From: Flavobacterium sp.
Lineage (GTDB): Bacteria > Bacteroidota > Bacteroidia > Flavobacteriales > Flavobacteriaceae
Direction of reading: 5' to 3'
Assembly (NCBI RefSeq): GCF_027484205.1
Contig: NZ_JAIXUB010000013.1
Span: forward strand, 124,001 to 188,000
DNA length: 64,000 nucleotides
Part shown: positions 1 through 64,000 of the stretch, in pieces
How positions within the stretch are numbered: position 1 is the first letter of the stretch
How the letters are laid out: each line of letters opens with the position of its first letter
Notes under the pieces: model-generated
The model's database searches: none
Seen by the model: only the letters and a program-made list of their open reading frames with translations
What the model was told of the DNA's origin: nothing
Translations under genes and position numbers: made by a program

Positions 1-101
1 AAATTTATAACACCAATTCCAGGAAAATCTTCTTGTTTAAATTCTATAATTTGATATTCTTCTTTTGGAATAATTACTCTAAATTCTCTTTCTTCGCTCA
101 T
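1..101 (-). CDS. Partial unknown protein (N-terminus only)
   Basis: An ATG at 99-101 on the minus strand opens a frame that runs off the left edge of the window. The visible product begins MSEEREFRVIIPKEEYQI, and about 33 residues can be seen. It is too short to be in the ORF track and I do not recognise a family. It lies downstream of the helicase gene and is separated from it by a repeat-containing spacer, which matches the cassette-like organisation of the next two loci. It may belong to the same accessory island. Confidence 0.5.
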   Translation of the reverse strand, partial: MSEEREFRVIIPKEEYQIIEFKQEDFPGIGVIN

Positions 102-114
102 TTTTCTGAGTATT

Positions 115-257
115 ACTACTAACGTTTCGAAGCTGCAAGAAGTTGCGAACTTCATTCACTGACAATTACAAATATAGACAAAGCTTTGATTCAACAATAA
201 CCATTACGGATAAATAATAAGCCTAGCAATTTCGTTAAACGGTTCTTGATAGCAGTT
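115..257. repeat. Spacer with cassette-boundary-like repeat, copy 1
   Basis: The stretch starting at about 121 (AACGTTTCGAAGC, then AGTTGCGAACTT) aligns by eye with the one starting at about 3548 (AACGTTCCGGCGC, then GGTTGCGAACTT). About 24 of 32 positions are identical. The two copies sit at the 3' ends of consecutive minus-strand loci, as recombination sites of gene cassettes would. No perfect hairpin is evident in this copy. The identification as a recombination site is inference. Confidence 0.4.
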
Positions 258-2726
258 TTAATTTAGATATTTCCTTATCTCAAACTTAAATAATTCTGAT
301 TGATTTTCTAAATAGTTATTAAACTCTTTTTTTGCATTAAGGTTACCATTTTTGTCAAGATAAAGATTTTTCATTTCTCCATCTTCATTTATTTGTTTTA
401 TTAAGTTTATGCTTAAACCAAACCTAACTAAATCTATTAATTTTTTTTCAGTGGTTCCATAAATATATAATAAATAATATTCCTCAGATATTATATCAAA
501 ATCATATAAGAAAATGATTAACTTATTTAATTTAAAACTCACAAAATCTTCTTCTATTTTTAATTTTACAATTGCTAAATTTATTAATTCTTTATCTTTT
601 TTATTTGAAAGGTTTATATAAACTTCTCTATTATATTTGTTGTTTTTATATTTTTCAGAAATTCTAATCTCGTCACCATAAGTTTCTCCAATAAATAAAA
701 AGGGATCATTAGAATTCGCTTTTTCTTTAAAATATTTGAAAGTTGAATTTATGCGTTCATTCAAAGCTTGCTTTTGTGTTATTTCTAAAAAATAGTTATA
801 ATAATTTGTTGCTTTATCGTTTTTTAGACGTTCAACTTCAAAATCTCTAATATTCTCTACATTGTTCTTGATGAGTATATTATTTATAATATCTACTACT
901 TTAATTGAAAATTCAAACTTAAAAACATCAATATTTTTAATAATATTTTCACAGGCAACTTCTAAATCATAGAAAAAGTCATCTATTGAGTTTTCAATAA
1001 AGTACTTTTTTAAAAAGTCTTTCCTATTTGATGGTTTAATTAAAATAAATTCAGAAGATGAAATAATAATTGTATCTTCTTTTTCATGTTTTTCTTTTCT
1101 CGCTTCACTTAATTTTAGTTTTTCAATTTCATAATTTTCAATTAATGGGTTTTCAATTTTATCTTCAAAGCTTTGATTTCTTAATAATTCAATTGTTTTT
1201 CTAATATCTCTAGCTCCTTGAAATGGTTCACTATTTAAGAAATGAATTTTTGAAATTAGTTGATTTAAATTATTGCTGTTAAAAACATAATTCAATCTGT
1301 TAACTCTACCAATGAGATTTATCAATTCTTTTCCTTTCATTTCATTTGCCCTTGAAGATGTAATGAAAATGGTTTCAATAGGTAAGTTAATGCCTTCAAG
1401 TATTACTTGATTTGCAATAATATATTTAATTTCAGCAATTGTTTTAAATTGAAATTCTAAATACTCTTTTATAATATTTGGAATTTTAGCATGAATATAA
1501 ACTATTCCTTTTTCTAACAATTCAACTGCATAAAATGAATTATGAACTTCTTTTCTTAGTGTATTAATTACATTTAATATCTTTTCATTTTTTATTGGTT
1601 TTTCATTCTTGAATAAACCCAAAGATAATTCTTGAATTTTTTTTGGTTTATGATGATAAATGAAATTCTTGCTCTTTGAATTTTTGATTATATAGTCATA
1701 AAAATTAGTTTTAATATTTAAGTCAATATATTTATGTGTAAATTTATCATAAAGAAAGCTTTTAAATTTATGATATAAGTAAACTTCAGAAGCCTTTAAA
1801 TCATAATTTATTTTTCTTGTATAGACAGTTGTTTCATCAATAGTTTTAATCTTTAAATTATCAGTTTCATCTATTAATGGAGATAAATAAATAATTTTTT
1901 GTTTTTGATTTTTGAAAAAATTTAATTGAATTAATCTGGAGAGTATATAACTTCTTGAATCTCTTTCAAGTATTTTATGTGCTTCATCAATAAATATAAT
2001 ATCAAAGAAAGCTTTTTCATTATTATTTAAGATTCTTGTAGCTCTTTCCTGAGTTAATATACCAATAAATTTTGTTTCACCTTGATACATCTCATCATGA
2101 AGAATTAATTTATATGATAAATTTAATTTTTTTATATCATTATAAGTTTGAAGTAACAGTGATTTTGTTGGAACAATTATTCCGATTCTTGAATACTCAA
2201 ATTTTTTGATGTAATCTTTAATTAGTGAACTTTTACCATAAGATGTAGGAGCAATATATGCAATGTTTTTTGAGTAATTATTCTGTAATATTGATTTTAC
2301 TGATTTGTTTTGTTCAAGGGATTCAATGTAGTTTTCGGATGATTTATAATTATTATCTATTATTTTATTTAAATATAAGTCTGCAAAATTGTTTTCTTCA
2401 AATTCAATTAATTTATTTTTTAAAATGTAACTTGATATTGGGTAAAATCCAATTTGCAAACAAATATCATATAATGGTTTATAATCATTAAATAAAATTG
2501 AATATTTTAAAATTATATAATAACCAAGCTTAAAATAAGTTTTATATCGTTTGTCATTTTCATAAAATTTAAAAAGTATAATTGCACAAGAAAGTAAGTA
2601 CTCTTTTTCGGAATCATCAAAATCCTTGTTTTCAAGATTTAGTTTTTGAAATGTCGCTTGAAAAAATTTATCTTTTTTTAGATTTGATAACTGGAGTTTT
2701 TCTCGATTTTGATCTTTTCTATTCAT
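258..2726 (-). CDS. hamB: Hachiman-type helicase HamB (DEAD/DEAH box)
   Basis: This is a superfamily 2 helicase of 822 aa. A P-loop (APTSYGKSS, near residues 159-167) and the DEAH box (IIFIDEAH, ending near 250) are clear, and GRVNR near residue 470 is a plausible motif VI. The N-terminal 150 residues and the C-terminal 300 match no domain I can name and are Lys/Asn/Ile-rich. The start codon overlaps the end of the upstream HamA-like gene by 8 nt, so the two are translationally coupled. Hachiman systems consist of a DUF1837-type nuclease (HamA) and a helicase (HamB) that together protect against phage. The assignment rests on the gene pair more than on the helicase alone. Other two-gene nuclease-helicase systems remain possible. 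Confidence 0.72.
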   Translation of the reverse strand: MNRKDQNREKLQLSNLKKDKFFQATFQKLNLENKDFDDSEKEYLLSCAIILFKFYENDKRYKTYFKLGYYIILKYSILFNDYKPLYDICLQIGFYPISSYILKNKLIEFEENNFADLYLNKIIDNNYKSSENYIESLEQNKSVKSILQNNYSKNIAYIAPTSYGKSSLIKDYIKKFEYSRIGIIVPTKSLLLQTYNDIKKLNLSYKLILHDEMYQGETKFIGILTQERATRILNNNEKAFFDIIFIDEAHKILERDSRSYILSRLIQLNFFKNQKQKIIYLSPLIDETDNLKIKTIDETTVYTRKINYDLKASEVYLYHKFKSFLYDKFTHKYIDLNIKTNFYDYIIKNSKSKNFIYHHKPKKIQELSLGLFKNEKPIKNEKILNVINTLRKEVHNSFYAVELLEKGIVYIHAKIPNIIKEYLEFQFKTIAEIKYIIANQVILEGINLPIETIFITSSRANEMKGKELINLIGRVNRLNYVFNSNNLNQLISKIHFLNSEPFQGARDIRKTIELLRNQSFEDKIENPLIENYEIEKLKLSEARKEKHEKEDTIIISSSEFILIKPSNRKDFLKKYFIENSIDDFFYDLEVACENIIKNIDVFKFEFSIKVVDIINNILIKNNVENIRDFEVERLKNDKATNYYNYFLEITQKQALNERINSTFKYFKEKANSNDPFLFIGETYGDEIRISEKYKNNKYNREVYINLSNKKDKELINLAIVKLKIEEDFVSFKLNKLIIFLYDFDIISEEYYLLYIYGTTEKKLIDLVRFGLSINLIKQINEDGEMKNLYLDKNGNLNAKKEFNNYLENQSELFKFEIRKYLN

Positions 2727-3477
2727 TTATAAATTTTAAAAAATCTTCAATACTTTTTTTATTAATACAAATGACATTAATTTTTCTTGCATTGTATTTC
2801 TTGACTAATAATTCAATTTTTTTTTTTAAATCATCTACATCAATTAATTCCCATTTATCATACATATATATTGTAGAACTTGGAATAATATTAAAATTCG
2901 AAATATTGTGATATACTTTATTTACATAATCTTTAGAATATGATTTTATGTTCTCAACTAAACTCTTGTTGCGATTAATAGAATAATTATTTGCATGAAT
3001 AATTGCATTTTTCCATGGATTGTTCGTAGTGTTTTCTCCTTCAATTTTTTTCTTTACATCATTGTAAGATAAACTAATATTTTCATTGTGATTTGACAAA
3101 GTATTTGGCAAAGTTGATTTACTCTCATAAATCCAAAATTCATTTTCATTTAGATAAAGTCCATCAAAACCTTTTTTTGGACCTTTTTCTTCTAAATTCC
3201 TAAATAAAAAATGTTGTTCATGATTTTTATTTCTTAAGTAAAGATGACAAATAAATTCTGAAACAAATCCGTAAATCAATCTATCATCTTTTTTATTTTT
3301 AAACCAATCTTGTAATTCAATTTTAACAGTTGGAAAATCATCTTCTTCATTATCTCCATTCCAAATTTTACAAATATCTTTTTTGATTACTTTCAAAACA
3401 TCCTCTGAATAATACTCAATATTGATAAAATTTAATGTCGTTTTTTTATCCAATTCTATTACTGTCTCATTAAACAT
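2719..3477 (-). CDS. hamA: Hachiman-type nuclease HamA (DUF1837)
   Basis: This 252-aa protein has a PD-(D/E)xK-like core: D105 in KGFDGLY, then E118-S-K120 in FWIYESKS on the next strand. A helix with a conserved-looking Glu (YGFVSEF) precedes it. The arrangement fits the HamA C-terminal domain, formerly DUF1837, which is the DNA-degrading effector of Hachiman. HamA proteins are usually somewhat longer, so the N-terminal region is short here. It is the first gene of a two-gene unit, and its stop codon lies inside the start of hamB. A -7-like TACATTTG lies directly against the ATG, too close to be a normal promoter for this start. Confidence 0.7.
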   Translation of the reverse strand: MFNETVIELDKKTTLNFINIEYYSEDVLKVIKKDICKIWNGDNEEDDFPTVKIELQDWFKNKKDDRLIYGFVSEFICHLYLRNKNHEQHFLFRNLEEKGPKKGFDGLYLNENEFWIYESKSTLPNTLSNHNENISLSYNDVKKKIEGENTTNNPWKNAIIHANNYSINRNKSLVENIKSYSKDYVNKVYHNISNFNIIPSSTIYMYDKWELIDVDDLKKKIELLVKKYNARKINVICINKKSIEDFLKFINE

Positions 3478-3540
3478 TCAAATGTAGTTTATTAGATTAT
3501 TATTGAGAATCTTGAATTTTAGCACGGTTTTCAAAAAATT

Positions 3541-3678
3541 GCTACAAACGTTCCGGCGCTTGGCGAGGTTGCGAACTTTGGAACCGATTATTTTCTATCA
3601 AAGATAAAATTTCTCGCGAGAAATAAACTTGTATTTACTACAAAATTCAAAATCTTGCAAAACGACTGTTAATTTAAT
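3541..3678. repeat. Spacer with cassette-boundary-like repeat, copy 2, and a 16-bp palindrome
   Basis: This spacer separates the CBS-HEPN gene from hamA. It holds the second copy of the AACGTT(Y)CG...GTTGCGAACTT element (about 3548-3579). It also holds a perfect 16-bp palindrome ATTTCTCGCGAGAAAT at 3609-3624, and it ends in AAAACGACTGTTAA. Its GC-rich patches contrast with the AT-rich genes on both sides. The layout (gene, then structured spacer, then next gene in the same direction) resembles gene cassettes with attC-like sites, but no canonical integron core sites could be confirmed by eye. Confidence 0.4.
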
Positions 3679-4689
3679 TTAACAATTTTTCAAGAAATCC
3701 ATTAGAAAAACTGACATACATCTCAATTTTTTTAATTCAACATCTGAAATTTTATCAGGATGAAAATGCATAACTCCATTTCTTATTTTTCTAATTTCTT
3801 CTAATTCATTTACGAAATCTGATTTTACAAAAGGTAAGCCTAATAAAGTCCACATTTCGTTATTTTCAATAACACGTAAATATTCGCCAAATGTCATATC
3901 ACTAATTGAATCAATTTTTCTTGTCGAATCTTGAACAGTTAATAGTTTCAAAATATCATCGTGAATAATTTTGTCGTTTAGTATTAAACGAATAAAATTT
4001 TCAATCTGTTCTAATAATATGTATGGTTCAATTTGTTCAAGAAACTCTTCGTTTAAATCAAATGGTGTAACAGGACCAAGTATTTTTTTGTCTTTACTTA
4101 AAACAAAAATCATTTCGGTTTTAATGACTTCTTTTATTGCATCAAATAATGGAGTGTCTTCTGGTAAAACTTTATAATCATTTGTCATAAAGTCTTTTAC
4201 TAAATTAGATTTTTTTTTAGCAATTAAACCTTTTGCTATGGATTGCCAACTAATTATTCCTAAAATTGCTCTTTCATCATTCATAACTGGTAATTGTGAA
4301 TAATCATTTTTCCACATTAAATGATATGCCTTTTCTAAATTACTTTCTTTTGTAATAGATAATGGAGTTTGAGCAGCTGCTTTTAGAACAGATAGTCGAT
4401 TAATTGGATCAAATTTTTCTTCTTCATTTTCGTCAGCTACCTTTCCATTTTTAATTTTGGCTTTATCCATTTCTTTTAATTCAATCATTTCATCTATCCA
4501 ACCATTTTGATAATTAGGAACTACCATCATTTTCTCATTATGAAGAAAATTATTTATGCGCCAAACATTTCCACTTGTTCTTTTTTCGTAACAATCAAAT
4601 AACCAAATAAAATTTCTTATAGTCATAGTTTCTGACTTTCCTTGTTTTTTTATTTGATTTATTAATTCTATAAATTGTGGTCTAGGCAT
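3679..4689 (-). CDS. CBS-domain protein with C-terminal HEPN-like motif
   Basis: This 336-aa protein has three parts. An N-terminal segment (1-95) carries basic and Trp-rich stretches. A CBS pair lies at about 105-215 (SQLPVMNDERAILGIISW; IFVLSKDKKILGPVTPFDL). A helical C-terminus ends in EIRKIRNGVMHFHPD. The R303-N-x3-H308 motif is the Rx4H signature of HEPN ribonuclease or HEPN-like domains. CBS pairs bind adenosyl nucleotides, so a nucleotide-regulated HEPN effector is a reasonable inference. A non-catalytic HEPN fold cannot be excluded. The neighbouring Hachiman-type pair supports a defence role. The gene stands alone, in the same orientation as hamAB. Confidence 0.6.
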   Translation of the reverse strand: MPRPQFIELINQIKKQGKSETMTIRNFIWLFDCYEKRTSGNVWRINNFLHNEKMMVVPNYQNGWIDEMIELKEMDKAKIKNGKVADENEEEKFDPINRLSVLKAAAQTPLSITKESNLEKAYHLMWKNDYSQLPVMNDERAILGIISWQSIAKGLIAKKKSNLVKDFMTNDYKVLPEDTPLFDAIKEVIKTEMIFVLSKDKKILGPVTPFDLNEEFLEQIEPYILLEQIENFIRLILNDKIIHDDILKLLTVQDSTRKIDSISDMTFGEYLRVIENNEMWTLLGLPFVKSDFVNELEEIRKIRNGVMHFHPDKISDVELKKLRCMSVFLMDFLKNC

Positions 4690-4821
4690 TTTTCAAGTTT
4701 TTTTTAGGTAAAATTACTGGTAACAATTGTATATCTACGATTCATCATACAGAGTCACCAAAAAACAAAACTTCATGTAAAATAAATCTTTCCAAATGTA
4801 ACCAATTCCTACAAACAAAAA

Positions 4822-5202
4822 CTACGTAGAAATACTGATTTTTTTCTTCGCTTTCACAAAATAAATGACCGCTAAAACCAAAAACGGTAAAGTAGAAAAA
4901 ATGATTTTAAAATTTGAACTAAGAATGCCAACGATAGCAAAGAACAATACTAAAAACCCTAAAAGCAGTACAGCTAAAGTATTGAGTTTTCTGTTTATTT
5001 TTGGTAGAAGAGCTCCAAAAAGTAATATCATTTGGGTTGCTAATCCTAATAAAATAATAGGATGTGTGAAGTTGCTTATCCAATTTTCGGTTTTGGTAAA
5101 AATTTCTTTTTCTGCTTCAAAAACATACATCGAATGGTTAGGCCATTCTAAGTAACAAAATTGGAATGCGATTAACAATCCTAAATTGAGTAAGCGTTTC
5201 AT
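4822..5202 (-). CDS. Small four-helix membrane protein, unknown
   Basis: This 126-aa protein has about four hydrophobic segments: near residues 4-20, 47-65, 75-93 and 99-116. It ends in the basic tail VKAKKKISIST. I do not recognise a family. The gene starts 2 nt after the stop of the SGNH hydrolase gene, so the two are probably co-transcribed. The extracytoplasmic loop between the first two segments contains several acidic and aromatic residues. No catalytic motif is visible. The 131-bp gap between this gene and the CBS-HEPN gene holds nothing I could identify. Confidence 0.6.
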   Translation of the reverse strand: MKRLLNLGLLIAFQFCYLEWPNHSMYVFEAEKEIFTKTENWISNFTHPIILLGLATQMILLFGALLPKINRKLNTLAVLLLGFLVLFFAIVGILSSNFKIIFSTLPFLVLAVIYFVKAKKKISIST

Positions 5203-5204
5203 TT

Positions 5205-5882
5205 TTAATCTTTCAAAAAGGGTAGAAGTAGTGCTTCCATTTTTTTATAACCTGCTACATTAGGATGTACGCCATCTTCGCCATATTTTTTTTGCAAACC
5301 TTTGTTGTCGTCCACCATGGAAGCATAATAATCAACGTAGGCAATGTTGTGTTTTTTGGCATACGTTTCAATCATTTCGTTCAGTTCAATGACTTTGTAC
5401 GCAGGTTGTAATTTTGGATTCCAATAAAAAGCATTCGCAGGAAGTACAGAGCAAAGAATGACCTTAATTTTATGAGTTTGTGCTAATTCGGTCATGGAAA
5501 TAATATTGTCCATAATTTGCTGAATCGTAATTGGTCCAGTGTTTTCGGCAATGTCATTAATTCCGGCTAAAATAACCACTTTTGAAGGTTTCAAATCAAT
5601 GACATCTTGACGAAATCGCAACAACATTTGAGGCGTTGTTTGTCCGCTAATTCCTCTGTTTATAAATTCGTTAGCACTAAAAAAAGTACTGTCGTTTGAT
5701 TTCCAAAATTCCGTAATGGAATCACCCATAAAAACAACTCTTTTTGAAGAAGGAGTAAGGCTTTGGTTTTCTTTTTCATACTTTTTTAAGTTGGCCCAAT
5801 CTGTATTCATAGCATTTTGCGAAAAAGAAGTTGTTGAAATAGTTACTATTAATAATTTCAGTAATTTTAATTTTAAACGCAT
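5205..5882 (-). CDS. Secreted SGNH/GDSL hydrolase (lysophospholipase or acylhydrolase type)
   Basis: This 225-aa protein has an N-terminal signal peptide (MRLKLKLLKLLIVTISTTSFSQ). All SGNH blocks are visible: VVFMGDSITEFW with the nucleophilic Ser, the Gly block RGISGQTT, LAGINDIAEN with the Asn, and the Asp/His block DGVHPNVAGY. The family hydrolyses ester bonds in lipids, acetylated sugars or thioesters; the substrate is unknown here. Export to the periplasm is predicted. The gene is probably the first of a two-gene unit with the downstream small membrane protein. About 165 bp of AT-rich sequence without other features lies upstream. Confidence 0.85.
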   Translation of the reverse strand: MRLKLKLLKLLIVTISTTSFSQNAMNTDWANLKKYEKENQSLTPSSKRVVFMGDSITEFWKSNDSTFFSANEFINRGISGQTTPQMLLRFRQDVIDLKPSKVVILAGINDIAENTGPITIQQIMDNIISMTELAQTHKIKVILCSVLPANAFYWNPKLQPAYKVIELNEMIETYAKKHNIAYVDYYASMVDDNKGLQKKYGEDGVHPNVAGYKKMEALLLPFLKD

Positions 5883-6048
5883 AGATACATAGTTTTTTTT
5901 TTAATTAATTTAGAACATAATAGAAATTTATTTTTTCACATAGACTACGAAACCTATATAAAGCAAATCACTTTTAATGTTGTATTTTTTCTATGTTTCC
6001 ATATGTTTAAATAGTATTTAAACAGAATTTTCAATTTTATATAAATTA

Positions 6049-6645
6049 TTATTTTATACCTAAACGACTTTTTAGTTTTAGAAACAACAAGGCAATGGTA
6101 AAAGCATCGTCAGTAGTGGAAATACGCTCGGTTTTTGTAATTTTAAAAAGCGAACTCAACTCATCAAGTGAAAAGTTTTTATCGTTAATATCGTGCAATT
6201 TTTTATACATAACTTCGACATCAAGCGCTTCGTTTTTTAATCGTCCGCAAGATAACTTATCCAAAACTTCATTAATCATTTCTACATCAAAATGAATGCG
6301 ATGTCCAACCAAAGTTGCGTTTCCAATATAATTGATAAAACTTTCAATAGCAGCAGGTTCGGCAAGTTTTGGCATACTACTTTCCAACAAAAAGTCATTA
6401 GTAATTCCGTTATCGTGCAAATATTTATATTGCGGAATGGCTACTTCAAAAGTATCACCAATAATGATATTATCGTTTACAACAGCAATTGCACCAAAAG
6501 ATAAAATAACATCTTTACTTGGATTCAATCCAGAAGTTTCTACACTTAAAGCCACGAATCTATTGGATTTTTTATCAAATTTTGCTTGATAATTCTTCCA
6601 AAATTCAGGCGATTCTTTAGTTATGTTTTTCAGCCAATCGAGCAT
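6049..6645 (-). CDS. DEDD-fold 3'-5' exonuclease-like protein, active site altered
   Basis: This 198-aa protein has the RNase T/DnaQ exonuclease fold. The Exo I motif reads VALSVETSGLNP, so the usual first Asp is Ser34 while Glu36 is kept. Exo II reads VGHRIHFD, with Asp120 present. In Exo III (RISTTDDAF) an Asp is present but the usual catalytic His is not in its normal place. Catalysis may therefore be weak or lost, and the protein may bind nucleic acid or nucleotides instead. It begins 2 nt after the stop of the cNMP/CBS/DUF294 gene, which makes a tight two-gene operon. The pairing suggests joint function. Confidence 0.75.
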   Translation of the reverse strand: MLDWLKNITKESPEFWKNYQAKFDKKSNRFVALSVETSGLNPSKDVILSFGAIAVVNDNIIIGDTFEVAIPQYKYLHDNGITNDFLLESSMPKLAEPAAIESFINYIGNATLVGHRIHFDVEMINEVLDKLSCGRLKNEALDVEVMYKKLHDINDKNFSLDELSSLFKITKTERISTTDDAFTIALLFLKLKSRLGIK

Positions 6646-6647
6646 AA

Positions 6648-8561
6648 TTATGAAAATTGTGTAAGTTGAAAACGATCTTTTATTAATTCTTCAAGTTCAC
6701 GCATAGGCGCAAAGGCATTTTTTAGTTTTTCCTTATCGACTTTGTTGATTTCATCAAGATTTATAAATTGTCCAGAATTATCGTTTTTTAAACCTTCTAA
6801 TGTTCTGAACTTAGAAAGCGTTAAAAAAGCTTCTGCACAATTCAAATACACTTCAGAAAACTTAGGATCAATCATTGCTAATTGTTTGTATCTTAAATAA
6901 GTACTGTTTATTCCTTTAATTCCATTACTTAAAATCAGCAATCGTGCGCCATCAATTAAAGGCATTAAAGCACGGGTTTTTATATCAAACTTTCCTTTGT
7001 TTTCGCCTTCTTCCTCAAGATTGAATTTTTTGAAAAAGTTGAGTGGAGTAGGTTTCTTCAAAGCATCATTACCTAAATAATCGTAAAATAATACGTTGTT
7101 TTTAGCATTTTTAAAAATGACTTCCGTAATAGCATCTTCTATTTTTTGGTCACCAAAAGCCATTTCATAATCGAAAAACACACTACTAATTTCACTAGTA
7201 TTTTCACCTGGAGTATTCATCCAACTGCTGTATTGTTTTGACCAATCAGTCAATGACTTACACCAAAGCATATTACTTGAAACGTGACCTTGTGGACATA
7301 AAGGATAACCTACTTTTTCTAAAGTCGCCGTAGTCTTTTTAGACAACTTAATAAAGTAATCTTTTACATCACGATATTTCTCGGCTGCAACATCTTCAAA
7401 AACTAAAATACTATCTTGATCAGAGTATAAAAGTTGTTCTTTTCTACCTTGACTTCCAATGCACAAATAAGCAAATCGGGCTGGAGGTGAACCTAAATCT
7501 AATATTGATAATTCGACAGCACGTTTTATTATTGAAAGTGTGATTTCACCAGCAATACTATTTACATGCGTTAACGGAATGTTCTTATTTAGAGACGATT
7601 GAATAATATCGGTCAATTTATCTCTAACGGTTTTTAATTCTTTAGAAGTTTGAGAACGTTTGATTTCTTTTAATAAAACTCCAGGATTATTGGCTTGAGC
7701 CACAACCAAATCGTGTTCAGAAATAATTCCTTTAACTTCCGATTTGTCTGTTCCGTCATGAGTAACACAAAGGTGCGTGACACCATATTTCAACATCACC
7801 AATTGTGCTTCTGCAACCGAAATATTTTCAGTAACCGAAATCACAGGCGAAGCCATAATTTTATCAATAGTATGCGACATTGGAACGCGACCAGAAGCTA
7901 CTTTTGAGCGAAAATCTTTGTCGGTTACAATACCAATAGGGTAATTTTGATCGGTAATGATAGCGCTATCAACATAGTTTTCTGTCACTAAATTAGCAGC
8001 ATCTTTGATAATGGTTTCTACAGCAATTTTTAAAGGAAATTTATTGTAATTCAGTGATTGGAAATACAACATATCTGATTGATTATCAGTAAATCCAACA
8101 TTATCTGAAACCAAGCCATGGTTTTGATTTTCGGAAGAATTTTTTGTATTTGCAGCAAAACTTTCCAATAAAAAATTTAAAACTTCTTGATTTTGGGCTA
8201 CAAACGGTTTGAAAGTTTCAATAGGAATGGCGTAAACAATACTTTCTTCACGAGCTTTTGCAGTCATTTGGTAGTTATTTTTGGCAAAAAACGGACGTAA
8301 ACCAAAAATATCACCAGCATAACATTTATTTAATAACGTTTCTTCAGCATCAGAAATTACGGTTAAATGAATAATTCCCGAAGCAACTAGATAAAAACTA
8401 TCGTGTAGCTTGTCATTGATTTGAAACAACGATTTATGTTTTTCTAAATTAATAACACGAATGGTATTAGCAATAGTAATCAAATCTTCATAAGGAAGAA
8501 AACTAAATGGTTCGTATTCTTTTAAAAAATCTGCGACACGTTGTGAAATGGCATTACTCAT
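6648..8561 (-). CDS. cNMP-binding, CBS and DUF294 nucleotidyltransferase-like signalling protein
   Basis: The 637 residues contain, in order: a cyclic-nucleotide-binding-type beta roll (about 15-130, YLVASGIIHL), a CBS pair (about 165-285, with TDQNYPIGIVTDKDFR), and a DUF294 nucleotidyltransferase-like domain (about 300-440, with IGSQGRKEQLLYSDQDSI). A helical DUF294 C-terminal domain (about 470-620) follows. The GSxGR plus D-x-D pattern is the metal-binding signature of the polymerase-beta nucleotidyltransferase superfamily, related to GlnD. The protein is cytosolic. It probably senses nucleotides and transfers a nucleotidyl group to an unknown target. It is co-transcribed with the downstream exonuclease-like gene. 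Confidence 0.85.
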   Translation of the reverse strand: MSNAISQRVADFLKEYEPFSFLPYEDLITIANTIRVINLEKHKSLFQINDKLHDSFYLVASGIIHLTVISDAEETLLNKCYAGDIFGLRPFFAKNNYQMTAKAREESIVYAIPIETFKPFVAQNQEVLNFLLESFAANTKNSSENQNHGLVSDNVGFTDNQSDMLYFQSLNYNKFPLKIAVETIIKDAANLVTENYVDSAIITDQNYPIGIVTDKDFRSKVASGRVPMSHTIDKIMASPVISVTENISVAEAQLVMLKYGVTHLCVTHDGTDKSEVKGIISEHDLVVAQANNPGVLLKEIKRSQTSKELKTVRDKLTDIIQSSLNKNIPLTHVNSIAGEITLSIIKRAVELSILDLGSPPARFAYLCIGSQGRKEQLLYSDQDSILVFEDVAAEKYRDVKDYFIKLSKKTTATLEKVGYPLCPQGHVSSNMLWCKSLTDWSKQYSSWMNTPGENTSEISSVFFDYEMAFGDQKIEDAITEVIFKNAKNNVLFYDYLGNDALKKPTPLNFFKKFNLEEEGENKGKFDIKTRALMPLIDGARLLILSNGIKGINSTYLRYKQLAMIDPKFSEVYLNCAEAFLTLSKFRTLEGLKNDNSGQFINLDEINKVDKEKLKNAFAPMRELEELIKDRFQLTQFS

Positions 8562-8602
8562 AGAAAGTTATTTTTATAAAAATAGAAAAAAGAATTCAGA
8601 TA

Positions 8603-8610
8603 CAAATGTA
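8603..8610 (-). promoter_or_regulatory. Predicted -7 element of the cNMP/CBS/DUF294 operon
   Basis: On the minus strand the sequence reads TACATTTG, a perfect match to the Bacteroidota -7 consensus TAnnTTTG. It lies about 40 bp before the start codon at 8561. Confidence 0.55.
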
Positions 8611-8771
8611 ATAAAGATATAGATTGTATTGTAAACGTTTTTTGTAGTTTTAAAACTATATTTAAAAGGATTATTACAAAACGGTGTAGTGCTTTTGAAA
8701 AACTATATTTTACATAATATAAATTATAGTGCAAATAGATAAATTTATCAATATGTGATAAATTCAGTGTT

Positions 8772-10307
8772 TTAAAGCTCTGACATGACTTTTATACGGA
8801 ATAATCGTCCAATTGCAATGGTGAGTTTTTGTGTATAATCTTCTATCAACCAACTGCGATAATTTTTAGTAACGTTTCCTAAACAAATACAATATTGTTT
8901 TATTCGATATTCAATATCGTCGTTTAATTCTTTAGAAAGTTTTCTGGCATCAATTAATTCTTCCGTATTTTCGACACACATTGTTGCATGTTGTTCCAAA
9001 GATTTTTCAATAATCGTTTTAGCTTTCAAATTATTTTTAACCGTGAATTTGAATTCTTCGTGAATATCCATAGAAATATCAATTGATTTTGAAAATTTCT
9101 TACGCAATTCTTCAGGCATTACATATTTAAAATTACTTTCAATTTCGGCATCGTCGCGCAAACTTTCTAAATAATATTCTGGCGATTTAAAAATATGCTG
9201 CCAATCTACTGGATTATTCCATAAACCAAAACGTAATGCATTGTTTCCTAAATCAATAACATTAAAACTATCTTTATTTGGCAAACGTCTTGAACCACGT
9301 CCAATCATCTGAAAATAAAGCGTTAACGATTTTGTTGCCCGATTTAAAATAATGGTTTCAACTGTTGGTTCATCAAATCCTGTGGTTAAAATTCCAACAG
9401 AAGTTAAAATAGCATCTGGAGTTTTCTTAAACCAATGTAAAATGTCTTTTCTGTCTTCGGCTGTTGTAGTATTGTCAAGATGTCTGATATTATATCCGGC
9501 ATGTCTAAAACTTTCATACACATGTAATGAAGTATTGATTCCGTTGTTGAATATCAAGGTTTTCTTTCCGAGTGCTTTTTCTGTATAAGCATGCAATAAT
9601 TTTTCTTGCATGACCATATTACTGTACAAATCATCAGAAGATTTCACTGTATAATCGCCATTAATTCCAACTTTTAGAGATGTTAATCCAACATCATAAC
9701 TGTAAGTAGTTGCTTTTGCTAAGAATCCTTTGTCTATAAGGTTTTGAATGGTATCTCCAACAATCAATTCGCTATAATTTTCATACATAGGAAGTTTGAT
9801 GTTTGAACTCAATGGCGTTGCGGTTACTCCAAGAATAAAAGCATTTTCAAAAGCGCTAAATAACTTCCTAAATGAGTTGAAGTGAGCTTCATCAATTATC
9901 ACTAAACCAACATCTTGTATTTCTAATTTTTCATCATTAAGGCGATTTTTCAACGTCTCAATCATGGCTACAAAACATGAATATTCTTCTTGATCTGGTA
10001 GCTCTTTTATGGCACTATTGATTATTTTATTTTTGACATCAAACGTTTTTAGCATTTTTGATGTTTGCTTACAAAGTTCTATACGATGCGTAAGAACAAC
10101 AACTTTCTTTTTGTGTTGTTCCAAGTAACGTCGTGTAATTTCAGAAAATATTACTGTTTTTCCGCCACCTGTAGGCAATTGATAAAGTAAATGATAATTG
10201 TGTGGCGCGTTATCTAATCGCTCAAAAATTTTGTCAATATCGCCTTTCTGGTAACCATACAGTTCCTTTTTGTCTTCAATTTCGGCAAGAATATCTTTTT
10301 TTGGCAT
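8772..10307 (-). CDS. DEAD/DEAH-box superfamily 2 helicase
   Basis: From the chosen ATG at 10305-10307 (MPKKDILAEIED) the protein has 511 aa. The track start at 10337 lies upstream of a TATTTTTG promoter element, so it is unlikely. The helicase motifs are complete: Walker A PTGGGKTVIF, Walker B VIIDEAHF, motif III GVTATPLS, and motif VI MIGRGSRRLP. The layout resembles SSL2/UvrB-type helicases with a compact C-terminus. There is no nuclease domain and no restriction partner nearby. Neighbours are housekeeping genes, so a role in DNA repair or remodelling is more likely than defence, but this is not proven. Confidence 0.8.
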   Translation of the reverse strand: MPKKDILAEIEDKKELYGYQKGDIDKIFERLDNAPHNYHLLYQLPTGGGKTVIFSEITRRYLEQHKKKVVVLTHRIELCKQTSKMLKTFDVKNKIINSAIKELPDQEEYSCFVAMIETLKNRLNDEKLEIQDVGLVIIDEAHFNSFRKLFSAFENAFILGVTATPLSSNIKLPMYENYSELIVGDTIQNLIDKGFLAKATTYSYDVGLTSLKVGINGDYTVKSSDDLYSNMVMQEKLLHAYTEKALGKKTLIFNNGINTSLHVYESFRHAGYNIRHLDNTTTAEDRKDILHWFKKTPDAILTSVGILTTGFDEPTVETIILNRATKSLTLYFQMIGRGSRRLPNKDSFNVIDLGNNALRFGLWNNPVDWQHIFKSPEYYLESLRDDAEIESNFKYVMPEELRKKFSKSIDISMDIHEEFKFTVKNNLKAKTIIEKSLEQHATMCVENTEELIDARKLSKELNDDIEYRIKQYCICLGNVTKNYRSWLIEDYTQKLTIAIGRLFRIKVMSEL

Positions 10308-10326
10308 AGCGATTTTTACAATTTTG

Positions 10327-10334
10327 CAAAAATA
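10327..10334 (-). promoter_or_regulatory. Predicted -7 element of the helicase gene
   Basis: TATTTTTG on the minus strand fits TAnnTTTG. Transcription would begin near 10320, about 13 nt before the ATG at 10307. This supports the shorter start for the helicase. Confidence 0.5.
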
Positions 10335-10472
10335 CATCTAAAAAAGAGTTTGATCGCTATGTTTTTTGAAATATCTAAAAAAAATATAATTTTAATAGAT
10401 TTAACGATGTAGAAACTTAGATTATATAGTTTTGAAAAAAAAAGTTGCTTCGCTTTGAGATAGATTAAAAAG

Positions 10473-10500
10473 AAAATCGGTGAATCTGTGGCAAATAAAT
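10473..10500. repeat. Dispersed 'AATCTGTGGC' intergenic sequence
   Basis: The stretch AAATCGGTGAATCTGTGGC next to the DUF6155 stop codon resembles AATCTGTGAATTTGCGGC at 59670-59693. Both lie just past a gene end. They look like two members of a short dispersed repeat family; only these two copies were noticed. Confidence 0.35.
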
Positions 10501-11016
10501 TTAATAATCAAATCGTTCAACAATGGCATTGAATTCATATTTATTCATCCAATTTTGCTTGATACTTTCTTCTTTGATAGCCACTACTCTACTTTTAAAC
10601 TCGTCTAAAATTCCTTTCTCAATCATAAAACTTATGGCTTGTTCAAAGGAATTGAGCATACTTTTATAAAAAGCTTCTTGATTAATTTGTCTTTCAGATG
10701 ATAATGTTTGTGCAATTTCAATATTATAAAGCATAACATCCACAATTATAAAAGGATCTACACCAAGTGAAATAAAATGCTTGATGAATTTTTGTGCTGT
10801 AGAACGACGCATTTTTGGTTTTTTACCTCGAATAGGATAATATTCGTTAGAGATTTTGAGTTTGGCATCTTTAACCAAATTTCTCTCATTTGGATTAAAT
10901 ACGAAGTCATAATAGACCTTTACGTCTTTAAATTTGTCGTAAAGTGCTATCAATTGCTCTTCCAATTGCTCTTTATTCAAATCGGATAAGTACTTTTTTA
11001 AATCGCGTTTGCTCAT
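10501..11016 (-). CDS. DUF6155 family protein
   Basis: This 171-aa cytosolic protein is almost wholly alpha-helical by composition. It begins MSKRDLKKYLSDLNKEQLEEQ and has a central basic patch (YYPIRGKKPKMRRSTAQKF). I recognise it as a DUF6155-type protein from its opening and the VKVYYDFVFNPNE segment. No function is known to me and no catalytic motif is visible. It is transcribed divergently from the DUF3817 gene, with a TACTTTTG promoter element about 20 bp before the start codon. Confidence 0.7.
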   Translation of the reverse strand: MSKRDLKKYLSDLNKEQLEEQLIALYDKFKDVKVYYDFVFNPNERNLVKDAKLKISNEYYPIRGKKPKMRRSTAQKFIKHFISLGVDPFIIVDVMLYNIEIAQTLSSERQINQEAFYKSMLNSFEQAISFMIEKGILDEFKSRVVAIKEESIKQNWMNKYEFNAIVERFDY

Positions 11017-11035
11017 ATTAAATGCTAAATTATTG

Positions 11036-11043
11036 CAAAAGTA
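11036..11043 (-). promoter_or_regulatory. Predicted -7 element of the DUF6155 gene
   Basis: TACTTTTG on the minus strand is a perfect TAnnTTTG match 20 bp before the start codon. It is one of a divergent pair with the element at 11078-11085. Confidence 0.55.
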
Positions 11044-11077
11044 ACTTAGTTTGTAGGTTTTTAAATAATGATATGCT

Positions 11078-11085
11078 TAATTTTG
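11078..11085 (+). promoter_or_regulatory. Predicted -7 element of the DUF3817/MscS unit
   Basis: TAATTTTG fits TAnnTTTG and lies 19 bp before the ATG at 11105. A TTTG at 11050-11053 is a possible -33 element, with a slightly long 24-nt spacer. Confidence 0.55.
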
Positions 11086-11104
11086 TAAACCAAATTAAAA
11101 ATCG

Positions 11105-11383
11105 ATGTTGAAATTTTTTAAAAAACTAGCCCTAATAGAAGGAATATCTGCACTTCTTCTTTTTTTCTTTGCCATGCCAATGAAATATATTTTTGGAGAT
11201 CCGATTTATGTAAAACATATTGGAATGGCTCATGGTGTATTGTTTACTTTATATATTATTGTTGCCACATATCTTAAATTCTCTGAAAAATGGGAAGCCA
11301 GAAAATATATTGAGATTTGTTTGGCGTCTATACCTCCATTTGGTACTTTTTATATTGAAAAAAAGTATTTAAAAAATGCATAA
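11105..11383 (+). CDS. DUF3817 small integral membrane protein
   Basis: This 92-aa protein has three hydrophobic segments and the DUF3817 features: FKKLALIEGISALLLF at the start, HIGMAHGVLFTLYI in the middle, and a basic Phe/Tyr-rich end (GTFYIEKKYLK). The family spans the inner membrane and its role is not established. The stop codon overlaps the start of the mechanosensitive channel gene by 8 nt, so the two are translationally coupled. The protein could be an accessory to the channel, but that is inferred from the gene order alone. Confidence 0.85.
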   Translation: MLKFFKKLALIEGISALLLFFFAMPMKYIFGDPIYVKHIGMAHGVLFTLYIIVATYLKFSEKWEARKYIEICLASIPPFGTFYIEKKYLKNA

Positions 11384-12635
11384 TACTCTAGAGAAAATAT
11401 TTGGTTGGTTGTATCATTTGCTCCGTAAAATGAGTTTTGGAGATACTGTTGCTTCCTATTTAAGCTTGACTTTAAACATAATTATTTTATGCGTTTTAGC
11501 CTACTTAATTTATGTTGTTTTTCGTTTAGTGTTAGTAACAGTAATGGTTTTGGTTGCAAAAAAAACTAAAACACATTTTGACGACTTATTGGTTTCTAAT
11601 CAAACTGCCAAATATATTGCTCATCTCATTCCTTTTTTGTTCATATACAAATCGGTTCCTGTAATTCTTGAGGATTATGTTTATTGGGAAACCGTTTTCG
11701 GAAAATTAGTTGGAATTTACATTATTTTATTATCACTTTGGATTGTACGAAGTGTTTTAAAAGCCATTCGTGACTATTTAAAAGATCAACCAAAATATAG
11801 CGATAAACCAATTGATAGTTACATTCAAGTAATTATGATAATCCTTTGGATTGTTGGTGTTGGAGTAATTATTTCAAGGATTTTTGATATTACAACAAGT
11901 GCTTTGTTAGGAACTTTAGGAGCAATTTCTGCAATTATCATCTTAATTTTTAGAGATACAATTTTAGGATTTGTAGCTAGTGTTCAGGTGTCTTTAAATG
12001 ATATGGTTCGCATTGGCGATTGGATTACATTTGATAAATATGGTGCTGATGGTGATGTTATTGAAATCAATTTGGCAACTGTAAAAGTTCGGAATTTTGA
12101 CAATACAACAACGACAATTCCTACTTATAGTTTGATTTCTGATTCTTTTAGAAATTGGAGAGGAATGTTAGATTCTGATGGAAGACGAATCAAAAGACAC
12201 ATTTTGGTAAAAGCGAAAAGTATTCGTTTTTTAACCGATGAAGATTTGGAAAAAATGAGAAGAATTCAATTGGTTTCAAGTTATATTGATTCGCGTCAAG
12301 AGGAAATCAATAAATACAATAAAACCTATAATGTAGATAAATCATTGTCTATCAATGGTAGAAACATGACTAATTTTGGATTATTTCGAAAATACATTAC
12401 CACTTATTTAGAATATTATCCAGGAATCAATAAGAATATGATTCTGCTTTGTCGTCAGTTGCAGCCTACACCACATGGAATGCCTTTAGAGATTTATGTT
12501 TTTTCTAAAGATCAAAGATTTGTAGAATATGAATACATCATGGCTGATATTTTCGATCATATCATTGCATCAATTGCGTATTTTGATTTAGAAATTTACG
12601 AAATGCCAACCGACAGAATGACTTTAGAAGAATAA
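11376..12635 (+). CDS. MscS-family mechanosensitive ion channel (YbdG-like)
   Basis: The 419-aa protein has about five transmembrane segments in its first 215 residues. The MscS pore helix and beta domain follow (LGTLGAISAIIILIFRDTI, then VRIGDWITFDKYGADGDVIEI). The stretch VKVRNFDNTTTTIPTYSLISD and the long charged C-terminus are typical of the YbdG subgroup. Such channels open under membrane tension and release solutes during osmotic downshift. The gene overlaps the upstream DUF3817 gene and abuts the convergent thioesterase gene with no spacer, so the two transcripts probably read into each other. Confidence 0.9.
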   Translation: MHNTLEKIFGWLYHLLRKMSFGDTVASYLSLTLNIIILCVLAYLIYVVFRLVLVTVMVLVAKKTKTHFDDLLVSNQTAKYIAHLIPFLFIYKSVPVILEDYVYWETVFGKLVGIYIILLSLWIVRSVLKAIRDYLKDQPKYSDKPIDSYIQVIMIILWIVGVGVIISRIFDITTSALLGTLGAISAIIILIFRDTILGFVASVQVSLNDMVRIGDWITFDKYGADGDVIEINLATVKVRNFDNTTTTIPTYSLISDSFRNWRGMLDSDGRRIKRHILVKAKSIRFLTDEDLEKMRRIQLVSSYIDSRQEEINKYNKTYNVDKSLSINGRNMTNFGLFRKYITTYLEYYPGINKNMILLCRQLQPTPHGMPLEIYVFSKDQRFVEYEYIMADIFDHIIASIAYFDLEIYEMPTDRMTLEE

Positions 12636-13025
12636 TTATTTTTTCAGTCGATCTTCTACAAATTCAATTTTAGTTTTACCATGAGCTTGAGGTTTTCCAT
12701 CTAAACCAACGCTAACCATGGTTATGGTATCAATTGTAATAATGGTTTCTTTAGTCATCATATTTCTCACTTCGCACATTAATGTTAATGAAGTGGTTCC
12801 AAATTTTACTACATCAATACCTATTTCAACAATATCACCTTGTTTCGCCGAACTTCTAAAGTTGATTTCCGACATGTGTTTGGTAACAATTCTAGGGCTT
12901 TCCAATTGAACTATCGCGTATAAAGCTATTTCTTCATCAATCCAAGCCAATAATCTACCTCCAAATAAAGTACTGTTTGGATTTAAGTCTTCTGGTTTTA
13001 CCCATTTTCTAGTATGAAATCTCAT
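12636..13025 (-). CDS. Acyl-CoA thioesterase, hotdog fold
   Basis: This 129-aa single-domain hotdog protein is of the YciA/acyl-CoA hydrolase type. NSTLFGGRLLAWIDEEIA carries the hotdog helix with the catalytic-type acidic residue, and SEINFRSSAKQGDIVEI is the typical following strand. The family hydrolyses acyl-CoA to free acid and CoA in the cytosol. The length is usual for one domain. Its gene is convergent with the MscS gene, and TAAATTTG about 20 bp upstream is a likely promoter. The substrate chain length cannot be predicted. Confidence 0.85.
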   Translation of the reverse strand: MRFHTRKWVKPEDLNPNSTLFGGRLLAWIDEEIALYAIVQLESPRIVTKHMSEINFRSSAKQGDIVEIGIDVVKFGTTSLTLMCEVRNMMTKETIITIDTITMVSVGLDGKPQAHGKTKIEFVEDRLKK

Positions 13026-13045
13026 TTATGAATAATTTTGAAATA

Positions 13046-13053
13046 CAAATTTA
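13046..13053 (-). promoter_or_regulatory. Predicted -7 element of the thioesterase gene
   Basis: TAAATTTG on the minus strand fits TAnnTTTG and lies 20 bp before the start codon at 13025. Confidence 0.5.
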
Positions 13054-13172
13054 AGGATTTCAATACAGTTAATTAAATTTTACAACTTTAAATAGCCAAT
13101 ATTTTAAAAGTAATATTATTACTACATAGTGCATTTTGTCGATAAAAATATTGGTAATTTAGTGCAAATCAC

Positions 13173-13180
13173 TATATTTG
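13173..13180 (+). promoter_or_regulatory. Predicted promoter of the OmpA-family gene
   Basis: TATATTTG is a perfect TAnnTTTG match 35 bp before the ATG. TTGG at 13151-13154 provides a -33-type element about 19 nt upstream, so both halves of the Bacteroidota consensus are present. Confidence 0.65.
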
Positions 13181-13215
13181 CAAGCTGTTTATAAGATAAA
13201 TTTATTATAAAAAAT

Positions 13216-14517
13216 ATGAAAAATATTACATTATTATCTGTTCTTTTATTTTCTGTCATTTCTACTAATGCACAAAAGAGTACAGATTTTAACAAATGGA
13301 CAATAGAAGCTACAGTAGGTCAAGCTAAAGGAATTACACCTTATTATAAAGGTTATTTTTCTGGAAAACCAAATGGCTCTTTTGTTAATTTTATTCCAAA
13401 TAGTATTACTTTAGGTGCACGATATATGGTGAGTCCTACTTTTGGATTCAAAGCAGCAATTAATTATGATCAAATTGAAAATGTCAAAGGTACTGAGAGT
13501 TTACCTTTTCAAATGAATCAAATTGGTTTATCGGTTCAAGGATATGTTAATGGTAGCAAACTGTTAGGTATGCAAGATTATATCAAACGTTTTGGATTGT
13601 TATTTCATGGTGGAATCAAAATAGATCAGATGACTTCTAAAACTAAAAATATAGTTGAGAACGATCATAACTATGGAAAAACGGAATATAACGGTGGAGT
13701 TGTAATTGGAGTGACACCTCAATACAGAATTGGTAAAAAACTTTCAGTTATGTTAGATGTATCTTTTCAAACCAGTTACAGACAACATTTTAATTGGGAT
13801 GGAACTTACTCAGATGATAGCAATAATTTAAATGGAAAATTGTCCTCTTTAAATTTAGGTTTATCATATTCTTTTGGGAAAAACGATATTCATGGAGATT
13901 GGGTTGTTGTTGATAAAGCAAGTGAAGATTTGAGAGAAGAGATTGATTCATTACAAAAAAGAATTGGTGATGTAGAAACTTTAATGAATGATACTGATAA
14001 AGACGGAATTGCTGATTATTTAGATCAAGAAAATAATTCAGTTGCAGGAGTTGCAGTAGATTCTAGAGGTAAAATGGTTGATCAAAATAGAAATGGTGTT
14101 CCAGATGAATTAGAAAGATATGTAAACACAACGTCAAAAGAAACTTCAGAAAAATCTAATGCTGATGCAGTAAAACGTTTAGTAAATGAAGGTTACGTAT
14201 CAACTTATTTTGATACAGGAAAATCTCAACCTACAAATGTTTCAACTGAAGGAATTGACTTTATTAGAACTTACTTAAGAAATAATCCAAAAGCAACTGT
14301 AGAAGTTTATGGTCATGCTGACGAAATAGGTTCGACAGAAAAAAACAAAGCTCTTGCTAAAGCACGTGCAGAAGCAGTTAAAACAATTTTAGTAAAATCG
14401 GGAATTGAAGCAAATAGAATAAATGTTGTTCCTGTTGGTGAAGATACTTCAGTTGATAAAGAATCTGATGGTGCTAGAAAATTAGTTAGAAGAGTTACTT
14501 TTAAAGTAAAAGAATAA
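13216..14517 (+). CDS. OmpA-family outer membrane protein
   Basis: The 433 residues start with a signal peptide (MKNITLLSVLLFSVISTNAQ). A beta-barrel domain of about 210 residues follows. A short helical linker, calcium-binding thrombospondin type 3-like repeats (DTDKDGIADYLD, DQNRNGVPDELE) and an OmpA C-terminal peptidoglycan-binding domain (about 315-433, VEVYGHADEIGSTEKN) complete it. It anchors the outer membrane to the cell wall and is usually abundant. A good promoter precedes it and a strong terminator follows, so it is a single-gene transcript. Confidence 0.92.
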   Translation: MKNITLLSVLLFSVISTNAQKSTDFNKWTIEATVGQAKGITPYYKGYFSGKPNGSFVNFIPNSITLGARYMVSPTFGFKAAINYDQIENVKGTESLPFQMNQIGLSVQGYVNGSKLLGMQDYIKRFGLLFHGGIKIDQMTSKTKNIVENDHNYGKTEYNGGVVIGVTPQYRIGKKLSVMLDVSFQTSYRQHFNWDGTYSDDSNNLNGKLSSLNLGLSYSFGKNDIHGDWVVVDKASEDLREEIDSLQKRIGDVETLMNDTDKDGIADYLDQENNSVAGVAVDSRGKMVDQNRNGVPDELERYVNTTSKETSEKSNADAVKRLVNEGYVSTYFDTGKSQPTNVSTEGIDFIRTYLRNNPKATVEVYGHADEIGSTEKNKALAKARAEAVKTILVKSGIEANRINVVPVGEDTSVDKESDGARKLVRRVTFKVKE

Positions 14518-14545
14518 TTAACAATTGATTCTTAATAAATATATT

Positions 14546-14575
14546 AAACCTCTGTTTTTCAACAGAGGTTTTTTT
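14546..14575 (+). terminator. Rho-independent terminator of the OmpA-family gene
   Basis: AAACCTCTG and CAGAGGTTT form a 9-bp stem with an 8-nt loop, followed by a run of T. It lies 28 bp after the ompA-type stop codon. Confidence 0.85.
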
Positions 14576-14592
14576 ATAACTTTAAATAAAAA

Positions 14593-14994
14593 ATGGAACC
14601 AAGAGATATTTTATTATTAGAATTGCGTGGTAACACAATTGGTACTGTCAATGAGCAATCGTCTGCCGAAGAATTATTTCAAAATAAAACCCTTCGCCCT
14701 ATTTTGAAACTTCAAAATGATTTGTTTATAGAAGTTTTTACTAATCACGCCATAAAACAAAAAGGTGTTTTCTTTACGCTTTCACCTGAAAAAAAATTAG
14801 TTTATATTGAAAATACCATTCAACGTGATATTAAATTTAGAAACTCATTGAAAGGAATGGTTATTGGGTTGTTTACCGTTCAAGAATATACAGACTACAC
14901 AAAAAATTCTTCCAATCTTAATAAAAGAATGATGAATATGTTGATTGAACGTTTAAAAAGTCAAGTTTTATTATTTGAAGTTACAACATCTTAA
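14593..14994 (+). CDS. Conserved hypothetical protein
   Basis: This 133-aa soluble protein begins MEPRDILLLELRGNTIGTV and has no signal peptide or membrane segment. I have a vague memory of homologues labelled 'glyoxalase' in flavobacteria, but no metal-binding glyoxalase motif is visible, so I do not adopt that name. The gene lies between the ompA terminator and the convergent HAD phosphatase gene, whose stop codon is 1 nt away. No function is proposed. Confidence 0.6.
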   Translation: MEPRDILLLELRGNTIGTVNEQSSAEELFQNKTLRPILKLQNDLFIEVFTNHAIKQKGVFFTLSPEKKLVYIENTIQRDIKFRNSLKGMVIGLFTVQEYTDYTKNSSNLNKRMMNMLIERLKSQVLLFEVTTS

Positions 14995-14995
14995 A

Positions 14996-15562
14996 TCAAA
15001 CTTGTTTTAAAAATTTATATATTTCTTTCCAACTCGTTGTTTGTAAAGAAATATATTTATCTAATTCTTCTCTTTTAGAATTGATTTCGGTTGCTCCTAA
15101 TGCTTCGTCATTGTTGATGAAAATTCCTTTTGCTCCAAGATTTTTAGCAAATTCCATATCCGTCAATCGATCACCAATCATGAAAGAATTTTTCAAATCG
15201 TAATTTGGATTATTAACATATTCCGTTACCATTCCAATTCCTGGTTTTCGGGTATCTTTTTTATCTTCTGGATAAGAATCATCAATAAATACTTTACTAA
15301 AAACTATACCTTCATTTTCAAAAGCTTTCATAATTTTGTTATGAATGTTCCAAAAAACTTCTGTTGGTAACGCTTTAGTTCCTAATCCATCTTGATTAGT
15401 AACCATGATAATTTCGTAATTTAATTTACGAACAATTTTTCCTAAATAACGAAATACTTCGGGATAAAATTCTAATTCCTCAAAGGTATCTAAAACATAA
15501 TCGGGTGCTTTTGCTTCATTTACAATTGTTCCGTCACGATCTATGAAAAGGATTTTTTTCAT
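14996..15562 (-). CDS. HAD-IIIA phosphatase, HisB N-terminal type
   Basis: This 188-aa HAD hydrolase has motif I FIDRDGTIVNE with the nucleophilic Asp, motif II MVTNQDGLG, the Lys motif TRKPGIGM, and motif III MIGDRLTDMEFA. It resembles the histidinol-phosphatase half of bifunctional HisB. The imidazoleglycerol-phosphate dehydratase half that normally follows is absent, and no his genes are nearby. Cysteines of the zinc loop found in some HisB proteins are missing (SYPEDKKDTRKP). It may be a stand-alone histidinol-phosphatase or a paralogue with another phosphate ester substrate. Confidence 0.8.
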   Translation of the reverse strand: MKKILFIDRDGTIVNEAKAPDYVLDTFEELEFYPEVFRYLGKIVRKLNYEIIMVTNQDGLGTKALPTEVFWNIHNKIMKAFENEGIVFSKVFIDDSYPEDKKDTRKPGIGMVTEYVNNPNYDLKNSFMIGDRLTDMEFAKNLGAKGIFINNDEALGATEINSKREELDKYISLQTTSWKEIYKFLKQV

Positions 15563-15590
15563 TTTATAAAATTTGATTCAAAGCTAAATA

Positions 15591-15626
15591 AAAAACCGCT
15601 TTATCACGACTAATAAAGCGGTTTTT
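15591..15626 (-). terminator. Terminator of the DUF2231-like gene
   Basis: AAAAACCGCTTTAT and ATAAAGCGGTTTTT form a perfect 14-bp stem with an 8-nt loop. It lies 21 bp past the stop of the minus-strand membrane protein gene at 15648. Confidence 0.85.
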
Positions 15627-15647
15627 AAAGAAAAACAATCAAATTAA

Positions 15648-16154
15648 TCAATCATTGTCGCCTTCTTCAGCTCCTTGAGTATTTGCATTTTCACCATTTG
15701 TCGTTGCAGGAGTATTTGCTCTAATTTCTGTATGGCGAACTTCTCCACCAGATGTTCCTGTTTGTTTTCCTAGAAAAATTCCAACAGCAGCAATGGTTAA
15801 TGCTAAAAATGAAACTAATTTGGCTTGAGCATGGTTTTTAATATTAGTATATAATCCAGCAATTGAAGCCAAACCTAAAATGTAAAGAACAATAGCTAAT
15901 TTTTCGGCCATTTCTTCGTGTTCATGAATAATTTGTTTTCCAACAGAAGGCATGTCTTCTACCATTTCCTCTGCTCCTTCTCCTGTAGCCATGCTCGCAA
16001 AAGCAAATATTGCTCCAACAATAAACAAACAATAAGCTGTATTTTTAACCGAATTGTTTTTAAAAAACATTCCTGCAATCAATACCCCAAAACCAAGAAT
16101 TATCCCAATAATCGGAAAGTGGTTTACTACCATGTGCAAATGTGCGTCGTTCAT
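15648..16154 (-). CDS. DUF2231-like four-helix membrane protein
   Basis: This 168-aa protein opens with MNDAHLHMVVNHFPIIGI, which has the His-rich start and HFPI motif of DUF2231-type membrane proteins. About four transmembrane helices follow, with a His/Glu/Met-rich loop (MVEDMPSVGKQIIHEHEEM) that could bind a metal. The polar, Thr/Asn/Glu-rich tail ends in EEGDND. Histidines in membrane helices of this family are thought to hold haem or metal, but that is not shown here. It forms its own transcript with a perfect terminator. Confidence 0.7.
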   Translation of the reverse strand: MNDAHLHMVVNHFPIIGIILGFGVLIAGMFFKNNSVKNTAYCLFIVGAIFAFASMATGEGAEEMVEDMPSVGKQIIHEHEEMAEKLAIVLYILGLASIAGLYTNIKNHAQAKLVSFLALTIAAVGIFLGKQTGTSGGEVRHTEIRANTPATTNGENANTQGAEEGDND

Positions 16155-16279
16155 AATTTAAAATTTTTAATGTTTATATTTATTTTTATTGGTTAGATTA
16201 AAGATAGTCTTTTTGAAAAGTGCAATGTTATAAAACAGTATATATAAATTACATAATTATTTTTTTTATATACTAAAAT

Positions 16280-17005
16280 TTATACTCTAACTCCAAAGAT
16301 ATATCCTACTAAAGCAGATAAAACCATTGCAATTGTTCCCCAAATTGTTATTCGCAAAATCGCTTTTTTTATACTTGAACCACCAGTTTTAGCCGCAATA
16401 CTTCCTAATACAATTAGGAAAACAATTGTGAAGGCATACAACCAATATTCCATATTTTTTATTGGAGCAAAAAGAATAACAAATAACGGTAAAATGCCTC
16501 CAACAGTAAATGCAGCACCAGATGAAATGGCAGCTTGTATTGGATTTGCTTGGCTTATTTCATTTATTCCTAATTCATCTCTAATATGAGCTGCTAAAGC
16601 ATCTTTTTCTGTTAATTCGATAGCTACTTGCATTGCGGTTTCTTTTTTCAGACCTCTTTTTTCATATATTTTAGCTAATATTTTCAACTCTTCTTCAGGC
16701 ATTTCTGCTAGTTCTTTTATTTCTCTTTCAATATCTGCTTTTTCAGTATCTGTTTGTGAACTAACCGATACATATTCGCCTGCAGCCATTGACAATGCTC
16801 CAGCGACAAGTCCGGCAACAGTTGCTAAAACAATTGGCTCTCTTGTTGCACTCGCAGCGGCAACTCCAATGGCAAGACTAGAAATGGATATTATTCCATC
16901 GTTTGCTCCCAAAACAGCAGCGCGCAACCAATTACTTCTATGAATATAATGACTGTCCAGATAATTATCTATGGTTATATTGGTTTCTTTTTTAGATTTC
17001 ATCAT
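16280..17005 (-). CDS. VIT1/CCC1-family metal transporter
   Basis: The 241-aa protein has five predicted membrane helices. The first carries the family signature RAAVLGANDGIISISSLAIG, and AGALSMAAGEYVSVSSQ follows in helix two. A soluble acidic domain (about 85-145, REIKELAEMPEEELKILAKI) corresponds to the cytoplasmic metal-binding domain. Members export Fe(II) or Mn(II) from the cytosol. Two TTAAG-N5-CTTAA palindromes lie about 155-190 bp upstream of the start and match sites before the ApbE/DUF3570 operon. The response regulator encoded upstream may therefore control it. A -7-like TATCTTTA lies at 17050-17057. Confidence 0.88.
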   Translation of the reverse strand: MMKSKKETNITIDNYLDSHYIHRSNWLRAAVLGANDGIISISSLAIGVAAASATREPIVLATVAGLVAGALSMAAGEYVSVSSQTDTEKADIEREIKELAEMPEEELKILAKIYEKRGLKKETAMQVAIELTEKDALAAHIRDELGINEISQANPIQAAISSGAAFTVGGILPLFVILFAPIKNMEYWLYAFTIVFLIVLGSIAAKTGGSSIKKAILRITIWGTIAMVLSALVGYIFGVRV

Positions 17006-17160
17006 TTTTTTTAAAACTAAGTTGTTGAATAACTGACTTTAATAGATTATAAAGATAGCTAAACTGAGAGTTTATTTGTTTTTTATAGAAGGTAAAACTA
17101 TTTATAAAATAATGTTTTACTTTCACTTAACAAATCTATTATATTGAAGGAAAATTTTGC

Positions 17161-17175
17161 TTAAGATGTACTTAA
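17161..17175. promoter_or_regulatory. TTAAG-N5-CTTAA palindrome, transporter copy 1
   Basis: TTAAGATGTACTTAA matches the 15-bp palindrome found three times at 22467-22519. It lies just past the histidine kinase stop, upstream of the VIT1/CCC1 gene. Predicted response-regulator binding site. Confidence 0.6.
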
Positions 17176-17182
17176 CAATAGT

Positions 17183-17197
17183 TTAAGTAATGCTTAA
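17183..17197. promoter_or_regulatory. TTAAG-N5-CTTAA palindrome, transporter copy 2
   Basis: TTAAGTAATGCTTAA, centred 22 bp (about two helical turns) from copy 1 and overlapping the kinase stop codon. Predicted response-regulator site for the downstream VIT1/CCC1 gene. Confidence 0.55.
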
Positions 17198-18559
17198 AAT
17201 AATTGTTGTTCCAATATTTTCTTGGCTTGAAATTTGGATTTCGATATTCAATAAATCGCATAATCTTTTTACTATGGATAAGCCCAAACCAGTTCCTTTA
17301 ATTTCGGGATTTTTAGAATTATCTGATCTGTAAAAAGAATTAAATATCTTACTTAAGTTGTTTTCTGGAATTCCAATTCCATTATCTGAAATTGTTAAAT
17401 GGGTAGCATTTTTATTACTATCTAAATCAATAATTATTTGACCTCCATTTTTTGAATATTTGACCGAATTTGAAATTAGATTACTTATAATAATTGAAAC
17501 CAAATAGTAATCTGATTGAACATAAAAATCTTTATTAAAATTAGTTGAAACTACAATGTCGTTCTTTTTGATTTTATCAGAATACCTCGATAAACTTTCT
17601 AAAATTAATTCGTTCAAATAAACATTTTCAATTTTATTATTTTGTTTTTGATTTTCAAATCGTGCCAATAAAAGTAGTTCATCGACGAGTGAATTTAAAC
17701 GATCAACTTCTGAAACACAAAAGTTAATTTTATCTTCATATTCTTGTTTTTCACGTGGTTTACGAATCAACACTTCAAGAGTTCCTTTAATAACTGCTAA
17801 TGGTGTTCGTAATTCATGAGATGCATCAGATGTAAACTGTTTTTCTCTTTCAATGGCATCTTCAATTCTATCTAATAAATCGTTAATAGTTTTAGAAAGA
17901 GTATATAGTTCATCTTTATTATTAGGAAGAAGTATTCTTGATTTAAGATTATCTTTTGTTATTTTACTCGAAGTTTCAATAATTGAAGTTACGGGTTTGA
18001 TGCTTCTACCTGCAAAAAAACGAGCGATGAAAAATAGGATAATTAAGATAATAGGATACGTTAAAAAAAGTATATTTTTAAGTATATCAATTATTTCAAA
18101 ATCATCAAGTGACATTGCCAAAACTACATAACCAACGACTTTATTATTATTTAAAATAGGAGTTTGGATTTGCCTAATTGGAATATCATTTAAATAAGAA
18201 TTTATATAATCATTATTAAAAGAATCATCAGACAGAATTAGATTGGAACTTTTTAGATTAGGCGATTTATCAATTAACTTTTTGTTATTATCATAAAATT
18301 GAACAAAAACTGGGTTTACATTAATTGAATTATGTTCCCTTGCGCGCCATTGATCAACTTGAATTAGATAAGTATCATTGTTATCAATTTTAACATCATC
18401 TAAATGTTTATCTAATTCTACCTTAATTTCATCATCAATATGAATGGAAACGCTATAAAAAACAACTTGATAAATAACAAGAAAAACTATTGCAACTAAT
18501 AATGCTGTACTGATTATATAGTTGAAAGCAATTCTGTTTTTGAAAGAAAAGTTCAGCAT
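17183..18559 (-). CDS. HAMP-containing sensor histidine kinase
   Basis: This 458-aa kinase has two membrane helices (about 10-30 and 160-180) flanking a periplasmic sensor of roughly 130 residues, then a HAMP domain. The phospho-acceptor box reads FTSDASHELRTPLAVIKG. The ATPase part shows the N box (IISNLISNSVKYS), G1 (DNGIGIPENN) and G2 (GTGLGLSIVKRL). The signal it senses is unknown. It is the last gene of the thioredoxin-ApbE operon and follows its cognate regulator by 13 nt. Its stop codon falls within the second TTAAG-N5-CTTAA palindrome. Confidence 0.93.
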   Translation of the reverse strand: MLNFSFKNRIAFNYIISTALLVAIVFLVIYQVVFYSVSIHIDDEIKVELDKHLDDVKIDNNDTYLIQVDQWRAREHNSINVNPVFVQFYDNNKKLIDKSPNLKSSNLILSDDSFNNDYINSYLNDIPIRQIQTPILNNNKVVGYVVLAMSLDDFEIIDILKNILFLTYPIILIILFFIARFFAGRSIKPVTSIIETSSKITKDNLKSRILLPNNKDELYTLSKTINDLLDRIEDAIEREKQFTSDASHELRTPLAVIKGTLEVLIRKPREKQEYEDKINFCVSEVDRLNSLVDELLLLARFENQKQNNKIENVYLNELILESLSRYSDKIKKNDIVVSTNFNKDFYVQSDYYLVSIIISNLISNSVKYSKNGGQIIIDLDSNKNATHLTISDNGIGIPENNLSKIFNSFYRSDNSKNPEIKGTGLGLSIVKRLCDLLNIEIQISSQENIGTTIILSIT

Positions 18560-18572
18560 TATTTAACAAAAA

Positions 18573-19232
18573 TTAATTAGCAATATACCCAACGCCACGA
18601 ATTGTTTTGATACATTCATCTTCTTTAGAAAGATTAAGTTTTTTTCTGATGGCATTCATAAAAACATCAATTACACCTGTATCATATTCAAAATGAATAT
18701 CCCAAACATCTTCAATGATTTGGTTTCGGGTACAAACTTTACCTTTGTTTTTTATCAAATATACTAATAATTCAAACTCTCTTTGTGTAAAAGATACTTC
18801 TTTAGCATCCTTAAATATTTGATGTTTTGTTAAATTAATTTCGATATCTGATAAAGTTAATATTTCATTATCAGTAGTTTCTCTAAAATGAATTTTTATT
18901 CTTTCAAGAAGTTCTTCAAAAGAAAATGGTTTTTTGATATAATCATTAGCACCAGATTTTAAACCTTCAATAGTTTCTTGAACAGTATCTTTTGCAGTTA
19001 AAAAAAGAATTGGAATAGATTTATTTTTTTCACGAATAGCTTTGCAAACTTCAATTCCTGTAAGTTTTGGCAACATCCAATCTAAAAGAATTAAGTCGAA
19101 ATTGTTAGTTTGTGCTAGCAATAATCCATCATTCCCGTTGAAGGCAAGTGCAATTTCATAACCTTCTTCTTCCAAACCTTGTTTTAGAAAGTTAGAAATT
19201 CCTACTTCGTCTTCAATAATTAAGATTTTCAT
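18573..19232 (-). CDS. OmpR/PhoB-family response regulator
   Basis: This 219-aa regulator has a receiver domain with the phospho-acceptor in LILLDWMLPKLTG and a conserved Lys in DYIKKPF. A winged-helix Trans_reg_C domain follows (SFTQREFELLVYLIKNKGK, TIRGVGYIAN). It pairs with the adjacent histidine kinase and starts 2 nt after the DUF3570 gene. The palindromes TTAAG-N5-CTTAA upstream of its own operon and of the VIT1/CCC1 gene are the best candidates for its targets. That would make the circuit autoregulated. Confidence 0.93.
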   Translation of the reverse strand: MKILIIEDEVGISNFLKQGLEEEGYEIALAFNGNDGLLLAQTNNFDLILLDWMLPKLTGIEVCKAIREKNKSIPILFLTAKDTVQETIEGLKSGANDYIKKPFSFEELLERIKIHFRETTDNEILTLSDIEINLTKHQIFKDAKEVSFTQREFELLVYLIKNKGKVCTRNQIIEDVWDIHFEYDTGVIDVFMNAIRKKLNLSKEDECIKTIRGVGYIAN

Positions 19233-19234
19233 TT

Positions 19235-20671
19235 TTATTGCATTACAAATTTCAATCCAACAGTTACAATATTTGCGCTTAAACCATCACTTCTATCATA
19301 ATGATTGAATCTAAAATCAACATTTTTGATTCCAAATTTCCATATTTTTGAACCCATAAAAATATCTGTATAAGTAACGCCTAAACCATATTGATGTGCG
19401 TCAAATGTTGATAAATCATAGTCAGAAGTATAGTATTTTTCTGTTGACAAATGAGTTTCGTATGGTGCAAAATATTTTGATTGCGTTTGCGTGTAATAAC
19501 GATATAACGGAGTTACAGTGAATCTTTCAGATACTTTTATTGGAAGTTCTAAACTAGCTGTATGCGATTGAATATCCCAATTATCAGAATAAAAACGGTA
19601 ATATGTTCTAATTTTTAAATATTCATTTACATAATAATTTAACCTTGCTCCTATTGGTAATTTGAATCTTGTATTTGGTAAACGTTCAATATCGTCTGCA
19701 AGTTTATATACACCAACGTTGCTTTGACTTTCATAGTTATTTATATATTCTGGCTGACCAATATAATAGTTTGCTTTATCTGCAAAATAAATTCTATGAT
19801 AAGGCGTTGATAACAAACCATCTTGTTGAAGTAAATCAAAAAACAAAGAAAATTGCATTCTTTTATTTACCACTTGTGAATATCCAAAAGAAGCTGAATA
19901 AGAATTTCTATTAACCGATTTTACAGATTCAAATGCTGACGGTAAATAACTTGTACTTGCGTTTCCTGATTGATCTAAAACCGTAATTCCACTAAAATAA
20001 CCTTGATTTAAAAAATTAGTACCATATCTATCATATTCGTGTAACTCTGTTGGATAAATTGGTCGCCATTGATCTAAATAAGCATTAGCTTTTAAACTGA
20101 ATTCCGTGTTTTTATCGTTAATTAATTTCACAATTCCACCACCAAAACCAATGGAAGTATAATCATACTCATTTGAGAATGAAACATCAGCATTCCAAAT
20201 AAAATTTCGGTCATCACTGCTATGACTATAATTAACTAATACAGAAGCTAAAACGTCTTGTGCAGAAGCTCCAGATGATGCTTGCCATGGAGTTCCATAA
20301 GGTGAAGTTGCTGCTGCTCTGTCATCGTCATCATCATCATCACCGCCACCAGATGCACCACTTGCGTTAAATGGATTTATATTACTGGAAGATGCTGATG
20401 TGTAAGCCGATAAACCAAAATCAACTGTCAAAACATCGTCATCATTCATTGGCATTGCAATGGTAATATTTGAAGCTGCGTCAGTTAAATTCTCAGAACC
20501 CATTCCGCCTGAAACAGACGAATGAATTCCATCTTGCTTATAATAACTTGCTAAAAAATCTACTTCAGTGCTTTCTAAAACTCTTTTTTTAAATACAACT
20601 GTAGTATCTTTTTCCTGAGAAAAAGCTAAATTAGTTAATATTAAAAACAATAAAATTATTCTGTATCGCAT
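19235..20671 (-). CDS. DUF3570 outer-membrane-type protein
   Basis: This 478-aa protein has a signal peptide (MRYRIILLFLILTNLAFSQ). A long series of alternating, aromatic-ended strands is typical of a beta barrel, and it ends in TVGLKFVMQ. Residues near 105-120 form a Gly-rich loop with seven consecutive Asp (GGGDDDDDDDR), a plausible metal-binding surface loop. I recognise DUF3570 by this layout and by its neighbours. The gene lies between the DUF4266 lipoprotein and response regulator genes. A role in transferring metal or electrons at the outer membrane is inference. Confidence 0.8.
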   Translation of the reverse strand: MRYRIILLFLILTNLAFSQEKDTTVVFKKRVLESTEVDFLASYYKQDGIHSSVSGGMGSENLTDAASNITIAMPMNDDDVLTVDFGLSAYTSASSSNINPFNASGASGGGDDDDDDDRAAATSPYGTPWQASSGASAQDVLASVLVNYSHSSDDRNFIWNADVSFSNEYDYTSIGFGGGIVKLINDKNTEFSLKANAYLDQWRPIYPTELHEYDRYGTNFLNQGYFSGITVLDQSGNASTSYLPSAFESVKSVNRNSYSASFGYSQVVNKRMQFSLFFDLLQQDGLLSTPYHRIYFADKANYYIGQPEYINNYESQSNVGVYKLADDIERLPNTRFKLPIGARLNYYVNEYLKIRTYYRFYSDNWDIQSHTASLELPIKVSERFTVTPLYRYYTQTQSKYFAPYETHLSTEKYYTSDYDLSTFDAHQYGLGVTYTDIFMGSKIWKFGIKNVDFRFNHYDRSDGLSANIVTVGLKFVMQ

Positions 20672-20719
20672 TTTTAATTGTATAACGTATTTTATAATAT
20701 ATTTTTTTAATCCTTCAAA

Positions 20720-20932
20720 TTAATTACAACCACAACCTCCACCAGATTTTCCGCCGTTTGCTCCAGCTGCAGCTTCTCTATATACTTGAAAAGTTGTTTC
20801 GTATCTTTCTGCTGTTCTTGCAGATAATTTCATATCAGGATCATTAATTTTTGATTTCTCATATTCTTTTACAGAAGTACAAGATTGTAAAATTAAAACT
20901 GAAATCATTGCAAATATTAGTTTCTTATTCAT
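20720..20932 (-). CDS. DUF4266 small lipoprotein with Gly/Cys C-terminus
   Basis: This 70-aa lipoprotein has its lipobox in SVLILQSCTS, with the lipidated Cys in QSC. The mature part is short and charged, and it ends in GGKSGGGCGCN. The closing Gly-Cys-Gly-Cys could bind a metal or form a disulfide. It overlaps the end of apbE by 4 nt and precedes the DUF3570 gene by 48 nt. The pairing of DUF4266 and DUF3570 is a recurrent neighbourhood as I recall it. No ApbE flavinylation motif of the D-x-(S/T)-G-A-T type is visible in it. Confidence 0.8.
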   Translation of the reverse strand: MNKKLIFAMISVLILQSCTSVKEYEKSKINDPDMKLSARTAERYETTFQVYREAAAGANGGKSGGGCGCN

Positions 20933-21924
20933 TTTTTTGTGGTATTATATTTTTTAATATCTATTCCTTTTGATGTGTGTATTTTTCCTTTGTCATCTAC
21001 AATAATACACTGTATTCCTTTCATTTGATTGACTAAATCTATTCCAACTTCGATTCCTAAAACAAAAATACCTGTTGCTAAAGCATCTGCGATTTCAGTT
21101 TGTTTTGCAAAAACAGAAACACTTACAATTCCTGTTGCAGGATAACCAGTTCGTGGATCGATAATGTGTGAATATCGTATTCCATTAAATGTTACGTATT
21201 TTTCATAACTTCCTGAAGTTTCCACAGCACTATCTTCGAGAGGAAAAGTGGCAAAAACTTTATTTTTATTCATTGGATTTACAATTCCAACAGTCCATAA
21301 TTTTCCGTCAGGTTGTTTTCCCCAAGTATTAATATCGCCCGAAACGTTAACTAATCCAGACTTGCATCCTTTACTTTGTAAAAGAGCTTTTACTTTATCT
21401 GCAATATAGCCTTGACCAATACCACCAAGACCAAGTTTCATTCCTTGTAGTTTTAGAAAAACTGTTTTTTCCTTTTCATCAAAAATGATGTTTTTATACC
21501 CAATTTTCTCAACAGATTTTTTTATTGATTCGTCCGTTGGCATTTCTTTCATACTACCATCAAACTTCCATATTTTATCCATTGAGGCATACGAAATATC
21601 AAAAGCTCCATTGGTTAGTTTTGAAATTTTTACAGAACGTTGTAATAAATCAAAAACTTCCTCATCAACTTTTACTTCTTTTATTCCTGCATTTTTATTT
21701 ATTTCAGAAACTTGAGTTGTTGGAATCCAATCAGAAATTAAATTTTCAATTCTTTTTACTTCGTTAACAGCTAAATCAATGTATTCATTTCCTTGAACAG
21801 TATCTTTTGCAACCACAGTAATTTCAAATGGACTTCCAAGCATTGCTAATTTTCGCTTGTGAATGATTTGTCCAAAAGAAGCTATGGAAAACAATAACAA
21901 TAAAATAGATACAACTTGCTTCAT
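20929..21924 (-). CDS. apbE: FAD:protein FMN transferase (ApbE)
   Basis: This 331-aa exported ApbE has a signal peptide (MKQVVSILLLLFSIASFGQ). Its core motifs are GLGGIGQGYIADKV, LVNVSGDINTWG and SHIIDPRTGYPATGIVSVSV, the last carrying the metal-coordinating region. ApbE moves FMN from FAD onto a Thr or Ser of an extracytoplasmic acceptor. No acceptor is obvious among the neighbouring gene products. The gene overlaps the thioredoxin stop by 1 nt and the DUF4266 gene by 4 nt, which places it firmly in the operon. Confidence 0.93.
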   Translation of the reverse strand: MKQVVSILLLLFSIASFGQIIHKRKLAMLGSPFEITVVAKDTVQGNEYIDLAVNEVKRIENLISDWIPTTQVSEINKNAGIKEVKVDEEVFDLLQRSVKISKLTNGAFDISYASMDKIWKFDGSMKEMPTDESIKKSVEKIGYKNIIFDEKEKTVFLKLQGMKLGLGGIGQGYIADKVKALLQSKGCKSGLVNVSGDINTWGKQPDGKLWTVGIVNPMNKNKVFATFPLEDSAVETSGSYEKYVTFNGIRYSHIIDPRTGYPATGIVSVSVFAKQTEIADALATGIFVLGIEVGIDLVNQMKGIQCIIVDDKGKIHTSKGIDIKKYNTTKK

Positions 21925-22358
21925 TATTTTTCTAAAGTAGCTAACAATTTGATATATTCTTCAGCAGAAATGTTTTTAAAACCTGTCATTCCTTGCACTT
22001 TTCCGTTTTTATCTAACATGACAACTAAAGGAAAATTTCCTTCTTTATTGTACTTTTCTGCTAACTTATTATTACTTTCAGTTAATTCTGCAGATAATTG
22101 ATTAGCTTTCTTTTTTGGATAGTCTGCTTTAATTAAAACATATTTTTCCTCGGCTACTTTTTTAAACGCATCCGATTTCCAAACATTTTTTTCAAGTTTC
22201 ATACAAGGCGCACACCAATCTGAACCTGAAAAAACTAAAAGTATTTTTTTATTTTCTTTATTTGCTTCTTGTTTTGCTTCTTCAAAAGATGTTTTCCAAT
22301 TTTGTGAAAAACCAACTGAACTAATCAATAAAAATAGTAAAACTCCAATTTTTTTCAT
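21924..22358 (-). CDS. Periplasmic thioredoxin-family protein
   Basis: This 144-aa protein has a signal peptide (MKKIGVLLFLLISSVGFSQ) and a thioredoxin fold with the active site SDWCAPCMKLEK. The cis-Pro region is in GNFPLVVMLDKNG. It resembles DsbD gamma/thioredoxin_7 proteins that keep periplasmic cysteines reduced. It is the first gene of the six-gene operon. It could service the Cys pair of the DUF4266 lipoprotein, which is an inference from context. Its upstream region contains a -7-like TACTTTTA (22422-22429) preceded by three palindromes. Confidence 0.88.
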   Translation of the reverse strand: MKKIGVLLFLLISSVGFSQNWKTSFEEAKQEANKENKKILLVFSGSDWCAPCMKLEKNVWKSDAFKKVAEEKYVLIKADYPKKKANQLSAELTESNNKLAEKYNKEGNFPLVVMLDKNGKVQGMTGFKNISAEEYIKLLATLEK

Positions 22359-22466
22359 AAGTATTTATTTAATTTTAGATAAAAACAATTTAGTTCGAAT
22401 TTACCCTAATTAATTTTCAGGTAAAAGTATTACTTAATTTAAAAACTACAACATTCTTAATTTATT

Positions 22467-22481
22467 TTAAGTCATTCTTAA
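22467..22481. promoter_or_regulatory. TTAAG-N5-CTTAA palindrome, operon copy 1
   Basis: TTAAGTCATTCTTAA lies in the divergent region between the thioredoxin operon and the sulfatase gene, about 45 bp upstream of the operon's -7-like element. Two further copies follow in this region. Confidence 0.65.
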
Positions 22482-22482
22482 T

Positions 22483-22497
22483 TTAAGTAATTCTTAA
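22483..22497. promoter_or_regulatory. TTAAG-N5-CTTAA palindrome, operon copy 2
   Basis: TTAAGTAATTCTTAA begins 16 bp after copy 1 and differs from it at one spacer base. Confidence 0.65.
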
Positions 22498-22504
22498 GTT
22501 AGGT

Positions 22505-22519
22505 TTAAGTCAATCTTAA
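22505..22519. promoter_or_regulatory. TTAAG-N5-CTTAA palindrome, operon copy 3
   Basis: TTAAGTCAATCTTAA begins 22 bp after copy 2. It is also the copy closest to the divergent sulfatase gene at 22565. Confidence 0.65.
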
Positions 22520-22564
22520 ATTAATTTTAAACCAATTTAGTTTAATTTGTAAATAAAAAAGATA

Positions 22565-24658
22565 ATGCCATTATTTAATAAAAAATCACCCTTCATTTTA
22601 TTGCTACTATTTTCACTACTAATCAATTTTATATTGAGAATAGTATTAATGCTTCACCCAATAACGCAAAGTCATTTTAGTTTATTTGAGAGTTTTAAAA
22701 TATTTTCTTTTGGATTTCTCTCAGACGTATTCATTTTCATAATTGGCAGTTTATTTCTATTTTTATACTTGATTTTTCTTTCCGATTCAAAATATTTAAA
22801 ACCATACGGTTACATAATTTTTGGTTTGTATCTCTTCCTTTTTCTCTACATTTTATCGGGAAAATCAATTCTTACCGAATATGGTGGATCATTACCCCAA
22901 GTAGGATTAATTTTTATTGGAATTAAAACATTTCTATTTGGATTACTTTTATTTATACCAAAATACAGAAGTAAAATTCGATACATCTTGTTTGTTATAA
23001 CCATTTTTATTTATGTTTTAGTAATCATACAAAATGCCGTTAGTGAGTTCTTTTTTTGGAATGAATTTGGTGTAAGATATAACTTCATAGCCGTTGATTA
23101 TTTAATTTATACCAATACTGTTATTGGAAATATTATGGAATCTTATCCTGTAATTCCTTTGTTTTCTGTGATAGGTTTAATAAGTATTGTTTCAACATTT
23201 TACATTGCAAAAAATACAAAAAACTATCTTCAAAATTTACCAAACTTTGTAGTTAAAATCAAAAATCTTGCCGTTTACTCAGTAGCATTTACAATCTCAT
23301 TAATTGCAATTCCATTTTTAGCAAAACAACAAAACTCTGAAAATGTTTTTGCTAACGAGCTTCAAGCTAATGGAATTCATAAATTTTATTTGGCGTTTAT
23401 GAATAGTGAATTAGAATATGACAAATTCTACAAATCATTATCTGATGAAGAGGCATTTGCAATATTAAAGAATCAAATTCCGAATATAAATACCAATTCT
23501 ATTTTAAGAACCATTAAAAATGATAGTACAGAAATTCATAAAAATGTTGTTTTAATTACTGTTGAAAGTTTAAGTGCTGAATTTTTAGAGGAATACGGAA
23601 ATGAAAAAAAATTAACTCCTTTTCTTGATTCATTGGCACATAAGAGTTTACAGTTTACAAATTTATATGCTGTAGGAAATAGAACAGTTCGTGGATTAGA
23701 ATCTGTAACACTTTGTTTGCCTCCAATGGCTGGTGAAAGCGTAGTTAAAAGAAAAGACAATAAAAATAAATTTACAACAGGAAGTCTTTTCAAAAACAGA
23801 AACTATAGTGTCAAATTTCTTTATGGTGGCGATGCATATTTTGATAATATGCAAGATTTTTTTGGAGGTAATGACTATGAAATTTTTGATAAGAAATTAT
23901 TCAAACCATCAGAAGTAAGCTTTTCAAATATTTGGGGTGTTTGTGATGAAGATATGTATAAAAAAGCCATAACACTCATGAATGAAGAATCTAAATTAGG
24001 AAAGCCATTTTTCAATCATATAATGTCTGTAAGTAACCATCGTCCTTTTACTTATCCTGAAGGGAAAATTGATATTCCTAGTAATAGTAAATCAAGAAAA
24101 GGTGGTGTAAAATATACCGATTATGCATTAAAACAATTTTTTAAAATGGCAGAAAAACAATCTTGGTTTAAAAATACTGTTTTTGTAATTCTTGCTGATC
24201 ATTGCGCATCGAGTTCTGGAAAAACAGAATTGCCTATTAATAAATATAGAATTCCATGTATGATTTATTCTCCTGAATTTATAAAACCATCAGAATGCAA
24301 CACTTTGATGTCACAAATTGATGTAATGCCTACTCTTTTTGGATTATTAAATTTTAGCTATGAAAGTAAGTTTTATGGTCAAGATGTTTTTCAATCAGAT
24401 TATAAACCTCGAGCATTGATAGCAACCTATCAAGATTTAGGATTGATTAAAGACAATGTGCTTACCGTTCTATCTCCAGGAAAAAAAGCAAAACAGTTTC
24501 AGATGATTTTGAAGCCAAAAGGAAAACAAGATCAGAATTTTCAAGTAATGTATGATGAAAAATTGATGCAGAATCAAAGAGCTGATTTAATCAATGAGAC
24601 AATTTCCTACTATCAAACAACTGCAAAACTTTTAAAGGATAAAAAGCTAGATAAATAG
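22565..24658 (+). CDS. LTA-synthase-like membrane sulfatase/phosphotransferase
   Basis: The 697-aa protein has five or so membrane helices in the first 255 residues and then an alkaline-phosphatase-like sulfatase domain. Catalytic-type features are LITVESLSAEF, GNRTVRGLESVTL with the expected Thr nucleophile, the conserved SNHRPFTYP, and the metal site ILADHCASS. The architecture is that of LtaS-family enzymes, which transfer phosphoglycerol or similar groups onto envelope glycans. The substrate in a Gram-negative host is unknown. Its start lies about 45 bp from a response-regulator-type palindrome. It ends directly against the convergent VWA gene. Confidence 0.88.
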   Translation: MPLFNKKSPFILLLLFSLLINFILRIVLMLHPITQSHFSLFESFKIFSFGFLSDVFIFIIGSLFLFLYLIFLSDSKYLKPYGYIIFGLYLFLFLYILSGKSILTEYGGSLPQVGLIFIGIKTFLFGLLLFIPKYRSKIRYILFVITIFIYVLVIIQNAVSEFFFWNEFGVRYNFIAVDYLIYTNTVIGNIMESYPVIPLFSVIGLISIVSTFYIAKNTKNYLQNLPNFVVKIKNLAVYSVAFTISLIAIPFLAKQQNSENVFANELQANGIHKFYLAFMNSELEYDKFYKSLSDEEAFAILKNQIPNINTNSILRTIKNDSTEIHKNVVLITVESLSAEFLEEYGNEKKLTPFLDSLAHKSLQFTNLYAVGNRTVRGLESVTLCLPPMAGESVVKRKDNKNKFTTGSLFKNRNYSVKFLYGGDAYFDNMQDFFGGNDYEIFDKKLFKPSEVSFSNIWGVCDEDMYKKAITLMNEESKLGKPFFNHIMSVSNHRPFTYPEGKIDIPSNSKSRKGGVKYTDYALKQFFKMAEKQSWFKNTVFVILADHCASSSGKTELPINKYRIPCMIYSPEFIKPSECNTLMSQIDVMPTLFGLLNFSYESKFYGQDVFQSDYKPRALIATYQDLGLIKDNVLTVLSPGKKAKQFQMILKPKGKQDQNFQVMYDEKLMQNQRADLINETISYYQTTAKLLKDKKLDK

Positions 24659-26695
24659 TTACAATAAACCGTTGTATTTTCGAATGAACCATTCTGCGGC
24701 AAGAGAAAGTGCAATCAAAACGAGTAACCAAACCCAATCAATGAAAGGAGTTTTTTTAACAATATCCTTTTGAATGGCTTTGTAATCTTCATTTTCAAGT
24801 AATATTTTAATCAAATTATCTACTTGATTTGGAACAAAAACAGCTCCTTTTGTTTGCAAAGCTAATTGCTTTAACTTAGCCATATCAGGATTAACAAACT
24901 GTTTTTCAATATCAAAATCTATTATTTCAAAAGTACTTGAATAACTAGCATTTGAATTTAACTCTTTCACTGTAAAGGAATATTGTCCTGCAGGCAAGCC
25001 ATCAAGATTAACTTTAAAACTATTGTTTGTTTTTAACAAATCGTAACGTTTCACTTGTTTTGTTTTAGAATTTGTAACTGCAATTGTCAAACGTGCTTTC
25101 TCGTCAAACTCATAGTTCTTGTTGAAATATTGTGCCGTTATTTCTAGAGCATCACCCGAATTATAAAAACGTTCATGATTTACAATTAATGATTTTCTGG
25201 AATCATTTGAAGCCAAAAATTGTATTATTTTATCTAAAAAAACATCAAATTCATCAAATGATTTTTTCTCAACAAAACTATGAGCTCGCCATTTCCAGAT
25301 GTTTTCTCCAAATAAATAGGCATTTCGCTTTCCTTGATTATCTCCAAAAGACAACAGTGGTTGACCGGTTTCAACATTTCTAATTCGAGAAGACAACAAT
25401 ACCGAATTACTAGACAATGCTTCAATAGAACCAAATGAATTTTCTAATGGTGGGAAATTTTCAAAACCAATATTATCAATGGCAAAAAGATTAAAATCAG
25501 CATTAAAATCAGACAAATAATCTTCTTTTTGATTACTCATTTTGAAACCAAAGTTGTTTTGTTGCTGGGCTAAATAATTAAAATCAGTATTATTTCCAGT
25601 TATGGTCCAAGAATTTATATTCAATTTTTTATTAGCTTCAAAAACTTGTTTGAACTCCGCTGTTGGTTGATAATAAACCAAAACATTGTACTTATTTAAG
25701 TCGCTGATTTGATTTGGTTTAAGAATATTTACTTTACGTTGTGCATTAGTTTCAATTCCGCGTTTTAAAGCACCAATATCGGGATGATTTAAAGATGAGA
25801 TTATAGCAATTTCTGTTTTTTGATCTATAATTTCTACGGCAAATTTCTTAGCATTATTATAGGTGTTTTTTTCAGATTCATTTGAAGAAATTCGGGCATT
25901 AAAAATCTGCAAACCTGTTTTATCTGCTGGTAATAAAATATTTAAAACCGCCGATTTATTGGAAGGTGAAAATGAAACACTTTGCTTATTCAAAACATTA
26001 TTTCCTTGAGAAATAGCAAAATTTGCAGTTACGGATTTCGTTCCAGCATATTGAAGAAATACTTCCACAGGAAATTTATTCTTATGAAAAGCATACTTAT
26101 TGACATTTATTTGACTGATTTTTAAATCTAAATAAGTGGTTGTATCACCAACAGCCAAAGGATAAACTTTATTGTTTGCATCAAAACTAAAAACATAATC
26201 CGAACCTGAAGTTTGATTTCCATCCGATAGTAAAATCGTTGGAAAAGACATATTTTTATTGATGCTTTTAATATTTTTTGCTACTTCATCAATATTGGTT
26301 TGACTTCCTTTAAAATTCAACTCATCAGAAGATTCAATAGGTTGAAATTCAGAGTCAAAACTATAGGTCTGAACATCAAATTTATCCTTCAGTTTAGAAT
26401 TGGAATTTAACTTTTCAAAAAGATCTTTAGTAACTTGATTCGCTTTCAAATCTACAATCGAACTCGAATTATCAACTACGATTGGTAAAGGAGTTTTTAC
26501 AGTTTCAAAAGTTTTTCTACTAACAATTGGATTTATCAATAATAGCAATAATCCAAAAACAGACATAAAACGCAAAAAAGCCAAAAGTTTCGTCGTATTA
26601 GACTTACTCTTAGCTTTATAAAAATATTGAAAATACGACAAACCACCAGCTATGATAACTGACAAAATTATTAATACTAAAGTGGATTTGTTCAT
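24659..26695 (-). CDS. VWA-domain membrane protein
   Basis: This 678-aa protein has two N-terminal membrane helices (about 5-25 and 40-60) and a C-terminal one (WVWLLVLIALSLAAEWFI). A von Willebrand A-like domain follows the helices: PIVVDNSSSIV has the DxSxS part of a metal site and FPTILLSDGNQ the later Asp. The large middle region is probably beta-rich and extracytoplasmic. The layout resembles BatA-like and glutamine-amidotransferase-like membrane proteins of Bacteroidota. The role is unknown. Its promoter region includes an inverted repeat (26703-26766) shared with the sucD region. Confidence 0.75.
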   Translation of the reverse strand: MNKSTLVLIILSVIIAGGLSYFQYFYKAKSKSNTTKLLAFLRFMSVFGLLLLLINPIVSRKTFETVKTPLPIVVDNSSSIVDLKANQVTKDLFEKLNSNSKLKDKFDVQTYSFDSEFQPIESSDELNFKGSQTNIDEVAKNIKSINKNMSFPTILLSDGNQTSGSDYVFSFDANNKVYPLAVGDTTTYLDLKISQINVNKYAFHKNKFPVEVFLQYAGTKSVTANFAISQGNNVLNKQSVSFSPSNKSAVLNILLPADKTGLQIFNARISSNESEKNTYNNAKKFAVEIIDQKTEIAIISSLNHPDIGALKRGIETNAQRKVNILKPNQISDLNKYNVLVYYQPTAEFKQVFEANKKLNINSWTITGNNTDFNYLAQQQNNFGFKMSNQKEDYLSDFNADFNLFAIDNIGFENFPPLENSFGSIEALSSNSVLLSSRIRNVETGQPLLSFGDNQGKRNAYLFGENIWKWRAHSFVEKKSFDEFDVFLDKIIQFLASNDSRKSLIVNHERFYNSGDALEITAQYFNKNYEFDEKARLTIAVTNSKTKQVKRYDLLKTNNSFKVNLDGLPAGQYSFTVKELNSNASYSSTFEIIDFDIEKQFVNPDMAKLKQLALQTKGAVFVPNQVDNLIKILLENEDYKAIQKDIVKKTPFIDWVWLLVLIALSLAAEWFIRKYNGLL

Positions 26696-26702
26696 TTTAT
26701 TT

Positions 26703-26766
26703 AGTGTTCAGTACTCAGTATTCAGTATTCAGTTATCTGCAAACTGAACACTGAATACTGCAAACT
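26703..26766. repeat. REP-like inverted repeat, CAGTATTCAGT family, copy 1
   Basis: CAGTATTCAGTATTCAGTT (26716-26734) and AACTGAACACTGAATACTG (26742-26760) are near-perfect inverted arms. The first 32 bases match the stretch at 34293 at 30 positions. The repeat fills the gap between fabG and the VWA gene. Confidence 0.8.
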
Positions 26767-26770
26767 ATTT

Positions 26771-27517
26771 TTAAGTTAACATTCCTCCATCAACATTAAG
26801 AACTTGTCCAGAAACGTAAGCACTCATGTCGGATGCGAAGAAAAGACAAGCATTGGCAACATCTTCTGGAGTTCCACCACGTTTTAAAGGAATAGAATCT
26901 CTCCAACCTTGCACTACATCTTCGTTTAGTTTTGCTGTCATTTCGGTTTCAATAAATCCTGGAGCAATTGCATTACAACGAATATTTCTTGAACCTAATT
27001 CTAAAGCAATAGATTTTGTAAAACCAATCATTCCTGCTTTTGAAGCGGCATAATTTGCTTGACCAGCATTTCCTTTCACTCCTACTACACTACTCATGTT
27101 AACAATAGAACCTTTTCTGTTTTTCAACATTACTTTTTGAACTGCTTTAGTCATATTGAAAACAGATTTTAAGTTGATTTCGATTACTTTATCAAAATCT
27201 TCTTCACTCATTCTCATCAACAGATTATCTTTTGTAATTCCAGCATTATTGATTAGAACATCAATGTTTCCAAATTCTGCCATTACATCGTCAACTAATT
27301 TTTGAGCTTCATTAAAATCGGCTGCATTTGATTTATATCCTTTTGCTTTAATTCCTAAAGCTGATAATTCATTTTCTAATGCCAAAGCTGATTCGGCAGA
27401 TGAACTGTATGTAAAAGCTACGTTTGCTCCGTGTTTTGCAAATACTTTTGCAATTCCGCTACCAATTCCACGGCTTGCACCAGTAATAATAGCTACTTTT
27501 CCTTCAAGTAATTTCAT
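26771..27517 (-). CDS. fabG: 3-oxoacyl-[ACP] reductase FabG
   Basis: This 248-aa classical short-chain dehydrogenase starts with the NADPH-binding GASRGIGSGIAK. It continues with LINNAGIT, the catalytic Ser in IVNMSSVVG and Y-x3-K in NYAASKAGMIGF. The end, YVSGQVLNVDGGM, is that of FabG. It reduces 3-oxoacyl-ACP in each fatty acid elongation cycle. Length and motifs are fully standard. A perfect -7 element TATATTTG lies about 40 bp upstream. Confidence 0.95.
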   Translation of the reverse strand: MKLLEGKVAIITGASRGIGSGIAKVFAKHGANVAFTYSSSAESALALENELSALGIKAKGYKSNAADFNEAQKLVDDVMAEFGNIDVLINNAGITKDNLLMRMSEEDFDKVIEINLKSVFNMTKAVQKVMLKNRKGSIVNMSSVVGVKGNAGQANYAASKAGMIGFTKSIALELGSRNIRCNAIAPGFIETEMTAKLNEDVVQGWRDSIPLKRGGTPEDVANACLFFASDMSAYVSGQVLNVDGGMLT

Positions 27518-27553
27518 AATAGTTAGGTATTTTTTGTTCTATTAAATAAAAGC

Positions 27554-27561
27554 CAAATATA
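27554..27561 (-). promoter_or_regulatory. Predicted -7 element of fabG
   Basis: TATATTTG on the minus strand is a perfect TAnnTTTG match 37 bp before the start codon. No clear -33 element was found at the usual distance. Confidence 0.5.
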
Positions 27562-27644
27562 AGACTAATTTACAATTTCTAAAATATTAGTGTACATTTA
27601 AACCTTTTTAACAAGTTCAAGTCTTAAAGTGATACTTTAAAATA

Positions 27645-28190
27645 ATGAAGAGCAACCACAGCGATTTTATTGCCATTTACAATCAATATAAAATATTGGT
27701 TTATAATGTTGCGTTGCATTACCTTCAAAATGTGGAAGATGCAGAAGAAATCACTCAAGATGTTTTTGTTCAAATACATAATTCACTGGCATCTTTTAAT
27801 GAAAAATCATCACTTAAAACTTGGATTTACAGAATCACAATTAACAAAAGTTTAGATTTTATCAAACATAAAAATAGTGTTAAGCGCTTTTTTATTTTTG
27901 GCAAAAAATCAGAAAATGAATTGGAATTAAATAACATTTCCAACTTTGAACATCCGGGAATAGAATTAGAAAATAAAGAAAATGCCGCAATACTTTTTAG
28001 TGTAATTAATGAATTGACAGAAAATCAAAAAACAGCTTTCATCCTGTCTAAAATAGATGGATTAAGTAATCCAGAAATTGCTGAAATTATGAACGTTAGC
28101 ATTTCATCTGTAGAATCATTGGTTTTTAGAGCAAAAACAATATTAAAAGAAAAATTGAGTAAAAAATTTGAAAATTACCGCAAGAAATAA
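27645..28190 (+). CDS. ECF sigma factor
   Basis: This 181-aa sigma-70 family protein has region 2 (NVEDAEEITQDVFVQIH, KTWIYRITINKSLDFIK) and region 4 (LTENQKTAFILSKIDGLSNPEIAEIMNVSISSVESLVFRAK), with no region 3. That is the extracytoplasmic-function layout. The start of the promoter for the next gene (ACCGCAAGAA) overlaps its last codons. The same promoter motif recurs before the YHYH gene, so this factor probably drives the downstream block and the YHYH block. No such motif was seen before the sigma gene itself. Confidence 0.92.
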   Translation: MKSNHSDFIAIYNQYKILVYNVALHYLQNVEDAEEITQDVFVQIHNSLASFNEKSSLKTWIYRITINKSLDFIKHKNSVKRFFIFGKKSENELELNNISNFEHPGIELENKENAAILFSVINELTENQKTAFILSKIDGLSNPEIAEIMNVSISSVESLVFRAKTILKEKLSKKFENYRKK

Positions 28191-28207
28191 ATAAAAGTTA
28201 CGTCTAA
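28179..28207 (+). promoter_or_regulatory. Predicted ECF sigma promoter 1
   Basis: CGCAAGAA, a 14-nt spacer and CGTCTAA lie across the end of the sigma gene and 49 bp before the anti-sigma-like gene. The -10 core CGTC is typical of ECF promoters. Motif and spacing are identical to those at 30696-30724. Confidence 0.7.
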
Positions 28208-28255
28208 TGTAAATGAGGAACAAATTGAAAAATTTGGAACTAAATTTTAAATAAA

Positions 28256-28522
28256 ATGGAAAAAGAAGATTTTATAAATAATATTTTAAATAGTGTCGAT
28301 GGAATTACATCTGTAACTCCAAGTGACATTGTTTTACAAAAAATTGAGCAACGAATAAAAGAATCCCAAATTTCAACTAGAACTTTATGGTTAGTTGCAG
28401 CATCAATTATAATTTTAGTTTCCTTAAATATCATTTTAATTAATGATAAATCAGGTTCAAATGAATCTGAAATTGCAAGTTTAGAGCAATCAATTAATAA
28501 GAGTAATCAATTATATAAGTAG
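28256..28522 (+). CDS. Small single-pass membrane protein, probable anti-sigma factor
   Basis: This 88-aa protein has a cytosolic N-terminal part of about 45 residues (MEKEDFINNILNSVDGITSV), one membrane helix (TLWLVAASIIILVSLNIILI) and a short periplasmic tail. The size, topology and position right after an ECF sigma gene suggest a membrane anti-sigma factor. It lacks a recognisable zinc anti-sigma motif, so the role is inferred from context. It is followed 2 nt later by the CpxP-like gene. Confidence 0.65.
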   Translation: MEKEDFINNILNSVDGITSVTPSDIVLQKIEQRIKESQISTRTLWLVAASIIILVSLNIILINDKSGSNESEIASLEQSINKSNQLYK

Positions 28523-28524
28523 TT

Positions 28525-28989
28525 ATGAACAAGACTAAAGTATTAGTATTTGCAGTAATTGCATTAGTAGCATTAAATTTTGGAATTCTTAGTTTTCTAT
28601 TTTTATCGAAAGGTAACGATGGTCCAAGAGGAAGAAAAATGCCAAGAGAAGTTGTAATAGAAAAACTTCATTTTGATAAAAATCAAATAGTTGCTTACGA
28701 AAAAACTATTCTTGTTCATCAAAAAAACATCAGAAATTTGGATGATTCTATAAGAGCTACAAAAAATGAATTGTATCAATTGTTAAACCATGAAAATATA
28801 GATAATAATAAAAAAGATAGTTTATTTTTAAAATTAGCAGATTATCAAAAACAAATTGAAACTACGCATTTTAATCATTTTCTAGAAATAAAAAAACTTT
28901 GTAAAAAAGAGCAATTATCTGATTACAAAAATTTAACGGAAGAATTGAGCAAAATCTTTTCACATCCAAGAAGACCAAAACATGAATAA
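28525..28989 (+). CDS. Periplasmic CpxP/Spy-like heavy-metal sensor protein
   Basis: This 154-aa protein has an N-terminal membrane anchor or signal (VLVFAVIALVALNFGILSFLFL) and a long helical periplasmic domain. The spaced helices and final segment (KKLCKKEQLSDYKNLTEEL) match the CpxP/Spy/CnrX-type fold. Such proteins bind metal or unfolded protein and tune an ECF or two-component response. Its last 8 nt overlap the MbnP-like gene. Together with the anti-sigma candidate it probably forms the sensing module. Confidence 0.75.
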   Translation: MNKTKVLVFAVIALVALNFGILSFLFLSKGNDGPRGRKMPREVVIEKLHFDKNQIVAYEKTILVHQKNIRNLDDSIRATKNELYQLLNHENIDNNKKDSLFLKLADYQKQIETTHFNHFLEIKKLCKKEQLSDYKNLTEELSKIFSHPRRPKHE

Positions 28990-29665
28990 AACTCTTTTTT
29001 ATTTCATTTTAAGTTTCCTTTTCTTTTTTAATGCATTTGCTCAAAAAGAAAAGGATTCTTTATTTTTTGATATTCAATTCAAATGGAAATCAGAACATTT
29101 AGAGTTAAATAAAAACTATGTCTCTGATAAGGACACACTGCAAATAAACGTAGTTAAATTTTATATTTCGGGAGTTGAAATAAATTATAACGACGGAACT
29201 ATTTTTAGAGAAAAAGATAGTTATCATTTGATAAATGTTGAACATTTTAACTCTTTTCCAATTACCAAAAAAGAAAATAAAGAAATTTCTAAAATAAGTT
29301 TTAATATAGGAATTGATAGTACAGCGAGTGTTTCTGGAGCTTTGTCAGGCGATTTAGATTTACAAAACGGAATGTATTGGGCTTGGCAAAGCGGTTATAT
29401 TAATATGAAAATAGAAGGAAAAAGTGGCAGTTGCAAAACAAGAAAAAATGCTTTTCAGTTTCATATTGGTGGTTATTTGAAGCCAAATTATGCTTTGAGA
29501 AAAATCACTATAAATTGTGATAAACAAAATCAAATTGATTTAGTAATGGATTTATCAAAATTATTTGAACAAATAAATCTTTCAGAGCTCAATACAATAA
29601 TGATTCCTTGTGAAAAAGCAATGAATTTTGCTGATTTAACGACTAAAATATTTTTTGTTGAATGA
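28982..29665 (+). CDS. MbnP-family copper-associated protein
   Basis: This 227-aa secreted protein has a signal peptide (MNKTLFYFILSFLFFFNAFAQ). The Trp-rich signature GMYWAWQSGYINMKIEG is that of MbnP. In characterised MbnP the partner MbnH oxidises a Trp to kynurenine, and the product binds copper. Two Cys pairs may exist (GSCKTRK, NCDKQ, PCEKA). The gene overlaps both neighbours, ending 4 nt into the mbnH-like gene, as expected for a functional pair. Which Trp might be modified cannot be told from sequence. Confidence 0.82.
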   Translation: MNKTLFYFILSFLFFFNAFAQKEKDSLFFDIQFKWKSEHLELNKNYVSDKDTLQINVVKFYISGVEINYNDGTIFREKDSYHLINVEHFNSFPITKKENKEISKISFNIGIDSTASVSGALSGDLDLQNGMYWAWQSGYINMKIEGKSGSCKTRKNAFQFHIGGYLKPNYALRKITINCDKQNQIDLVMDLSKLFEQINLSELNTIMIPCEKAMNFADLTTKIFFVE

Positions 29666-30687
29666 GAAAAATTGAAATTATATTAATTTTAGGTGTTATA
29701 TTTTTTACTGCTTTAGGATTTTCGAATTTGGACTTCACTCCTATTTATTTTGAAATTCCAAAAGGATTTCCAAAACCGACCTATGATTTTAAAATCAACC
29801 CACTAACTGAAGAAGGTTTTCAATTAGGAAGGAAATTATTTTACGATCCTATAGTTTCAAAAGATTCTACCATTTCGTGCGCTAGTTGTCATTTGCAACA
29901 AACTGGTTTTACACATGTTGACCATGATTTGAGTCATGGTATTGAAGGAAAAATTGGAACCCGAAATTCATTGACTTTACAAAATTTAGCTTGGAGCAAA
30001 ACGTTTATGTGGGATGGCGGTGTAAATCATTTAGACATTCAATATATTGCTCCTATTACTAGTGAAGTAGAAATGGATGAAACGTTAGAAAATGTTGTAA
30101 CAAAATTAAATAATAATAAAGAATATCAAGAATTATTTCAAAAAGCATTTGGTACAAAAAAAATCACAGGACAATTGACTTTAAAAGCAATTTCGCAATT
30201 TGTAGTTTCTTTAACAACATCAAATTCTAAATATGATAAGGTTTTAAGAAAAGAAGAAAAATTTACCGAAATGGAGCAAAAAGGATATAGTTTGTTTAGA
30301 AAACATTGTGCATCATGCCATACAGAACCTTTATTTTCATCGAATGAATTTAAAAACAATGGATTGCCGATAGATGAAACATTAAATGATTTTGGCAGAA
30401 TGAAAATTACAAAAAATCCAAAAGATTCACTTAAGTTTAAAGTGCCAACATTAAGAAATATTGAATTTACTTTTCCATACATGCATGATGGAAGATTTAA
30501 AACATTGAATGAAGTAATTAAACATTATAATTCTGGGATAAAAAAAAGTAAAACTTTATCTAAAGAATTGTATGAACCATTTGATATAACAAATAATCAA
30601 AAAGTTGAATTAATTTCGTTTTTAAAAACTTTAACCGATAAAGAGTTTTTATTTAATCGTAGATACAGCTTCCCGAAAAAAAATTAA
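29662..30687 (+). CDS. Di-haem cytochrome c peroxidase/MauG family, MbnH-like
   Basis: This 341-aa protein has an N-terminal signal or anchor and two haem c motifs: CASCH at about 73 and CASCH at about 216. The DGGVNHLDIQYIAPI and TLRNIEFTFPYMHDGRF segments are typical of the CCP/MauG superfamily. Because it overlaps the MbnP-like gene by 4 nt it is best read as an MbnH, which oxidises Trp in MbnP. A classical peroxidase is the alternative. Haem attachment implies export to the periplasm. Confidence 0.85.
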   Translation: MRKIEIILILGVIFFTALGFSNLDFTPIYFEIPKGFPKPTYDFKINPLTEEGFQLGRKLFYDPIVSKDSTISCASCHLQQTGFTHVDHDLSHGIEGKIGTRNSLTLQNLAWSKTFMWDGGVNHLDIQYIAPITSEVEMDETLENVVTKLNNNKEYQELFQKAFGTKKITGQLTLKAISQFVVSLTTSNSKYDKVLRKEEKFTEMEQKGYSLFRKHCASCHTEPLFSSNEFKNNGLPIDETLNDFGRMKITKNPKDSLKFKVPTLRNIEFTFPYMHDGRFKTLNEVIKHYNSGIKKSKTLSKELYEPFDITNNQKVELISFLKTLTDKEFLFNRRYSFPKKN

Positions 30688-30695
30688 AAAAGTAT

Positions 30696-30724
30696 CGCAA
30701 GAATTAATTAATTGTTTCGTCTAA
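30696..30724 (+). promoter_or_regulatory. Predicted ECF sigma promoter 2
   Basis: CGCAAGAA, a 14-nt spacer and CGTCTAA lie 21 bp before the YHYH gene. The only other copy noticed is at 28179-28207, with exactly the same spacing. Confidence 0.7.
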
Positions 30725-30745
30725 AAGTAATAAACAAATATCCAC

Positions 30746-32074
30746 ATGAAAAAAAGCCTTATTCTTCTATTATTTATTCAACAATTATTGTATTCGCAAA
30801 CTAATCCTGCGATTACAAAATGGTTGCAAAATGTAACCATAACAGGTAATTATTATCAAACTGGTAATTCAACACCAATTTCAAATGGTATTCTAGTAAA
30901 TTGCCAACAAGTTAGATACTCAACAAACTGGGTTTATGTTAACGCAACCGGAATTCCTGCATATCCAGTTGGAGTTTTTACAGGTGATGGTAATACAAAT
31001 CAAGCTGGAAATCAAAATGCAATTTATAAATTTCCATTAAATCCTACTCAAAATACCGGAACATCAACAGCAACGACAGGCGGAAACATTGGTGTTTTTA
31101 TAAATGGTGTCTCATTATTTGATTATAGAGATGGTGTTGCTTGGAATAATTCTACAAATGCATTATGTGGAGGTCCAGGAAATCCTAATTGTCCTGGTGG
31201 TCCAATGGCAACTCAAGCATGGAATAGAGATGCAATTCCTGCTGAAAAATTAGGATTTGACTGCGCTAAAGGACATCCTGCAGGAACAAATTATCATCAT
31301 CATCAAAATCCGAGTGCTTTCAAATATGATTTGAATTTAATTTCAACTATTTGTAACACATATGATTCTGAAGGATTGTATACAATAAATACAAGTCAAC
31401 ATTCACCACTAATTGGTTTTGCCTATGATGGATTTCCAATATATGGTGCATATGCCTATACAAATACAAATGGAACTGGTGGAATAAGTAGAATGAAATC
31501 TAGTTATCAATTAAAAAGTCAAACCACTAGAGCAAATGGTCCAGCTGTAAATTCAACTTACTTTAATGGATATTTTAAAGAAGATTATGAATATATTGCT
31601 CATCCATCAGATCCAACTTATTTAGATTCACACAACGGAAGATTTTGTATAACTCCAGAATATCCTAGCGGAATTTATTGCTATTTTGCCACTGTAGATG
31701 CTAATCATAACTCAGCTTATCCCTATGTAGTTGGACCAACATATTATGGGAATGTTACGGGTGGAAAAGTTACAACAGTTTCTGAATCAACTACTACTTA
31801 TTTAAGTAACGATAGTTTTTCTTTAAATAAAACGAACATTAAAGTTTATCCAAATCCATCAACAAATTTTATAACTATTCAAACAGATTTTGCAGAAAAT
31901 AATTTAAAAGTTGAAATTATAAATGAAATTGGTCAAATTGTTGCAAAAGGTACTATTTTTCAAGGAACAACAATGTGTTCGATAGAGACTGATGCTTTAT
32001 ATAATGGAGTATATTTTGTCAAAGTTTCAAATAATTCTGATAGCTTTAGCAGTAAAATTATTATCAATAATTAG
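30746..32074 (+). CDS. Secreted YHYH-domain protein with T9SS sorting signal
   Basis: The 442-aa protein has a signal peptide (MKKSLILLLFIQQLLYSQ). A YHYH domain shows GTNYHHHQNPSAFKYDL and several conserved His/Cys stretches (DCAKGHPAG, SDPTYLDSHNGRFC). A C-terminal type A sorting domain follows (about 370-442, IKVYPNPSTNFITI). It is probably exported to the cell surface by T9SS. The function of YHYH domains is not established, but the clustered His suggests metal binding. The upstream ECF-type promoter places it in the same regulon as the MbnP/MbnH pair. Confidence 0.85.
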   Translation: MKKSLILLLFIQQLLYSQTNPAITKWLQNVTITGNYYQTGNSTPISNGILVNCQQVRYSTNWVYVNATGIPAYPVGVFTGDGNTNQAGNQNAIYKFPLNPTQNTGTSTATTGGNIGVFINGVSLFDYRDGVAWNNSTNALCGGPGNPNCPGGPMATQAWNRDAIPAEKLGFDCAKGHPAGTNYHHHQNPSAFKYDLNLISTICNTYDSEGLYTINTSQHSPLIGFAYDGFPIYGAYAYTNTNGTGGISRMKSSYQLKSQTTRANGPAVNSTYFNGYFKEDYEYIAHPSDPTYLDSHNGRFCITPEYPSGIYCYFATVDANHNSAYPYVVGPTYYGNVTGGKVTTVSESTTTYLSNDSFSLNKTNIKVYPNPSTNFITIQTDFAENNLKVEIINEIGQIVAKGTIFQGTTMCSIETDALYNGVYFVKVSNNSDSFSSKIIINN

Positions 32075-32112
32075 TACCAATTTCAAATAATATAAACCAA
32101 AAATTAATAAAT

Positions 32113-33297
32113 ATGCTAAAAAAAATCTCATCGTTACTAATAATCACATTATCATTTTCTTGTGGAAGTGATAATGATAGCGAATATGTTCCTGTTGAAA
32201 CTTATCCAAATGTTACTGCTGCTTTTGGAGACAACATTAACCTATCAAATCTAGCCAATTATGCTAATCAAACTGTACCTGCATATGTTACAAAAAACAA
32301 TACCGGTTCTAATTTAATAACGGATAAAGGAGCTACTTTAGGAAGGGTTTTATTTTATGATAAAAAATTATCTTCCAATAATACTATTTCTTGTGCTAGC
32401 TGTCACCATCAAGCAAATGGTTTTAGTGATATTGCTATTTCAAGTCAAGGTGTAAACGGAACTACAGGAAGACATTCAATGCGATTAATAAATAATCGAT
32501 TTGCAAATGAAACAAAATTCTTTTGGGATGAAAGAGCCATTAATTTAGAAACTCAAACCACAATGCCTATTAAAGATCATGGAGAAATGGGTTATAGTGG
32601 TACAAATGGTGATGAAGCATTTTCTGGATTAATTACTAAACTATCAGCGATTGGTTATTATAAAGAACTATTCAAATTTGTTTATGGTTCAGAGGAAATT
32701 ACTGAAAACAAAATGCAACTTGCGTTAGCTCAATTTATCAAAAGTATCCAATCTTTTGATTCAAAGTATGATGCAGGAAGAGCTTTAGCAACTAACGAAG
32801 GTCAACCTTTTACTAATTTTACTACACAGGAAAATCAAGGAAAAAATTTATTTTTAACGCCACCTGTTTTTGATGCGACTGGAAATAGAACTTCTGGAGG
32901 ATTAGGTTGTGCAGGTTGTCATGCAGCACCAGAATTTGATATTGACCCAAACTCATTAAGCAATGGAATTGGTGGTTCAATAGCTGGAGGTGCAGATTTT
33001 ACTAATACTCGAGCTCCATCTTTAAGAGATATTGCAAAACCGGATGGAACACCAAATGGACCAATGATGCATACAGGTGTCATAACAACACTTCAAGCAG
33101 CAATAGGACATTATGGTAATTTAACAACGGCTGCAATAAATAATACAAATTTAGATCCAAGACTAAAACCAAATGGATTTGGACAACAATTACATTTGAC
33201 AGCACCAGAAGTTAATGCCGTTATTGCTTTTCTAAAAACACTTTCAGGAACAAATGTTTATACGGATAGTAAGTGGTCTAATCCATTCTTAAATTAA
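32113..33297 (+). CDS. Di-haem cytochrome c peroxidase lipoprotein
   Basis: This 394-aa lipoprotein (lipobox ITLSFSCGSD) has two haem c motifs, CASCH at about 94 and CAGCH at about 266. It shows the CCP family pattern RFANETKFFWDERAINLETQ and MMHTGVITTLQAAIGHYG. It is a second member of the family alongside the MbnH-like protein and is probably co-transcribed with the YHYH gene (38 bp apart). It might reduce peroxide or oxidise an exported partner. A strong terminator ends the block. Confidence 0.85.
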   Translation: MLKKISSLLIITLSFSCGSDNDSEYVPVETYPNVTAAFGDNINLSNLANYANQTVPAYVTKNNTGSNLITDKGATLGRVLFYDKKLSSNNTISCASCHHQANGFSDIAISSQGVNGTTGRHSMRLINNRFANETKFFWDERAINLETQTTMPIKDHGEMGYSGTNGDEAFSGLITKLSAIGYYKELFKFVYGSEEITENKMQLALAQFIKSIQSFDSKYDAGRALATNEGQPFTNFTTQENQGKNLFLTPPVFDATGNRTSGGLGCAGCHAAPEFDIDPNSLSNGIGGSIAGGADFTNTRAPSLRDIAKPDGTPNGPMMHTGVITTLQAAIGHYGNLTTAAINNTNLDPRLKPNGFGQQLHLTAPEVNAVIAFLKTLSGTNVYTDSKWSNPFLN

Positions 33298-33313
33298 ATT
33301 TAGATTTTATTAA

Positions 33314-33349
33314 AAAAAAAGAGCTTTCAATATTGAAAGCTCTTTTTTT
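33314..33349. terminator. Bidirectional terminator between the peroxidase gene and sucD
   Basis: The palindrome GAGCTTTCAATATTGAAAGC...TC is perfect over 22 bp, with A and T tracts on the two sides. It serves both convergent genes. Confidence 0.9.
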
Positions 33350-33370
33350 GTTTATATAAAAGGATTTTAA

Positions 33371-34243
33371 TTATCCCATTACTTCTTTTACTTTTTTACC
33401 AATTTCAGCTGGAGAATCTACAACATGAATTCCGTTTTCTCTCATGATACGTTTTTTAGCTTCTGCTGTATCATCAGCACCACCAACAATAGCGCCAGCA
33501 TGTCCCATTGTTCTTCCTTTTGGAGCAGTTTCACCAGCAATGAATCCAACAACTGGTTTACGGTTTCCATCAGCTTTAATCCATTTAGCAGCATCAGCTT
33601 CTAATTGACCACCAATTTCACCAATCATAACAATACAGTGAGTTTCAGGATCATTCATTAATAATTCAACAGCTTCTTTTGTTGTTGTTCCAATAATTGG
33701 ATCTCCACCAATTCCGATTGCTGTAGTAATTCCCATTCCTTGCTTTACAACTTGGTCAGCAGCTTCATAAGTTAAAGTTCCTGATTTAGAAACAATTCCA
33801 ACATTACCTTTTTTGAAAACAAAACCTGGCATAATTCCAACTTTAGCTTCTTCTGGTGTAATTACTCCTGGACAGTTTGGACCTATTAATCTACAGTCTC
33901 TATCTTTTATGTATGAATACGCTTTAATCATATCTGCTACTGGAATTCCCTCAGTAATACAAATTATAACTTTAATACCCGCATCTGCAGCTTCCATGAT
34001 AGCATCAGCAGCAAAAGCTGGTGGAACGAAAATAATTGTTGTATCTGCACCTGCTTGTTCAACAGCATCTTTAACTGTATTGAAAACTGGTCTTTCTAAA
34101 TGTGTTGAACCACCTTTTCCTGGTGTAACTCCACCTACAACATTTGTTCCGTATTCAATCATTTGTGAAGCGTGAAAAGTACCTTCACTTCCTGTAAATC
34201 CTTGAACTATTATTTTCGAATTCTTATTAACTAAAACGCTCAT
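33371..34243 (-). CDS. sucD: Succinate-CoA ligase, alpha subunit
   Basis: This 290-aa protein has the CoA-binding N-terminus ([16 protein letters not shown]), [17 protein letters not shown], and the active-site His region ([13 protein letters not shown]). It forms succinyl-CoA from succinate, CoA and ATP or GTP with SucC in the TCA cycle. The length is standard. sucC is not in the window. A -7 element TACTTTTG at 34279-34286 precedes it. Immediately upstream of that lies a CAGTATTCAGT repeat. Confidence 0.96.
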
Positions 34244-34278
34244 AGTATATTTTTTATTTAGTTTTATTGTTTGTGATG

Positions 34279-34286
34279 CAAAAGTA
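34279..34286 (-). promoter_or_regulatory. Predicted -7 element of sucD
   Basis: TACTTTTG on the minus strand fits TAnnTTTG, 36 bp before the start. The adjoining repeat at 34293-34328 occupies the -33 region. Confidence 0.5.
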
Positions 34287-34292
34287 TTAAAA

Positions 34293-34328
34293 AGTGTTCA
34301 GTATTCCGTATTCAGTATTCAGTTTTTT
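34293..34328. repeat. REP-like CAGTATTCAGT repeat, copy 2
   Basis: The left arm matches copy 1 at 26703 in 30 of 32 positions. The right inverted arm is not present here, so this is a half element. Confidence 0.75.
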
Positions 34329-34363
34329 TACTACTATTTTGCAAATTTTCTATATATATAATT

Positions 34364-34726
34364 TTACGAGAATTGACTCATTTGATAACCTCGATATAGC
34401 TTTTCATCTTTTATTTCCCAAATAACAAAAAAATGAGCTAATAACATTTCTTCTCTAGGGTTTTCAATAGTTTTTACAAAATGAGAATAACGAACTGAAA
34501 CCATATTTCCTTCTTCAATAATATGGGTAATTCTCATTTTAGATCGAATATAAGCAGTACTTAATTCATCCGAAAGATTTAAAACATCTTCCTTTTTCAT
34601 TTGAACAAACCCTTTACTACTGTTCCATTCAATAATTAAATCTTCATGAAGCAATTGAGCCACTTCAGAACGATGCAAAAGGACATCGTTTTTATACAAA
34701 TCTAATACTAACTCTTTTGCTTTCAT
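34364..34726 (-). CDS. NTF2-like / SnoaL-fold protein
   Basis: This 120-aa protein has the cone-shaped NTF2-like fold by length and by pattern: an initial helix ([18 protein letters not shown]), then LLHEDLIIEWNSSKGF and a final strand set ending in LYRGYQMSQF. Family members include ketosteroid-isomerase-type enzymes and binding proteins. No catalytic pair is certain. The ATG overlaps the end of the LpxD-like gene by 1 nt, so it is co-translated with lipid A genes. The role is unknown. Confidence 0.7.
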   Translation of the reverse strand: MKAKELVLDLYKNDVLLHRSEVAQLLHEDLIIEWNSSKGFVQMKKEDVLNLSDELSTAYIRSKMRITHIIEEGNMVSVRYSHFVKTIENPREEMLLAHFFVIWEIKDEKLYRGYQMSQFS

Positions 34727-35655
34727 TATTTTAGATTTTTTAAAATTTCAGGAATACGCTTAATATTTGCTAATTGTTTCAGTTTTTCTCGTGATTCTTC
34801 TATTGGTGTTCCAAAATAAGATTTTCCGCCTTCAATAGACTTTGTAACTCCAGTTTGACCAAGAACTACTGACTTTGCTCCTATCGTTATTCCACTTGTA
34901 GTTCCAACTTGTCCCCAAAGTGTAACTTCATCTTCAATAATTACACAACCTGCAATTCCAGTTTGAGCTGCGATTAAACATTTTTTGCCGATAACTGTAT
35001 CATGACCAACATGAACTTGGTTGTCAATTTTTGTTCCTTCTCCAATAGTTGTATCTCCTGTAACACCTTTATCAATTGTACAAAGAGCACCTATTCCTAC
35101 ATTGTTTTCTATAACAACTCTTCCGCCTGAAAGTAATTGATCAAATCCTTCCGGACGTTTTTTATAGTAAAACGCATCGGCTCCAAGAATTGTTCCAGCT
35201 TGAATGATCACATTATCTCCAATGACACAATTATCATAAATTGAAACATTAGAATGAATGATGCAATTTTTTCCAATTAGAACATTATGACCTATAAAAC
35301 AGTTGGGTTGGATTACTGTTCCTTCACCTATAGTCGCTGAATTAGAAATGGAAACACTAGCAAAATTGAAAGGTCTAAAATGATTGGTTAATTTATTAAA
35401 ATCTCTGAAAGGATCATCTGAAATTAATAACGCTTTTCCTTTTGGACATTCAACTTCCTTATTGATAAGAACAATAGTTGCGGCAGATTGTAAAGCTTTA
35501 TCATAATATTTAGGATGATCAACAAATACAATATCGCCTGAGGTAACCACATGAATCTCGTTCATGCCATAAACAGGAAAATCATCGGCTCCAACATATT
35601 GGCAACCAATGATTTCTGCAATTTCTTTAAGAGTATATTCTTTTGAAAACTTCAT
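34726..35655 (-). CDS. LpxD-like UDP-3-O-acylglucosamine N-acyltransferase paralogue
   Basis: This 309-aa protein has an N-terminal uridine-binding-like domain ([19 protein letters not shown]) and a left-handed beta helix of hexapeptide repeats. The catalytic-type His is in [11 protein letters not shown]. It is shorter than the other LpxD (338 aa) encoded upstream at 38.6-39.6 kb, and lies after efp in the same direction. It may transfer a different acyl chain to UDP-glucosamine or be a regulatory paralogue. Both LpxD-type genes flank lpxC/fabZ, lpxA and efp. Confidence 0.8.
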
Positions 35656-35663
35656 ATTTCTTT

Positions 35664-35729
35664 TTGTTTCAGGTTTAAAGTTTCAAGTTTGAAGTTATAT
35701 AAAACCTTAAACGTGAAACTTGAAACAAA
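35664..35729. repeat. REP-like imperfect inverted repeat, TTTCAGGTTT family
   Basis: TTGTTTCAGG and later TTTCAAG, against CTTGAAACAA downstream, form imperfect inverted arms between the LpxD-like gene and efp. A related stretch lies at 58041-58087. Confidence 0.6.
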
Positions 35730-35730
35730 T

Positions 35731-36297
35731 TTATTCCTTAACACGTTCCATGTAAGAACCTGTAGCGGTATCTATTTTGATTTTATCTCCTTCATTAATA
35801 AATAAAGGAACGTTTACTGAAGCTCCAGTTTCTACTTTCGCAGGTTTTGTTGCGTTAGTTGCTGTATTTCCTTTTACTCCAGGTTCAGCATAAGTAACTT
35901 CTAAAACAATAGAAGCTGGCATATCTACAGAAAGTGGCATATCAGTTTCAGTATTTATTTGAACCATCACGTTTGTTCCTTCTTTTAATAAATCTGGAGC
36001 ATCTAAGATTTTTTTATCCAAAGTAATTTGTTCATATGATTCTGTATTCATGAAGTGAAATTGATCTCCTTCTGAATATAAATATTGAAACGTTTGAGTT
36101 TCAACACGAATATCTTCAATTTTGTGACCTGCAGAAAAAGTATTATCTAAAACTTTCCCATTAGTTAAGCTTTTCAATTTAGTTCTAACAAAAGCAGGAC
36201 CTTTTCCTGGTTTTACGTGAAGAAATTCGATAATTTTATAAATATCGTGATTGAATTTAATGCATAATCCGTTTCTAATATCTGATGTAGATGCCAT
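35731..36297 (-). CDS. efp: Elongation factor P
   Basis: This 188-aa protein has the EF-P KOW-like N-domain (GLCIKFNHDIYKIIEFLHVKPGKGPAFVR), with the modifiable Lys in the KPGKGP loop. The two OB domains include GKVLDNTFSAG and GSYMERV. EF-P relieves ribosome stalling at polyproline. The length and order are standard. It sits in the lipid A cluster, as often seen in Bacteroidota. Confidence 0.96.
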   Translation of the reverse strand: MASTSDIRNGLCIKFNHDIYKIIEFLHVKPGKGPAFVRTKLKSLTNGKVLDNTFSAGHKIEDIRVETQTFQYLYSEGDQFHFMNTESYEQITLDKKILDAPDLLKEGTNVMVQINTETDMPLSVDMPASIVLEVTYAEPGVKGNTATNATKPAKVETGASVNVPLFINEGDKIKIDTATGSYMERVKE

Positions 36298-36334
36298 TTT
36301 TTATTATTTTTTAATTTTTATTTTGAAATTTTAA

Positions 36335-37120
36335 TTAATATGAACCTGAGTAACCTTTCATAATTCCTCTTGATGAATTTTTAATAAAATCTAATATTTC
36401 ATCACGCTCTGGAGAAGCTTCCATTTCGGCTTCAATAATTCCAACTGCTTGAGATGTATTGTAATTTTTTTGATATAAAATTCTATAAATGTCTTGAATT
36501 TCTCTAATTTTTTCGGTTGTAAAACCTCTTCTTCTCAATCCAACTGAATTGATTCCAACATAGGACAAAGGTTCTTTTGCAGCTTTTGTATATGGAGGAA
36601 CATCTTTTCTAACTAATGAACCACCAGAAATCATTGCATGATCACCAATATGAATGAATTGATGAATGGCTGCTAAACCTCCTATAATTGCATAATTACC
36701 AACAATAACGTGACCTGCAAGTGCAACACCGTTAACAATTATAGCATTATCGCCAATATGACAATCGTGTGCAATGTGTGCCGTTGCCATAATTAAGCAA
36801 TTATTTCCAATTCTGGTCTGCCCTGAAGCTACAGTTCCTCTATTAATTGTAACACACTCTCTTACAGTTGTATTATCACCAATTATTGCAAGTGATTCTT
36901 CACCTCCAAATTTTAAGTCTTGTGGAACTGCTGAAATAACCGCACCTGGAAAAATATTACAATTTTTACCAATTCGAGCGCCTTCCATAATAGTTACGTT
37001 AGAACCTATCCAAGTTCCTTCACCAATTTCAACATTATTATGAATAGTAGTGAAAGGATCAATTACAACATTTCTTGCAATTTTTGCTCCTGGATGTACG
37101 TATGCTAGTGGTTGATTCAT
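36335..37120 (-). CDS. lpxA: UDP-GlcNAc acyltransferase LpxA
   Basis: This 261-aa hexapeptide-repeat acyltransferase has the catalytic His in ATAHIAHDCHIGDNA and the C-terminal helical domain NSVGLRRRGFTTEKIREIQ. It transfers a 3-hydroxyacyl chain from ACP to the 3-OH of UDP-GlcNAc, the first step of lipid A synthesis. A short inverted repeat separates it from lpxC/fabZ, transcribed in the same direction. Confidence 0.95.
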   Translation of the reverse strand: MNQPLAYVHPGAKIARNVVIDPFTTIHNNVEIGEGTWIGSNVTIMEGARIGKNCNIFPGAVISAVPQDLKFGGEESLAIIGDNTTVRECVTINRGTVASGQTRIGNNCLIMATAHIAHDCHIGDNAIIVNGVALAGHVIVGNYAIIGGLAAIHQFIHIGDHAMISGGSLVRKDVPPYTKAAKEPLSYVGINSVGLRRRGFTTEKIREIQDIYRILYQKNYNTSQAVGIIEAEMEASPERDEILDFIKNSSRGIMKGYSGSY

Positions 37121-37136
37121 ATTTAATTTGCTTATG

Positions 37137-37191
37137 GTTTGTTGTTAATTGTTTATTGTTTTACAACGACAAACTAAAAACTATAAACTTT
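37137..37191. repeat. Imperfect inverted repeat between lpxC/fabZ and lpxA
   Basis: GTTTGTTGTTAATTG on the left and CAACGACAAAC on the right can pair imperfectly. The stretch fits the REP-like spacers elsewhere in the window but has its own sequence. Confidence 0.45.
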
Positions 37192-37193
37192 TG

Positions 37194-38582
37194 TTATTGC
37201 TTTTTTGCTATTTGTGCCATTAATTCTGCTTCTGCAACTAGTTTTCCATTAGCATAGGCATTGGCTTGCATGTGACAAATTCCTCTTCTAATTGGAGATA
37301 TTAAATCACATTTGAAAATTAAAGTATCACCTGGCAAAACTTTATGTTTGAATTTTACATTATCAATTTTCATAAAGTAAGTCAAATAATTTTCTGGATC
37401 TGGAACTGTACTTAATACTAAAATTCCACCTGTTTGAGCCATTGCCTCAACTATCAATACGCCTGGCATTACTGGTGCATCTGGAAAATGTCCTACAAAA
37501 AAGTTTTCATTCATAGTTACATTTTTCATTCCTACCACATGTGTATCAGACATTTCAATAATTCTATCAATCAATAAAAACGGCGGACGATGAGGTAACG
37601 TATTCATTATTTGATGAATATCCATCAATGGTGGCAAATTCAAATCATAAGTAGGAACATGATTTTTTTGTTCAATTTTAATGATTTTAGATAGTTTTTT
37701 TGCAAACTGAGTATTTACAAAATGTCCTGGCTTATTAGCAATTACTTTTCCTTTAATTCTAACTCCAATAAGTGATAAATCTCCAACAACGTCAAGCAAT
37801 TTATGACGTGCTGCTTCATTTGGATAATGTAACGTTAAATTGTCTAAAATTCCGTTTTCTTTTACAGAAATAGAATCTTTTCCAAATGCTTTCTTGAGGT
37901 TTTCCATTGTATTTGGAGAAATTTCTTTGTCCACATATACAATTGCATTGTTTAAATCGCCTCCTTTTATCAAACCATTATCTAAAAGACTTTCAAGCTC
38001 ATGAAGAAAACTAAAGGTTCTACTATTTGCAATTTCAGTTTTAAATTCTGAAATACTTTTCATTGTAGCATTTTGAGTACCAAGAACTTTGGTTCCAAAG
38101 TCAACCATTGTTGTAATTGAATAATCATCATTTGGCATTACAAGAATTTCACTTCCAGTAGCTTCATCTGTAAATGATATAACTTCTTTAACCACATAAA
38201 ATTGACGATCAGCATCTTGCTCTTCAATACCTACTTTTTCAATTGCTTCAACAAAATATTTAGAAGAACCATCCATAATTGGTAATTCTGAAGCATTCAA
38301 TTCAATAATTACATTATCTAAATCACAACCTACTAAAGCTGCTAAGACATGTTCTGGTGTTTGAATTTTTACACCTAATTTTTCTAAGTTTGTTCCTCTT
38401 TGTGTATTAACAACATAATTAGCATCTGCTTCAATAATTGGATTCCCTTCTAAATCAATTCTTACAAAAGTAAATCCATTGTTTATTGGCGCAGGTTTAA
38501 AAGTCATTGTAACCTCTTTACCTGTATGTAATCCAACTCCATTAAGTGAAATCTCTGTTTTGATGGTTTTTTGCTTAACCAT
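37194..38582 (-). CDS. lpxC: Bifunctional LpxC deacetylase and FabZ dehydratase
   Basis: This 462-aa fusion has an LpxC half (1-300) with NELPIMDGSS-like ELPIMDGSSKYFV, ARHKLLDVVGDL with the catalytic Asp/His region, and NKPGHFVNTQ. The FabZ half (about 315-462) has PHRPPFLLIDRI and the active-site HFPDAPVMPGVLIVEAMAQ. LpxC deacetylates UDP-3-O-acyl-GlcNAc, the committed lipid A step; FabZ dehydrates 3-hydroxyacyl-ACP, balancing the two uses of that precursor. The fusion is characteristic of Bacteroidota. Confidence 0.96.
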   Translation of the reverse strand: MVKQKTIKTEISLNGVGLHTGKEVTMTFKPAPINNGFTFVRIDLEGNPIIEADANYVVNTQRGTNLEKLGVKIQTPEHVLAALVGCDLDNVIIELNASELPIMDGSSKYFVEAIEKVGIEEQDADRQFYVVKEVISFTDEATGSEILVMPNDDYSITTMVDFGTKVLGTQNATMKSISEFKTEIANSRTFSFLHELESLLDNGLIKGGDLNNAIVYVDKEISPNTMENLKKAFGKDSISVKENGILDNLTLHYPNEAARHKLLDVVGDLSLIGVRIKGKVIANKPGHFVNTQFAKKLSKIIKIEQKNHVPTYDLNLPPLMDIHQIMNTLPHRPPFLLIDRIIEMSDTHVVGMKNVTMNENFFVGHFPDAPVMPGVLIVEAMAQTGGILVLSTVPDPENYLTYFMKIDNVKFKHKVLPGDTLIFKCDLISPIRRGICHMQANAYANGKLVAEAELMAQIAKKQ

Positions 38583-38611
38583 AATATAATCGTAATTTAG
38601 TTTGTTTATTT

Positions 38612-39628
38612 TTAAAGCTTTTTCTTTAATTCGTCAATATCTGAAACAATTTTAGGGAAATTTCTAAAATGAACGAATGACTTACTAAAATCTCCATAAT
38701 TAAATGCTGGAGAACCTTGAACTGTTTCGCCTTCTTTTAATGATTTTCCTATTCCTGATTGTGCTTGAATTCTAACTCCGTCACCAATTGTAATATGACC
38801 TACAATTCCAACTTGTCCGCCAATCATACAATTCTTTCCAATTTTAGTAGAACCTGCAATACCAGTTTGTGATGCTATTACAGTATTTTCTCCAATATCT
38901 ACATTATGAGCAATTTGAATTTGATTGTCTAGCTTCACTCCTTTTCTAATAAAGGTTGAACCTAAAGTTGCTCTATCAATTGTGGTACATGAACCAACTT
39001 CTACATTGTCTTCTAAAATAACATTTCCAATTTGCGGAATTTTACTGAAAGTTCCATCTTCTAAAGGTGCAAATCCAAAACCATCTGAACCAATAATTGT
39101 TCCGGAATGAATCGTACAATTGTTACCTATAACTGTCTCAGAATAAATTCTTACACCAGCAAAAAATAAACAATCATCACCAATTGTAACATTGTCGCCT
39201 ATAAATGAATTTGGATAAATTTTTACATTTTTCCCTATTGTAACATTTTTTCCAATGTAACAAAAGCTTCCTAAATATAAATTCTCACCATAGATAACAT
39301 TTTCAGAAATTACTGAAGGTTGCTCAATTCCTGACTTCATCAACTTTACTTGATTGTAATATTCTAGTAATTTAGAAAATGACTTATAAGCGTCTTCAAC
39401 TTTAATCAAAGTTGTAGTGATAGGTTGTTCAGGCTCAAAGCTATTATTAACAATAGTTATTGTCGCTTGAGTTGAATAGATATAATTTTGATATTTTGGA
39501 TTAGATAGAAAAGTTAAAGAACCTTCAATTCCTTCTTCAATTTTAGCTAATTTATAGACTTCAGCACTAGGATTTCCTACTACTTCGCCTTCAAGAATAC
39601 CTGCTATTTGTTCTGCTGTGAATTTCAT
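38612..39628 (-). CDS. lpxD: UDP-3-O-acylglucosamine N-acyltransferase LpxD
   Basis: From the ATG at 39626-39628 (MKFTAEQIAGILEG) the protein has 338 aa. The track start at 39673 is a TTG that overlaps the TATATTTG promoter, so it is rejected. There is an N-terminal uridine-binding domain followed by hexapeptide repeats, with the catalytic His in QIAHNVDIGENTV. LpxD adds the N-linked 3-hydroxyacyl chain to UDP-glucosamine, the third lipid A step. It is the first gene of the lipid A cluster and has its own promoter. Confidence 0.94.
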   Translation of the reverse strand: MKFTAEQIAGILEGEVVGNPSAEVYKLAKIEEGIEGSLTFLSNPKYQNYIYSTQATITIVNNSFEPEQPITTTLIKVEDAYKSFSKLLEYYNQVKLMKSGIEQPSVISENVIYGENLYLGSFCYIGKNVTIGKNVKIYPNSFIGDNVTIGDDCLFFAGVRIYSETVIGNNCTIHSGTIIGSDGFGFAPLEDGTFSKIPQIGNVILEDNVEVGSCTTIDRATLGSTFIRKGVKLDNQIQIAHNVDIGENTVIASQTGIAGSTKIGKNCMIGGQVGIVGHITIGDGVRIQAQSGIGKSLKEGETVQGSPAFNYGDFSKSFVHFRNFPKIVSDIDELKKKL

Positions 39629-39670
39629 TTTATAAAAAAAATATTTTCCAAAGGAATAAAATGGAACTCG

Positions 39671-39678
39671 CAAATATA
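39671..39678 (-). promoter_or_regulatory. Predicted -7 element of the lipid A cluster (before lpxD)
   Basis: TATATTTG on the minus strand fits TAnnTTTG. Transcription would start near 39664, about 36 nt before the ATG at 39628. This decides the lpxD start. Confidence 0.6.
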
Positions 39679-39747
39679 CTTAAAAATAAAATTTACAAAT
39701 TTAAAGGCTTGTTTCATTTGTGCAAAAATATAAAATTTAATTGAAAC

Positions 39748-40983
39748 CTACGCTTCAAGAAGCACTTTTGGATAACATATAAAATATTTAGTAACTGCTT
39801 TTGATAAAGCTTTTACCTGCAATTGGTCTGTTGAATCAACAATGTTTTCAACTGTTTTGTCCTTTTTTAAAATACTTATAGGTTCACTTTCTTTGTTATA
39901 GGCTTGATTTTTTAATTTTCCTTTAAAAACAAAATAGGCAGCTTCTTTATCAGAAAGATGGTAAAGTGTTGTAATTTTATCCTTTAACTCATCTAATTTT
40001 TCACTGTTTGGTTTTTCATCCAGCATGGTAATTTTAAGCAAATCTCTATTGATTATCATTTTACTCAACGAACTTAATACAAAATCATCATTAAATTGCC
40101 ATGATTTTATTGCTCCCATTACATCATAGTCATCTAATAAAGCAAATGTTTTTAAAGCAATGGCATCAAAATCATCTGTAGAAATCTTGTTGTTTAAAAA
40201 ATAAGAAAGTGGTTCACTGCAAGGCAATTGTATTCCTTTTTGGGTTAACTCTTTTGCTCGTTTAAGAATTTTAGTCAAAGTCAACTCTGCAACTACTGAT
40301 GTTTTATGTAAATAGGCTTGCCAATACATCAATCTACGAGCTACAAGAAATTTTTCTACAGAAAAAATCCCTTTTTCTTCAATTACTAAAATATCATCTT
40401 GAACGTTCATCATTTGTATCAATCGATCACTATTGATATTACCCTCAGCAACACCACTGTAAAAACTATCTCTTTTTAGATAATCCATTCGATCCATATC
40501 TAACTGACTTGATATCAATTGCAACATAAATTTACGATGGTATTCGCCTTTAAATATTTGAATTGCCAAACTCAATTTTCCGTTAAATTCAGTATTTAGA
40601 GCATTCATAAAAAGTAAAGAAATTGCTTCATGATGAATATCCTCTACAATACTGTGTTCCATTGCATGTGAAAAAGGTCCATGTCCAATATCGTGCAACA
40701 AAATAGCAATATATAACGCATTTTCCTCCTCATCTGAAATTAAAACTCCTTTAAAACGAAGTGTTTGAACTGCTTTTTGCATGATGTGCATACAACCTAA
40801 AGCATGATGAAAACGAGTGTGATGTGCACCAGGATAAACCAAATAGGACAAACCCATTTGAGAAATTCGTCGTAATCTTTGAAAATAAGGATGCTGAATT
40901 AAGTCGTAAATTAAGCCGTTTGGTATAGTAATAAATCCGTAAATCGGATCATTAAATATTTTAAGTTTATTGGTAGAGTTCAC
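39748..40983 (-). CDS. HD-domain phosphohydrolase
   Basis: The start chosen is a GTG (40981-40983, read as VNSTNKLKIFNDPIYGF), giving 411 aa. The ATG at 41025 lies upstream of a perfect promoter element TACATTTG and of its likely transcription start. The HD residues are in TRFHHALGCMHIM and ILLHDIGHGPFSHAMEH, the metal-binding His/Asp cluster of dNTPase-like (SAMHD1/dGTPase-type) enzymes. Such enzymes hydrolyse dNTPs or related nucleotides, but the substrate is not shown here. It lies just upstream of lpxD in the same direction. Confidence 0.85.
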   Translation of the reverse strand: MNSTNKLKIFNDPIYGFITIPNGLIYDLIQHPYFQRLRRISQMGLSYLVYPGAHHTRFHHALGCMHIMQKAVQTLRFKGVLISDEEENALYIAILLHDIGHGPFSHAMEHSIVEDIHHEAISLLFMNALNTEFNGKLSLAIQIFKGEYHRKFMLQLISSQLDMDRMDYLKRDSFYSGVAEGNINSDRLIQMMNVQDDILVIEEKGIFSVEKFLVARRLMYWQAYLHKTSVVAELTLTKILKRAKELTQKGIQLPCSEPLSYFLNNKISTDDFDAIALKTFALLDDYDVMGAIKSWQFNDDFVLSSLSKMIINRDLLKITMLDEKPNSEKLDELKDKITTLYHLSDKEAAYFVFKGKLKNQAYNKESEPISILKKDKTVENIVDSTDQLQVKALSKAVTKYFICYPKVLLEA

Positions 40984-41002
40984 TAATACTGAATTTATTA
41001 GA

Positions 41003-41010
41003 CAAATGTA
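41003..41010 (-). promoter_or_regulatory. Predicted -7 element of the HD phosphohydrolase gene
   Basis: TACATTTG on the minus strand is a perfect TAnnTTTG match. The start site near 40996 would leave the ATG at 41025 outside the transcript, which supports the GTG start. Confidence 0.55.
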
Positions 41011-41025
41011 ATGAAATTTAGACAT

Positions 41026-41058
41026 AAAAAAACTACAACTTGTAAGGTTGTAGTTTTT
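41026..41058 (-). terminator. Terminator of the M13 peptidase gene
   Basis: AAAAACTACAAC (41028-41039) and GTTGTAGTTTTT (41047-41058) form a perfect 12-bp stem with a 7-nt loop, 40 bp after the peptidase stop. Confidence 0.8.
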
Positions 41059-41064
41059 AATTTT

Positions 41065-41091
41065 ATTGTCACACTGAGCTTGTCGAAGTGC
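41065..41091. repeat. Dispersed repeat CACTGAGCTTGTCGAAGTG
   Basis: The sequence TGTCACACTGAGCTTGTCGAAGTGC is a short, GC-richer repeat that I recognise from many Flavobacterium genomes. It lies between the M13 peptidase stop and its terminator. Only this copy was noticed in the window. Confidence 0.6.
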
Positions 41092-41097
41092 TTTTAT

Positions 41098-43131
41098 TTA
41101 CCAAATCTCAACTCTCAATGAATCTGGTTGATACATTGGGCTTCCTGGTTTAATATTAAATGTTTTATGAAACTGAGGGAAATTAGCTAATGGTCCATTA
41201 ATTCTAAATTGTGCTGGCGAGTGAACATCTGTCATAATTTGATTTAATAACGCCTCTTTATTCGTATTAACCATCCAAGCATATCCATAAGCCAAAAAGT
41301 AACGTTGGTCTGGTGTCAATCCGCTTATTTTTTCTTGGTTTTTATACTGTTTGGTTTTTTTGAATGCTTCATATCCCATAACAACACCGCCTAAATCGGC
41401 TATATTTTCACCTTGAGTAGCATCACCATTTACAAACTTATCGCCTACTTTAAACTTACTGTATTGGTTCACAATTAAAGCTGTTTTTTGTTTGAATTTC
41501 TTCAAATCCTCAGCAGTCCACCAGTTATTTAAATTCCCTTTATCATCATACTGACTTCCTTGATCATCAAATCCATGTGTGATTTCATGTCCAAAAGTCG
41601 AACCTCCAATAATCCCATATAAAATAGCATCATCTGGCATTCTACCTTCATAACCTGGCACTAAAATATTACAAGCTGGAACACAAATTTCATTGTTACT
41701 TGGATTGTAATAAGCGTTATAAGTTTGTGGATACATTCCCCATTCTGTTCTATCAACTGGTTTTCCATATTTTTTAATCATCTCATTAAAATCCCATTTA
41801 TTAACAGCCATCACATTTTTACAATAAGAATTTCTATCAACTGAAATTGAACTCAAATCCTTCCATTTATCAGGATAACCCACTTTCATTACAATTTTAC
41901 TTAGTTTATGCAATGCTTTCGCTTTTGTTGGTTCGCTCATCCAATCTAGTTTTTTGATACGCTCTGCATAAACTGTTCTGATGTTATTTCCAATTTCTAA
42001 TAATTTTTCTTTTGAACCTTTAGGTAAATATTCCTCAACATAAACCTGTCCAATCAACTCGCCCAATGAACTGTTTGTTTGCTCAACTACATTTTTCCAT
42101 CTTGGTTTTTGCTCTTTTACCCCAGTCATAACTGTAGCATAAAACTTGAAATTTTGATTTTCAAAATCTTTACTTAAATAAGACGCATAATTATTTAATA
42201 AACTCCATTTTAAATACGCTTTCCAATCTTCAATAGTATAGCTTTTTAACATGCCATTCAAAGCTTTATAGAATTCTGGTTGGCCAACTAAAACGGTATC
42301 TGCTTTTGCAATTCCGAAATCTTTTAATGTAGTATTCCAATCAATGTTTGGTGTAATCGCATTGAATTGAACCACTGACATTTTGTTATAATTTTTAATT
42401 GGATCACGCAAATCTTCCATTTTTCGTGATGCTTTCGCCAAATCAGTTTCTAACTTCATAATTGAAGAGGCACTTTTAGTTGCAATATCACTTTTTTGAC
42501 CAGCTAATTCCATCATTTTTTGAAGATGTTTTATATATTCATTTCTGATGACAGTCGTTTCTTTATCAGTATTAAAATAGTAATCTCTTTCGCCTAAACC
42601 TAAACCACCTTGCATAAATTGTAATGCATTTTTAGCACTATTTTTATCGTCTTGATACACATAAAAAGTAAAAGCAGTACTTGAACCTATAGAATGTAAA
42701 TAAGCAATCGTTTTCATTAAACTAGGAATATCTTTCACTGAATCAATTTTGGCAAAATCATTTTTTAAAGGCGAAATACCTAATTTATTTATGGTAACAG
42801 AATCCATTCCTGAAGCATAAAAATCGCCAATTTTTTGTTTGTTACTTCCTTTTTCCGCATTTGCTTCAGCCGATTTTTCGCAAATAGATTTCACTTGATT
42901 ATTGATGGTATCTTGAATCATTCTGAAGATTCCATTACTTCTTTCAGAAGATGGAATAGGATGTTTTTTAAACCAACCTCCATTGGCATAGTTGAAAAAA
43001 TCAACTGAAGGATCAACTAAAGTATCTCTGTTGGTTAATAATGGATCGACAAAATCTGATTCTTTTTTATTGCAACTCACTATTGTTAATGTTGCAATTG
43101 ACAGCAAAGTAATTTTTTGAAGTAGTTTCAT
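41098..43131 (-). CDS. M13-family metallopeptidase (neprilysin-like) lipoprotein
   Basis: This 677-aa lipoprotein (lipobox TLTIVSCNKK) contains the M13 core: the zinc motif GSTFGHEITHGFDDQG with HExxH, and GENIADLGGV with the third ligand Glu. INGPLANFPQFHKTF and the C-terminal VEIW follow. It cleaves peptides outside the cytoplasm, anchored to a membrane. Length and motif order match PepO-type enzymes. A single-gene transcript ends at the perfect terminator. Confidence 0.93.
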   Translation of the reverse strand: MKLLQKITLLSIATLTIVSCNKKESDFVDPLLTNRDTLVDPSVDFFNYANGGWFKKHPIPSSERSNGIFRMIQDTINNQVKSICEKSAEANAEKGSNKQKIGDFYASGMDSVTINKLGISPLKNDFAKIDSVKDIPSLMKTIAYLHSIGSSTAFTFYVYQDDKNSAKNALQFMQGGLGLGERDYYFNTDKETTVIRNEYIKHLQKMMELAGQKSDIATKSASSIMKLETDLAKASRKMEDLRDPIKNYNKMSVVQFNAITPNIDWNTTLKDFGIAKADTVLVGQPEFYKALNGMLKSYTIEDWKAYLKWSLLNNYASYLSKDFENQNFKFYATVMTGVKEQKPRWKNVVEQTNSSLGELIGQVYVEEYLPKGSKEKLLEIGNNIRTVYAERIKKLDWMSEPTKAKALHKLSKIVMKVGYPDKWKDLSSISVDRNSYCKNVMAVNKWDFNEMIKKYGKPVDRTEWGMYPQTYNAYYNPSNNEICVPACNILVPGYEGRMPDDAILYGIIGGSTFGHEITHGFDDQGSQYDDKGNLNNWWTAEDLKKFKQKTALIVNQYSKFKVGDKFVNGDATQGENIADLGGVVMGYEAFKKTKQYKNQEKISGLTPDQRYFLAYGYAWMVNTNKEALLNQIMTDVHSPAQFRINGPLANFPQFHKTFNIKPGSPMYQPDSLRVEIW

Positions 43132-43378
43132 TATGATGTTTTTAATTGATGATTAGTATGAGTTTTGATTGAATTGTTACGAAAGTAATTATATTTATAA
43201 TAAATAACAAAATGTTAAATATAATATTTATTCATTGTTAATTTTGTTAAAAAATAACTACAAATTAATATTTAAAATTGTTATATGTATTATTTTTTTA
43301 ATTAAATTCACAAAGTATTAACAGTATTTATAATACATATATAATCATTTTATAATTGAACCATAAACATTTAAACAT

Positions 43379-46300
43379 ATGAGAAAAAAACTTTTACTTC
43401 TGTTAGTGTTACTAAACACAATGCTTTACGCTCAAAAAACTACTGAATTCAATGATGACTTTCTTAACAATATATTTGACAATTATGGAAACAGATATTC
43501 TTTACAAGATTTACAATTAAAAAAAGACCGTAATCAACAAAACGAATCTAGATTTATAGATAATACCTGTGATTCTGGAATATTCAGACTTCATTTTGAT
43601 ACAGGTTCAGGAATGATAGATGGCGAGCATGTTGCTGCAGCTGCAAGAAGAGCTGTTGTATGTCAAGTTTTTCATGACATAAGCGAGTTTTTGAATACTC
43701 CTCTAAAAACAAACGGATTAAATAATAGAGTTGAAATTTGGGTGAGAAATTCTAGTGCTTTAGTTGGAACTAATATTTTAGGTCAGGCATCAGGATTTTA
43801 TAGTGTTCCTCTCAATCCAACTGCTGCAAATGTTAATGGAGGAATAATTGACAATGAAATTTGGAAAACAATACAAACAGGTTTGGACTCTTACAGAAAT
43901 ATTGCTTCTAGTTTTTCAATGTTAAACTTTGGAGAAGTTACTAATTCAGGTTCATACTTTCATGGAATGTTATTAATTAATCCATCTATAAATTGGAATT
44001 TAGATTTATCAGCTAATCCACCGCCATTAACTAAAGATTTATATACAGTCGTTTTACATGAAGTAACACATGCATTAGGTATTGTTAGTTTGATTGACGC
44101 AAATGGAAATTCAACATTAGGTAATGGAAGTTTTAATTATTATACAAGATATGATACTTTTCTTAGAGATTCAAATGGAATCAATTTAATTACAAATAAT
44201 ACAACATGTGAAATGTATAATTATACTTTTACTAATAATGTAAATATTTTGCATCCTAATTGTAGTAATCCTTCGGGATTACAATCTCCTAACATTATTG
44301 CTGATGAAACTGATGACTGTAATACGACAATCCGCTTCAACAATTTACCCGTTTATAGACCAACTTGTTTTGAAAATGGTAGTAGTTTGAGTCATTTTGA
44401 AGATGAATGTTTTACAAATTCAATTGGACTTCCAAATGGCGATAACAATTACTTTGTCATGAGTAATGCATTAGCAAATAATGCAAAAAGATTTTTAACA
44501 CCCGAAGAACGTAATGTTCTATGTCAGTTAGGTTACACTACAAATCAAACCTACTCTATAAACGGGAATGAAGTCTTTGATTATGGAAATGGTTGCCAAG
44601 GAATTAGAATAGCAGGTGTTAATGATGGATTAGATTTGTCAACCGGAAATTATCTTTATAGACCTATACAAGGTCAAGATTTTATATTCCCAATAGCCAC
44701 AAATAATATTTTAAATAATGACATTTCTTCATCATCTAATATTGGCTTTACATGCTTAGAGGATGTGTATGATATAAATGCTTATATACCAACTACTTCA
44801 GGAAATGCAACAACAACAGTAATTTTTAATAGTAGTCAAATAGGATTGCATTTGTTACGATACATTCCAATTGATCTGAACACTAACGAGTTAGGCAATA
44901 TTACCTACATATATCTATTTGTTGAAACACCGAATGTTCACAATGGAGGAGTTTGTGATATACCACCATCTGTTTGTAACTTAGTTAGAAATGGTGATTT
45001 TGAATTTTTTGAAGGATTGTCTGCACCCAATCTTATTGTTAGCCCAACTGGTTCAGTATGTTTTTGGAACAGAGCTAATAATGGAACACCTGATTATTTT
45101 AGACCTAATCATCCATATATAAACAACAGAATCCCTTGTAATTCTCTTGGTGATCAAGAAGTTAACAGTGGTAATTCTTATATAGGAATAGGATTAGGAA
45201 ACAATGCAAATGAAAATATTTCAACTCTATTAAATGAAACATTATTACCTAATACAGAATACACATTAACCTTCAATGTTTCTCTTGCTGATGGTTTAAG
45301 AAGAATATCAAGACCAATACAAGTTTATCTCCGCAATGGAATTCAAACTTATCCTGGAATGGCTGATATTCCTTTAATAAACAATACTAATGAACTTTTG
45401 ATAAACACTTCTGCTATCAATGACTTTTCAGGATGGACAACAATTACATTAACATTTAATACTGGAAATAGAGCTAATTTAAATGCTTTGTATATTGGAG
45501 GATTTAATACATTAAGCATCCCTAATACAATTAATCCAATAAACTCTATAACTACAAACTGCACTTTTACTACTTATAACAATCCTAGTGGCACATATTA
45601 TTATTTAGACAATGTTAGATTAGTAAGAAAAGAAGATAGCAATCTAAATTTACCAGTTAATATTTGTTTAAATGAAACATTAAATAATCTAAATCAATTT
45701 ATTGAATTAGCTAATCTAAACGGTACTTTTACAGGAAATGGTGTCACAGGAAATACTTTTGATGCTACAACGGCTGGTATTGGAATTCATACAATTACAT
45801 ATACATATCAAAACAATCTTGGTTGTGAAATGGTAATAACTGATACAATTGAAGTTCTTCCTGGTAACAATGCTGGAACATTATCAGGAAACCAAAACAT
45901 CTTTACAAATCAAACGACAACAATTACATCAACTGAAACTGGCGGAACTTGGTCTTCAAGCGATACTTCGATTGCAACTGTTGATGCAAATGGTGTTGTA
46001 ACTCCAATAACTGCAAGTGTTGTATCTATTTTATATACTGATAGTAATTCACCTAATTGTCCTCCAGACGTTGAGAGTATTATAATAACAATTCAAGACT
46101 TATGTCAAAATGCAACATCTTGGAACGGTACATCATGGAGTAATGGTACTCCTAGCATAACAACATATGTTGAGATTACTGGTGATTATGATATGAGTTT
46201 AAACACAAGCCTTCTAAGTTTTGATGCTTGTCGAGTTCGAGTAGTTAGCCCAGCGAGAGTGGTTGTTGCGGCTTCTAAGTATGTAAATATTAATTATGAA

Positions 46301-49300
46301 CTTGTAGTGGAATCTGGAGCTACATTTGAAGTTAATGATGATGCTTCATTAGTACAAATAAATAATCAAAATAATAATCAAGGTAATATTATTTATCATA
46401 GAGATGTAATGGTTAACCAGTTTGATTACGTTTACTGGTCATCACCAATTAGTAATTTTAATATAAATAATCTTTCTCCTGCGACATCTCCATCACTTAT
46501 TTTTAGATGGAATCCTAATGCTACAAATCCAAATGGTAGCTCGGGATATTGGATAAATGCTAATAATTCCATTATGGAAGCAGGAAAAGGATATATCATT
46601 AGAGTTCCAATGAGTTATGCACCTTCACCAGATCAAAACTTTACAGCTACTTTTTCAAATGGTATACCAAATAATGGAATTATTCATAAAGCTGTAGGTA
46701 GAGGAGATTATGTAGGTGCTGATATTCCTATTAGTAATAGTAGTCCAATTACCTCAATTTCAGATAATTTTAATTTAATTGGAAATCCATATCCTAGTGC
46801 AATCGATCCAGAATTATTTTTAGATGACCCAGATAATATTAATGTTATTGACGGATGCCTTTATTTGTGGAAACATGGCATAGGACTTAGTGCAACAGAA
46901 GTAAGTCCTTTCTACGCATCTTATCAACAAAATTATTCTGTAAATGATTATGACACATACAACAGTACGGGTACACAAAGTGGACCAGGTGTATTAAAAG
47001 TTGCTGGAGGACAAGGGTTCTTTGTTATTATGAAAGATGAGGCATCTACAGTTCTTGAATCTGGTAATACTCATTTTGTTACTTTTAGAAATGAAATGAG
47101 GGATAAAACATTTAATAACAATAATTTTTATAGAAATTCAAACGTAAACTCAACAACTAATCCAGTAGAGAAACACAGAATATGGTTAGATTTAGCTAAT
47201 TCTAATAATGAATCGATTAGAACTTTAATTGGATATGTAACTGGTGCGACAATGCTAAGAGATCGTTCTTATGATGCTCCAACGCAAGTTTCAAATTTGT
47301 TTTCATTTTACTCTTTAATAGGAAATGAAAAATTAAACATACAAGGTAGATCGCTCCCATTCGATAATAATGATATAGTTCCTATAGGCATGAATATAAC
47401 TGCAAACGGAAATTATACCTTTGCAATTTATACAACAGATGGAATTTTTAATCAAAATCAAAATATTTATATTTATGATTCTGTTTTAGATAGTTATCAT
47501 AACATAAAGGTTGCACCATACACTTTCTATGCAACAGTTGGTAGATATGATGACCGTTTTAAGGTAGTATATAAACTTCCAACGCCAACATTTGATGAAA
47601 TTTCACCTGTATGTAATGGAACAACAATAAACGCCTTACCAACAATTTCTAATAATGGCATATTAGGTTCATGGTCACCAGCTATAAATAATACACAAAC
47701 AACTACTTACACTTTTACACCAAATGAAGATGTAAACAATACCACAACATTAACAATAAATATTTTACAAGGAACAACATATTATCAAGATAGCGATAAT
47801 GATGGTTATGGAAATCCGAATGTAAATCTGCAATCTTGTGAAGGTGCTCCAAGTGGTTATGTAACTTTAGGAACTGATTGCGATGATACTAATAACTTAA
47901 TTCATCCAAATGCTGTTGATGTTTGTTATGACGGTATTGATAATGATTGTAACGGAATTATTGATAATTCATGTGTTCCAATTACTGGTTCATTACCTAC
48001 ATCAATTTGTGGAACAACACTTTCAGGTTGGTATTCAACAATAACTGCAAATTGGACAAATTTTGCACAAGGATATCGTTTTAAAATCACAAAAGTTGAT
48101 ATGGTTACTAATGAGCCATTAGCACCAGCTGTCATTGTCGATAGACCTGTAAATAACATTTCATTAGCTAACGTTCCGGGAACTACATATAACTCAAGAT
48201 ATATGATTGAAATAGCTGTTAAATATAATAATGTTTGGCAACCATTTTATGGTCCAGCTTGTTTTGTAAACACTCCTAATCCTGTTGCAACAATAGGAAC
48301 ACATTGTGGCAGTACATTAACAGCAATGAATCAATGGATTTATACTTCACCAGTTTCTAACGTTACAGCTTATAAATTTAGAGTTACTAGAATAATTGAC
48401 GGAGTTCCAACAGGTATTTCTCAAGAAACAACTCAACCTACAAATAGATTTAACATGACACAATTATCAGGAATTTTATATAATTGTACTTATAAAGTTG
48501 AAGTTTCGCTAAGAAATACTGACGGAACATTTTTACCATATAATGTACCATGCAACGTAACTACGCCAAATATTCCTATTCCTCAAATTGAATGTGTATC
48601 AACTAATTTGGCCGCAACTAATTCTTATATAAATGCTTATTATTTATCAAGCGCAATGTATTATCGTTTTGTAGTAGAAAATTTGAGTACAAATCAAATA
48701 GGAATTTATGATAGCACTACACGTCAATTAAGACTAACTGGTATTACAAATTATTCACCAGTGCTTTCTACACCATTTGTAACCTATAATACGTCATATA
48801 AAGTTAAAGTTGCCATACTTCCTTCTGCTAATGAAGTAGGTGAATTTAGTTCAGAATGTATCTTTACTACACCACCATTTCCTGTAACGCAACTTCAAAC
48901 AAGTCAATGTAATTATACAGCAAATAGTAATACTGAATATATCTATGCTAATATTGTTAGTGGTGTTTCTCAATACAAATTTAGACTGACAAATACTTCA
49001 CTTGGATATTCTCAATTTGCTTTAAGACCTTTAAGAGCTTTTTCATTAAATATGTTTACTGGACTTCAATCTGGTACAACTTATTCTGTAGATGTAAGTG
49101 TTTTAATTAATGGAATTTGGGGTCCATTTGGAAATGCATGTAATATTACTACTCCAGGAAGTATAGCAAGAACAAATACACCATCAACATTAAAAAATAG
49201 TTTTGATGTAAAAGTAGTTCCAAATCCATTTTCTGAAAATTTTGAGATAAAAGTTACCTCACCTTCAAATGAAATATTGAAAATTAAAGTTTTTGATAAT

Positions 49301-49444
49301 TTAGGAAGACTTTTAGACGATTTTGAATCTACAATTGAAAATTTAAATCAAAGTAGTATTGGAAACAAATATCTTTCAGGTGTTTACAACATAATTATTC
49401 AACAAAATGATGAAGTTAAAACACTTAAAGTAATTAAAAGATAA
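43379..49444 (+). CDS. Giant secreted zincin-like multidomain protein, T9SS cargo
   Basis: This 2021-aa protein has a signal peptide (MRKKLLLLLVLLNTMLYAQ). An N-terminal metalloprotease-like region follows, with LHEVTHALGIVS (HExxH near 227-231). The middle contains Big2-like Ig domains and large beta-rich segments. A MopE-type metal-binding motif (about 1468-1535, DSDNDGYGNPN and DNDCNGIIDNSC) comes next, then about four or five fibronectin-like repeats, then a T9SS type A domain (last 75 residues). The third zinc ligand of metzincins (HExxHxxGxxH) is Ser in the 11-residue form, so activity is uncertain. It is probably a surface protein. Confidence 0.85.
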   Translation: MRKKLLLLLVLLNTMLYAQKTTEFNDDFLNNIFDNYGNRYSLQDLQLKKDRNQQNESRFIDNTCDSGIFRLHFDTGSGMIDGEHVAAAARRAVVCQVFHDISEFLNTPLKTNGLNNRVEIWVRNSSALVGTNILGQASGFYSVPLNPTAANVNGGIIDNEIWKTIQTGLDSYRNIASSFSMLNFGEVTNSGSYFHGMLLINPSINWNLDLSANPPPLTKDLYTVVLHEVTHALGIVSLIDANGNSTLGNGSFNYYTRYDTFLRDSNGINLITNNTTCEMYNYTFTNNVNILHPNCSNPSGLQSPNIIADETDDCNTTIRFNNLPVYRPTCFENGSSLSHFEDECFTNSIGLPNGDNNYFVMSNALANNAKRFLTPEERNVLCQLGYTTNQTYSINGNEVFDYGNGCQGIRIAGVNDGLDLSTGNYLYRPIQGQDFIFPIATNNILNNDISSSSNIGFTCLEDVYDINAYIPTTSGNATTTVIFNSSQIGLHLLRYIPIDLNTNELGNITYIYLFVETPNVHNGGVCDIPPSVCNLVRNGDFEFFEGLSAPNLIVSPTGSVCFWNRANNGTPDYFRPNHPYINNRIPCNSLGDQEVNSGNSYIGIGLGNNANENISTLLNETLLPNTEYTLTFNVSLADGLRRISRPIQVYLRNGIQTYPGMADIPLINNTNELLINTSAINDFSGWTTITLTFNTGNRANLNALYIGGFNTLSIPNTINPINSITTNCTFTTYNNPSGTYYYLDNVRLVRKEDSNLNLPVNICLNETLNNLNQFIELANLNGTFTGNGVTGNTFDATTAGIGIHTITYTYQNNLGCEMVITDTIEVLPGNNAGTLSGNQNIFTNQTTTITSTETGGTWSSSDTSIATVDANGVVTPITASVVSILYTDSNSPNCPPDVESIIITIQDLCQNATSWNGTSWSNGTPSITTYVEITGDYDMSLNTSLLSFDACRVRVVSPARVVVAASKYVNINYELVVESGATFEVNDDASLVQINNQNNNQGNIIYHRDVMVNQFDYVYWSSPISNFNINNLSPATSPSLIFRWNPNATNPNGSSGYWINANNSIMEAGKGYIIRVPMSYAPSPDQNFTATFSNGIPNNGIIHKAVGRGDYVGADIPISNSSPITSISDNFNLIGNPYPSAIDPELFLDDPDNINVIDGCLYLWKHGIGLSATEVSPFYASYQQNYSVNDYDTYNSTGTQSGPGVLKVAGGQGFFVIMKDEASTVLESGNTHFVTFRNEMRDKTFNNNNFYRNSNVNSTTNPVEKHRIWLDLANSNNESIRTLIGYVTGATMLRDRSYDAPTQVSNLFSFYSLIGNEKLNIQGRSLPFDNNDIVPIGMNITANGNYTFAIYTTDGIFNQNQNIYIYDSVLDSYHNIKVAPYTFYATVGRYDDRFKVVYKLPTPTFDEISPVCNGTTINALPTISNNGILGSWSPAINNTQTTTYTFTPNEDVNNTTTLTINILQGTTYYQDSDNDGYGNPNVNLQSCEGAPSGYVTLGTDCDDTNNLIHPNAVDVCYDGIDNDCNGIIDNSCVPITGSLPTSICGTTLSGWYSTITANWTNFAQGYRFKITKVDMVTNEPLAPAVIVDRPVNNISLANVPGTTYNSRYMIEIAVKYNNVWQPFYGPACFVNTPNPVATIGTHCGSTLTAMNQWIYTSPVSNVTAYKFRVTRIIDGVPTGISQETTQPTNRFNMTQLSGILYNCTYKVEVSLRNTDGTFLPYNVPCNVTTPNIPIPQIECVSTNLAATNSYINAYYLSSAMYYRFVVENLSTNQIGIYDSTTRQLRLTGITNYSPVLSTPFVTYNTSYKVKVAILPSANEVGEFSSECIFTTPPFPVTQLQTSQCNYTANSNTEYIYANIVSGVSQYKFRLTNTSLGYSQFALRPLRAFSLNMFTGLQSGTTYSVDVSVLINGIWGPFGNACNITTPGSIARTNTPSTLKNSFDVKVVPNPFSENFEIKVTSPSNEILKIKVFDNLGRLLDDFESTIENLNQSSIGNKYLSGVYNIIIQQNDEVKTLKVIKR

Positions 49445-49536
49445 GTGAAATCTAATTTTTGAGGCATTTGAAAAAATGCTTTGTATAAATTACATGAAAA
49501 AATTTTAATTTTTATAACTACTATAAATACATAAAT

Positions 49537-49572
49537 AAAAAAGCGTGAAGTTTAATTACTTCACGCTTTTTT
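49537..49572. terminator. Bidirectional terminator between the zincin and lipoprotein genes
   Basis: AAAAAAGCGTGAAGT (49537-49551) and ACTTCACGCTTTTTT (49558-49572) form a perfect 15-bp stem with a 6-nt loop. It serves both convergent genes. Confidence 0.88.
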
Positions 49573-49591
49573 GGTTTGAATAATTTATTAC

Positions 49592-50059
49592 TTACTGAAT
49601 ATTTTCAGCTCTAAATTCACCTTCAGTAACAGTGTAGGTTGCACCTTCATTTGTTCCTACGAATGAGAAAGTTCCTTTAATAACATCAGCATTAACTTGA
49701 GTTATAGTTACAGTTCCTGATTCATTATCTGAAGCTGCTTCTGTTTCAAAATCAGAATAACTTGCTCCATAAGCATCAACATTTGATGGTTCATCAGTAA
49801 TAGAATAAGTTCCTGTTGCAACATCTAAAGGAAAGTATAATGTCAAAGATTTTCCGTTTGTTGTAAATCCTGTTAACGATTTACTTAAAGAATTGATAAC
49901 TTCAGGATCAGAAACTTCTACTAAAGTTCCGTTAATTTTATATTTCAAATAAAATGTATCTGAACTACTTCCACCATCACCATCAGAGCTACAATTAACT
50001 AATAGAGAACTTGTTAATACTAAGACTAATAAAACCGTTAATTTTTTTAATGCTTTCAT
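49592..50059 (-). CDS. Small lipoprotein, DUF-like, unknown
   Basis: This 155-aa lipoprotein has its lipobox in SSLLVNCSSDGDGGSS. The mature domain is a compact beta-rich fold that ends in TYTVTEGEFRAENIQ and carries many Asp/Ser/Thr. I recognise no family. The Gly/Asp linker after the lipidated Cys is usual for surface lipoproteins of Bacteroidota. It has a perfect -7 element TATATTTG upstream and shares its terminator with the giant zincin gene. Confidence 0.7.
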   Translation of the reverse strand: MKALKKLTVLLVLVLTSSLLVNCSSDGDGGSSSDTFYLKYKINGTLVEVSDPEVINSLSKSLTGFTTNGKSLTLYFPLDVATGTYSITDEPSNVDAYGASYSDFETEAASDNESGTVTITQVNADVIKGTFSFVGTNEGATYTVTEGEFRAENIQ

Positions 50060-50088
50060 AATTTGCTTTTTGTTTAAATTTTAGGTGG

Positions 50089-50096
50089 CAAATATA
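50089..50096 (-). promoter_or_regulatory. Predicted -7 element of the small lipoprotein gene
   Basis: TATATTTG on the minus strand fits TAnnTTTG, 30 bp before the start codon at 50059. Confidence 0.55.
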
Positions 50097-50208
50097 TTCT
50101 TACCATTTTTAATAATCATAAAAAAATGCTAAACTTTAACATTTTACAAAATAATTTACAAAATCATCGTTTTATATATAGTAAATTGCACCAAAATTAA
50201 ATGCCATT

Positions 50209-51792
50209 ATGGATAAAATTAAAATACTTTGGGTGGACGACGAAATTGATTTGTTAAAACCTCACATCCTATTTTTAGAAAAGAAAAATTATGAAGTTAC
50301 CACCTGTAATAATGGTCGTGATGCTGTAGATATTTTTGCCGAAAACAATTTTGATATTGTTTTTCTAGATGAAAATATGCCCGGAATGAGTGGTTTAGAA
50401 ACACTTTCAGAAATAAAAGAAAAAAAATCTTCAACGCCAGTAATCATGATTACAAAAAGTGAAGAAGAATATATAATGGAGGAAGCAATTGGCTCTAAAA
50501 TTGCCGATTATCTTATCAAACCAGTAAATCCAAATCAGATTTTATTGAGTTTGAAAAAGAATTTAGACCATTCAAGATTAGTATCCGAGAAAACAACTTT
50601 AGATTATCAGAAAGAGTTTAGAAAAATTGCAATGGAAATGGCAATGGTAAATTCCTATGAAGATTGGATTGAACTTTATAAAAAACTATTATTTTGGGAA
50701 TTAGAACTTGAAAATATTGAAGATTCTAATTTAATTGATATTCTTGAATCTCAAAAAGTGGAAGCTAACTCGCAATTTGGTAAGTTTATAGAACGAAATT
50801 ATGAAGATTGGTTCGAACCAAAAGCAGAAACCCGAGGCAAAGCCGAACAGAGCAAAGCTAAACCAATTCAATCCCACACACTTTTCAGAGAATTAGTTGT
50901 TCCTGAATTGGTAAAAAAAGATAAGCCAGTTCTTTTTGTAGTTATCGATAATCTTCGCTACGATCAATGGAAAGCGATGGAAAGTACTGTAAATAATTAT
51001 TACAAACTTGAGAAGGAAACACCTTATTTTGCAATGCTTCCTACAGCTACACAATATGCAAGAAATGCCATATTTTCGGGATTAACACCTTTAGAAATGG
51101 AAAAACAATTTCCGCAATATTGGAAAAATGATATTGAAGATGGCGGAAAAAACTTGTATGAAGCCGAATTTTTAACAGCTCATTTAAAACGTTTGGGATT
51201 AAATCTAAAACAAGATTATTTTAAAATTACAAATCTCGCTGGTGGAAAAAAATTGGCTGATAATTTTAGAAGCTTAAAAGACAATGATTTGGTGACTGTA
51301 GTTTACAATTTTGTTGATATGCTGTCACACGCAAAAACTGAAATGGATGTTGTAAAAGAATTAGCATCAGATGATAAAGCGTATCGTTCCTTAACTTTAA
51401 GTTGGTTTAAAAATTCACCGCTTTTAGAGATTATTCAACAAGCGCAAAAACTTGGTTTTAAATTAATTATAACCACAGACCACGGAACAATAAATGTAAA
51501 AAATCCTTCAAAAGTTATTGGAGATAAAAACACAAGTTTAAATCTTAGATACAAAACGGGAAGAAGTTTAACCTATGAAGATAAAGATGTTTATGTTGTA
51601 AAAGACCCGAAGAAAATTGGACTTCCTGCTATAAATATGAGTAGTTCTTTTATCTTTGCAAAAAATGATTATTTCTTGGCTTATGTCAATAATTATAATC
51701 ATTATGTGAGTTATTACAGAAATACCTATCAACACGGAGGAATATCTTTAGAAGAGGTTATTGTACCTTTTTTGGTTTTTAATCCGAGGTAA
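50209..51792 (+). CDS. porX: PorX, response regulator with PglZ domain
   Basis: This 527-aa protein has a receiver domain (ILWVDDEIDLL; phospho-acceptor region IVFLDENMPGMSG). A helical linker follows, then an alkaline-phosphatase-like PglZ domain (VLFVVIDNLRYDQWK, LIITTDHGTINV). In Bacteroidota this is PorX, which with the kinase PorY controls T9SS function. The linker near residues 205-222 has an unusual Ala/Lys/Glu/Gln stretch (KAETRGKAEQSKAKP) with higher GC than its surroundings. The T9SS cargo genes in this window fit. Confidence 0.92.
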   Translation: MDKIKILWVDDEIDLLKPHILFLEKKNYEVTTCNNGRDAVDIFAENNFDIVFLDENMPGMSGLETLSEIKEKKSSTPVIMITKSEEEYIMEEAIGSKIADYLIKPVNPNQILLSLKKNLDHSRLVSEKTTLDYQKEFRKIAMEMAMVNSYEDWIELYKKLLFWELELENIEDSNLIDILESQKVEANSQFGKFIERNYEDWFEPKAETRGKAEQSKAKPIQSHTLFRELVVPELVKKDKPVLFVVIDNLRYDQWKAMESTVNNYYKLEKETPYFAMLPTATQYARNAIFSGLTPLEMEKQFPQYWKNDIEDGGKNLYEAEFLTAHLKRLGLNLKQDYFKITNLAGGKKLADNFRSLKDNDLVTVVYNFVDMLSHAKTEMDVVKELASDDKAYRSLTLSWFKNSPLLEIIQQAQKLGFKLIITTDHGTINVKNPSKVIGDKNTSLNLRYKTGRSLTYEDKDVYVVKDPKKIGLPAINMSSSFIFAKNDYFLAYVNNYNHYVSYYRNTYQHGGISLEEVIVPFLVFNPR

Positions 51793-51797
51793 AATTC

Positions 51798-51875
51798 AGT
51801 TGGAAGATGGAAGCTAGAAGAAGTAAGTTATTTTCATTAATCATCAACTTCTAACTACCATCTTCCATCTTCAAA
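51798..51875. repeat. Imperfect inverted repeat between porX and tsaE
   Basis: GAAGATGGAAGCTAGAAG on the left matches the reverse of CTTCTAACTACCATCTTCC on the right with a small insertion. It is a REP-like spacer of its own sequence family. Confidence 0.6.
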
Positions 51876-51884
51876 CTTAAAAAC

Positions 51885-52295
51885 ATGGAGATACTATTTT
51901 CACTAGACGAAATTGATATTGTTGCAAAAAAAATTCTTTCAGAAAATCCAAAAAAAGTAATTCTTTTTAATGGTGCAATGGGAGTTGGAAAAACAACTTT
52001 AATAAAATCATTGGCTAAAAATCTTGGCGTAAATAATGCTACAAGCAGCCCAACCTTTTCTTTAGTTAATGAATACCAAATAACTGCTAATCAATATATT
52101 TATCATTTTGACGTTTACCGTTTAAAGAAAGAATCTGAAGCACTAGATATTGGAATTGATGAATATTTATATTCTGGAAATTGGTGTTTCATAGAATGGG
52201 CAGAGAATATTCCAAATCTAATTCCAGAGGAACATTCTGTTGTTTCAATTGAATTACTTCCAGATGGCAAACGACGTTTAATTCTTAATTTATAA
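51885..52295 (+). CDS. tsaE: tRNA threonylcarbamoyladenosine protein TsaE
   Basis: This 136-aa ATPase has a P-loop in LFNGAMGVGKTTLIKSL, followed by SSPTFSLVNEY and FHFDVYRL-like HFDVYRLKKES. TsaE supports threonylcarbamoylation of A37 in ANN-decoding tRNAs with TsaB/TsaD. The length is standard. It lies 92 bp after porX and about 50 bp before ald in the same direction. Confidence 0.94.
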   Translation: MEILFSLDEIDIVAKKILSENPKKVILFNGAMGVGKTTLIKSLAKNLGVNNATSSPTFSLVNEYQITANQYIYHFDVYRLKKESEALDIGIDEYLYSGNWCFIEWAENIPNLIPEEHSVVSIELLPDGKRRLILNL

Positions 52296-52345
52296 TTATT
52301 AATTAAGAATTTTTATGTAATTTGTGCCAATATTCATTTGTAACT

Positions 52346-53539
52346 ATGCCACTTACACCATTTACAAAACAACAACTACTTCCTCAAGAAGAAAAGCTTG
52401 AAATTGCTCGCCATAAAAGCGAATTGTTTATTGGAATTCCGAAAGAAACAAGCTATCAAGAGCGAAGAATATGCCTTACGCCAGATGCTGTTCACTCCTT
52501 GACAGCTCATGGTCATCGTATTTTAATCGAAGCTGGAGCTGGAGAAAGTTCGAGTTACTCAGATAAAGAATATAGTGATAATGGTGCTGAAATCACAAAT
52601 GACACTAAAAAAGTATTGTCTTGTCCAATGCTTCTTAAAGTAGAACCACCAACAATGGCAGAAATTGAAATGATGAATCCAAATTCGATTATCATTTCGG
52701 CTATTCAATTAAAAACCAGAAAAAAAGAATATTTTGAAGCGCTTACTAAAAAGAAAATCACTGCTTTAGCTTTTGAATATATAAAAGATGAAGATGGTTC
52801 TTATCCAGCTGTAAAATCTCTTAGTGAAATTGCAGGAACGGCTTCGATACTCATTGCGGCTGAATTAATGATTAACAATCAATTTGGTAAAGGATTGTTA
52901 TTTGGAAATATAACAGGAGTTCCTCCAACAGATGTTGTAATAATTGGTGCTGGAACTGTGGGCGAATTTGCGGCAAAAACCGCAGTTGGATTAGGAGCAA
53001 ATGTGAAAATATTTGATAATTCTATTACAAAATTACGCCGATTACAAAACAATTTGAGTCAACGTGTATCAACTTCGACGATTCAACCTAAAGCACTTTT
53101 AAAAGCATTACGTCGTTGCGATGTTGCCATTGGAGCAATGCGAGGAAAAGACAGATGCCCAATTGTAGTGACAGAAACAATGGTAGAACACATGAAAAAA
53201 GGTGCTGTTATTGTTGATGTTAGTATCGATACTGGAGGTTGTTTTGAAACTTCAGAAATAACCACACATGAAAAACCTACCTTTATTAAAAATGATGTAG
53301 TACATTATTGTGTTCCTAATATACCATCTAGATATTCAAAGACGGCATCACTTTCTATCAGCAACATCATTACTCCTTATTTACTACAAATTGCTGAAGA
53401 TGGCGGAATTGAGAGTTCCATTCGATGCAACAAAGGATTGAAAAACGGAGTATATCTCTATCACGGAATCTTAACAAACAAAGCCATTGGTGATTGGTTT
53501 AATTTACCAGATAGCGATATCAATTTAATAGTTTTTTAA
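52346..53539 (+). CDS. ald: Alanine dehydrogenase
   Basis: From the ATG at 52346 (MPLTPFTKQQLL) the protein has 397 aa. The track start at 52322 is a TTG within the promoter-like AT region, so it is rejected. Features are the N-terminal alanine dehydrogenase/PNT domain (FIGIPKETSYQERRICLTPDAV) and the NAD-binding fold (VVIIGAGTVGEFAAKTAVGLGANVKIFDN). It interconverts alanine and pyruvate plus ammonia. Substrate identity is the usual annotation for this fold in Flavobacteriia and not independently shown here. Confidence 0.88.
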   Translation: MPLTPFTKQQLLPQEEKLEIARHKSELFIGIPKETSYQERRICLTPDAVHSLTAHGHRILIEAGAGESSSYSDKEYSDNGAEITNDTKKVLSCPMLLKVEPPTMAEIEMMNPNSIIISAIQLKTRKKEYFEALTKKKITALAFEYIKDEDGSYPAVKSLSEIAGTASILIAAELMINNQFGKGLLFGNITGVPPTDVVIIGAGTVGEFAAKTAVGLGANVKIFDNSITKLRRLQNNLSQRVSTSTIQPKALLKALRRCDVAIGAMRGKDRCPIVVTETMVEHMKKGAVIVDVSIDTGGCFETSEITTHEKPTFIKNDVVHYCVPNIPSRYSKTASLSISNIITPYLLQIAEDGGIESSIRCNKGLKNGVYLYHGILTNKAIGDWFNLPDSDINLIVF

Positions 53540-53573
53540 ATCATCAAATTTGTAAATATTCTAATCTTTAGAT

Positions 53574-53581
53574 TACCTTTG
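53574..53581 (+). promoter_or_regulatory. Predicted promoter of the small membrane protein gene
   Basis: TACCTTTG fits TAnnTTTG, 16 bp before the ATG. TTTG at 53549-53552 gives a -33 element with a 21-nt spacer. Confidence 0.6.
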
Positions 53582-53597
53582 CAAAAAAAATTACAAT

Positions 53598-53975
53598 ATG
53601 AAGTTTTATCAGAGGTTAGCCTACTATATGGTTGGTTTAGTTATGGGTGGATTTGTTGTAGCACTGGTTTTTTCAGGGAAAGACACACGTTGTAATTATT
53701 TCCCAAACGCAAGAGTTTTAAACGATTTACGTAACAAACCTTTTAATTATAGTATCGAAGCTTCAAGAAAACTTTCTGAAGATTGGATTGACACTATTGA
53801 TATAAAAAACACCTTGACTTATGGTGATGTTGATTTTGATAGAAGTAATATTTCTTATCAAAAAGGTAAACTATATGTAATTGAAGGTCAAACTACAAAA
53901 AAAGATACCATCACTTTAAGAGTAATCAATTATCCTAGCAAAGCGGTTTTAGAAGATATTATTAGAAAAAAATAA
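53598..53975 (+). CDS. Membrane-anchored conserved protein (possibly DUF4258)
   Basis: This 125-aa protein has one N-terminal membrane segment (LAYYMVGLVMGGFVVALVF), then a soluble domain with TRCNYFPNARVLNDLRNKPF and YGDVDFDRSNISYQKGKLYVIEG. The family name DUF4258 is a recollection, not a proof. It lies between ald and the proline dehydrogenase gene and ends at a strong terminator. No catalytic residue set is visible. Confidence 0.65.
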   Translation: MKFYQRLAYYMVGLVMGGFVVALVFSGKDTRCNYFPNARVLNDLRNKPFNYSIEASRKLSEDWIDTIDIKNTLTYGDVDFDRSNISYQKGKLYVIEGQTTKKDTITLRVINYPSKAVLEDIIRKK

Positions 53976-54007
53976 AAAAATCCTGAGTTAGTAGCTCAGG
54001 ATTTTTT
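53975..54007. terminator. Bidirectional terminator between convergent genes
   Basis: AAAAAATCCTGAG and CTCAGGATTTTTT form a perfect 13-bp stem with a 7-nt loop, used by the small membrane protein and proline dehydrogenase genes. Confidence 0.88.
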
Positions 54008-54019
54008 GCTTTATAATTA

Positions 54020-55189
54020 TTATTTATTTTTTCTTCGTTCTCTTTCTGTTTTCAGAAGATTCAATTCACGACTAGTTTGTCCTGCTACTGAAGTATTTTC
54101 TTCTGCACGACGAATTAAATAAGGCATCACATCACGAACTGGACCAAATGGTAGATATTTAGCAACATTATATCCATGAGAAGCTAAATTATAACTAATA
54201 TTATCACTCATTCCATATAATTGTCCAAACCAAATGCGTTGGTCTTTAATTTCTATATTGTTGTTTTTCAACATTTCCATCAATTTATATGAGCTTTCTT
54301 CATTATGAGTTCCGGCGAAGATAGCCATTCTGTCAATATGTTGCATCATATAATCAACAGCAATATTGTAGTTATCATCTGTAGCTTGTTTTGACGCGCA
54401 AATTGGTGTTGGATAACCATTTTCCTCTGCGCGTTTATGTTCTTTTTCCATGTATGCACCACGAACTAACTTCATACCAATATAAAAACCATCTCTCTTT
54501 GCTCTTTCATGCAATGCTTTTAGGTAATCCATTCTATCCCAACGATACATTTGTAAAGTATTGAAAACAATTACTTTGTCTTTGTTGTATTTGCGCATCA
54601 TGTCTTCAACTAAATCATCCGCAGCATCTTGCATCCAACTTTCTTCAGCATCAATTAATAAAGCTACATCTTTGCTATGAGCAGTTTTACATATAATTTC
54701 GAAACGCTCTTTTACTTTATTCCATTCAGCTTGTTCTTCCTCAGAAAGTGGTTGCTTCTCTCCTACTTTAGTATATAAATCTAATCTACCTAAACCTGTA
54801 GGTTTGAAAACTGCAAAAGGAATTGCCTGACGTTCTTTTGCAAACTCAACTGTTTTTAAAGTCATTTCTAAAGCCGCATCGAATTGAGCTTCTTCTTCTT
54901 TCCCTTCAACAGAATAATCCAATACAGATGAAACACCTTTTGTGTACATTTTATCAACTACAGAAAGACAATCCATTTCATTAACACCACCACAAAAGTG
55001 ATCAAAAACAGTAGCACGAATTAATCCGTCAACTGGTAAATGAGCTTTTAGTGCAAAATTTGTTACCGCTGTTCCAATTCTAACAAGTGGTTCACTTGCA
55101 ATCATTTTGAAAAGAAAATATGCTCTATCTAATTCTGTATCGCTTTTTAAAGCAAAAGCAACTTCTGTATTGTTAAAAATTTTGTCCAT
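54020..55189 (-). CDS. Proline dehydrogenase
   Basis: From the ATG at 55187-55189 (MDKIFNNTEVAFALK) the protein has 389 aa; the track start is 10 codons earlier. It has the FAD-binding TIM barrel of PRODH with LLIDAEESWMQDAADDL, GMKLVRGAYMEKE, and the C-terminal YLPFGPVRDVMPYLIRRAEENTS with the substrate-binding RRxxEN. It oxidises proline to pyrroline-5-carboxylate. It is monofunctional (no PutA aldehyde dehydrogenase part). A -7 element TATATTTG lies about 70 bp upstream. Confidence 0.93.
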   Translation of the reverse strand: MDKIFNNTEVAFALKSDTELDRAYFLFKMIASEPLVRIGTAVTNFALKAHLPVDGLIRATVFDHFCGGVNEMDCLSVVDKMYTKGVSSVLDYSVEGKEEEAQFDAALEMTLKTVEFAKERQAIPFAVFKPTGLGRLDLYTKVGEKQPLSEEEQAEWNKVKERFEIICKTAHSKDVALLIDAEESWMQDAADDLVEDMMRKYNKDKVIVFNTLQMYRWDRMDYLKALHERAKRDGFYIGMKLVRGAYMEKEHKRAEENGYPTPICASKQATDDNYNIAVDYMMQHIDRMAIFAGTHNEESSYKLMEMLKNNNIEIKDQRIWFGQLYGMSDNISYNLASHGYNVAKYLPFGPVRDVMPYLIRRAEENTSVAGQTSRELNLLKTERERRKNK

Positions 55190-55260
55190 TTGTTTGTTAA
55201 TAAGAAAACTAACTATCAATTTTACAATTGACGAATTAGTAATTATAGATAATGATTGTA

Positions 55261-55268
55261 CAAATATA
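55261..55268 (-). promoter_or_regulatory. Predicted -7 element of the proline dehydrogenase gene
   Basis: TATATTTG on the minus strand fits TAnnTTTG. Transcription would begin near 55254, a leader of about 65 nt. Confidence 0.5.
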
Positions 55269-55286
55269 ATTAGAATTTGATAATTT

Positions 55287-56714
55287 TTATTTAGAATTAG
55301 CTATTCTTTTTATCATTCCGTTAAAAATGAAAAAATGAAATGGTAGCATACTGTACCAATATAATCGTCCAAAAAGTCCTCTAGGTCTAAAAGTGGCAAT
55401 TTGATGTAAATAATTATTTTCGTCAATTCTAAATTCGAGCCAAGCTTCGCCTGGAACTTTCATTTCTGCAAAAAGCAATAATCGTTTATTTTCTTTGTCG
55501 GCTAGTAAAACTCTCCAAAAATCTAGTGAATCTCCATTGTCTAAATGCGTTGGACTTGTTCTTCCTCTTCGTAATCCAACTCCGCCAAAAAGTTTATCAA
55601 TAAATCCTCGCAATTGCCACATCCAATTTCCATAATACCAACCTTTTTGACCTCCAATTGACCAAATATTTTCTAAAACTTGTTTAGAATTTAAAATTTT
55701 AATTTTTTTACTGTCTTTCAAACATCCAAAATTGGGTATCTGAATATAATTTGTCAAATTACCTTTTAAGCCACTACTTGTTAAACTATCTTTCCAACTT
55801 GAGATAACTAAATTTTGTTCAATTTTTTGAAATGCTAATTTTATTGCATCAACGTATGAAATGGATTTTATTTTCAATAATTTTTGAAGTCGATTATCCT
55901 TACAAATAACTTCAACTTTCATACTATCAACTAAATTCATAGCTAATTTATAAGAAGTTGAAGTAACAAAATACAACCAATATGATGATAGTTTTGGAGT
56001 CATGACTGGAATAGTAATTATCGCTAATTTAATGCCACGAGTTTTAGCATATAATTGCATCATTTGCTTATAAGTAATCACATTTGGACCACCAATATCA
56101 AACGATTCGTTAAAACAATCTTCTCGATTTTGAACTCCAATCAAGTATTTTATCACATCACGAATAGCAATTGGTTGCGTTTTTGTTAAAACCCATTTTG
56201 GAGTAATCATAATAGGTAATTTTTCACACAAATCACGAATAATTTCAAAAGAAGAGCTTCCTGAACCAACAATGATTCCAGCCTTAAGAACTGTTAAATT
56301 TGGTTTACCTCCATATAATATTTTTTCAACATTATTACGTGAAAGCATGTGTTTTGATAATTTTGGATCGTTAACAATACCACTTAAATAAATAACTTGC
56401 TTTATATTCATATGCTCAGAATACAAATTGAAATTTTGAGCCGTTTTAGCTTCCATTAAATCAAATGTTTCCGTCGAACTCGACATAGAATGAATTAAAA
56501 AATAGGCAATATCAATTTCCGTGGGACAATTATCAAGGTTAATATCGTCAAGAAAATCTACTTCCCAAATAGTTATTAATGAAAGTGTTTCTTTATCTAA
56601 ACCCAATCGCATTTTGTCTCTAACGGCACAAACTACTTCATGACCTTGATTGAGTAGTTCTGGAAGTAATCTTCGACCTACGTATCCGTTTGCTCCTGTT
56701 AGTAAAACTTTCAT
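55287..56714 (-). CDS. SDR family protein with DUF2867 domain
   Basis: This 475-aa protein has an atypical SDR NAD(P)-binding half (MKVLLTGANGYVGRRLLPELL; YLSGIVND) and a C-terminal DUF2867 half (KGWYYGNWMWQLRGFIDKLFGGVGLRRGR, FRPRGLFGRLYWYSMLPFHFF). No function is established for this fusion. It is the last gene of the photorepair cluster and follows the cryptochrome-DASH gene by 21 bp, as it often does in bacteria with several photolyases. Confidence 0.85.
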   Translation of the reverse strand: MKVLLTGANGYVGRRLLPELLNQGHEVVCAVRDKMRLGLDKETLSLITIWEVDFLDDINLDNCPTEIDIAYFLIHSMSSSTETFDLMEAKTAQNFNLYSEHMNIKQVIYLSGIVNDPKLSKHMLSRNNVEKILYGGKPNLTVLKAGIIVGSGSSSFEIIRDLCEKLPIMITPKWVLTKTQPIAIRDVIKYLIGVQNREDCFNESFDIGGPNVITYKQMMQLYAKTRGIKLAIITIPVMTPKLSSYWLYFVTSTSYKLAMNLVDSMKVEVICKDNRLQKLLKIKSISYVDAIKLAFQKIEQNLVISSWKDSLTSSGLKGNLTNYIQIPNFGCLKDSKKIKILNSKQVLENIWSIGGQKGWYYGNWMWQLRGFIDKLFGGVGLRRGRTSPTHLDNGDSLDFWRVLLADKENKRLLLFAEMKVPGEAWLEFRIDENNYLHQIATFRPRGLFGRLYWYSMLPFHFFIFNGMIKRIANSK

Positions 56715-56735
56715 TTTTAATTATTTATAAATTAA

Positions 56736-58028
56736 TTAACCCTTCAACCATAAATTTCGATATTTTTTATCTTTATCATAATCAGTTGCTTGTTTATCAA
56801 TATTGAAATAACGATTTCCTCTTGGATCGTTTCCAACTCCTGCTAAATATGCCCAATTTCCCCAATTGCTACACACATCATAATCAATAAGTTGCTGTTC
56901 AAAATAAGCTGCGCCATAACGCCAATCGAGTTTTAAATCATTGCACAAATAACTAGCAACATTTTGACGACCACGATTGCTCATAAATCCAGTAAGTTTC
57001 AATTCAATCATGTTTGCATCAACAAAATCTACTCCAGTTTCTCCATCAATCCATTGTTGTAATTGATGCGAATTATGTTTATTAACTTCAATACCTTTGT
57101 TTTGAATTCCTGCTAATTGAAAAAAATTGGCATTGTGCTTTTTCATCATAAACCTAAAATAATCACGCCACAACAACTCAAAAACCAACCAATAAGTAGA
57201 TTCATTAGCTCCAAATTGTTGCTCATATTTTTTTAATTCGTCGTGAATAAATCTTGGCGAAATACAACCTAAAGCCAACCAAGCAGAAAACTTTGAAGAA
57301 TAATCAGCACCAAACAATCCGTTTCGCGTTTCTTTATATTTTGAAATGCATTTAGTTTCAAAAAAATAGTGATTTAATCTGGCTATTGCTTCCGTTTCTC
57401 CACCTTTAAAAGTTAAGACAGATCGTGAATCAATTGGTTCAAAACTCAATTCTAAATCTTCAAGTGTTGGTAATTTTAAAGATTCAATTTCTGGAGATTT
57501 AATTTCTTTTGGTTCTTCAAATGAATCTCTAATTAAGGCATCTTTTTCGGTTTTCTTTCTAAAACTAGTAAATACATCTGGAATGTCTTTTATTGAAAAA
57601 GGTAAATCCTCAGCATGATATAACGTACTTGTGCTGAATGTTTTAAGCTCACATTTCAATTTAAACAGTTCCTCTTGAACTTTAGCTTCGGTTTGCTTTT
57701 CTTCATACGACACTTCACGTTTAGCAAAGACTTTAGATACTTTATATTGCTGGGCAATTTTTGGGATTTCAACTTCTGGTTTTCCTTTTAAAATCAATAA
57801 TCCTGAACCAATCTCTCTTAAATTTTTATCTAAATCCGATAATGATTCTAATAAAAATTGTGCTCTAAAATTTCCCATTTTTTTAAATCCAAATTCATTG
57901 GTAACAAATTCAGCATCATCAAAACAATACACCGGAATAATTTCATCACTTTGGGCTATGGCTTTGATAAGTGTTTCATTGTCGTGTAATCGCAAATCGG
58001 TTTTAAACCAAACTATTGAGGTTTTCAT
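56736..58028 (-). CDS. Cryptochrome-DASH-like photolyase
   Basis: This 430-aa protein has the N-terminal antenna-binding photolyase domain (SIVWFKTDLRLHDNE) and the FAD domain (KFSAWLALGCISPRF, FELLWRDYFRFMMKKH, MSNRGRQNVASYL, SNWGNWAYLAGVGNDPRGNR). The length and the final motifs are those of cryptochrome-DASH, which repairs cyclobutane dimers mainly in single-stranded DNA. It is the third photolyase-type gene of the cluster. A short REP-like element lies just upstream. Confidence 0.88.
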   Translation of the reverse strand: MKTSIVWFKTDLRLHDNETLIKAIAQSDEIIPVYCFDDAEFVTNEFGFKKMGNFRAQFLLESLSDLDKNLREIGSGLLILKGKPEVEIPKIAQQYKVSKVFAKREVSYEEKQTEAKVQEELFKLKCELKTFSTSTLYHAEDLPFSIKDIPDVFTSFRKKTEKDALIRDSFEEPKEIKSPEIESLKLPTLEDLELSFEPIDSRSVLTFKGGETEAIARLNHYFFETKCISKYKETRNGLFGADYSSKFSAWLALGCISPRFIHDELKKYEQQFGANESTYWLVFELLWRDYFRFMMKKHNANFFQLAGIQNKGIEVNKHNSHQLQQWIDGETGVDFVDANMIELKLTGFMSNRGRQNVASYLCNDLKLDWRYGAAYFEQQLIDYDVCSNWGNWAYLAGVGNDPRGNRYFNIDKQATDYDKDKKYRNLWLKG

Positions 58029-58040
58029 ATATTTATTTTA

Positions 58041-58087
58041 TTTCAGGTTTCAAGTTTATAGTTTTACAGTTTTAAACTTGGAACAAA
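58041..58087. repeat. REP-like TTTCAGGTTT repeat, copy 2
   Basis: TTTCAGGTTTCAAGTTT resembles the left arm of the element at 35664, and AAACTTGGAAC pairs imperfectly with it. The stretch fills the gap between two photolyase genes. Confidence 0.5.
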
Positions 58088-58092
58088 TAGTT

Positions 58093-59628
58093 TTACAATT
58101 CATTTATGTTTTTCAAACAATAATCAGCTTGTTGCAAAATAGCTGTTTTATCTTCGGGTTTCATTTTTCGCCATACATTATACATCATGCCTATTCGAGG
58201 ATTTTTCCCTAATTTATCTTCATTTCTATCATAAAAATTCCAATACAAACTATTGAAAGGACATGATTTTTCGCCTGTTTTCAATGCTTTTTTATAAAAA
58301 CAAGTGCCACAATAATGACTCATTTTATCAATATAACTGGCTGAACTTACATAAGGTTTTGTTCCTACAATTCCGCCATCGGCAAACTGACTCATTCCTC
58401 GCGTATTCGTAATTTCAACCCATTCAAAGGCATCAATGTAAATTCCTAAATACCATGCATCTACTTCATCAGGATGAATTCCTGCTAAAAGCGCAAAATT
58501 TCCTGTAACCATAAGTCGCTGAATATGATGCGCGTAAGCAAAGTTCAACGATTGTTTAATTGCATCTTTTAGGCAATTCATTTTTGTATTTCCTGACCAA
58601 AACCAATCGGGTAATTTTTCTTGATTATTGAAATAATTCATACTGGCATACTCAGGCATTTTGTTCCAATAAATTCCACGCATGTACTCGCGCCAACCTA
58701 TAATTTGACGAACAAAACCTTCTAATTGATGAAATTCGATTTCGTTTGGACGCTTTTGCCATTCCTTAATAGCCGAATTAATAACTTCTTGTGGTGAGAT
58801 CATTTTGACATTCATTGAAAATGAAATTCTTGAATGATAAATGGACCATTCATTTGGCATCATTGCATCTTGATAGCTTCCAAAAAGTGATAAACATTCG
58901 GACACAAAAAATTCCAATAATTGAAGTGATTGTTCTCTGTTTATTGGCCAAACAAAATTTTTAGCATCAATAGTTCCAATGGTTTTTACATCGGTTTTTG
59001 TAATTTCATTATAAATTTCGGAAACATCATTACAGAAAACAAATGGTAAAATTGGTTTATGATTTTTAGGCAATTTTTGTCGGTTTTCAGCATCATAATT
59101 CCATTGTCCAGTTAATGGTTTGTCACCTTCCATTAAGACGTTATGTTTTTTTCGCATGGCTCGATAAAAACTTTCCATCAAGAAAGTTTTTTTTCCATTA
59201 AAGAATTCACCCAATTCATTTCTTGTAGAAAAAAAATGCTCTGAATCAACAACTGTACTTGAAATTGAAATAGAAGAACAAAGGTTTTTTAAATCCAAAT
59301 CAACTCGATATTCATCGGGTAATTGGTATTCAAAATGAGTGAAATTATATTTTGAAATTAAATGTTTAACATTTTTATCAAATGAATTTAAGTTATTGTC
59401 ATCATTCAAATGAATATATATAACCTTATGATTATTAGATAATAAATCATTTTTAAAATTTTGCATTGCAGCAAAAATTCCAACTACTTTTTGAATATGA
59501 TGTTTAGCATAATCCGTTTCAGAACGAATTTCCATCATCACATAAGTAATGGAATCATCAACAGTTTTAAACCAAGAATGATTGCTATTTAATTGATCAC
59601 CTAGAATTAATCGTAACGTTTTTGACAT
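58093..59628 (-). CDS. phrB: Iron-sulfur bacterial cryptochrome/photolyase (FeS-BCP, (6-4) type)
   Basis: From the ATG at 59626-59628 (MSKTLRLILGDQLN) the protein has 511 aa; the track start is a GTG nine codons upstream. LILGDQLN is the typical start. Four cysteines match the [4Fe-4S] set of PhrB: one in MNCLKDA, two in YCGTC and one in KSCPFN, with Cys-x2-Cys-x12-Cys spacing. Characterised members repair (6-4) photoproducts with FAD and a lumazine antenna. HPDEVDAWYLGIYIDAFEWVEITNTRG is in the FAD pocket. Confidence 0.92.
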   Translation of the reverse strand: MSKTLRLILGDQLNSNHSWFKTVDDSITYVMMEIRSETDYAKHHIQKVVGIFAAMQNFKNDLLSNNHKVIYIHLNDDNNLNSFDKNVKHLISKYNFTHFEYQLPDEYRVDLDLKNLCSSISISSTVVDSEHFFSTRNELGEFFNGKKTFLMESFYRAMRKKHNVLMEGDKPLTGQWNYDAENRQKLPKNHKPILPFVFCNDVSEIYNEITKTDVKTIGTIDAKNFVWPINREQSLQLLEFFVSECLSLFGSYQDAMMPNEWSIYHSRISFSMNVKMISPQEVINSAIKEWQKRPNEIEFHQLEGFVRQIIGWREYMRGIYWNKMPEYASMNYFNNQEKLPDWFWSGNTKMNCLKDAIKQSLNFAYAHHIQRLMVTGNFALLAGIHPDEVDAWYLGIYIDAFEWVEITNTRGMSQFADGGIVGTKPYVSSASYIDKMSHYCGTCFYKKALKTGEKSCPFNSLYWNFYDRNEDKLGKNPRIGMMYNVWRKMKPEDKTAILQQADYCLKNINEL

Positions 59629-59669
59629 TTGTACTTTTATTTGCAACTGATTCACTGATTAATATTTAT

Positions 59670-59693
59670 AATCTGTGAATTTGCGGCTATTTA
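59670..59693. repeat. Dispersed 'AATCTGTGAAT' sequence, second copy
   Basis: AATCTGTGAATTTGCGGC resembles the sequence at 10473-10500 and overlaps the end of the DUF2256 gene. Confidence 0.3.
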
Positions 59694-59830
59694 ATTTTAT
59701 TCATTCTACACTTATCACTACAATATTTCACTTCATCCCAAACTTTTTCCCATTTTTTGCGCCAAGTGAATGGTTTTTGACAAACAATACAAGTTTTATT
59801 GGGAAGATTTTGTTTTTTTACTCCTCGCAT
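59687..59830 (-). CDS. DUF2256 zinc-ribbon-like protein (47 aa, missed by the ORF track)
   Basis: ATG at 59828-59830 opens a 47-residue frame. The start is [18 protein letters not shown] and the end is [12 protein letters not shown], with the TWRKKW motif in between. The four Cys (CxxC and CxxxC) and the basic Trp-rich middle are the DUF2256 pattern. Members are commonly found beside photolyase genes. The frame overlaps the end of the upstream photolyase gene by 35 nt and precedes phrB. It is probably a small zinc-binding nucleic-acid-related protein, a role inferred from the motif. Confidence 0.88.
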
Positions 59831-61304
59831 TTTTAGGTTTATTTGGGTTACTCACATGTTTCTTCAAAATTCGTTTTCCTTCTTCTTTGACATAATCTTT
59901 TTTACGGAAACTCCAAACAATATCACTTGCCATTTTTCTAGTTTCCTCAATATTTACAATGGGAAATGGATAATCTTTTCCAATTTCGCAATGATAAAAT
60001 TGCTGCTCAATAGGATTCATTTTCCATGGTTCATGAATTAATTCTAAAGGAACTTCAGCTAATTCAGGAATCCATTTTTTTATAAAAATTCCATCTGTAT
60101 CATGTTCTTCCGAATTTTTTATAGGATTATAAATTCGAATCGTATTGATTCCAGTCGTACCTGATTGCATTTGCAATTGTGGATAATGAATACCTGGCTC
60201 ATAATCTAAAAATTGACGTGCTAAAAAATGTAATTCGCGCCAATCTTGCCATAAATTAAAGGTAAAAAACGAAACCACCATGGCTCGCATCCTGAAATTA
60301 ATGTAACCTGTTTGAACTAAACATCGCATACAAGCATCCACAATTGGAACTCCGGTTTTGCCATCTTGCCAAGCTTTAATATAAGTTTCGTTTTTTGGTT
60401 TTATTAAAGAATCATAAGCACGATTAGCGTTTTCAAATTCCATTCGGCATTCATCTTCAAATTTTTGAATAAAATGACAATGCCAATGCAATCTGGAAAC
60501 AAAATTTAAAATTGCCCTTTTGTTTTTAGAAGATTCATAATGCTGATTCGTATATTGGTAAATCATTCGCATACTGATATTTCCGTAAGTTAAATAAGGC
60601 GATAGTCGGCTGCAACCTGTTCGACTCAAACTTGGTTTAGAAATATGTTTACTATAATTTACGTATCGTTCTTTTACAAAACTATCTAAATAGCGCCAAG
60701 CCCAATATTCGCCACCTTGTTGAAAATTTTTATTGCGAGTTGTAATTTCGATAGGAAGATCATTTCCTTTTAGCTTTTGATAAAAATCTGATTCTAAATT
60801 TTCTATTTTAAAAGCATTCAAGTCAATCAATTTAGGTTCAGCTCGCATAACTTGCTCCCAACGTTTGTCCCAATCACTTCTTGATTTCAACTTTCTTATT
60901 ACACCATGCATTTGCGATTGTTTCCATCTGATTTTATTTTCATCAAAAAACTTTTGCATAGCAATATCTCTATCAAAAGTGATTTTGTTTCCAATTTCTT
61001 GATGCGAAAAAACTGATTTTATATCGTAAATAGTATTCAACTCATTAAAAACAGTTGCAGCTTCATTATGAAAGAAATAAATATTGGAAGAAATAGATTG
61101 TAATTTAGTTTGCATTTCCTGCAATGATTCATGTATAAATCGCCAATGACGTACATCCGAATCATCATAACTCATTATTGATGGTTCAAAAAAATAGACA
61201 AATAAAACTGGTAATCCTTCCTGACTTGCCAAAAAAAGAGGTTCGTGATCTGTAAATCGTAAATCACGTTTGAACCAAACAATATTGATTTCTTTTTTTG
61301 TCAA
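59796..61304 (-). CDS. Cryptochrome/photolyase family protein, class I type
   Basis: This 502-aa protein has the antenna domain ([17 protein letters not shown]) and the FAD domain ([65 protein letters not shown]). The C-terminus is basic and ends in [11 protein letters not shown]. It probably repairs UV lesions or acts as a blue-light receptor. It is the first photolyase gene of the cluster, 4 nt after the flavin reductase gene, and its end overlaps DUF2256. Confidence 0.88.
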
Positions 61305-61308
61305 TTTT

Positions 61309-61950
61309 TTATAGTAATGATGTTAATTCTTTATCTGGTTTTGCATAACTCAATCGGTCAAGTTGAATAGTTTTGTGATAACTATCTAACCCAGAACAAG
61401 TAATGGTGTTTGCTTTTTCTAAATCGATAAATCCATCTTCGAGCAAGCAATTTTCTGGAATGTAAACTTGAATAATTTCTCCAATAATCATTGTAGTATT
61501 ATTAATTGAAATATCTATTCTTTCTTTAAATTCTACACCTAATTGAATATGACTTTCAGATACAAATGGAGCAAAAAAATCATTTTTATATTCTGTTTGT
61601 AAACCTGTAACATCAAATTCAGAGATGCTTTTGTCGTATCTTGCTGAAGTTTGATGTGCTTGTCTATAAATTGCTTCGTTGATATGATTTACAGTATAAA
61701 AACCTGTTTCAAGAATATTACTCATTGTATCTCGCTCTGGCGGACTTGGTCTAAAAATCATCCCAATTAAAGGCGGATTAGCTCCAATATGAAATAAGGA
61801 ACTAAAAATTGCCAAATTGGTATTCTTATTTTTATCAGAAGTTCCAACAAGAGCGACACTTTTAAAACCACCTAAACTGTTAATTAAATGAACACGTTTT
61901 TGTTTTTCTAGCAATTCAATTTGCGATTTATCGATATATTTTTTTTCCAT
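61309..61950 (-). CDS. Flavin reductase family protein (FMN-binding split barrel)
   Basis: This 213-aa protein has the DIM6/NTAB flavin reductase-like fold: [21 protein letters not shown], then FIRPSP-type [13 protein letters not shown] and [14 protein letters not shown]. It could supply reduced flavin to the photolyases, which is an inference from the neighbourhood. It begins 9 nt after the DUF2452 stop and is directly followed by the first photolyase gene. Confidence 0.85.
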
Positions 61951-61959
61951 TTTATAATT

Positions 61960-62358
61960 TTAAGCCAGGTGAATCCACTTTCTTTCACTGTTTAGTTTAA
62001 AGGTACCAATATGTTCTTTATTCCATTCATTTGGAGCAATCAACGATAGAGAATGTGTTCCGTCATCATTAGCATACAAATGATATATTTCGCCAATTAC
62101 TGGTTCAAATGAAAATTTAGCATTGTATACCAATTCATTCCATTCATACTCGCGCATTAAACTTTCGTATTGCTCTTTTAGCTCGTTAAATTTATTTTCA
62201 AATTCTTTATTTACATTGTTAATGCTTCTGCTTTTCCATGAAACCACATCATCAATCTTAATCACTGGCGCACCAACACTTGTTGAATAAGTTAATAAAC
62301 TTGCGTTGTAACCTTTTTCATCAGAAAAAACTACATTATCTGGCTTTTTGCTTTCCAT
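61960..62358 (-). CDS. DUF2452 protein
   Basis: This 132-aa protein has the DUF2452 pattern: KPDNVVFSDEKGYNASLLTYSTSVGAPVI, a helical middle (FNELKEQYESLMREYEWNELVY) and FEPVIGEIYHLY. The function is unknown. It follows the TIGR03643 gene by 2 nt within the photorepair cluster, which is its usual setting. Confidence 0.85.
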   Translation of the reverse strand: MESKKPDNVVFSDEKGYNASLLTYSTSVGAPVIKIDDVVSWKSRSINNVNKEFENKFNELKEQYESLMREYEWNELVYNAKFSFEPVIGEIYHLYANDDGTHSLSLIAPNEWNKEHIGTFKLNSERKWIHLA

Positions 62359-62360
62359 TA

Positions 62361-62663
62361 TTATCTTTTAGAAATTTTATTATTTGTGATGGCACGTTGC
62401 AAATTACATTTGAATCTATCAATACCTTCAACTCTTTTAGCAACATGCTTAGTTTTAGAACTTTCTACACGTTCACGCCACAATTTGTAACTGCTAAACT
62501 TAAGTTCTCTTTTCATTAATGCTTTTACATCAGCTTCGGATAATCCGAATTGAAATTTTATGGCGTCAAATGGAGTTCTGTCTTCCCAAGCCATTTCTAT
62601 GATTCTATCGATTTGAATATCTGATAGATTTTCTTTTTCTGTGATTGGTGTAATTGGTTTCAA
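62361..62663 (-). CDS. TIGR03643 family protein
   Basis: This 100-aa protein has the TIGR03643 core: LSDIQIDRIIEMAWEDRTPFDAIKFQFGLSE and KRELKFSSYKLWRERV. A helix-turn-helix-like middle and a basic end (KHVAKRVEG) suggest nucleic acid contact, but this is not proven. It is the first gene of the photorepair operon. The promoter and operator-like repeats lie right upstream. Confidence 0.88.
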   Translation of the reverse strand: MKPITPITEKENLSDIQIDRIIEMAWEDRTPFDAIKFQFGLSEADVKALMKRELKFSSYKLWRERVESSKTKHVAKRVEGIDRFKCNLQRAITNNKISKR

Positions 62664-62670
62664 AATAAAT

Positions 62671-62712
62671 TTGTTTAACTTTTTTATATTTTAATTAAAC
62701 AAAAGTAAACAA
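62671..62712. promoter_or_regulatory. Operator-like TTGTTTAA repeats at the photorepair promoter
   Basis: TTGTTTAA (62671-62678), its inverse TTAAACAA (62695-62702) and a related GTAAACAA (62705-62712) flank and cover the -7 element. The last two are 10 bp apart and on the same helix face. This fits a repressor or light-responsive regulator site. The regulator is not in the window. Confidence 0.5.
62700..62707 (-). promoter_or_regulatory. Predicted -7 element of the photorepair operon
   Basis: TACTTTTG on the minus strand is a perfect TAnnTTTG match, 37 bp before the start codon at 62663. Confidence 0.6.
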
Positions 62713-62800
62713 TTATTTGTTAATGAATACTTAAAATTTAATAAAGTAAAATAGATGTTACAACAAAATAGAAATCGGTTATATATAAAATCAATTTTAT

Positions 62801-62808
62801 TACTTTTG
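62801..62808 (+). promoter_or_regulatory. Predicted -7 element of the O-antigen ligase-type gene
   Basis: TACTTTTG fits TAnnTTTG, 20 bp before the ATG at 62829. Confidence 0.6.
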
Positions 62809-62828
62809 TTGCAATTGAAAATCATTTT

Positions 62829-64000
62829 ATGAAAAAAAAGGTACAATTAGTTGAGGAAAATATTGATGTAAGTGAGTCAAAAAAAACGGTAAGTTTTATA
62901 ATAGTTTTATTGTTGCTTTTGTATTTATCGGTTGATTTTTTGCCAAAGTTTTCAGCACTAGATATCTCTGGCATTCAATGGGTTTTCATTTCTGTCATCA
63001 ATATTTGTGTTGGTACTTTTATTTACTTCAATAAAAAAGAAACTTTAGAATTTAATTCTGTCAAATTAAATAAAGTATCGCTTTTATATTTGATTTTTAC
63101 TGCAATATGTGGAATTTCAATTTTTGTTGCTCAAAATAAAATCGAAGGAATTGTATCGTTTGTAAAATTACTAACTACAGCTACTTCTGTATTCTTACTT
63201 AGCATTTTAGCACAAAAAAAGTCATCTCATTTTTTAACTTTTTCAGTCGCAGTTTCTATCATATTATTTTACCAATCGTTTATGATATTTGTAAAATATT
63301 ATAGTTCCATAAACGTATTGAGTTTTGAACAGATAAATTCAATTTTATCAGGAAATACGGGAAACAAAAACGTATTAGCTTCTGTGTTTGCACTTAAAAT
63401 TCCTTTCGCTATTTATTGTTTTTTTCATTACAATAACATTAAAAGATATTTCTTTTTGCTTACAATTTTTTTAAGCACAATAGTGATTTTTATAACCGAA
63501 TCGAGAACTAACTTAATCAGTGTAAGTTTATTTTTAATCGCTCTGGTTGGGTTTCTGGTAATTTCGAAACAATTGAAATCAAATTTGAAAAATTTTGCTT
63601 TGCTCCTATTAACAGTAATTATTTCATATTCATTTGTAAATCTAAAATTTGCTTCTAAAAAATCTGAAAATCCAACAGAACTTGTTGCTTCAAACAATAA
63701 TTTGACTTCAAAAAAAGAAGATATTTCAGGAAATCGTTTTTCGCTTTGGGAAAATACTTTTCAAATAGCTAAAGAAAATCCAATTCTAGGAAAAGGACTT
63801 GGAAGCTACAAAATTGAGTCAATACCTTATGAAAGTAAGCATAGAAACTATTGGGCAATTTCAAAACAGTCACACAATGACTTTCTACAAATTGCTGCTG
63901 AAACTGGTTTTATAAATATGTTGGTCTATTTATTGATTTTCTTTTTAGCTGTTTTTTATAGTTTTAAAACAGTAACAAATAAAGAAAACTCTGAAGAACA
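62829..64000 (+). CDS. O-antigen ligase/Wzy-family membrane protein, partial
   Basis: ATG at 62829 opens a frame of 390 codons that runs off the right edge, so the ORF track omits it. About nine or more membrane helices are visible in the hydrophobic first part. The Wzy_C region follows (SLWENTFQIAKENPILGKGLGSYK, SHNDFLQIAAETGF). These proteins ligate or polymerise polysaccharide chains at the periplasmic face of the inner membrane. Which glycan is involved cannot be told. The minus-strand ORF at 63428-63697 is a shadow of this gene. Confidence 0.85.
   Translation, partial: MKKKVQLVEENIDVSESKKTVSFIIVLLLLLYLSVDFLPKFSALDISGIQWVFISVINICVGTFIYFNKKETLEFNSVKLNKVSLLYLIFTAICGISIFVAQNKIEGIVSFVKLLTTATSVFLLSILAQKKSSHFLTFSVAVSIILFYQSFMIFVKYYSSINVLSFEQINSILSGNTGNKNVLASVFALKIPFAIYCFFHYNNIKRYFFLLTIFLSTIVIFITESRTNLISVSLFLIALVGFLVISKQLKSNLKNFALLLLTVIISYSFVNLKFASKKSENPTELVASNNNLTSKKEDISGNRFSLWENTFQIAKENPILGKGLGSYKIESIPYESKHRNYWAISKQSHNDFLQIAAETGFINMLVYLLIFFLAVFYSFKTVTNKENSEE

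Follow-up and report, generated by a model that had tools for sequence, protein, structure and literature searches.

In the nickel/cobalt system CnrYXH of Cupriavidus metallidurans, the sensor CnrX binds its metal through HxxxH ligands. CnrYXH comprises an ECF sigma factor that drives two promoters, cnrYp before the regulator genes and cnrCp before the effector genes (PMC9045368). The canonical promoter of ECF sigma factors has CGT in the -10 and AAC in the -35, and positive autoregulation is usual among these factors, though not universal (PMC8103513). MbnP and MbnH have been described elsewhere as 'mysterious partners' (PMC3621798). The locus analysed here joins an ECF sigma factor to this pair of proteins. 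It lies in a Flavobacterium window of 64,000 nt (the window being the whole stretch of DNA that was analysed), and its features are the following.

27645..28190, + strand: ECF sigma factor, 181 aa (Pfam Sigma70_r2 and r4_2, PF04542 and PF08281)
28179..28207, + strand: promoter A, CGCAAGAA-N14-CGTCTAA, predicted to drive the anti-sigma, sensor, mbnP and mbnH
28256..28522, + strand: putative minimal anti-sigma, 88 aa, so called from its place and shape
28525..28989, + strand: predicted CnrX-like membrane-anchored periplasmic metal sensor, 154 aa (weak match to Metal_resist, PF13801)
28982..29665, + strand: MbnP, copper-binding partner protein (PF20243, E=1.3e-43, above cutoff)
29662..30687, + strand: MbnH, di-haem MauG-type enzyme (PF03150, above cutoff)
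30696..30724, + strand: promoter B, CGCAAGAA-N14-CGTCTAA, predicted to drive yhyh and ccp2
30746..32074, + strand: YHYH-domain protein with a type IX secretion tail (PF14240, E=2e-57; PF18962)
32113..33297, + strand: ccp2, second di-haem MauG/CCP-type lipoprotein (PF03150)
33314..33349, + strand: intrinsic terminator with a 16-pair stem and a T run, closing the yhyh-ccp2 unit

The sigma factor has sigma2 and sigma4 domains only (PF04542 and PF08281 over 181 aa). Its profile matches the structures of AlgU, RpoE and CnrH, and among PDB sequences AlgU is matched at E=7e-37 and CnrH at E=1e-19. The mbnP and mbnH families are adjacent at the locus. MbnH matches NCBIfam TIGR04039 at E=8e-67, yet below the curated cutoff, and TIGR04052 is also matched in the pair below its cutoff. 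Residues H177, Y183, H184 and H186 of the YHYH protein are invariant. Its predicted structure is of low confidence (pLDDT 70.7, and below 50 for residues 152-205, which include the YHYH motif), and most of the fold matches concerned the secretion tail and Ig-like folds. A literature search found no paper linking YHYH to copper.

A motif search found CGCAAGAA-N14-CGTCTAA exactly at 28179-28207 (site A) and at 30696-30724 (site B). The two spacers differ in sequence, while the boxes and the 14-bp spacing are identical, and the window has no further site at up to three mismatches. The -35 of site A is made of the last sigma codons (CGC AAG AAA TAA, read as R K K stop, with the stop at 28188-28190), and its -10 is located 3' of the gene. 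Site B is just 3' of mbnH (stop at 30685-30687) and about 21 nt 5' of the YHYH start codon (30746). An earlier note on this DNA had claimed the motif at these coordinates with identical spacing, and an overlap of the first site with the end of the sigma gene; both claims are exact. It had also described the sites as bracketing a regulon. The two sites do exist, but they stand at the heads of two consecutive transcription units instead of enclosing a single block. In the genome-wide scan for the motif, which the note had set as a check, the 13-base core GCAAGAA-N14-CGTCTA has two exact copies in the 3.6-Mb genome, both at this locus. At two mismatches, the scan gave 43 matches against 69 for the reversed pattern, i.e. 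background only. The genome contains a single one-mismatch core site (C29:62142, on another contig), which we rejected as a chance match; it falls within the coding frame of an unrelated protein, by eye RodA/FtsW-like.

Both sites are conserved in related loci, of which a search with MbnH retrieved 72. In the Flavobacterium loci, the two sites are kept with their 14-bp spacing while the spacers diverge. Site A has at most one mismatch out of 14 in 37 of the 42 distinct loci where the sigma factor is at least 60% identical. For site B, the consensus of 36 non-redundant orthologs is (C/T)GCAAGAAT..CGTCTAA, in which the boxes hardly vary, although these orthologs were chosen by similarity (up to three mismatches), which somewhat inflates the conservation of the boxes. 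Their spacer is variable and weakly AT-biased. The -10 CGTCTAA contains CGT, and the -35 GCAAGAA is without AAC.

We analysed the co-occurrence of the motif and the sigma factor in 400 genomes of the genus. The exact core motif is present in 65 genomes and a sigma ortholog in 66, the latter defined by a natural gap in the match list (E between about 1e-42 and 1e-53, fragments counted). Both are found in 53 genomes, the motif only in 12 and the sigma factor only in 13 (Fisher exact test, p=1e-41). The 400 genomes contain 100 motif sites, against 22 matches of the reversed pattern. The 12 sites in the 334 sigma-free genomes are similar in frequency to those 22 matches. The remaining 88 sites are in sigma-positive genomes: 44 at the sigma 3' end, 29 at 2.5-5 kb downstream and 15 elsewhere. 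Among the 13 sigma-positive genomes lacking the exact motif, the loci that we read mostly have variants with one mismatch or a 15-bp spacing, and a few were truncated or incompletely resolved. The association also holds at a distance. In one genome (G584), the mbnP-mbnH-yhyh block lies 410 kb from the sigma gene, and sigma, mbnP and yhyh each have an exact site; a second genome (G702) gives a similar picture. Conversely, nine mbnP/mbnH loci in records without a close sigma (best match at E >1e-17, or none) have no site. One locus is an exception (L068): it has a one-mismatch site, yet the sigma found in its MAG is just 40% identical. A second mbnP in the genome of the window (L056) has no motif nearby.

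The sigma factor and the -35 change together. In distant loci, the -35 is altered identically at both promoters of a locus: it is GAAGGAAT at both in L082 and L110, and GAGGGAT in L115-L117. We analysed covariation in 88 pairs of sigma factor and promoter A, found with -35 positions 2 and 4 left free. Of all sigma columns, F161 covaries most strongly with these positions and S154 comes second; the other columns, with the same phylogeny behind them, serve as a control. In L082, the residues at 154 and 161 are G and Q. Four of the five changes at residue 154 fall on branches where -35 position 4 changes (P ~2e-5, a value resting on the FastTree topology and simple parsimony). In an alignment on the FRA motif, S154 and F161 correspond to G168 and F175 of sigmaE (E. 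coli RpoE), which are listed among its -35 recognition residues (PMC3464611). A simpler rule, in which F161 alone would go with A at -35 position 4, was contradicted by new loci: two have H with A and three have F with G. It was replaced by the association with both S154 and F161. Taken together, conservation, co-occurrence and covariation strongly support the two sites as a real promoter pair of the adjacent ECF sigma factor.

The position of promoter A has consequences for the wiring of the system. Being within the sigma 3' end, it would drive the anti-sigma and the sensor, and not sigma. With the sigma factor outside its own regulon and its inhibitor and sensor inside, one expects negative feedback in place of the autoactivation that is common in ECF factors. 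The window has no site upstream of sigma, and only 2 of the 42 close orthologs have one at up to one mismatch; hence most of them should lack positive autoregulation. A few lineages (L083, L183 and L196) possess such an upstream site, and negative feedback is therefore not universal. The exclusion of sigma from its own regulon, like the resemblance to CnrYXH discussed below, had been missed by the earlier note.

The 88-aa protein has an N-terminal cytoplasmic part, one TM segment and a short tail ending in NQLY(K); 26 loci keep it at the same place and with the same layout. The 88-aa protein has no match in Pfam, NCBIfam or PDB, including CnrY and known anti-sigmas. The AF2 model of the sensor (pLDDT 88.8) shows an N-terminal membrane helix (3-27) and a helical bundle. 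In the PDB fold search, CnrX or NccX structures fill the first 14 places, ahead of CpxP, ZraP and Spy, with TM-scores of up to 0.77 on the target and weak E-values (~0.02-0.1), so that the matches rest on TM-score and consistency. Residues H65, H118 and C126 are conserved and are candidate metal ligands. The HxxxH of CnrX is not conserved as such, and hence the metal and its site may differ.

The genes behind the sites in relatives extend the regulon. Most of the remote sites that we read in sigma-positive genomes precede YHYH, CotH-LTD(-T9SS) or multicopper-oxidase units. For example, five loci have units of multicopper oxidase, thioredoxin-like protein and YHYH, or YHYH, or CotH-LTD-T9SS. 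A minority of remote sites are found within or close to unrelated genes and appear to be chance matches. In two loci, ccp2 is directly 3' of the sensor gene. A second architecture, seen in six loci, lacks MbnP and has sigma, anti-sigma and sensor followed by a MORN-repeat protein and SCO1/SenC, with a short YHYH protein directly after the sensor; our family scan covered some of these six. The family names (MbnP/MbnH and YHYH, and in relatives multicopper oxidase and SCO1) point to a copper-themed regulon. The promoter model that the earlier note had proposed for the encoded sigma is thus upheld by conservation, co-occurrence, action at a distance and covariation between residues and bases, and the link that it drew between YHYH and MbnP/MbnH is borne out and widened by the remote units. 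Its term 'metal-stress' fits the predicted sensor fold, closest to CnrX, and the copper theme of the regulon, but the metal response itself is only inferred from these.

We propose a model that we consider likely as a whole: a sigma factor with two promoters, gated by an anti-sigma and a CnrX-like sensor, with a copper-handling output and negative feedback. The sigma factor would read (C/T)GCAAGAAT-N13-CGTCTAA, region 4.2 (around S154 and F161) contacting the -35 and region 2 the CGTC -10. At rest, the 88-aa membrane protein would hold sigma and would itself be held by the periplasmic sensor. Metal on the sensor, most likely periplasmic copper, would free sigma, which would then transcribe unit A (anti-sigma, sensor, mbnP and mbnH) and unit B (yhyh and ccp2). 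Activation would raise the inhibitor and the sensor and not sigma, giving a built-in negative feedback and shut-off. The products would be copper-handling proteins that leave the cytoplasm: MbnH should modify MbnP, the type IX system would bring the YHYH protein to the cell surface, and ccp2 would act as a second di-haem enzyme. The motif, the partnership of sigma and promoter, the membership of the regulon and its wiring can be read in the compared sequences. The mechanism of anti-sigma and sensor, the metal and the roles of the enzymes are what we infer on top of them.

Could the sites be something other than promoters of this sigma factor? In principle, a dimeric regulator other than the sigma could bind to two conserved boxes, the sites being its operators and the housekeeping sigma transcribing the genes. 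We find this very unlikely: the element is asymmetric and -35/-10-like, with a fixed spacing and a canonical ECF CGTC -10, it tracks the sigma gene across genomes, and its -35 changes along with the recognition helix of sigma, at the residues equivalent to sigmaE contacts. A scan of the window for the Bacteroidota housekeeping promoter (TTG-N20-TAnnTTTG) told little, with no excess over chance; none of its + strand matches overlapped either site. As the -35 of site A is coding, one might also argue that only site B is real and that site A is a by-product of the conservation of the C-terminal R-K-K of the protein. This we regard as hardly credible, since the -10 of site A, beyond the stop, is equally conserved, and since 44 of the 61 sigma factors whose -35 overlaps the gene have an [RK][RK] tail, against 2 of the 19 whose promoter starts at or after the stop. 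The tail thus follows the overlap, which indicates that the DNA element writes the sigma C-terminus (R-K-K). In L082 and L110, the -35 became GAAGGAA together with the tail, in step with the noncoding site B. We thus keep both sites as promoters of the adjacent sigma.

What the sensor answers to leaves more room for alternatives. It may respond to redox or envelope stress, with the behaviour of a CpxP/Spy-like chaperone, instead of metal. CpxP and Spy are among its weaker fold matches, Spy is among its HMM matches, and MbnH/CCP-type enzymes use peroxide. Since CnrX and NccX outrank CpxP and Spy in the fold search, the set of sigma, anti-sigma and sensor is that of the Cnr components, and copper proteins recur in the regulon, we think this rather unlikely. 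A response to copper starvation, where MbnP/MbnH and the surface YHYH protein would serve copper acquisition, also seems improbable, though it deserves some weight: the similar pair CorA/CorB is copper-repressed and MbnP/MbnH can adjoin methanobactin operons (PMC3621798), whereas CnrX-type sensors activate on metal binding and the co-regulated multicopper oxidase is equally compatible with detoxification. Our preferred reading remains a response to metal, most likely periplasmic copper.

A system of this kind would escape current methods. The prediction of ECF promoters relies on autoregulated ECFs (PMC8103513), and recognisable class I anti-sigmas are found for 6% of Bacteroidota ECFs against 32% on average (PMC7406223). 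Having no recognisable anti-sigma, no autoregulation and a promoter within a coding sequence, the locus would be missed, and nevertheless its promoter, regulon and specificity residues were readable by comparison of sequences. In the literature searched, this is the first regulatory context for the YHYH family, to which no function has yet been assigned, and the regulon gives a handle on MbnP/MbnH. It seems to us about as likely as not that a CnrX-gated copper response of this kind extends across the Bacteroidota, with the coding end of sigma as its own target promoter, pure negative feedback and YHYH surface proteins as the conserved output, the variants of -35 and recognition helix being ready-made orthogonal pairs of sigma and promoter.

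How does the locus compare with known systems? Like RpoE/AlgU-type ECFs, which provide the best PDB sequence matches, its sigma factor has a sigma2-sigma4 architecture and a CGTC-type -10. Unlike them, its -35 GCAAGAA lacks the usual AAC, it does not appear to be autoactivating, and its anti-sigma has no detectable class I (RseA-type) domain. The MbnP/MbnH pair is as in CorA/CorB and MopE-like systems, with both families present and their genes adjacent; it differs in its dedicated ECF/CnrX-like control, its type IX-secreted YHYH partner and the lack of a link to methanobactin synthesis. The likeness to CnrYXH is broader: an ECF sigma, a very short single-TM anti-sigma (putative here, and like the class II CnrY in size and layout, with no sequence match), a periplasmic membrane-anchored sensor with a predicted CnrX fold, and separate sigma-driven promoters for the regulator genes and for the effector genes. 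The differences are the gene order (H-Y-X here, Y-X-H in CnrYXH), the sigma-dependent promoter within the sigma 3' end with sigma outside the regulon, the effectors (MbnP/MbnH/YHYH instead of an RND efflux pump), the unconserved HxxxH ligands and a sigma closer in sequence to AlgU/RpoE than to CnrH. Because sigma is not closest to CnrH, and the binding of sigma and the response to metal are predictions, we do not claim membership of CnrYXH. Judged from comparative genomics, the locus is a real, dedicated ECF regulon; it resembles CnrYXH, rewired, in Bacteroidota, and probably works in a similar way.

The ECF sigma factor (window positions 27645-28190) carries a conserved basic C-terminal tail, RKK, encoded at the 3' end of its gene and also present in orthologs. 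Comparison of sigma genes and promoters shows that this tail arises as a side effect of having the -35 element of the promoter encoded within the sigma codons; it disappears once the promoter sits 3' of the stop codon. At the loci of more distant relatives of sigma (L090, L092, L094, L097-L099, L237, L242 and L243), GCAAG(T/A)(T/A)-N14-CATCT(T/A)A lies right past the sigma stop; therefore the -10 element diverges too, from CGTC to CATC.

Targets of the promoter that precedes the window's MbnP/MbnH and YHYH units repeatedly include genes encoding CotH-kinase/lamin-tail-domain proteins (L173, L176, L177, L180 and L186). Most of these proteins have type IX secretion (T9SS) tails, and in one case VTC and DUF4956 genes accompany the target. 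Three other genes of the window and its genome (G000) are listed here.

Window 43379-49444: a protein of 2021 aa that carries a MopE-type putative metal-binding motif and weakly matches a T9SS tail.
Window 50209-51792: a regulator of type IX secretion, namely a PorX-like response regulator that contains a PglZ domain.
G000, contig C30, 40744-41184: second, divergent MbnP of this genome (locus L056).

The promoter motif was not found at this second MbnP.

In a close relative (G454, L192:950-3200), mbnP, mbnH and yhyh have been lost; ccp2, the second di-haem MauG/CCP-type gene, lies immediately 3' of the sensor gene, and the promoter spacer is 15 nt instead of the usual 14. An alternative, MbnP-free operon occurs at six loci (L187-L191 and L194), in the order sigma, anti-sigma, sensor, short YHYH protein, MORN-repeat protein and SCO1/SenC, and in several of these a second motif precedes the YHYH gene.
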